Source of the DNA: a virus
Direction: 5' to 3' (one strand)
Length of the DNA: 22,567 bases
IMG/VR virus record: IMGVR_UViG_3300031741_000023
Location: 1-22,567 of that record
The position numbers and the translations under genes were made by a program. Below, in pieces: positions 1 through 22,567 of the stretch (positions are counted from its first letter, which is position 1; the number at the start of each line of letters is the position of its first letter). Under the pieces are notes generated by a model that was given only the letters and a program-made list of their open reading frames with translations, made no database searches and was not told where the DNA came from.

Positions 1-134
1 GACAAACCCTGCATCGTTTCCAGATTCTTTGTCGTAGTAGGAGCCCCAGCAGCCTTCGATCCAATTTGACCGAATTCACCTGTTCCACCTGTCGACCCGA
101 AAATCTTCTGTACTGCTCTCGTTAAAAGGCCCAT
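1..134 (-). CDS. Probable tail fibre or fibre-adaptor protein, N-terminal part only
   Basis: The first 44 codons of a gene that runs off the left edge. The protein begins MGLLTRAVQKIFGS and continues with a Gly/Ser/Thr-rich stretch containing FGQIGSKAAG, then a segment ending NLETMQG. This start resembles the N-terminus of myophage tail fibre proteins that open with a short helix followed by an FGxxGS motif; that comparison is from memory of the family. The ATG is preceded by GAGAGG at 5 nt spacing. The ATG 5 nt upstream is rejected because its frame closes after five codons. It follows the DUF2612 baseplate gene by 12 nt, the usual place for the receptor-binding fibre. The receptor-binding part lies outside the window, so specificity cannot be judged. 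Confidence 0.55.
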   Translation of the reverse strand, partial: MGLLTRAVQKIFGSTGGTGEFGQIGSKAAGAPTTTKNLETMQGL

Positions 135-146
135 ATCATCCTCTCG

Positions 147-875
147 TTAATATGTTAAAAATGATCCGAACGGATCGTCTGCATACTTGATAAAACCCTG
201 CGAAAAGTCTGCCGGTGAATCAGCATCATATTTCTGCATTGAAAAAATGTTTTCGATATCTGGTACGAAACTGACCTCCAGCCCGACCGCTGCTGGTTTC
301 GGTATCGCATCCTGAGAAACTGCAATCTCAGTAATTCTTTCGATATCACTATCAAAAATATATGAGATTGTCATATCGAAATTGTCTGTAAAAATCACCT
401 GACCTGGAAAAAACTCGTCCAGGATATCATCGATCTCTCCTGCAGAATGATTGCTATTGTTCTGGGCAATTTTCAGCTTGACGAGGATCCGGAGTTCGCT
501 GTCCGTTAAACGATATGATGACTGAACATCCGAATCATACTTTAAAAATTGTGCGTCCGGAGGGTTTGGCTCTGCGTAAGGAATAAGACCAGCCACGCCC
601 GTATATGGCGTTGCCTCTGAATATTCTACGAAACCAAAATATGTCCTATCGAAGTCGACACCGACTGAAACACGATCAGCACCGGCATACTTCGCCAAGA
701 TATCAAGCTGTGCGCCGATTGATGTCTCTACGTTATATCCGTTTTCGACTGCCCTGATCAGGTCGTAAATCATTAAGGATCTGATTATCGCCATAACGGT
801 ACCCATGGCGTTCGGTTTGTTCCTGTACTGGAGTATCAGAAGATTTGCGTAATAGGCTATCAGTTCAGAATTCAT
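147..875 (-). CDS. Baseplate/tail protein of the DUF2612 family (gpI-like position)
   Basis: A 242-residue protein of the DUF2612 type, found in baseplate clusters of simple myophages directly after gpJ. The N-terminal helical part includes the stretch VETSIGAQLDILAKYAGADR (residues about 49-68), a segment typical of proteins that sit between gpJ and the tail fibre. The middle holds a Tyr/Pro-rich loop, then a helical region with LTDSELRILVKLKIAQNN, followed by a beta-rich C-terminus. Its ATG overlaps the gpJ stop as ATGA (872-875) and no good Shine-Dalgarno is visible, so translation is probably coupled to gpJ. The role is inferred: an outer baseplate component linking gpJ wedges to fibres. 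Family assignment is good; the exact structural role is less certain. Confidence 0.75.
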   Translation of the reverse strand: MNSELIAYYANLLILQYRNKPNAMGTVMAIIRSLMIYDLIRAVENGYNVETSIGAQLDILAKYAGADRVSVGVDFDRTYFGFVEYSEATPYTGVAGLIPYAEPNPPDAQFLKYDSDVQSSYRLTDSELRILVKLKIAQNNSNHSAGEIDDILDEFFPGQVIFTDNFDMTISYIFDSDIERITEIAVSQDAIPKPAAVGLEVSFVPDIENIFSMQKYDADSPADFSQGFIKYADDPFGSFLTY

Positions 876-2059
876 GTTATCGTGATATTGGCTGTATCAT
901 TTACGAAACGATTCTGAGGAGAGGTCACAGAAACTACCTCCACCCACGTTGCACCGTCATCAGAAACCTGCATTCCGGTCACCCGATATTGACTGTTCAG
1001 GTTTTTAAGGAAATCGGTTACATCGTCACCACCGGCATCCCCTCCTATTTGCCAAAAGAGGCCCTCGACAATTGCTGTCTTGACTGCGGCATCATCGATA
1101 AAACCACCACCGATCAATTCTAGCGAGAACCGGATATGAAGATCCTCAGAGCCTGGTTCATCATACTTTGACGTAAATAGAGTTCCATTCGGCCTGGTAA
1201 TATCAACCGTTTCGGCTCCTCTCATTCCTGAACCAGAGGATTTTTTCCGATAAATAATATTTCCAATTTCTTCTGGGTCTCCACCTTCCACGATACACCA
1301 AATCGTATGGGCTGGAGTACCATCACCATCGACTGCGTTGGTGTCATTCTCATAAACCCTGGCTATTGAAACCCCATCCAGGTTCCCCAGCGAGGCCTCG
1401 ATCCCATCCAAGTATCCGATTGAAGGGAGAGCTACAGAGCCCCGCCTGCGGACTTTGAGATTGGAGTCAGACTCCTCATTCACTCCGATTGACAGGGCTC
1501 CGGACGGATTGTTTATGCCAGTAATACCGGCAAGAACTGTCACAGGCTCCGTAATGGTGTTGAGCTGGACCTCGACTTCACCGATCTGAGCTGCCCGAAA
1601 TGTCAAATCCTGGGTGCCGGCTGCTACTATTGCAACAGAGTCCAGTAGAAAATACTCGGTTCCGGCATCATCTTTGACTGTAAAAAGATCAGCGACTGTG
1701 GGGTTGAGTTCATCGGATTGGGTATCGAGACCGATAAGATTCACAGCTGCATCTGTAACAATTTCTACCGGGGTCAGTGTATATGTTCCACCGTTTCTAG
1801 TGATCCCGTTGAGTGCTACACGCTGATCGAGTACCCTTCCGAGAGCCTGGTCCGGATCAAAGTTTGCGTTTACCTGGCTGATCACTTCCCGAAGGTCAAC
1901 TCCCCCCTGGGCATAAATATTAATTTGTTGCCCATCCTGGGAGTTCTGATCGATATTAATGTCTGGGCCGTAGATATCCTGGAAGTCAGAAACGATTTCT
2001 GCTCTGATCTCTTCCAGTGTCTTTACCTGTAGCCCGTCCTCATTTAGTTCATCCACCAT
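872..2059 (-). CDS. Baseplate wedge protein, gpJ family
   Basis: A 395-residue protein of the phage baseplate J family (P2 gpJ / T4 gp6 class), which forms the ring of wedge subunits that opens when the sheath contracts. The N-terminus has the characteristic helix LEEIRAEIVSDFQDIYG (residues 15-31). A beta-rich core follows, and the most conserved block, VRRRGSVALPSIGYLDGIEA, lies at about residues 203-222. It starts 2 nt after the stop of the preceding gene with only a weak upstream purine run (GGA), and it shares an ATGA with the DUF2612 gene. Its length is normal for short-baseplate myophages, and nothing is truncated. Confidence 0.88.
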   Translation of the reverse strand: MVDELNEDGLQVKTLEEIRAEIVSDFQDIYGPDINIDQNSQDGQQINIYAQGGVDLREVISQVNANFDPDQALGRVLDQRVALNGITRNGGTYTLTPVEIVTDAAVNLIGLDTQSDELNPTVADLFTVKDDAGTEYFLLDSVAIVAAGTQDLTFRAAQIGEVEVQLNTITEPVTVLAGITGINNPSGALSIGVNEESDSNLKVRRRGSVALPSIGYLDGIEASLGNLDGVSIARVYENDTNAVDGDGTPAHTIWCIVEGGDPEEIGNIIYRKKSSGSGMRGAETVDITRPNGTLFTSKYDEPGSEDLHIRFSLELIGGGFIDDAAVKTAIVEGLFWQIGGDAGGDDVTDFLKNLNSQYRVTGMQVSDDGATWVEVVSVTSPQNRFVNDTANITIT

Positions 2060-2061
2060 AA

Positions 2062-3528
2062 TTATCCAATTGCGAATAGTTCTAAGTCAAATCTAGCGGA
2101 AACCGGTGTGTTGTTTGCCGAAACGGAGACACATTCCCAGAAAACCCATTCACCAGCTTCAACGGTAATTCCTCCTTTCTCATAAATTAAATTATCTTCC
2201 GGCCTATCGTTTGCGATAAAAGGGTCGTGCTTTGTGACAATTGTCCCATCTGTTCTTCTGATTCTCAGCCGCATTCCTGCTGTATTTGTACTGGATTCAA
2301 GCCTGCCATACCCGCAATGTGCCTTTGTAATCAACCCTGAGTGATCGTTCGGAACTCTCTGGCAAGCAATTTGCGTTTGGCCTTCTCCGATTTCAACAGT
2401 CGCGTAAATATCTGTTGAATTCATTACCTTTAGCTGTCCAGCGTTTTTGTTGCCTGTTCCACTTGTCAAGACTGATATCCTAAACACCCCGTAACCAATC
2501 GCTATTGTTACGGGCTCTGATCCCCTTAACGGCAGGACAACATCCTGAGATTTTCCATCAGAATCGTGATAATTGACTGTTACAGTGTGGGCTCCTGTTC
2601 CTACGACTGCGGCTGCGGCTCCCCAAGTCGTACTTAATACGGCGTTTGCCGCTCCCCATGCGGTATTGTCTGCTGTTTCTGTTGTTGCGATAGCTGTCAA
2701 TGCGTGTAAAACCATTGTATCGCCAGCCCCTTGATATGCCGAAGTAGGGGCTGCGTTCGCTGTCATTGCCGCTGCGTATAGAGTTCCTGCTCCAGTTCCC
2801 AAATTAATGGCTGCTATCAGGTTGTCAATTGTCTCTGAGGCTGAACCTCCGATCAAAACATTGCCATCGACATCCGTTAATACTGCCTGGAAAGTGTAAA
2901 CCTTAGACGCTATTGTCACGGTCTGGGTGTCGGCTGGTTGACCTGTCAAAGTTAAGATTCCGATTGCGATGGAAGTTGTGGCGATTGCTGTCCCTGTGTT
3001 GACATATAGCGTCATCGTATCACCGACTCCAATTACCGCATAAACCCCTGCGTCATTGGCTGTCATCGATGCTGCGTAATCTACACCGGCTCCAGCGGCC
3101 AGGTTGATTGCCGCTATCAAATTCTCGATCGATCCGTTGGCATCTGTTCCTATTTGAACATTCCCATCTACGTCTATCAGGGTTGTCTGGAAGGTATAAA
3201 CCTTCGTTCCGATCGTTACTGTCTCGGTGTCGTTGACTTGTGCCGCAAGTGTTAATGTCCCAATTGCCGCAACGTCATCTTCTGAGGTCGATTCCAATGT
3301 CAATGCTAATGGGGAGTCAATCCATTTGTATAGCTGGGTTGCCGCTTTGACCGGCCAGATCACTTGAACTCCTGCACTGATATCAGCGGTATCAATGTCC
3401 GGAGATGAACCCCACTTGTTGACAATATGCGCCACCGTTTTCCCTTGGCTGGCTGTTAGGTCAGAAATAGCCATCACCCTTTTCCCGTTCTGGAGTGTCA
3501 CCCAAGCATCCTTCAGACTGTCTGTCAT
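2062..3528 (-). CDS. Baseplate-associated structural protein with two 100-residue repeats, function unknown
   Basis: A 488-residue protein I cannot assign to a named baseplate component. It has an N-terminal domain (1-85), two tandem Thr/Ala/Ile-rich repeats with exact 100-residue period (about 89-188 and 189-288), a short Ala-rich linker with duplicated WGAA motifs, and a C-terminal beta-rich domain (about 313-488) containing GEGQTQIACQRVP and a final WVFWECVSVSA stretch. The GEGQT..A..VP pattern resembles C-terminal beta domains of phage virion surface proteins. The repeats contain VTIxxKVYTFQ, DVDGNVxIG and ENLIAAIN-type motifs, a module I recall as inserted in various phage structural proteins. 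It has a good Shine-Dalgarno (TAGGAG, 7 nt) and lies between the gp25-like wedge and gpJ, so a virion location is likely. It could be a baseplate decoration, spike or adhesin; low-complexity composition limits inference. Confidence 0.6.
   Translation of the reverse strand: MTDSLKDAWVTLQNGKRVMAISDLTASQGKTVAHIVNKWGSSPDIDTADISAGVQVIWPVKAATQLYKWIDSPLALTLESTSEDDVAAIGTLTLAAQVNDTETVTIGTKVYTFQTTLIDVDGNVQIGTDANGSIENLIAAINLAAGAGVDYAASMTANDAGVYAVIGVGDTMTLYVNTGTAIATTSIAIGILTLTGQPADTQTVTIASKVYTFQAVLTDVDGNVLIGGSASETIDNLIAAINLGTGAGTLYAAAMTANAAPTSAYQGAGDTMVLHALTAIATTETADNTAWGAANAVLSTTWGAAAAVVGTGAHTVTVNYHDSDGKSQDVVLPLRGSEPVTIAIGYGVFRISVLTSGTGNKNAGQLKVMNSTDIYATVEIGEGQTQIACQRVPNDHSGLITKAHCGYGRLESSTNTAGMRLRIRRTDGTIVTKHDPFIANDRPEDNLIYEKGGITVEAGEWVFWECVSVSANNTPVSARFDLELFAIG
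2665..3264 (-). repeat. Two tandem 100-residue (300 bp) protein-domain repeats
   Basis: Residues 89-188 and 189-288 of the 488-residue protein align without gaps. Shared elements recur exactly 100 residues apart: KVYTFQ (109/209), DVDGNV (119/219), NLIAAINL (136/236), GAG (146/246), MTAN (155/255), GDTM (169/269). At DNA level the copies have diverged, for example around 3196 and 2896, so the duplication is older than that in the tape-measure gene. Confidence 0.85.
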
Positions 3529-3537
3529 TTTTTTCTC

Positions 3538-3879
3538 CTAAAATGTTATTTTATCCACACCGAAAATGGTGGTAATCGTAGCACTCCCAGAATAGGCTCT
3601 GTCGCTGTTATCTAATGAAGACTCAAAAAGGTTTATTTTGATCACTCCTTCACTCTGCATAATGATCCTCTTTACATCGGAATCTAACAGACTTTTAGTC
3701 CCAACATCAAGCAGATTATTATAGTCGACCCCTTCGGCTACTGCGTAAAAGCAATCACCTTTCCAGCATTGTAGTCTGGTCTTGACGTTATGCATGATAG
3801 CGTCCCTGGTTGTGAGGTAGTCCGAAAGACCTTTCCCGAAGGTGAAGTCTCCAGTCGATGTTGCGTTTCTTATTATCAT
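3538..3879 (-). CDS. Baseplate wedge protein, gp25/gpW-like
   Basis: A 113-residue protein whose size and position between spike and gpJ fit the gp25-like wedge component that links the baseplate to the first sheath ring. It has an N-terminal FTFGKGLSDYLT segment and a central helical part with LDVGTKSLLDSDVKRIIMQSEGV, after which a beta strand pair closes the protein (TITTIFGVDKITF). The alternation of an early helix pair, an IxxxEGV turn and late strands is what this small family shows. The ATG overlaps the spike stop as ATGA and has GGAG at 8 nt. Sequence identity within this family is low, so the assignment leans on context as well as pattern. An alternative is a DUF2634-type wedge subunit. 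Confidence 0.65.
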   Translation of the reverse strand: MIIRNATSTGDFTFGKGLSDYLTTRDAIMHNVKTRLQCWKGDCFYAVAEGVDYNNLLDVGTKSLLDSDVKRIIMQSEGVIKINLFESSLDNSDRAYSGSATITTIFGVDKITF

Positions 3880-4682
3880 GATGCGTCTCCAGTAGTGTCT
3901 GGACCTTGACCACCAGCGTCATAGGGGTGGCTATGTTGAGTAGATTTCGTTCCATTTCCATCCACGATATCATTTCCGGATACTGAAGGAGGATTGGAAG
4001 GAGGAGCCACACCAGCACCAGGTTCCGGAGTTCCTGTATTAAATCCAAGGTTACCGAGACTAAAATGGCTCAAGAGGCTGATCGCTGTCGCTGCGTAATC
4101 TGCTATTATATCAACGAGTCCTTTGATGACTCCGGAAACCGTTAGAGTTCCCGTTATTTCAGTGTCGGCTATAATCTTAAACCCTGCCGGTGCAATTAGT
4201 TCGATCGATCCATCCTGTTTTAAAGATATTGAACACCCACTTTGCTCTGGTCCGAAAATCCTCATATCTGATCCGTCATAATCGAGAGCTTTTGCCCTGG
4301 GGTTTATCCCAACGATTGCGATTCCATCTGCGATATTGTGCTTTCTTGTGTCTGGAGGCAATGCCACGTTTGCTGTATCCCACCAATCATCGATATTTCT
4401 GTCGTTGAAAAGGACGATACAATAATCATCCTTTGCGATTGGCATGTCTATGTATGCTCCACCACCGTTTAGAACGAAATAAGGACAATCGATGAGGAGA
4501 GGATATTTTTTTGTTACTCCCCCCTGGAGCCTTCGCAAAAATTGGATCTTCAGTTCGACTGTTTGGTCATCGTTTACTTTTTGGATTTGCCCTATCTGTA
4601 CGCAGTTCATATTTGCGAATACGGTATCCCTGCTTTCTGCTAGTAGATCATCCAAGTCTGGGGGGTTTATGCTTTGTTCCAT
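3876..4682 (-). CDS. Baseplate puncturing spike, Gp138-N type
   Basis: A 268-residue central spike protein. The N-terminal domain (about 20-130) has the OB-like pattern of Gp138-type spikes: CVQIGQIQKVNDDQTVELKIQ, then a PLLIDCPYFVLNGGGAYIDMPI core and DYCIVLFNDRNIDDWWD. A beta-repeat part follows (GCSISLKQDGSIELIAPAGF, then ITGTLTVSGVIKG), typical of the trimeric beta-helix shaft. The C-terminus is Pro/Gly-rich and ends with QHSHPYDAGGQG, where His250-Ser-His252 matches the H-x-H motif that binds metal at the tip of phage spikes (established for P2 gpV and phi92 gp138). Good Shine-Dalgarno (AGGAG, 7 nt) and a TAATG overlap with the hub gene. Hub, plug and spike are adjacent, as expected for one needle assembly. 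Confidence 0.82.
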   Translation of the reverse strand: MEQSINPPDLDDLLAESRDTVFANMNCVQIGQIQKVNDDQTVELKIQFLRRLQGGVTKKYPLLIDCPYFVLNGGGAYIDMPIAKDDYCIVLFNDRNIDDWWDTANVALPPDTRKHNIADGIAIVGINPRAKALDYDGSDMRIFGPEQSGCSISLKQDGSIELIAPAGFKIIADTEITGTLTVSGVIKGLVDIIADYAATAISLLSHFSLGNLGFNTGTPEPGAGVAPPSNPPSVSGNDIVDGNGTKSTQHSHPYDAGGQGPDTTGDAS

Positions 4683-5533
4683 TAGCTTTTCTCCTGTAGT
4701 CCATCTGCGCCGAAATAGAGAGATAAAGTCGTTAACGCTGATCCGGAGGAGGCTCCAGAAATTTCAACATTGTGATTGAATCCCACTATTTTATATTGAC
4801 CGTTGTATCTGCTTTCAAGGCTTTCGATTTCGTATACTCTTCCGATTTGTACTTGGGGCTGGAATAGAACTTGAACATCCAAAAACGCCTCTCTCCTTTT
4901 TGGAGTTGATAAAAGGTCATCCGGATCAAGTTTGATTACTGAACCAGGGAGAACCTCATCGTCACCGAGTACGTTCAATACCTCTTTGTCGATAAAATAT
5001 TTCCCGCCTGTTTCCTGGGCCATCAACTCTGCTGATTGCCCGATTAATGCTTTGCCCCTGGGGCTCTCTCCTTCTGAAGGTCCTCCGAGAATCCCTGCGA
5101 CTACGTTGGGCATATTGTTAATGATCTGCTTCAGATGGTTCTGCTTCGGGGTGTTTTTCTGAACTGTCACGGAGGTAAAGCCGTTTTGTATTGCGTCCAT
5201 ACCGTCGAAACAATCCATTGTGGTTTTCCACTCTGTTCCCTGTTTTATTGAGAACGCTTCGTGAATGTTCCCGGTAAAAATCTCATGCAATCTGTTATTG
5301 TATCCAGCCTGCAATTGGACTCTCCAGTATTTTGCTATCGTAAATCGGTCTTTAAAAATCTGGTTTCTGGTTGGGGCTCCAAGGTTGATAACTTCGATGG
5401 AGGCTTTATTCGCTGATGCGAGAGTATTTCGTGTCACCCCGAATTTTATTGATAACGGGGGGGCAATCGTAAGTGGTTTTCCTGCTGGAGTGAATACGTC
5501 CAGCCGGTAGGTTCTCCCAAATTTACCCTTCAT
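4682..5533 (-). CDS. Baseplate hub protein (gp27/gpD-like)
   Basis: A 283-residue hub protein that should form the trimeric or hexameric collar onto which the spike docks. The N-terminal beta barrel shows LSIKFGVTRNTLASANKASI followed by EVINL, the classical opening of hub proteins that describe a local field of interactions, and a second barrel contains WRVQLQAGYNNRLHEIFTG. The C-terminal part has GRVYEIESLESRYNGQYKIV and then GFNHNVEISG, the usual ending of the gp41-type hub of E217-like phages. It overlaps the plug gene by 11 nt and has no clear Shine-Dalgarno, so coupling to the plug gene is likely. Neighbours (plug before, spike after) support the call. No lysozyme or peptidase domain is fused to it. 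Confidence 0.75.
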   Translation of the reverse strand: MKGKFGRTYRLDVFTPAGKPLTIAPPLSIKFGVTRNTLASANKASIEVINLGAPTRNQIFKDRFTIAKYWRVQLQAGYNNRLHEIFTGNIHEAFSIKQGTEWKTTMDCFDGMDAIQNGFTSVTVQKNTPKQNHLKQIINNMPNVVAGILGGPSEGESPRGKALIGQSAELMAQETGGKYFIDKEVLNVLGDDEVLPGSVIKLDPDDLLSTPKRREAFLDVQVLFQPQVQIGRVYEIESLESRYNGQYKIVGFNHNVEISGASSGSALTTLSLYFGADGLQEKS

Positions 5534-5876
5534 CTCGTATGCTCACATAAAAGTCCTGCACCTCGACGACCTCCTCTGGAGTTAATAAGTACATCGTCAC
5601 CCTTCCTGTTGAGAAATCGTTCACCAAAAAGGGATCTCCACCACCTTCGGTAATAACGGCCAACCCGAATGGGATAATGTTTTCGTATTGGGAGAGGAGG
5701 TTCGGGGAAGAAAAAATTCGATTCCCTTTCAGCGAGAAGTCTCCCCACTCGATTCCCATTTTCCATTCCTGGGTTGAGGCATTGAAGGCCAGCGTCATCG
5801 AAATAGGATCTCCATTATCTGCTGTGGTTCCAATTTTCTGTGTTCCGGTAGCCCGTATTCCTTCCAACTGTTTCAT
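5523..5876 (-). CDS. Baseplate plug protein (DUF6983 / Pam3 gp18-like)
   Basis: A 117-residue protein of the small plug family that seals the end of the tail tube inside the hub. The diagnostic features are ISMTLAFNASTQEWKMGIEW near the N-terminus, then a LSQYENIIPFGLAVI stretch and a C-terminal beta strand pair in TGRVTMYLLTPEEV. Its position between the Dit-like protein and the hub is the usual one. The ATG overlaps the preceding stop (AGATGA) with a GGGGTG purine run upstream. Family membership is from remembered pattern; the size matches. Confidence 0.7.
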   Translation of the reverse strand: MKQLEGIRATGTQKIGTTADNGDPISMTLAFNASTQEWKMGIEWGDFSLKGNRIFSSPNLLSQYENIIPFGLAVITEGGGDPFLVNDFSTGRVTMYLLTPEEVVEVQDFYVSIRDEG

Positions 5877-6682
5877 CTAATCACCCCCGAATATTTTGAT
5901 ATTTTGAACAATAACGACGAGCTTTTCTCCTGGCCTCGGATGTCACCTTGATCCTCTTCGGGAGCCGATTGCACCTCCTCTCTGACAGGAAACTGATTTT
6001 TATCGAAGTTTGCGGTTTTGATTTTCGATATTCTTAACTGTTTGAGAGTGACTGAAACATCAGATATTCCGTTCGTGGTTCCATCCTGGGAGAACGATAT
6101 TGCCTGGATTGTCATGTCGTCGTAAAATTCCCACGGAGTCTGGACCGATAAAAGAACCTCATCACCCAGGGCCGCAAGTTGTCGAAATGCTTTTTGTTGG
6201 GCGCTCTCTTCTGGGCCTTCACCATCGAAAAAACCGATTATGTTTTGAGCCTTGTCCAGTGTCTGGTTAATAGCTGATACAGCCGATTGAGCCTGTTGTA
6301 CGACTCTCTGTATCTCCTGGACTGCTCCCGGTGTTGCATCACCGAGATAGGCTTCAACCGTTTCTAATCGGTTTGATATTTCCTGAACTGCGCCTTCGAC
6401 TCCCTGCTTTCCAACATAAACGAGCTCTCCAATGAATCCGGAAAGTGTTATGATTATCGGTTTTTTGACTTTGTGATCGTTCAAGAAAGAATTGCTTTCG
6501 GTATAGTGGTCCGTTATATCCCAATCCAATCTGATCGAATCACTGTCCTCGATGTCGAAAAGAAAACCTGTGATACCCTTGACAGACTTAGGGCTCAGAA
6601 GTGTGTTCGCCTTGTTATCCAAATAGGACCTGGCATCACTGATCCCTGAATTTGCGCTTTGTGCTATTGATCCGAAACTCAT
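5873..6682 (-). CDS. Dit-like distal tail/baseplate protein
   Basis: A 269-residue protein with a Dit-like N-terminal beta domain: GFLFDIEDSDSIRLDWDITD and a PIIITLSGFIGELVY block at about residues 38-88. The middle (about 95-155) is helical, with coiled-coil-like heptads (VEGAVQEISNRLETVEAYL, VQEIQRVVQQAQSAVSAINQ). The second beta part holds TPWEFYDDMTIQAISFSQDG and SDVSVTLKQLRISKI, typical of the Dit-like family that links the last tube ring to the hub. A hydrophilic, acidic and Ser-rich tail ends the protein. Start chosen because GAGGA lies 7 nt upstream and the ATG forms a TAATG overlap with the tape-measure stop. Confidence 0.72.
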   Translation of the reverse strand: MSFGSIAQSANSGISDARSYLDNKANTLLSPKSVKGITGFLFDIEDSDSIRLDWDITDHYTESNSFLNDHKVKKPIIITLSGFIGELVYVGKQGVEGAVQEISNRLETVEAYLGDATPGAVQEIQRVVQQAQSAVSAINQTLDKAQNIIGFFDGEGPEESAQQKAFRQLAALGDEVLLSVQTPWEFYDDMTIQAISFSQDGTTNGISDVSVTLKQLRISKIKTANFDKNQFPVREEVQSAPEEDQGDIRGQEKSSSLLFKISKYSGVIR

Positions 6683-8547
6683 TATTCGTTCCTCGGTAGT
6701 TGTGCAGATGCTCCGTTAATTGTTCTCTGAAGTGCGTTCGCTACTGCGTCACCTGTTGCCGTTGGGTCACCTGATCCATTTACTTCAATTTTGATGTAGT
6801 TTGTCTGGGTTGTGGATGATCCACCTACATTATTTGTTTTTGGTTGCGATAGGTTTTTATCATCTGAGAATAGCCCGAAAAGGTCGAACCCTCCCAACTT
6901 TTCTTTTATCATCCCCTTGATATCCAGATCGCCCAATTTTTCATTGATGAGATCCCCTATCGAAATATCACCGCTTAATATTTCTAACATCCCATTCCAC
7001 ATCTTAATGACTGAATCTATATATCCGCTAATATCTGATATCACCTTTCCGAATGTTCCGAACTCCTCCACCAACTTATCTAGTGTGATCTCTCCACTAA
7101 ATATTTCTATCATCTTTTTCCAGAACTTTATTACGCCCTCGATATATCCAGCTATATCAGCGATCAACTGTCCAAATGCTCCGAACTCCTCCACCAACTT
7201 ATCTAGTGTGATCTCTCCACTAAATATTTCTATCATCTTTTTCCAGAACTTTATTACGCCCTCGATATATCCAGCTATATCAGCGATCAACTGCCCAAAT
7301 GCTCCCCAATCCTCTGTGAGTTTATCGAAAGACATCTCCCCGTTAAAGATGTCTAACATCGCACTCCAGAACTTTGATACGGCCTCGATGTAGGTCCCGA
7401 CTCCTGCGATTGCTACCCCAAACAATCCCCAATCATCGATGAGTTTATCGAGCGATATCCCTCCGGACATAAATCCACTTATTGCTGCGAACACCTCTTT
7501 GATGGCTCCGAATACATCTTTAATAATTCCGAAGATATTGTCTAAAAGTTTCTTGAACCTGGGGAACTCTGCCATCATGCTTCCGAAAAGGGATTCATTC
7601 CCCTGGGAGTATGAGTAAAGATCATCCAGGACTGCCACCAAAATAATGATTCCAGCGATTATTAGTCCAATTGGAGAAGCCGAAAAGGCTGCGTTCATGG
7701 CTAGTATAGCACCAACCAGTCCGTACATAGCGTATTCCCAACCGATTGTTCCTGATACAATATGATTAATTGCCGCCCCTGCGTTATAGACGGCTTTTAT
7801 AAACATGGTCAAATACTTGAATCCCTTTTTGAATCCTTCGACTATTCCCTTTTCATTGACCTTCATCCACTCTTGGAACTGCTTCGTTATTTTTTTGATT
7901 TGAGGGGAGAGGCCAACTGCGATCTGGGCTTTCATATAGCTGATTGCCTTTCCAGCCATATCCATTGCCGACTTGGTTTCTGTCAGTGTCTTGACTGCCT
8001 TCGGGGAGATGATCCAGGCTCGACCTGCCATTTCATCGAACTCTTTATTGGATAGGTTAAGGGTTTGAAGCATCCCGGCACCTACACCGATCTGTGAAAG
8101 GATATTCTTTTTCATTCCCTCTGAGAGCCCTTTCGTTTTTGTTCTGAGATCCTCCAGTATTTTAAAGGGGTCCTGTCTGGGATCTATTCCAAGAATCTGG
8201 TAACCGGATATATCACCCTGGCCAAGTTTGATTTTCTCTTGATTGGATGTTATCGCCTTGATCGCTGACGAAACCGACTCTGCACTCTGGTTTGTCTGCA
8301 ATGCGACTGCTTGCCATTTCTGGAGTTCCTGGGCGCTGGCTCCGGTTTCTGTCTCGAATTGCTTAAACGCTACCGCTGCGTCCATAGCTTCACCCGTTAT
8401 CTTCCTTATTGCGAGAGCTGTTCCAGCGGCTACAGCGGTTGTTGCGATTAGACCAACCTTCACAGTGGTCATGGCTCTGGAGAAACTCTTCGCCTTATCC
8501 TCGTCTGTTTTTAGTCCAATCCTGGCAAACAACTCAGCTATATTCAT
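6682..8547 (-). CDS. Tail tape measure protein with internal 41-residue repeats
   Basis: A 621-residue tape measure, short for the family, which sets tail length and is packed inside the tube before ejection. The N-terminus shows the usual MNIAELFARIGLKTDEDKAK opening and an Ala/Gly-rich hydrophobic helix (about 31-48). A long helical body follows, with a strongly hydrophobic segment at 274-308 (GLVGAILAM, PIGLIIAGIIILVAVL) that may insert in the host membrane at ejection. Residues 361-524 are four tandem 41-residue repeats with a partial fifth. The C-terminus is polar with a TNYIKIEVNGSGDPTATGDA beta stretch. No lysozyme or peptidase motif was seen. No Shine-Dalgarno precedes the ATG; the upstream sequence is a short A-rich repeat, so translation is likely coupled to the chaperone frames. 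Confidence 0.85.
   Translation of the reverse strand: MNIAELFARIGLKTDEDKAKSFSRAMTTVKVGLIATTAVAAGTALAIRKITGEAMDAAVAFKQFETETGASAQELQKWQAVALQTNQSAESVSSAIKAITSNQEKIKLGQGDISGYQILGIDPRQDPFKILEDLRTKTKGLSEGMKKNILSQIGVGAGMLQTLNLSNKEFDEMAGRAWIISPKAVKTLTETKSAMDMAGKAISYMKAQIAVGLSPQIKKITKQFQEWMKVNEKGIVEGFKKGFKYLTMFIKAVYNAGAAINHIVSGTIGWEYAMYGLVGAILAMNAAFSASPIGLIIAGIIILVAVLDDLYSYSQGNESLFGSMMAEFPRFKKLLDNIFGIIKDVFGAIKEVFAAISGFMSGGISLDKLIDDWGLFGVAIAGVGTYIEAVSKFWSAMLDIFNGEMSFDKLTEDWGAFGQLIADIAGYIEGVIKFWKKMIEIFSGEITLDKLVEEFGAFGQLIADIAGYIEGVIKFWKKMIEIFSGEITLDKLVEEFGTFGKVISDISGYIDSVIKMWNGMLEILSGDISIGDLINEKLGDLDIKGMIKEKLGGFDLFGLFSDDKNLSQPKTNNVGGSSTTQTNYIKIEVNGSGDPTATGDAVANALQRTINGASAQLPRNE
6976..7467 (-). repeat. 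Tape-measure tandem repeat array, 123 bp (41 residues) per unit
   Basis: Four full units at residues 361-401, 402-442, 443-483 and 484-524, with a degenerate fifth beginning SGDISIGDL. The consensus begins SGEITLDKLVEEFGAFGQLI and ends VIKFWKKMIEIF. Two stretches are identical over 114 bp in the DNA: 7057-7170 and 7180-7293, offset 123 bp, then one mismatch (7171 T versus 7294 C) and 11 more matching bases. The outer units are diverged. Confidence 0.93.
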
Positions 8548-8550
8548 TTT

Positions 8551-8703
8551 TCATTTTTCATTTATTTTGTATTCTGTGAACTCGTATTCGGAAAGGAAGT
8601 TTTCATAATCCAATACCCTGAAAACATCATCGATTGAGGCTTGTCGTACTTTGGAAGGATCACCACCGTAATATCCTGCTCTGGCAATCCTGATTGCGAT
8701 CAT
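8551..8703 (-). CDS. Second tail-chaperone reading frame (GT-type extension), 50 residues
   Basis: A short frame between the tail chaperone and the tape measure. From its own ATG it encodes MIAIRIARAGYYGGDPSKV and then a helical, acidic stretch ending YEFTEYKINEK. The ARAGYYGGDP motif followed by an L-YENF-YE pattern resembles the downstream tail-assembly-chaperone component of myophages. It starts 2 nt after the chaperone stop with only a weak GAAG-like purine run. The same frame is open without a stop far upstream into the chaperone gene in the -1 phase, so it may instead be made as a -1 frameshift extension (about 199 residues in total). Both modes are possible; the coding call itself is strong because it fills the gap exactly and has protein-like composition. 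Confidence 0.7.
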   Translation of the reverse strand: MIAIRIARAGYYGGDPSKVRQASIDDVFRVLDYENFLSEYEFTEYKINEK

Positions 8704-8705
8704 TT

Positions 8706-9149
8706 CTACTTCTGGAGCTTCGACCCTAATTTTTGGAACACTTCGGTCAGACCTGGCAGGTTCGCAAACGACGAACTCGCGAGTCCGAAAAAAGGGGATA
8801 TGTTAACTTTTAGAACCTCCATCATGATCGGGTAGAAATATTTCCGATTTTCTACATCTTCGAATAGATCCTCGTTCACCTTGGACTTGTTGAACATTGC
8901 CCTTTCTGAGCACTTGAAAAGTTGTTTTCGAATTGTGCTGTCTGTGGTTAAGGTCAAAACTGGTTCCAGGATCCACCCTACATCTCCAGCGTCCATTTTA
9001 TCGATCTTATTGAAATCGATATCTACGGACGAAAGGTCAATCTTTATGCCATTTTCTTTGAGAGCTTTCGCTATAACCTCTTTCAAGGCCATAGCGTCTG
9101 CGAACGAGGCTGGCGTAACTTCAAGCTCTTTTCCGTCTATCAAGCTCAT
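8706..9149 (-). CDS. Tail assembly chaperone
   Basis: A 147-residue protein in the usual chaperone place between tube and tape measure; such proteins coat the tape measure and recruit tube subunits, and are not part of the virion. It opens MSLIDGKELEVTPASFADAM, a typical N-terminus for this group, followed by an amphipathic helix ALKEVIAKALKENG and an acidic middle with an LEPVLTLTTDSTIRKQLFKC segment. The start at 9149 is preferred over an upstream in-frame ATG at 9191 because 9149 has AGAGG about 9 nt upstream and forms a TAATG overlap with the tube stop; the longer form would overlap the tube gene by 43 nt and add a basic, poorly conserved-looking leader. Confidence 0.75.
   Translation of the reverse strand: MSLIDGKELEVTPASFADAMALKEVIAKALKENGIKIDLSSVDIDFNKIDKMDAGDVGWILEPVLTLTTDSTIRKQLFKCSERAMFNKSKVNEDLFEDVENRKYFYPIMMEVLKVNISPFFGLASSSFANLPGLTEVFQKLGSKLQK
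8730..8736 (-). promoter_or_regulatory. Candidate -1 ribosomal frameshift site in the tail chaperone
   Basis: The heptamer CCAAAAA (codons CAA AAA, residues 139-140 of the chaperone) sits 22 nt before the chaperone stop. After a one-base slip back, reading continues as IRVEAPEVE into the 50-residue second frame. A-site AAA re-pairs perfectly; P-site CAA to CCA is imperfect, so this is weaker than a classical slippery heptamer. The slip site could lie elsewhere in the overlap, since the -1 phase has no stop nearby. Confidence 0.35.
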
Positions 9150-9616
9150 TATGTCAAACCTCTGTCTGAATTGGCGAAAAGGACCTGCCAAATCGTAACT
9201 GCCTGCTCAGTATCTCCTTCGACATTTTCCTTGGCTGCTGGCATCTTTTGGATGACTCCCCCGTCTAGAGAATAAACATCGTTTGTGATGTTTCCTTCAC
9301 CATCACCGATTCTCTTTACGATCTCTCCGTCGATAAGGGTATATCCAGCGGGGTCTTGGAGATAACGATTCATTTCAGCGTTCATATACTTATCATCGGC
9401 AGATCCTCTTATCACCCGAACGCTGAAGGTTACGACCTTACCTGTAGAATTGAAAGCGTAAATCGTATTTCCGTTTTTCCCTGTCTTGGCTTCAACCAGG
9501 TTGTTGGGGAATTCCAAAACACCGATGTCTCCATCTGCCAAATCTGCGAAAATCCTGGGGGCTAATCCTCTGGACCCGATGGCGATTGTGTCCTTTCCTG
9601 TTAGTGATACACTCAT
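9149..9616 (-). CDS. Tail tube protein (DUF3277 family)
   Basis: A 155-residue inner tail tube subunit following the sheath gene. It opens MSVSLTGKDTIAIGSRGL, and has the beta-rich tube fold signature DLADGDIGVLEFPNNLVEAKTG and then TGKVVTFSVRVIRGSADDKYMN, with YLQDPAGYTLIDGEIVKRIG further on. Length and order (sheath, tube, chaperone, tape measure) match the family in simple myophages. A strong AAGGAG lies 9 nt upstream of the ATG, the kind of start expected for an abundant virion protein. Its stop TAA overlaps the chaperone ATG. Confidence 0.86.
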   Translation of the reverse strand: MSVSLTGKDTIAIGSRGLAPRIFADLADGDIGVLEFPNNLVEAKTGKNGNTIYAFNSTGKVVTFSVRVIRGSADDKYMNAEMNRYLQDPAGYTLIDGEIVKRIGDGEGNITNDVYSLDGGVIQKMPAAKENVEGDTEQAVTIWQVLFANSDRGLT

Positions 9617-9630
9617 GTTTTAATCTCCTT

Positions 9631-11100
9631 TTATGGTTCGACCAGTACGACGACATCAGAGCTGTGAATCGCTCCGGCTTCTTTTGCTGCGATTTGACAA
9701 ACTGGGGCAATCCTGGCTGTTCTCTCTGTCTGGGCTTGCTGGGAGACAGGGGTTGAATAGATGAAAAAACCAAACTCTTCTATGTTCCTGTCGTGGTCTG
9801 CTGGGCTTCCAAACCTCGTCGAGCTGTTCCAAGTACCTGGGGCAAATACTCCGGCCCTAACGTATCGCTTCATAACGCCTCGATATGCTCCCTTGAGCCC
9901 GTCCATGCCGGTTTCTGTCTGCGGTATTTTCGTGGTCGTCTGGGCCAGGTAATTGAATCCGATAATCTGGAGGTCAACTTGCAGAGCCAGTCTTGAGTAG
10001 ACTTGATCCGAAAAGAGGTTCGCCCCTGAAATATATATTTTCGGAATCCCGAAGTCGGCAATAACATCCACCCCTGCCTTTTTAGCTGAATCCAAAATCG
10101 TCTGGGTAACTCCCGTATCCGCAACCAATCCAACGAAGTCTTTCAGATGCATGGTCAATGCTGTTCCAGTAGCGTTGAAATTGATCGACATCAGCCGGGA
10201 CATGTATCCAGCTGCAAAATCAAGCGCATCGGCTTCTGAGTTCGTATATAGCATGCAGCGAGTCTTCGTGTATCCTGAATCTTTCAGCGTGGTGAATACC
10301 CCAACGATGTCTGCTGTTGCTTCCGATCCCACTGCCTGGAACTTGTCCAGACTTTGGACGGTGGCTGCCAGCTCAGTAAGGACTGCATCGGCCATCTTTT
10401 CGTTGTAGACAATCCCGAAATAGTTCACTGAACCCTTTGTCCGGAGGATACAATCCTTCGCTCTCTCGACACCTGTTGCTGCTCCTACTGATGATCCAGA
10501 CAAGCCGAGAGGGACTGCGATATCGGTTCCGGTTCCTGCTGTTCCGATTGTGATGTCTGACGCGACTCCGGTTGCAAGAGTTTTCAGCGTGATGACCGCT
10601 GCGGATAGCTCTCCTGATAAAACGAACACCAAACCAACTGCGGTGATGGCCGTACTATTTAGAGATGCTTCAGCACTTGCAAGAGTTGTGGTATCGATCG
10701 GTCCGATAAGATAATCGGCAGCAGCAGCAGAATCGACAACTGCGTTTAGCTTATAATCGGCTGCGGTTAATCCCAGAAGGTTAACGGGACCAGTTCCCAG
10801 AATTGTAGCAGGTTGGGCGGCTGCTGTCTGGAGCCGTGGAACAACGACCAGGAAACCTCCCCCGGTAAGTATGTTCAATTTCTGGTTAAATACTGCGAGG
10901 GCCATCCGGTACGTTTCTGAGCTGGTACCGAAATCGTCAGCTACTCCATCCGGATTCAGATAGGTTCTATACACTCCATAATCTGCTGGGATTGGGGCTT
11001 CATCTGTGATGATTGCAAGGGCCGATGTGTTGATTGTAGCAAGGCCTCGTTCGGGTCCCGAAACCGAGACTCTGACAACATTTCCAATGTCCAATGACAT
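9631..11100 (-). CDS. Contractile tail sheath protein (DUF3383 family)
   Basis: A 489-residue sheath protein of the DUF3383 type; its presence shows that the tail is contractile. The N-terminus (MSLDIGNVVRVSVSGPERGL, then NTSALAIITDEAPI) and the following DFGTSSETYRMALAVFNQ block are characteristic, as is the C-terminal segment with IGFNYLAQTTTKIPQTETGM and RGVMKRYVRAGVFAPGTW. The Ala/Thr-rich central region (about 95-215) is probably the outer domain on the sheath surface. Shine-Dalgarno AGGAG at 6 nt gives a strong start. It is separated by 22 nt from the tail terminator gene upstream and 14 nt from the tube gene downstream. Confidence 0.9.
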   Translation of the reverse strand: MSLDIGNVVRVSVSGPERGLATINTSALAIITDEAPIPADYGVYRTYLNPDGVADDFGTSSETYRMALAVFNQKLNILTGGGFLVVVPRLQTAAAQPATILGTGPVNLLGLTAADYKLNAVVDSAAAADYLIGPIDTTTLASAEASLNSTAITAVGLVFVLSGELSAAVITLKTLATGVASDITIGTAGTGTDIAVPLGLSGSSVGAATGVERAKDCILRTKGSVNYFGIVYNEKMADAVLTELAATVQSLDKFQAVGSEATADIVGVFTTLKDSGYTKTRCMLYTNSEADALDFAAGYMSRLMSINFNATGTALTMHLKDFVGLVADTGVTQTILDSAKKAGVDVIADFGIPKIYISGANLFSDQVYSRLALQVDLQIIGFNYLAQTTTKIPQTETGMDGLKGAYRGVMKRYVRAGVFAPGTWNSSTRFGSPADHDRNIEEFGFFIYSTPVSQQAQTERTARIAPVCQIAAKEAGAIHSSDVVVLVEP

Positions 11101-11122
11101 ATTCTCTCCTGTTGGTTAAAAA

Positions 11123-11617
11123 TTATCGTGCTTCGGCTAAAACGTCCGGAGTCTGGATCATATCGAACGTATCAATAGCCTTCTCATAAATCTGAACGCT
11201 ATTAATGATCACCGGGATCTGGTATCGACTCAGAGCCGATCCTCCGTCAACAAACGAAATATCAAGTATCTGCCTAGTCCTAAAAATCCGAATATGGTTT
11301 TCCTCTTGTTTCTGCTCCGAATAATCCGATCCCAATGCCGCCAGGACCTCTGCCTTTCGATATTTGGCATCCGTATTCCTGCTTGTTATTTCGATATTAT
11401 AGGTTGTTGAGACTGACACCCGCTTTATTTCCTTTTCGGTATCTGGATCAAATCGGTTTGTGTTGGCAATCACTTTGGAAGTCCCTTCGGATACTATGAT
11501 ATAAATATCATCATCCTTTGGCGATTTCCAGTTCTGGTTATATACCACGACTCGTTCTGCGTCCAGGCTCATGTCCGTGGCTATGATGTCACAAAGAATT
11601 ATATCCGGTTTAATCAT
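11123..11617 (-). CDS. Neck/tail terminator protein (LIC_12616-like)
   Basis: A 164-residue protein that by position should cap the tail tube at the neck and connect it with the head. Family-like features are the early beta strand pair DIYIIVSEGTSKVIANTNRF, then KRVSVSTTYNIEITSRN and the helix AKYRKAEVLAALGS; the C-terminus includes IPVIINSVQIYEKAID. This pattern fits the phage neck terminator group often annotated LIC_12616 family. The ATG overlaps the upstream stop (ACATGA) and has GAGG about 8 nt before it. It immediately precedes the sheath gene, as terminators usually do. Confidence 0.65.
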   Translation of the reverse strand: MIKPDIILCDIIATDMSLDAERVVVYNQNWKSPKDDDIYIIVSEGTSKVIANTNRFDPDTEKEIKRVSVSTTYNIEITSRNTDAKYRKAEVLAALGSDYSEQKQEENHIRIFRTRQILDISFVDGGSALSRYQIPVIINSVQIYEKAIDTFDMIQTPDVLAEAR

Positions 11618-11955
11618 GTGTAATCCTCAACGACTTCATATTTCGTAAATCCTGACTCTCTCCAGTCGTTTGCCTGTTCAATCCTGAATTTGCGACCGGA
11701 ATCGTCCTGGATAATGTCATCGGTTTTTAGCAGTACGGTCTTGTCTTGGATGATAATAGACCACCAAATCCATGTTCTTTGTTCCTGGGGCTTTCTGTTA
11801 ACCTTTGCCGCTGGCATTGGCTGAAAGTTTGCCGGATAGATAAAATCAGCTTGAGCCTCTACAGTTTCATGATTGACGATAGACTGAGTGATCACCGTAA
11901 TATTCGAACTTTGGACCCAACCCTTCAAAGAATTTCCAAGATACGGTACTGGCAT
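11614..11955 (-). CDS. Probable head closure / head-tail joining protein
   Basis: A 113-residue beta-rich protein between the tail-completion and tail-terminator genes, the usual place of the head-closure (stopper) protein. It has a hydrophobic WIWWSIIIQDKTVLLKTDDI centre and a closing motif GRKFRIEQANDWRESGFTKY, a pattern of small joining proteins in which a D-G-x-x-[FY]-R-I strand is followed by a W and an aromatic-acidic end. Strong Shine-Dalgarno GGGAGG at 7 nt. The start is 2 nt after the previous stop. The function comes from gene order and size; I do not recognise a named family with certainty. Confidence 0.55.
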   Translation of the reverse strand: MPVPYLGNSLKGWVQSSNITVITQSIVNHETVEAQADFIYPANFQPMPAAKVNRKPQEQRTWIWWSIIIQDKTVLLKTDDIIQDDSGRKFRIEQANDWRESGFTKYEVVEDYT

Positions 11956-11957
11956 GA

Positions 11958-12461
11958 TCAGCCTCCCACCCTGGATGTAACGGCCTGTCGAAGCGTCCCG
12001 ATATTAATCAGGATTGCGTCAGAACCTTTTGCATCTTTGGTTGCTTCCTTAATATCCTCCCAGAGCCCGAATCCTCCTGTTTCAAATGCTTCCTGAACCC
12101 TGGCTTCACCGGCTATTCCGATCAGCTCGAAAATCCCTTTGATATCCCCAGCCTCAAGTAGCTTCTGGAGTTTCGGAGCGACCGACTTCTCGATATCATC
12201 CTGTCCAGTTTCCAGTGGAACTCTGATAAAAGACCTTTCCGGAATCTTTGTGTTTCTATTCCTGCCTGCCTTATCTGTTCCGAACTCATGAACTGCTCCC
12301 AGACCTGCCAGAGTGATGCCTCCATCTTCAGTATATCCACCTTCACCGAGAATTCCGATATCGGTGTAAAACTGTTTTCCGAGGTTCTCAACTAACTTTT
12401 CCAGCTTAGAAAAATCACCCGTTACCTGGCTGTCACCGTTTTTATGGGAGAATGAACTCAT
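11958..12461 (-). CDS. Tail completion / virion morphogenesis protein (HK97 gp10 / Mu gpG-like)
   Basis: A 167-residue protein with the hallmark middle block of this family: LGAVHEFGTDKAGRNRNTKI followed by PERSFIR, where the HEFG and PxRSF elements are conserved. The C-terminus carries LWEDIKEATKDAKGSDA and LINIGTLRQAVTSRV, which match the W..L...T...K......L..tG.L..si pattern of Mu gpG-like proteins. Such proteins sit at the head-tail interface and finish the tail top. The ATG overlaps the DUF4054 stop as ATGA with GGAG about 9 nt upstream. Length is normal. Confidence 0.82.
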   Translation of the reverse strand: MSSFSHKNGDSQVTGDFSKLEKLVENLGKQFYTDIGILGEGGYTEDGGITLAGLGAVHEFGTDKAGRNRNTKIPERSFIRVPLETGQDDIEKSVAPKLQKLLEAGDIKGIFELIGIAGEARVQEAFETGGFGLWEDIKEATKDAKGSDAILINIGTLRQAVTSRVGG

Positions 12462-12892
12462 GGCAATGTTGCTCCTCCGACCGCATAAACAGCACCATCG
12501 AGAAAAGGCTTTACGAGAATCAAATACTTTTGCCCGAAATAGGTTGTGGAGTAAAAAGCAAATTCACCCTCGTTCATCCACTCTGGGATTGAGAGAGATT
12601 CCGAAACCCCATCTGCTGATCTGGATGACTGATTAAACTTGGCTTGTCCTCCTGACACAACCGCATCGAGATCCAATTGGAGAAAGTGCGCCGTTAAATA
12701 CGACAGAGCCTGTTTGCATGTAGCATCATCGGGGAACAAACCAGAATTAAAAACCGCCGAGGCCTCTGCTATTGCAGAATCAATATCTCCGTCTCTAACT
12801 TCTGGATACTCATACGGAACAGTAGACCCGTAGAGAAACTGTCCACGGTCAAAATATGCTTTGAATTCTGTTGCCGTTATTGTGCAAGTCAT
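12458..12892 (-). CDS. Head-tail connector (DUF4054 family)
   Basis: A 144-residue adaptor expected to dock under the portal. It begins MTCTITATEFKAYFDRGQF, with the TATEFKAYF pattern and VRDGDIDSAIAEASAVFN helix of DUF4054, then a helical CKQALSYLTAHFLQLDL segment that matches the 'YLtAHlL' region typical of the family. The last third contains FAFYSTTYFGQKYLIL, corresponding to the conserved W/FxxTxYGxxYxxL end. The ATG overlaps the preceding stop as ATGA with GAGG just upstream. Neighbours on both sides are connector or small head proteins. Confidence 0.83.
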   Translation of the reverse strand: MTCTITATEFKAYFDRGQFLYGSTVPYEYPEVRDGDIDSAIAEASAVFNSGLFPDDATCKQALSYLTAHFLQLDLDAVVSGGQAKFNQSSRSADGVSESLSIPEWMNEGEFAFYSTTYFGQKYLILVKPFLDGAVYAVGGATLP

Positions 12893-13113
12893 TTCACCTC
12901 ATCAGATTTCTTTTTATCTGCTTTCTTCTTTTTGGTGATTGCTTTGAAATCCTCTTCGGAACAGGCATCTTCAAATCCTGCGATAACGAGCTTTGCACGA
13001 TCTGGATCGAACGTTAAAAACTTCCCAGGGTGGATAGCATCAACCCCGGTTCTGTCTCTTTTGAATACAACAGGACGTTTTCCCCTGTTAAATACTTTTA
13101 CTGGTTTTGACAT
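12889..13113 (-). CDS. Small basic protein of unknown function, related to the upstream gene
   Basis: A 74-residue protein between capsid and connector genes. The N-terminal part, VKVFNRGKRPVVFKRDRTG, then IHPGKFLTFDPDRAKLVI, resembles the start of the 119-residue protein encoded just upstream: both share a V-x-N-x-G-x-R opening, a PxG(R/K) turn and an Ala-Lys/Arg-Leu helix. The C-terminus is a Lys-rich tail (KKKKADKKK). AAAAGG lies 8 nt before the ATG. Such small proteins after the capsid gene are common in phages and are mostly uncharacterised; a capsid or head-tail accessory role is a guess from context. Confidence 0.65.
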   Translation of the reverse strand: MSKPVKVFNRGKRPVVFKRDRTGVDAIHPGKFLTFDPDRAKLVIAGFEDACSEEDFKAITKKKKADKKKSDEVK

Positions 13114-13166
13114 GGATTATACCTTTTATTAGTGGACGTTTTTTCCGTATCAACAACAGGTCGATT

Positions 13167-13526
13167 CTACTTCTTTTTTGTGCCGGCTGCTTTCAGTTTT
13201 GTGATCTCTGCCGACAGCTTTTCGTTTTCTACTGCCAGATCCCAGAACGCTTTCTCGCCAGCGGAGATTGAATCATTCAGGGTTTCGTTTTCATCTTCCA
13301 GCTTGGCGTTCTCTTTGTGGAGGTTCTTTTTCGATCCTGTCACAAGGGAATCAAATTCGATAAGGTCCTTTGGATAATCTGCCAAAAGCCTTTTTGCGTA
13401 TGGTTCTTCGATATCGATGGCTCTGCCTGATGGCAACAGCCGATTTTTCTTTTTCCCTGGGGCAGGCTGTAAAGTAAAATCACGGTTCCCGCTGTTGTGT
13501 ACTCTGATTTTTTCTTGAGATGCCAT
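13167..13526 (-). CDS. Small protein with C-terminal coiled coil, unknown function
   Basis: A 119-residue hypothetical protein, the first gene after the capsid terminator. Residues 7-58 (IRVHNSGNRDFTLQPAPGKK onward, with LLPSGRAIDIEEPYAKRLLA) form a compact domain similar to that of the 74-residue neighbour. Residues about 69-113 are a charged, heptad-like helix (HKENAKLEDENETLNDSI, WDLAVENEKLSAEITKLKA) predicted to be a coiled coil, so the protein is probably oligomeric. It ends in a short Lys tail. No Shine-Dalgarno precedes the ATG; the leader is A-rich. Function unknown; it could be a scaffold-like or connector-accessory protein. Confidence 0.65.
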   Translation of the reverse strand: MASQEKIRVHNSGNRDFTLQPAPGKKKNRLLPSGRAIDIEEPYAKRLLADYPKDLIEFDSLVTGSKKNLHKENAKLEDENETLNDSISAGEKAFWDLAVENEKLSAEITKLKAAGTKKK

Positions 13527-13556
13527 TTTTAATTTGTTGGTTGCAGGTTTAGAAAT

Positions 13557-13582
13557 GCAAAAAGCCGGGAGGTTGTCCCGGC
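13557..13582 (-). terminator. Rho-independent terminator after the major capsid gene
   Basis: On the minus strand a perfect 7-bp GC-rich stem, GCCGGGA / TCCCGGC with a 5-nt loop, is followed directly by TTTTTGC. It starts 8 nt past the capsid stop codon. It should reduce transcription into the connector and tail genes, which have no obvious promoter of their own, so read-through probably supplies them. Confidence 0.88.
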
Positions 13583-13590
13583 CTTATGAT

Positions 13591-14628
13591 CTAGTTCGTT
13601 TCGTCGAGGTAAAGAACCTCACGCTTACGATTGATCAGACACCCTGAATACTGACCATGTGCCGGTTGCGTCCAATTGAAATTGTTCGCAGTGCCTGCTT
13701 CCAGCATCGTAAAATCTACTGGAATGGACATTTTCAAAGTTTTGGGATCTCGCTTATAAAGCACATATCGGTTTTTACCGGAGCCACCCAATGCTGAGAT
13801 GTTTCGGTTCGCCTGTGCATAAGCCAAGGGCAAAATCTTGAAATTAGGGTTGTCGGTACCTTTCTGGAAAGCGTTGTTCAGATACTCGATTTTCGAAATG
13901 TTGGGATAAGTACCAGAAACCGGAGCCACCAGGCCAAGATAGTCATTGGCAGGGATAACGAAAGTGTCGGGCTTATCTTCTGTATCGTTCGAGTTCGTGA
14001 AATATGCTCCCAAAATACCTGCTACCAGGGCAGAGAATTGGGTCGAGGTCATGGCTGATATCTCAGTCGTGATCAACGTGGTGTTGATATTAACCGCAGA
14101 ATCGTTCAGCAAGCCTGTTACCAGGGAGTCAGCAGGGTGTCCCAAAAAAGCGACTTCCTGAATTCCCAAATCCCAATTGGTTTTGAGGCTTTCCATCTTC
14201 CCGGCGACGATATCCCAATTGGAAGCGGCTGCGGCTTTCGCAATCTCTGCGATTGTCCATGCTGCCTGCTTTGCCCATGTTTTAACAGGCATCCGAATTG
14301 GCGATAGAGCTGCTCCAACCTGGGCCAATCTTCCAGTGTCTGATTGGGTATCGATGTCACCATCGAAGAAACCACCACCGGTTTGAAAGGTCAGATTCTG
14401 GACGATCTCATCGGACCAGGCTGCTTCACCCACATCGAGTGGCATAAAGTCTGCCGGTGCGATCTTGTAAAACTTCTGTTCAATAACTTCTGCCCTGATG
14501 TAGGAAAGAGTATCGATCAAATACTGATACCCCAATCCAGACGTAACGATGTCACCGTTTGCGTTGGTCAGCATACGGCCCTCAATACTCATATTCGGCT
14601 TCAGGATGCCGTTCGTTCTCATAATCAT
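13591..14628 (-). CDS. Major capsid protein (DUF2184 family)
   Basis: A 345-residue capsid protein of the DUF2184 group, a branch of the HK97 fold. Visible landmarks are the helix GYQYLIDTLSYIRAEVIEQK, the E-loop-like FQTGGGFFDGDIDTQSDTG, the segment MPVKTWAKQAAWTIAEIAKA and the late IEYLNNAFQKGTDNPNFKIL part of the A domain, ending in a FNWTQPAHGQYSG beta stretch. Shine-Dalgarno AGGAG is 8 nt from the ATG. The cement protein gene precedes and a strong terminator follows, the arrangement expected for the most abundant virion protein. No N-terminal delta domain is apparent, which agrees with a separate scaffold encoded within the protease gene. Confidence 0.88.
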   Translation of the reverse strand: MIMRTNGILKPNMSIEGRMLTNANGDIVTSGLGYQYLIDTLSYIRAEVIEQKFYKIAPADFMPLDVGEAAWSDEIVQNLTFQTGGGFFDGDIDTQSDTGRLAQVGAALSPIRMPVKTWAKQAAWTIAEIAKAAAASNWDIVAGKMESLKTNWDLGIQEVAFLGHPADSLVTGLLNDSAVNINTTLITTEISAMTSTQFSALVAGILGAYFTNSNDTEDKPDTFVIPANDYLGLVAPVSGTYPNISKIEYLNNAFQKGTDNPNFKILPLAYAQANRNISALGGSGKNRYVLYKRDPKTLKMSIPVDFTMLEAGTANNFNWTQPAHGQYSGCLINRKREVLYLDETN

Positions 14629-14645
14629 GGCTCATTCTCCTGTTA

Positions 14646-15140
14646 TTAGGTGGTATCCACTACCAAAATGGCTAGTGGTCTGACAAGTACACGAACAAGA
14701 ACATCTGCGCCAGATGCCTTGTCGAGCAAAATGCCGAATTGAGGAAGTGTCGATCCGTGTGCCTGAACTACGCCAGGAGCTGAAACATCGAGAGAAACAG
14801 CCACACCTCTGGCTAGAGCTGCTGCGGCTGACATCCACTGTACGTTTCCATCGGAGGAAACCTGTACGATATCGCCTGCCTGCTTTTTGCCTTCTTTGGG
14901 ATCGAAAATAATGGTACCGAACGAAATGGTTGTATCGGCTGCGACTACATCAACCAGTGGTACTCCACCGGGATCATTCGCTCCACCGTCTTTCAGCGCA
15001 ACGGCTGTTCCCGCTACGATATCCTCTGAAGAGGAATCGGGATCGATCCGAAAGGTGAAAGCCGGACCCAAGCCACCTGATTGCAGATCGAGCTGCCCAG
15101 CGACTACGTCCTGGGTAAATTGGTTCATGTTTACGGACAT
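14646..15140 (-). CDS. Capsid decoration / structural cement protein
   Basis: A 164-residue, beta-rich, Val/Ala/Gly-rich protein just before the capsid gene. The pattern FTFRIDPDSSSEDIVAGTAV, then a VQVSSDGNVQWMSAAAALAR stretch and a C-terminal GILLDKASGADVLVRVLVRP strand pair resembles the DUF2190-type structural cement proteins that stabilise the expanded capsid from outside. The Shine-Dalgarno GGGAGG, 6-7 nt from the ATG, is among the best in the window, and the ATG overlaps the protease/scaffold stop as TAATG. High expression together with the capsid gene is therefore likely. Confidence 0.72.
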   Translation of the reverse strand: MSVNMNQFTQDVVAGQLDLQSGGLGPAFTFRIDPDSSSEDIVAGTAVALKDGGANDPGGVPLVDVVAADTTISFGTIIFDPKEGKKQAGDIVQVSSDGNVQWMSAAAALARGVAVSLDVSAPGVVQAHGSTLPQFGILLDKASGADVLVRVLVRPLAILVVDTT

Positions 15141-15667
15141 TAATTACCTCCCTGCACTGCGGCTGGTGTTGACCCGTAGCGGTTTTTGCCTCTGGCGATC
15201 CGGCTTCTCTCGCTGCTGATCTGGATTTTTTCAGGCTCTGCACCTTTCTGAGCGTTTGCCTTGATCTTCAGAAAGCTCTCGTTCTGAGACTTTGAATCGG
15301 CAGAGTTCTTTTTCTGGGTCTCATCGACAGCATCTTCCAATGGCTGATCCGTGGGAGGTTCAGCGTTCTTTTTGGAGTTGAAGTTGTCGTACAGATCCTT
15401 GACAGATACTTCTTTACCGTCGATTTCGACAGTATCTTCCATGTTAATGGTGGGCTTTTCTTCTTCATTTTCCTTGCCCATTGTCGATTTGTAGGTCTCG
15501 ACCAGCTCCGCAAGCGGATACTCGTTGCCCTCTTCATCGACCAGAATGGAATCCATGTTCATTGACATGTCATCTTCATTCTCTTTTGGATCTTCAACGG
15601 GAGGAGGATCGGCCTCGTTTTTCTTCTGGCTTTTCCCCTTTCCAGTGATGAGCTTAAATAGACTCAT
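15140..15667 (-). CDS. Nested scaffold protein (internal in-frame start), 175 residues
   Basis: The same frame as the protease, read from Met162 of the long form. It begins MSLFKLITGKGKSQKKNEAD and is rich in Asp, Glu, Lys, Asn and Ser, with Met-Asp-acidic repeats (DDMSMNMDSILVDEEGNEYP; INMEDTVEIDGKEVSVKDL) and a basic C-terminus. AAAGGAG is 8 nt upstream. This is the arrangement of lambda C/Nu3, where the scaffold is made from an internal start within the protease gene. The start is inferred from the ribosome binding site and the sharp change in composition; its use is not proved. Confidence 0.62.
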   Translation of the reverse strand: MSLFKLITGKGKSQKKNEADPPPVEDPKENEDDMSMNMDSILVDEEGNEYPLAELVETYKSTMGKENEEEKPTINMEDTVEIDGKEVSVKDLYDNFNSKKNAEPPTDQPLEDAVDETQKKNSADSKSQNESFLKIKANAQKGAEPEKIQISSERSRIARGKNRYGSTPAAVQGGN

Positions 15668-16150
15668 TTTATTTTCTCCTTTGGCGTTTTCAAAAATTTT
15701 GACATCACCATACCTCGGATCTTCGACAATTGCCATGTGGTCGTACTCTCCTCCCACAACCTCTTCATCATACGGAACATTGTTATATACCCCACCATCG
15801 GATATGTCTGGGATATAGGCGTTCGACACCTTGTATCCGCTGGCAATGTTGTCTTGGGTGGCTTCGTCCCAGATCATCATGTCGGCAAAATAATAACCGG
15901 TATCCACATCATATCCAACATCTGAAATTACTCCGACTGCGTGTTCTTCTGTTTCTTCACTGGTAAAGTCGAACGCATCCTTTATAGACACGGCTTTATG
16001 AGTGAAGTTAAAAACAGGCTTACCAAGAAAAGAGCGATTCATATTGTCCAGTGCTGGCTTCTTAATGAGTACGGTCTCTCGTTGGTCTCCATCGGTGTAG
16101 TCAACAACGCCGGGTGTGATGTGCAAAGCTCGATATCTTTTTGGCTTCAT
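15140..16150 (-). CDS. Prohead maturation protease fused to scaffold (DUF2213 family)
   Basis: A 336-residue protein with two parts. Residues 1-155 are the DUF2213 serine protease: VFNFTHKAV (His51), then GYKVSNAYIPD (Ser109) and DHMAIVEDPRYGDV (His138), in the order expected of prohead proteases; His51 and Ser109 are the probable catalytic pair. Residues about 160-336 are hydrophilic, highly charged and low in hydrophobics, ending in a Lys/Arg/Ser-rich tail, as in scaffold proteins. A strong internal ribosome binding site lies before Met162, so the scaffold part is probably also made alone. The full-length start has no good Shine-Dalgarno, so the full-length protease may be made at low level. 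A candidate promoter lies 43-70 nt before the ATG. Confidence 0.83.
   Translation of the reverse strand: MKPKRYRALHITPGVVDYTDGDQRETVLIKKPALDNMNRSFLGKPVFNFTHKAVSIKDAFDFTSEETEEHAVGVISDVGYDVDTGYYFADMMIWDEATQDNIASGYKVSNAYIPDISDGGVYNNVPYDEEVVGGEYDHMAIVEDPRYGDVKIFENAKGENKMSLFKLITGKGKSQKKNEADPPPVEDPKENEDDMSMNMDSILVDEEGNEYPLAELVETYKSTMGKENEEEKPTINMEDTVEIDGKEVSVKDLYDNFNSKKNAEPPTDQPLEDAVDETQKKNSADSKSQNESFLKIKANAQKGAEPEKIQISSERSRIARGKNRYGSTPAAVQGGN
15676..15682 (-). promoter_or_regulatory. Internal ribosome binding site for the nested scaffold
   Basis: AAAGGAG on the minus strand with 8 nt to ATG 15667, stronger than anything in front of the full-length protease start. It lies at the junction between the protease domain and the charged scaffold part. 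Confidence 0.6.
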
Positions 16151-16192
16151 GATTTAGGCTCGGTTTATGGTACATGCTTTCAATGATTGATC

Positions 16193-16220
16193 AATATCAC
16201 TTTGGTTTTAGATATGTCAA
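16193..16220 (-). promoter_or_regulatory. Candidate sigma70-type promoter before the protease/capsid genes
   Basis: In the 73-bp spacer between the Mu F-like and protease genes, the minus strand has a perfect TTGACA (16215-16220), a 16-nt spacer and GATATT (16193-16198, four of six matches to TATAAT). The 10-bp palindrome ATTGATCAAT (16186-16195) overlaps the -10 end. This is the longest non-coding spacer in the window. The -10 is imperfect, so confidence is moderate. Confidence 0.4.
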
Positions 16221-16223
16221 AAT

Positions 16224-17147
16224 TTATAATAATGGGATTGCCGCACACCGACACCCGAAGGCTTTGCCCGGATTGCCTCTCTCGCCTGACCTTTCATCGA
16301 TGATTGGTGGGGAAGTGTACGAAAACTCGTTTCCATGTAGTTTCCGGTGCAATGGCCTGGTTCGTCCATCTCCCGCTTTCCCTCCTGAAGCCGACCACCG
16401 ATATCGACGAATTCCGGCTCCCTGGTAACGTTCATCTCGGACTGTGGATGTCAGCAGGGTTGTCTCTTGCCTTGCTAAAAACTTCGCTTTTGCCATCGTT
16501 GTTCCGTACTCCGCCGATATCTGGTCTATCAGTTCCAACCGATTATAACCGGAGAGGATGTTTTTCTCGACCAGGTTCCGGAGTCTCTCGGTCTGGTTTG
16601 GTTCCCAATTCTTTATCGAAATATTAAGATTATTGGTGTAATTTTCCGATATTGTCTGGGAGAGTTCCGGAGTTACATCGATCACAATGCCTGTCGCTTT
16701 CAAATCCTTCGTGGCCTGGGCGTTCATATCTTCCAGTGGTTCCCCTATTGAATACTTCAGGGAATCTACTGCGGCGGTAACACGGTCAGGAATGTCATCG
16801 ATCAGGCTGGATATCTTATCGTTAAGGGCTTTCGCTTTATTGTTTGCGATTGCTGCTGTTGCTGATATTGATGCGGGTGGAATCCCTTTCCAGGTTTTTG
16901 ACCTGGCATCGAACTTCGCAAACTTGTCCAGCTCTGTGGATACCTTCATCGAAAAATCCCCTACGAACTTTCCATCTGTATATCTGATGATTCCCTTTCG
17001 GATAGCCGATATCAGTGCATTGTTCGCATTTAGTAGAAAATAAGGATCTTTCACAGCTGCTATAATTTCAGCCCAAAAAAACTGGTGAAAATAATACTCC
17101 AGCTCTTTCGTTGTGGGCTCCGAATATTGTTCTTTCCATTTCAGCAT
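16224..17147 (-). CDS. Minor head protein (Mu gpF / SPP1 gp7-like)
   Basis: A 307-residue protein that in related phages binds the portal and enters the prohead at low copy. The N-terminal two thirds are helical. The C-terminal third carries the family core: MAKAKFLARQETTLLTSTVR, GIRRYRWSAS, then R-x-LHRKLHG and a final GNPGKAFGCRCAAIP with the conserved C-R-C. The start at 17147 is chosen over a TTG at 17186 because AGGA is 7 nt upstream of this ATG and it lies 4 nt after the portal stop; the longer form would overlap the portal gene. No extra toxin or ADP-ribosyltransferase domain is attached, unlike some family members. Confidence 0.85.
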   Translation of the reverse strand: MLKWKEQYSEPTTKELEYYFHQFFWAEIIAAVKDPYFLLNANNALISAIRKGIIRYTDGKFVGDFSMKVSTELDKFAKFDARSKTWKGIPPASISATAAIANNKAKALNDKISSLIDDIPDRVTAAVDSLKYSIGEPLEDMNAQATKDLKATGIVIDVTPELSQTISENYTNNLNISIKNWEPNQTERLRNLVEKNILSGYNRLELIDQISAEYGTTMAKAKFLARQETTLLTSTVRDERYQGAGIRRYRWSASGGKAGDGRTRPLHRKLHGNEFSYTSPPIIDERSGERGNPGKAFGCRCAAIPLL

Positions 17148-17151
17148 TTTT

Positions 17152-18507
17152 CTATCCTGGATCGATGTCAGGAGTGATATCTCCAACGGCTCCAGGAGGT
17201 GGGTCAGGTTGATCTGGCAGGAGTCCTTTCGCCATATTGGTTTCGATGGTAATTACTCCATGCGTCTGGAGAGCTTTTCCGACTTCCTGGGAATTGAGCA
17301 GGCCCCGGTCATACAAGGCAAGGGCACGATTCTGTTCCGATGTCTTTTTCGTTTCTTCCTGCTCTGCTGTTAGGACCCGAAGAGGTGGAAACTTGAAACG
17401 AAAAGGGGCTTCCCTCCCCCAGAGATGATACATATTCAGCGTAACCATCTCCCTGATAACCTGGCGCATCGGGGCTCTGGTTTCTGACTCGACCATCATG
17501 TTGTAATTCTCCAGGTCACTCTCCCCTGTATTGAATCCGGAAGCGGAAAGACCAAACAGTTTTGTCTGGGGCATCCTGAGTGCTGAACAAATACCGATCC
17601 GGTTTTCCCTTCCGACATCAGCGAGGCCTGTGAAGGTCATAGACTTCTGTTCAAATTCGTCCTGGGAATCCATGACAAGAGCGTTGACGTAGTTCTTTAA
17701 TTCATTGGCAAGCTGCACTCTCCTGGTGATTGCTGCCGTACCTGATTCGTTAATCAACTTTTGTGCCAGGCCCTTGATCCGGTACACATCTATTTTCGAT
17801 TCATCGAGGATCTCATAAAGGACATTCTGCGTTTTGAGGTACAGATTCAGATCCTTGATCATCCTCTCGCCCTCTGACATCCCCCAACCTCTGAGCTGTC
17901 TCCGGACATAATAAGGGGCTCGTTTGCCTCTGATCTTGATAACCCTTGATTCGTGGAACTTTTGACCGTACAGATACAAAAAGTCTGGAGCTGGTCCGAA
18001 CATCATATCGCCCATATCTCCAGCGTATGGGTGGGCATTGTCAAACTGCCATCTATCCGCATCGTAAAGCTCAAGAGGGCCTTTGTTCAGCGTCTGATAA
18101 TTAAGAGGCTCCTCCGGATCCTGGTTCGTATTGATAATGAGCCCGGCGCCTCCGTAAAGTCTTGCCCATTTCCAAGCATCGAGTAGTGCTGTCCATTGTC
18201 CGGACTCCTCCATGAAATCCAAGAGCTCGTCGATATCAGATGGGGACATTTGATCCGATTCGATTTCTATTCCCCTGGACAGTGCATCCTGAGTTGGGAG
18301 ATCGATTGCGGTTTGGAATATTCCGGAGGAGGTGTACAGGTAGGTCAAAACAATCCGATTGAGCGTGATCAGCGAATAGTTGTTGTTATATGCGACCGAT
18401 CCGTAACTTGCCAGGTCTGATCCACCGGTCAGCATCGTTGATACTCTCACCCCTGCCACCAGATCGGTAAGTGAATTGTTTACGATCTGTTCTGTTTTAT
18501 CTTTCAT
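17152..18507 (-). CDS. Portal protein (DUF1073 family)
   Basis: A 451-residue portal, the dodecameric ring through which DNA is packaged. It shows the DUF1073-type start TSSGIFQTAIDLPTQDALSR (residues 59-78), with WKWARLYGGAGLIINTNQD (112-130) and a later LFGLSASGFNTGESDLENYN segment that is the most recognisable motif of this family. The C-terminus is Pro/Asp/Gly-rich (PDQPDPPPGAVGDITPDIDP). The ATG forms a 4-nt ATGA overlap with the large terminase stop, so portal and terminase are translationally coupled. The length is that of a plain portal without an added domain. Confidence 0.88.
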   Translation of the reverse strand: MKDKTEQIVNNSLTDLVAGVRVSTMLTGGSDLASYGSVAYNNNYSLITLNRIVLTYLYTSSGIFQTAIDLPTQDALSRGIEIESDQMSPSDIDELLDFMEESGQWTALLDAWKWARLYGGAGLIINTNQDPEEPLNYQTLNKGPLELYDADRWQFDNAHPYAGDMGDMMFGPAPDFLYLYGQKFHESRVIKIRGKRAPYYVRRQLRGWGMSEGERMIKDLNLYLKTQNVLYEILDESKIDVYRIKGLAQKLINESGTAAITRRVQLANELKNYVNALVMDSQDEFEQKSMTFTGLADVGRENRIGICSALRMPQTKLFGLSASGFNTGESDLENYNMMVESETRAPMRQVIREMVTLNMYHLWGREAPFRFKFPPLRVLTAEQEETKKTSEQNRALALYDRGLLNSQEVGKALQTHGVITIETNMAKGLLPDQPDPPPGAVGDITPDIDPG

Positions 18508-19760
18508 ATCACATCCAGTATAGAGATTTCGCCCTCGCTCAACTCTGCGTGAGCAAATACCATGGCATCCATTCTATTGGGAGATGCTGAAACCGCTGGG
18601 TCATAAGTGCACATTTCATCTTCCAGGGCAGTGAAGGGTATCCGATGAACGATATCGCCCTGTTCATACTTTGCTGATATTGGTTCGGCTCTGACAACCT
18701 TTCCCCTTGAGCTTGTTATTAACTTACAATTGATCGTTTTGTCAGCATTTTTTATGGTCGACTCCACCATGAGCCCACCGAAATTCTTTTCCGCTACTAC
18801 GCAATCGGCTGTCCATCTGTGGTATGCTGCGGAGACTTCAGCAGCCCATTGTGCTGGGGTTCCGTGGAGGGAATAATCATCGATTGTCATCTCCTTGAGT
18901 TTATTCGCATCATCGAAATATGATCCTGCCACAATTATTCCTACTTCGTCACCTTCGACTGATCCGGATGGATCTACACCGACTACGACACGAATGAAGT
19001 CCGGCAGCTCCTCTGGCCTTGGATAGTATGGAATCCAGGCACGTTTCCAGAGCTTTCCGGATTCGAGCGAATATTCACCCTCCATGAACCTGCGCCGTTT
19101 TGATTCTGAAAGGAGGGAGAGATTATACAAATAAGTCTCGGAGATGTTCTCTTTGTTATCCTCCGGATTCATTTTTATCCACTGGAAATCATCATCCGGG
19201 ACCGGCCTTCCATCTGGAAATTCCCTTTTATGAAACATCAGGTAGCCCCAATGCGATATCGATGGGGGGTTGTAATCGATTATAATTTTTCCCTTTACTC
19301 CTGGAGGAGGGTTCAGCCTGGTTACGATAAACTCGTAAGCCTCGAATGATATCTGGGAGGCTTCATTCATGAATATGGTTGCATACTCATTACCGAGAAT
19401 CTTCTCCAGGCGATCCTTGTCATCCAGTCCACCTATCCAGATAGTTGATCCGTTATTGAACTCGTAAAACCAATCTGATTTATTCAGTTTTACTCTCCCG
19501 GTTAGCCCCAGAGCCTTGAGAACTCCAGGCATTGTATCGTGGCAGATGGCTGTCTTTGCGTGGGAGAATCTGAACCGAGCTACGAGGTGTCGAGTCCCTG
19601 GATACTTGAGAGCCCTCAGGACAATTGCGTAAAGCGCTATGAATGTTTTACCTGATCGACCTCCACCTTCAAGCAGGGTTGTGGTGTTGGAAGTGATAAG
19701 CCGGATCGCTTCTTTCTGCTTTGGGGTTTTCTTAATGCTGTATTTTTTAGAGCTGATCAT
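18504..19760 (-). CDS. terL: Terminase large subunit
   Basis: A 418-residue DNA-packaging motor with ATPase and nuclease domains. Walker A is GGGRSGKT at 32-39, Walker B with catalytic Glu is IFMNEA at 129-134, and a DYNPP motif at 162-166 fits the coupling region. The RNase H-like nuclease has its acidic residues at Asp263 (VVGVDPSGS), Glu324 (VVAEKNFGG) and Asp398 (SPNRMDAM). The protein is complete and of ordinary length. It overlaps the preceding zinc-finger gene by 14 nt and has only an A-rich leader instead of a Shine-Dalgarno, which points to coupling. The packaging mode (cos or pac) cannot be read from the sequence. Confidence 0.95.
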   Translation of the reverse strand: MISSKKYSIKKTPKQKEAIRLITSNTTTLLEGGGRSGKTFIALYAIVLRALKYPGTRHLVARFRFSHAKTAICHDTMPGVLKALGLTGRVKLNKSDWFYEFNNGSTIWIGGLDDKDRLEKILGNEYATIFMNEASQISFEAYEFIVTRLNPPPGVKGKIIIDYNPPSISHWGYLMFHKREFPDGRPVPDDDFQWIKMNPEDNKENISETYLYNLSLLSESKRRRFMEGEYSLESGKLWKRAWIPYYPRPEELPDFIRVVVGVDPSGSVEGDEVGIIVAGSYFDDANKLKEMTIDDYSLHGTPAQWAAEVSAAYHRWTADCVVAEKNFGGLMVESTIKNADKTINCKLITSSRGKVVRAEPISAKYEQGDIVHRIPFTALEDEMCTYDPAVSASPNRMDAMVFAHAELSEGEISILDVI

Positions 19761-20049
19761 TTTTTTGTTTTTCGTATGATTTTTTTGCTCTGTTCCTTGC
19801 CTGTCTCTTTATGCTCTCGTATTTTCCCTGGTCATTTTCTTTGATAACCTTCCGTATATCCCGTTGTCTCTTCCGATTCATACATGTTTCAGAACAATAT
19901 CTTTTTTCCTTTTTTGTTATCTGAAAAAATGGGTCTCCACATTCAGCGCACTGTTTCTTTTCTATTTTTTGGAGCGTTTTTATTGATCCTGAATCAATTA
20001 GCTCTAAAACATTTTCATCCAAGATTATTTTTATCGTGCGAACTCTCAT
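19747..20049 (-). CDS. Small zinc-finger protein between the terminase genes
   Basis: A 100-residue basic protein. After a short N-terminal beta/helix part (VRTIKIILDENVLELID) it has a treble-clef-like metal site: C34-x2-C37, then FFQITKKEKRYCSETC with Cys52 and Cys56, followed by a long Lys/Arg-rich helix (MNRKRQRDIRKVIK and onward). The R-Y-C-S-x-x-C pattern resembles the CGNR-type zinc finger seen in small DNA-binding proteins. Four Cys are complete, so metal binding is likely. The basic C-terminus suggests nucleic acid binding. It is not an HNH nuclease: no His-Asn-His is present. AAGGA lies 5 nt before the ATG. Its location between small and large terminase suggests a packaging or late-gene accessory role, which is inference. 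Confidence 0.7.
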   Translation of the reverse strand: MRVRTIKIILDENVLELIDSGSIKTLQKIEKKQCAECGDPFFQITKKEKRYCSETCMNRKRQRDIRKVIKENDQGKYESIKRQARNRAKKSYEKQKNDQL

Positions 20050-20061
20050 TTTATCCTTTGG

Positions 20062-20511
20062 TTAGAGATCATCATCGTCGGAATCTGTTTTGATTATAAT
20101 ATCACCTTGAATATTGTGGTCGTGTTTATCCTGCCAGTGTTGTGGATCTCTGTTTTTGAGGTAGAAGATCTGCGCTGTGGTATCTGGAACGGCATGCTTT
20201 TTGACAACCTTCCTATGCTGAGTGGTCTTTCCTTTTTCATCCTTCCTGGCCTCTTCGTGGGTCTCCTTGTAAGTGAATCCCTTGGCTCTTTTGTAAAGAG
20301 CATTCGATATTGTTTCGATGCCTTTTGCCTGGCCTCTCCTTATAGACTCAGCCAACTCAGGGTATTCACGCTTCTTTTTGTGGATTGTTTCCTCACTCCA
20401 ACCGAGGGAAGTTCCTATCTGAATTATTGTCAATCCTCTGGCAGCAAGCTTTTCACACTTCCGGATAACAGCCGGGGTGATTTCATAATGATCCTTGGTT
20501 TTTATAGCCAT
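20062..20511 (-). CDS. terS: Terminase small subunit
   Basis: A 149-residue DNA-recognition subunit of the packaging motor. Residues about 12-50 form a helix-turn-helix (IRKCEKLAARGLTIIQIGTS, then LGWSEETIHKKKREYPEL). The mid part is charged, and the C-terminal block PDTTAQIFYLKNRDPQHWQD is a recurring feature of phage small terminases. It ends with an acidic tail (DSDDDDL), plausible for contact with the large subunit. AGGAG is 7 nt from the ATG, and the TAATG junction overlaps the methyltransferase stop by one base. No packaging site could be identified nearby. Confidence 0.82.
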   Translation of the reverse strand: MAIKTKDHYEITPAVIRKCEKLAARGLTIIQIGTSLGWSEETIHKKKREYPELAESIRRGQAKGIETISNALYKRAKGFTYKETHEEARKDEKGKTTQHRKVVKKHAVPDTTAQIFYLKNRDPQHWQDKHDHNIQGDIIIKTDSDDDDL

Positions 20512-22079
20512 TATTCTGCTCCTGTATATTTCTTCCAGCTGGATTCTTTCCCATTGATTTTTACTTTATCCACACCGGTAAAATCGCACCATCGCTGGAC
20601 AATGATTTGAACATACTTTTCGGTGAGCTCCATGATGTTGCAGCTCCGGTCGGTTTTTTCTGCTCCTATTAAAGTCGATCCAGAACCACCGAAAGGTTCG
20701 ACAACGAGACCGGACTTCGGGCAGCTCGACTTCATGATCCTTTCCATCATTTCGACAGGTTTTGGCGTTGCATGTTCCCACCGTTCGTCACCTGTAACCC
20801 GGGGAAAATCCCAGACGTCGCGCATAATGTCATGGCCATTGTCGAAGTAGCTCCGGATTGCTCCGTGTCCCTTCACACGATCCCATTCGGATTTCAGTTC
20901 GGACCATGGCTTTTCGAAGTGGCCAGGATAGGCAGTTTTGAGCGAGACGTAATGCTTCTCGGAGATCAGAGTGAACTGGGACTTTGTAAACCAGTGCGCA
21001 TACATCTGGCAGTTGCAGACCTCTCTGATATCCTTCGGACGGATACCGGCCGATTCTGCCTGCTCCGCCAGGTACGCTCTGATCACTTCGTACTCTTCCG
21101 GATAGTCCTCCGAGTTGATCTTTCCAATGAATTGCTGCCCGATCTGGATGAACAGGCAGTGCTCAGTTGCGATGGGATATTGGGTCATTAGGTCGGACTT
21201 CATCCCGGTGATGCTTTTCTTATCCCACACGATCTGATTCCGGAGTTCCATTCTTTCGGTGGACTCGAGACCGATTAATTCTTCCGGATCTGGCAACTTG
21301 CATTTATACCATAGCCTCCAGAGATCCGGAGAATTACCCCAAATATAGGCACTGGCGTTATCGACTATGTGCGATCGGAAGGTAGTCCACCAGTCAATTT
21401 GGAATTTATCCAGCTTTTCCCGGTAGAGATTGTCATTCTCCACACCGTCTTTTTCCTTTCCCATACCGTAAGGAGGATCGGCATGCAGGAGGACGGCTTT
21501 CTCTCCGTTCATTAAACGTGCGACATCCTCCGGAACGATCGAATCACCACAGAGAACACGATGGTTCCCAATTTCAATCAGGTCCCCTTTTTTGATGACG
21601 ACGGTCTTTGGCTCCTCCGGTATTTTGTCATCCCTTCCCGAAGTCGGTTTCTTATCAAATCCGAACTCCAGCACCAGGTCGTCAAAGTTCAAATCGTTGA
21701 ATGAATCATGGCCGGAGATATCGGCAATCAAACTTTCCAGGAGCTTTTCGTCAAACTCTCCGGAGATGTGCCTGGAGTTAAGCGCAACATTGAGAGCCTT
21801 CTCGTCTTTCTCATCCAGATCCACCACAGTGCATTCGATTTTGTTATTGGGATCTAGACCCATTGCTTCGAATCTCTTGTGGCCACCAACGATAATGTTT
21901 TTGCCTTTCCGGATATTAACAACCACATCCTGGAGGTATCCGTATTTTCCGAGTGATGTCTGGAGCCCTTTTTTCGCTTTGTCTTTGATTGTCCTGGGGT
22001 TGTAATCTGCCGGGACGATATCTGAGACCTTGAACACCTTCCGCTTTGCCTTCGAGGTTGCTGCTGGTTTTTCTTTCAT
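20511..22079 (-). CDS. ParB-domain / DNA methyltransferase fusion protein
   Basis: A 522-residue fusion (residue numbers from the ATG at 22079). Residues about 16-100 are a ParB/sulfiredoxin-like domain with ADYNPRT and KNIIVGGHKRFEAMG, and 160-500 are an S-adenosylmethionine-dependent methyltransferase. Motif IV is DPPY (201-204) and motif I is FGGSGST (463-469); this order marks the beta class, which methylates N6-adenine or N4-cytosine. Between them is an insert with LAEQAESAGIRPKDIREV and HWFTKSQFTL, probably for target recognition. No restriction endonuclease is seen nearby, so it would act alone, likely protecting phage DNA or marking it. The ATG at 22079 is preferred over a TTG at 22097: AAGG is 9 nt upstream and it starts 1 nt after the deformylase stop. 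Confidence 0.87.
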   Translation of the reverse strand: MKEKPAATSKAKRKVFKVSDIVPADYNPRTIKDKAKKGLQTSLGKYGYLQDVVVNIRKGKNIIVGGHKRFEAMGLDPNNKIECTVVDLDEKDEKALNVALNSRHISGEFDEKLLESLIADISGHDSFNDLNFDDLVLEFGFDKKPTSGRDDKIPEEPKTVVIKKGDLIEIGNHRVLCGDSIVPEDVARLMNGEKAVLLHADPPYGMGKEKDGVENDNLYREKLDKFQIDWWTTFRSHIVDNASAYIWGNSPDLWRLWYKCKLPDPEELIGLESTERMELRNQIVWDKKSITGMKSDLMTQYPIATEHCLFIQIGQQFIGKINSEDYPEEYEVIRAYLAEQAESAGIRPKDIREVCNCQMYAHWFTKSQFTLISEKHYVSLKTAYPGHFEKPWSELKSEWDRVKGHGAIRSYFDNGHDIMRDVWDFPRVTGDERWEHATPKPVEMMERIMKSSCPKSGLVVEPFGGSGSTLIGAEKTDRSCNIMELTEKYVQIIVQRWCDFTGVDKVKINGKESSWKKYTGAE

Positions 22080-22080
22080 T

Positions 22081-22485
22081 TTATCTGGCCTTGTCAATGT
22101 TGAGTATTCCGTCCATGTGGTCGACTTCGTGCTGGATAATGTGCGCCTTCATTCCTCTGGCAGTTTCCAGTACCCCGTTGTTCATAAATTTGATCTTGTA
22201 AAACCTAGGAACTCTGGACCATCTTCCGGGTACCGACAAACAGTCCTCCTCTTTTAGCTTTTCCTTTCCCTTGAATTCCAATATTTTTGGATTCAGCAAG
22301 GTGTACTCTGTCTCACCCATTTTGAACCATGCGAACCTGACCGGAACACCGATCTGAATTGCCGAGGCTCCCATATTTCCTTTGGAGGCTATCTTCAATT
22401 TTTCCACCAGGTTCAGTTCCTGGACCTCTTCCAATGTTGTCTCTCTCGATTTCATGCGAAGTATCCTCTGATCAGTAGTCAGCAT
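22081..22485 (-). CDS. def: Peptide deformylase, phage-encoded
   Basis: A 134-residue deformylase, which removes the formyl group from nascent N-termini. All three family motifs are present in order: motif I NMGASAIQIG (Gln43), motif II EDCLS with metal ligand Cys82, motif III HEVDH with ligands His119 and His123 and catalytic Glu120. Motif II reads EDCLS where most cellular enzymes have EGCLS, and motif I reads GASAIQ where GLAAPQ is common. The protein is shorter than bacterial enzymes, which usually run to about 160-190 residues, and it ends soon after motif III without the C-terminal helix, as in phage versions. GGAG is 8 nt upstream. It may act on ribosome-bound peptides to raise host or phage translation capacity late in infection. 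Confidence 0.9.
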   Translation of the reverse strand: MLTTDQRILRMKSRETTLEEVQELNLVEKLKIASKGNMGASAIQIGVPVRFAWFKMGETEYTLLNPKILEFKGKEKLKEEDCLSVPGRWSRVPRFYKIKFMNNGVLETARGMKAHIIQHEVDHMDGILNIDKAR

Positions 22486-22567
22486 TTTGACCTCTCCTTT
22501 TTCGTTTTTTAATTATCCAGATAATACCCAAAATGGGAAGTACCGTCAAAATTAGGATCTTTTTCAT
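22472..22567 (-). CDS. Small membrane peptide, 31 residues (start at window edge)
   Basis: A frame from an ATG at the very edge of the window encodes a hydrophobic segment (ILILTVLPILGIIWII) followed by a KKRKRR stretch and a short polar end (GQNADY). It is predicted to be a single-pass protein with the basic end in the cytoplasm. Its stop overlaps the deformylase ATG by 14 nt, which supports real translation. The start could be further upstream outside the window. Function unknown; the size and shape allow a small holin-like or accessory peptide, but nothing specific supports this. Confidence 0.45.
   Translation of the reverse strand: MKKILILTVLPILGIIWIIKKRKRRGQNADY

Follow-up and report, generated by a model that had tools for sequence, protein, structure and literature searches.

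The head genes of this phage raise the question of where its scaffold protein is encoded. The window, that is, the whole stretch of 22,567 nt analysed here, is a 22.6-kb IMG/VR fragment, and all statements on gene content refer to these 22.6 kb. Its minus-strand genes run in the order terminase, portal (PF06381), MuF-like, DUF2213, decoration-type and major capsid protein, followed by neck and tail genes, and within the record no second scaffold gene is present between the portal/MuF and the decoration/major capsid genes. The original prediction, made from the letters alone, had held that a separate scaffold gene is missing and that the scaffold is instead nested in the protease gene, with its own ribosome binding site, as in phage lambda. 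The first part of this stands for the interval between the portal and major capsid genes of what is a 22.6-kb fragment; the second part is addressed below. The genes concerned are:

16224..17186, minus strand: MuF-like head morphogenesis gene, upstream of the protease (PF04233, E 1.1e-13)
15140..16150, minus strand: full-length DUF2213 protease-scaffold ORF, 336 aa (from the ORF list; Pfam PF09979, E 3.3e-7; PHROG 2229 'head maturation protease', E 3.4e-9)
14646..15140, minus strand: decoration-type protein gene, its start overlapping the protease stop (similar to phi1422 gp49, E 1.4e-18; role assigned from position)
13591..14628, minus strand: major capsid protein gene (PF09950, E 1.4e-28)

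The protease-scaffold protein belongs to the DUF2213 family, its PF09979 score of 30.9 bits exceeding the curated Pfam cut-off of 22, and a Pfam scan at E values up to 0.01 returned DUF2213 only, with no S49/ClpP-type match. Elsewhere in the window, two adjacent small genes that come next after the capsid gene on the minus strand (13167-13526 and 12889-13113) resemble each other in their N-terminal parts; the former ends in a coiled coil, and two related loci (L081 and L095) have a similar small gene behind the capsid gene. A tape-measure-like protein (6682-8547, minus strand) contains near-identical repeats of about 40 residues (FGAFGQLIADIAGYIEGVIKFWKKMIEIFSGEITLDKLVEE), and a small ORF at 22081-22485 (minus strand) carries the peptide-deformylase-like motifs GASAIQIG, EDCLSVPG and QHEVDHMDG.

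The candidate internal start is defined by the following features:

16148..16150, minus strand: full-length start codon, with a leader lacking a recognisable Shine-Dalgarno (SD) sequence (dG -2.2 kcal/mol; also weak in L002, L005 and L006)
15676..15682, minus strand: internal SD sequence AAAGGAG (anti-SD pairing -8.7 kcal/mol)
15665..15667, minus strand: internal start ATG, Met162, codon 162 of 336
15140..15667, minus strand: putative nested scaffold ORF from Met162 to the stop, 175 aa, 19.4 kDa (in-frame ATG and SD kept family-wide)

As stated in the original prediction, AAAGGAG lies 8 nt before the in-frame ATG at 15667, the spacer reading AAAATAAA on the minus strand, and the full-length start has a much weaker leader (-2.2 versus -8.7 kcal/mol). 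In one sequence, such a site is unremarkable: 28% of the synonymous recodings of the window yield an SD at least as strong at Met162, so the evidence on which the prediction was built is not decisive by itself. The SD-like sequence might thus be a chance occurrence, or the working internal start might be Met139, which is preceded by GGAGGAG with a pairing energy of -10.2 kcal/mol, stronger than that of the Met162 site. Against Met139, its spacer is longer, it falls within the final stretch of the protease domain, and its position is not conserved: of the 36 homologues that could be classified there, 30 have Leu, 5 Met and 1 Val; we rejected it as a working start on these grounds. The chance reading of Met162 was evaluated on the family as a whole.

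Searches recovered three close relatives, with best-segment identities of 66-68%, as well as Bdellovibrio phage phi1422 (28%), and a profile scan extended these to 66 loci, or 58 distinct proteins after the removal of duplicates and truncated copies; SD statistics were calculated on 51 representatives sharing less than 70% identity with one another. The comparison of Met162 and its SD across homologues, proposed along with the original prediction, comes out clearly in its favour. A start codon occupies the junction in 58 of the 58 distinct homologues (56 ATG; GTG in L018 and L052), and the segment that follows it usually resembles a protein N-terminus (MKxxFFKRxKVEN). A strong SD (<= -6 kcal/mol) precedes it in 47 of the 51 representatives, compared with 27.6% in the synonymous null, although these representatives share ancestry and the counts therefore do not amount to 51 independent trials. 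The mean internal SD energy of -7.95 was reached by none of 300 simulated synonymous sets, and only 5.4% of the other in-frame ATGs (n = 484) bear an SD at or below -6 kcal/mol. Weaker internal SDs, from -3.9 to -5.3, are found in L005, L006 and the phage represented by L008 and L067.

The placement of the motif relative to the reading frame is more telling. GGAG is present in 40 representatives, in codon phase 0 in 21 of them, in phase 2 in 18 and in phase 1 in one, and the residue pairs encoded beneath it vary accordingly (GE, KE, GA, QE, LE and others). Since the nucleotides are kept while the codon phase and the encoded residues change, selection appears to act on the RNA rather than on the protein, and we consider these phase changes, together with the exchanges between ATG and GTG, a stronger argument than the raw counts. 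The family statistics are far beyond chance and point to a selected site at Met162; a fortuitous SD there, or a working start at Met139, is thus extremely improbable. The internal SD is, moreover, stronger than the best candidate for the full-length start in 46 of the 51 representatives and weaker in 1, and the internal start is the less structured of the two (mRNA unpaired fraction 0.60 versus 0.43). One locus recovered in the scan (L097, contig JAEMQG010000022.1) is binned as the archaeon Nitrosopumilus, and its protease-scaffold protein is identical in kind to that of phage locus L030; the locus is probably a phage contig in the wrong bin.

The position of Met162 within the protein was examined with an AlphaFold2 model built with 54 relatives, from which the following parts were delimited:

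15689..16150, minus strand: protease domain, residues 1-154 (AlphaFold2 pLDDT mostly >90)
15560..15679, minus strand: disordered linker, residues 158-197, which holds Met162 (pLDDT <50 over most of it)
15365..15559, minus strand: two repeated strand-strand-helix scaffold modules, at about residues 198-226 and 236-262 (AlphaFold2; mutual sequence similarity)
15176..15280, minus strand: scaffold C-terminal helices, residues 291-325, including the conserved RGKxRYGS end (AlphaFold2; alignments)

The Pfam DUF2213 match ends at residue 149 and the confidently modelled domain at about residue 154, so that Met162 lies just past the end of the protease domain; the predicted coincidence of the ATG with the transition from DUF2213 to a charged region is thereby borne out, the region beyond the domain being partly disordered. 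Ser109 (15824-15826) and His138 (15737-15739) form invariant columns in 54 sequences and are candidate catalytic residues, as would befit a serine-type protease. In Foldseek searches the model matched predicted DUF2213 and HK97-type prohead proteases; since much of the scaffold half is disordered, TM-scores over the full query are low for the viral models, and only the N-terminal agreement was read. The family profile gave no match to solved structures. Foldseek against the PDB returned only MCE-type beta barrels, as weak matches whose TM-scores were very low, and these were set aside.

A second set of loci, from a scan of bacterial genomes, reveals that the two halves of the protein are separable. 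In Gastranaerophilales-type prophages a foreign segment, in some cases with PBECR3 and ART-PolyVal domains, is found between the protease and the scaffold. Despite the insertion, AATAAGGAGCAGGA(T/C)-ATG or a close variant stands directly before the scaffold (L081, L083, L088, L096, L100 and L106). The protease ORFs of L094 and L095 stop short of the scaffold, which has a gene of its own there, 48% and 61% identical, respectively, to fused scaffolds; that of L095 directly precedes the decoration and capsid genes. In L082 the scaffold resides in a separate ORF behind another segment, and the internal start is again present. From the free-standing genes of L094 and L095 and the separate ORF of L082, it follows that the C-terminal part can work as a polypeptide of its own. 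The effector-like polyvalent-protein domains comprise PBECR2/3, ART-PolyVal, LPD3 and a possible metallopeptidase. In L081, L083, L088, L094, L100 and L106 they are either placed between protease and scaffold or carried by the scaffold ORF, and in L082 and L102 they are on separate ORFs; this placement suggests that they are cargo carried into the capsid by the scaffold.

The existence of separate scaffold genes in relatives would also suit a different account, namely that only the full-length protein is made, that self-cleavage in the linker frees the scaffold, and that the internal SD is a relic of the fusion of two genes. Such cleavage has a plausible substrate. Asn followed by Ala or Ser is enriched in these proteins (130 NA and 113 NS versus 56 and 44 expected), and an xN[AS] motif occurs at the protease N-terminus in 40 of 51 relatives, at the junction, immediately ahead of Met162, in 46 of 51 and close to the C-terminus in 49 of 49. 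In the protein studied here the motif sites are IFENA (residues 152-156), FNSKKNAEP (257-265), KKNSAD (280-285) and IKANAQK (296-302), and N[AS] recurs near capsid N-termini, the major capsid protein of this phage (13591-14628) having MLTNANG. The consensus [LIVM/K]-x-N-[AS], which we liken to the hydrophobic-x-E rule of T4, may mark the sites at which the DUF2213 protease cuts. A relic SD, however, would decay, whereas homologues down to 24% identity retain the SD far more often than synonymous shuffling would predict; its occurrence in different codon phases and the replacement of ATG by GTG argue against a relic as well, and cleavage and an internal start are not mutually exclusive. We regard it as very unlikely that the full-length protein is the sole translation product.

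Even with a genuine internal start, the short product might be something other than a scaffold, e.g. an inhibitor of the protease, a minor component of the capsid or an internal protein that binds DNA. A PHROG search with the scaffold part alone matched no family, which would suit a non-scaffold product, and a structural precedent bears on the question in both directions. The Pa193 protein deposited in PDB 9B40 as 'gp24 Scaffolding protein' matches E217 gp23 (L199:3471-4904) end to end, and the latter is a DUF2213 protein (residues 6-173) with a junction ATG at codon 195 (SD dG -6.1, versus 0.1 for the full-length start). Residues 286-326 of Pa193 gp24, which lie after this junction ATG, were built as a pentameric helix-turn-helix beneath the five-fold vertex, and the protein was found in the virion by mass spectrometry (PMC11042391). 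The C-terminal region of a DUF2213 protein thus does sit inside the capsid. Segments of gp24 are retained in the mature capsid (PMC11042391), as those of a scaffold usually are not, but the helix-turn-helix faces the coat. A non-scaffold role is further opposed by the location of the gene, which in all the genomes examined immediately precedes those for decoration and capsid proteins, by the composition of this part of the protein (charged fraction 0.44, Trp almost absent) and by the lack of any other scaffold candidate among the intervening genes. We accordingly give little credence to a function other than scaffolding.

The explanation we favour is that one gene yields two proteins with a common C-terminus, a full-length protease-scaffold and a nested 175-residue scaffold, in the manner of lambda C/Nu3, and we assign it a probability of roughly 0.87. 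Weak initiation at 16150 would provide little of the full-length protein, a putative serine-type DUF2213 protease on a scaffold tail, and strong initiation at 15667, the internal ATG with its SD, would provide more of the 175-residue scaffold; such an excess of scaffold over protease would fit the stronger internal SD and the more open mRNA described above. The scaffold would direct the assembly of the capsid protein, and the full-length protein would enter the procapsid via the shared scaffold tail. The protease would then remove the scaffold and trim the capsid protein before DNA entry. The relative doses, the proteolytic activity and the order of events are proposed by analogy with lambda- and Mu-type phages. 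The central claim of the original prediction, a separately translated scaffold nested in the protease gene, is strongly supported by the nucleotide-level conservation, the insertions and the free-standing scaffold genes.

At least 1,903 phage records contain DUF2213 relatives, and classical DUF2213 proteins were gathered via the Pfam model and one further scan. Within an interval of 33 codons, set mechanically after the domain, an ATG is found in 48 of 56 representatives, in 32 with a dG of -6 or lower (null 29%). Six of the other 8 representatives do have a junction ATG, which the interval misses; these were kept apart and left out of the 48/56 statistics. The junction reads CAGGAGGCAATAAA-ATG in phiPLPE and AAAGGAGATGAGGAA-ATG in the T1-like pSf-1, and a junction ATG is also present in PEi21, Vibrio K103, Klebsiella RCIP0080, PaV-LD, LZ35 and E217. 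According to the original prediction, close relatives should not lose the internal start unless they have a separate scaffold gene. L082, L094 and L095 agree with this in carrying the scaffold in a separate ORF; the expectation is less well served by two distant exceptions, Erwinia phage Fougasse (L208) and L150, in whose DUF2213 proteins no junction ATG was found. Fougasse has a 109-aa hypothetical gene between its decoration and capsid genes, which might be a separate scaffold. A gene of Aeromonas phage pAh6-C, first taken as DUF2213, proved to be wrongly assigned and was dropped.

A broader generalisation can be put forward only tentatively, and we would sooner doubt than assert it in full: DUF2213 genes may generally encode two products, with the scaffold made from a nested start; the protease may recognise [LIVM/K]-x-N|[AS] sites bracketing the protease, the scaffold and the capsid N-terminus; and some prophages may load effector-type domains (PBECR nuclease, ADP-ribosyltransferase, LPD3) into the capsid between protease and scaffold, the nested start keeping most of the scaffold cargo-free. 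Scaffold proteins diverge fast, which makes them hard to detect by similarity, and in DUF2213 phages they would seem to be absent because the protease gene contains them. An SD-backed ATG just after the protease domain offers a rule for locating the scaffold in a widespread family that includes coliphages and therapy-candidate phages, and how the doses of scaffold and protease are set becomes a testable question. The nested design would also explain why one protein is named scaffold in one paper and protease in other records.

Among characterised systems, our literature search found precedents only in Mu-like phages and lambda, and no statement pairing DUF2213 with a nested scaffold. The nearest named relative, phi1422 gp48 (28.5% identity over 97%), has the same gene order and AAAAAAGGAGAAGAACCA-ATG at codon 179, but is annotated as hypothetical, has a longer linker and a full-length start with a moderate SD (-6.3); the phi1422 genome paper makes no mention of scaffold or protease. 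Pa193 gp24 and E217 gp23, from PB1-like phages, carry DUF2213 at the same gene position but are longer (477-478 aa versus 336 aa), and their C-terminal part has no recognisable sequence similarity to the scaffold described here. The Pa193 paper describes gp24 as a scaffold and notes neither the protease domain, the word protease being absent from its text, nor the internal start (PMC11042391). Our protein shares with lambda C/Nu3 the nested in-frame scaffold start, the protease-first order and the location before the decoration and capsid genes. In lambda, a single reading frame encodes an N-terminal protease and a C-terminal scaffold with an internal start, upstream of the decoration and capsid genes; lambda C is of the S49/ClpP protease type, and Mu I belongs to a separate Pfam family. 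Our protein matches DUF2213, of a different fold family, and not S49, and would therefore represent a lambda-like design in another protease family. Lambda Nu3 is experimentally proven, and an interaction between C and Nu3 has been described (PMC3224144), whereas the short product proposed here is predicted from sequence. A scaffold start inside the protease gene, preceded by an SD, is likewise shared with Mu I/Z and with gene 27 of the Pseudomonas Mu-like phage PaMx73, for which an in-frame start with an SD about 8-9 nt upstream was deduced from the sequence (PMC4378225); the start there is, however, a GTG (Val177), and few genomes were compared. The arrangement itself is thus known from lambda C/Nu3 and Mu I/Z; DUF2213 appears to be a different protease family in which the same arrangement has very probably been kept across a large and widespread group of phages, PB1-like and T1-like ones included.
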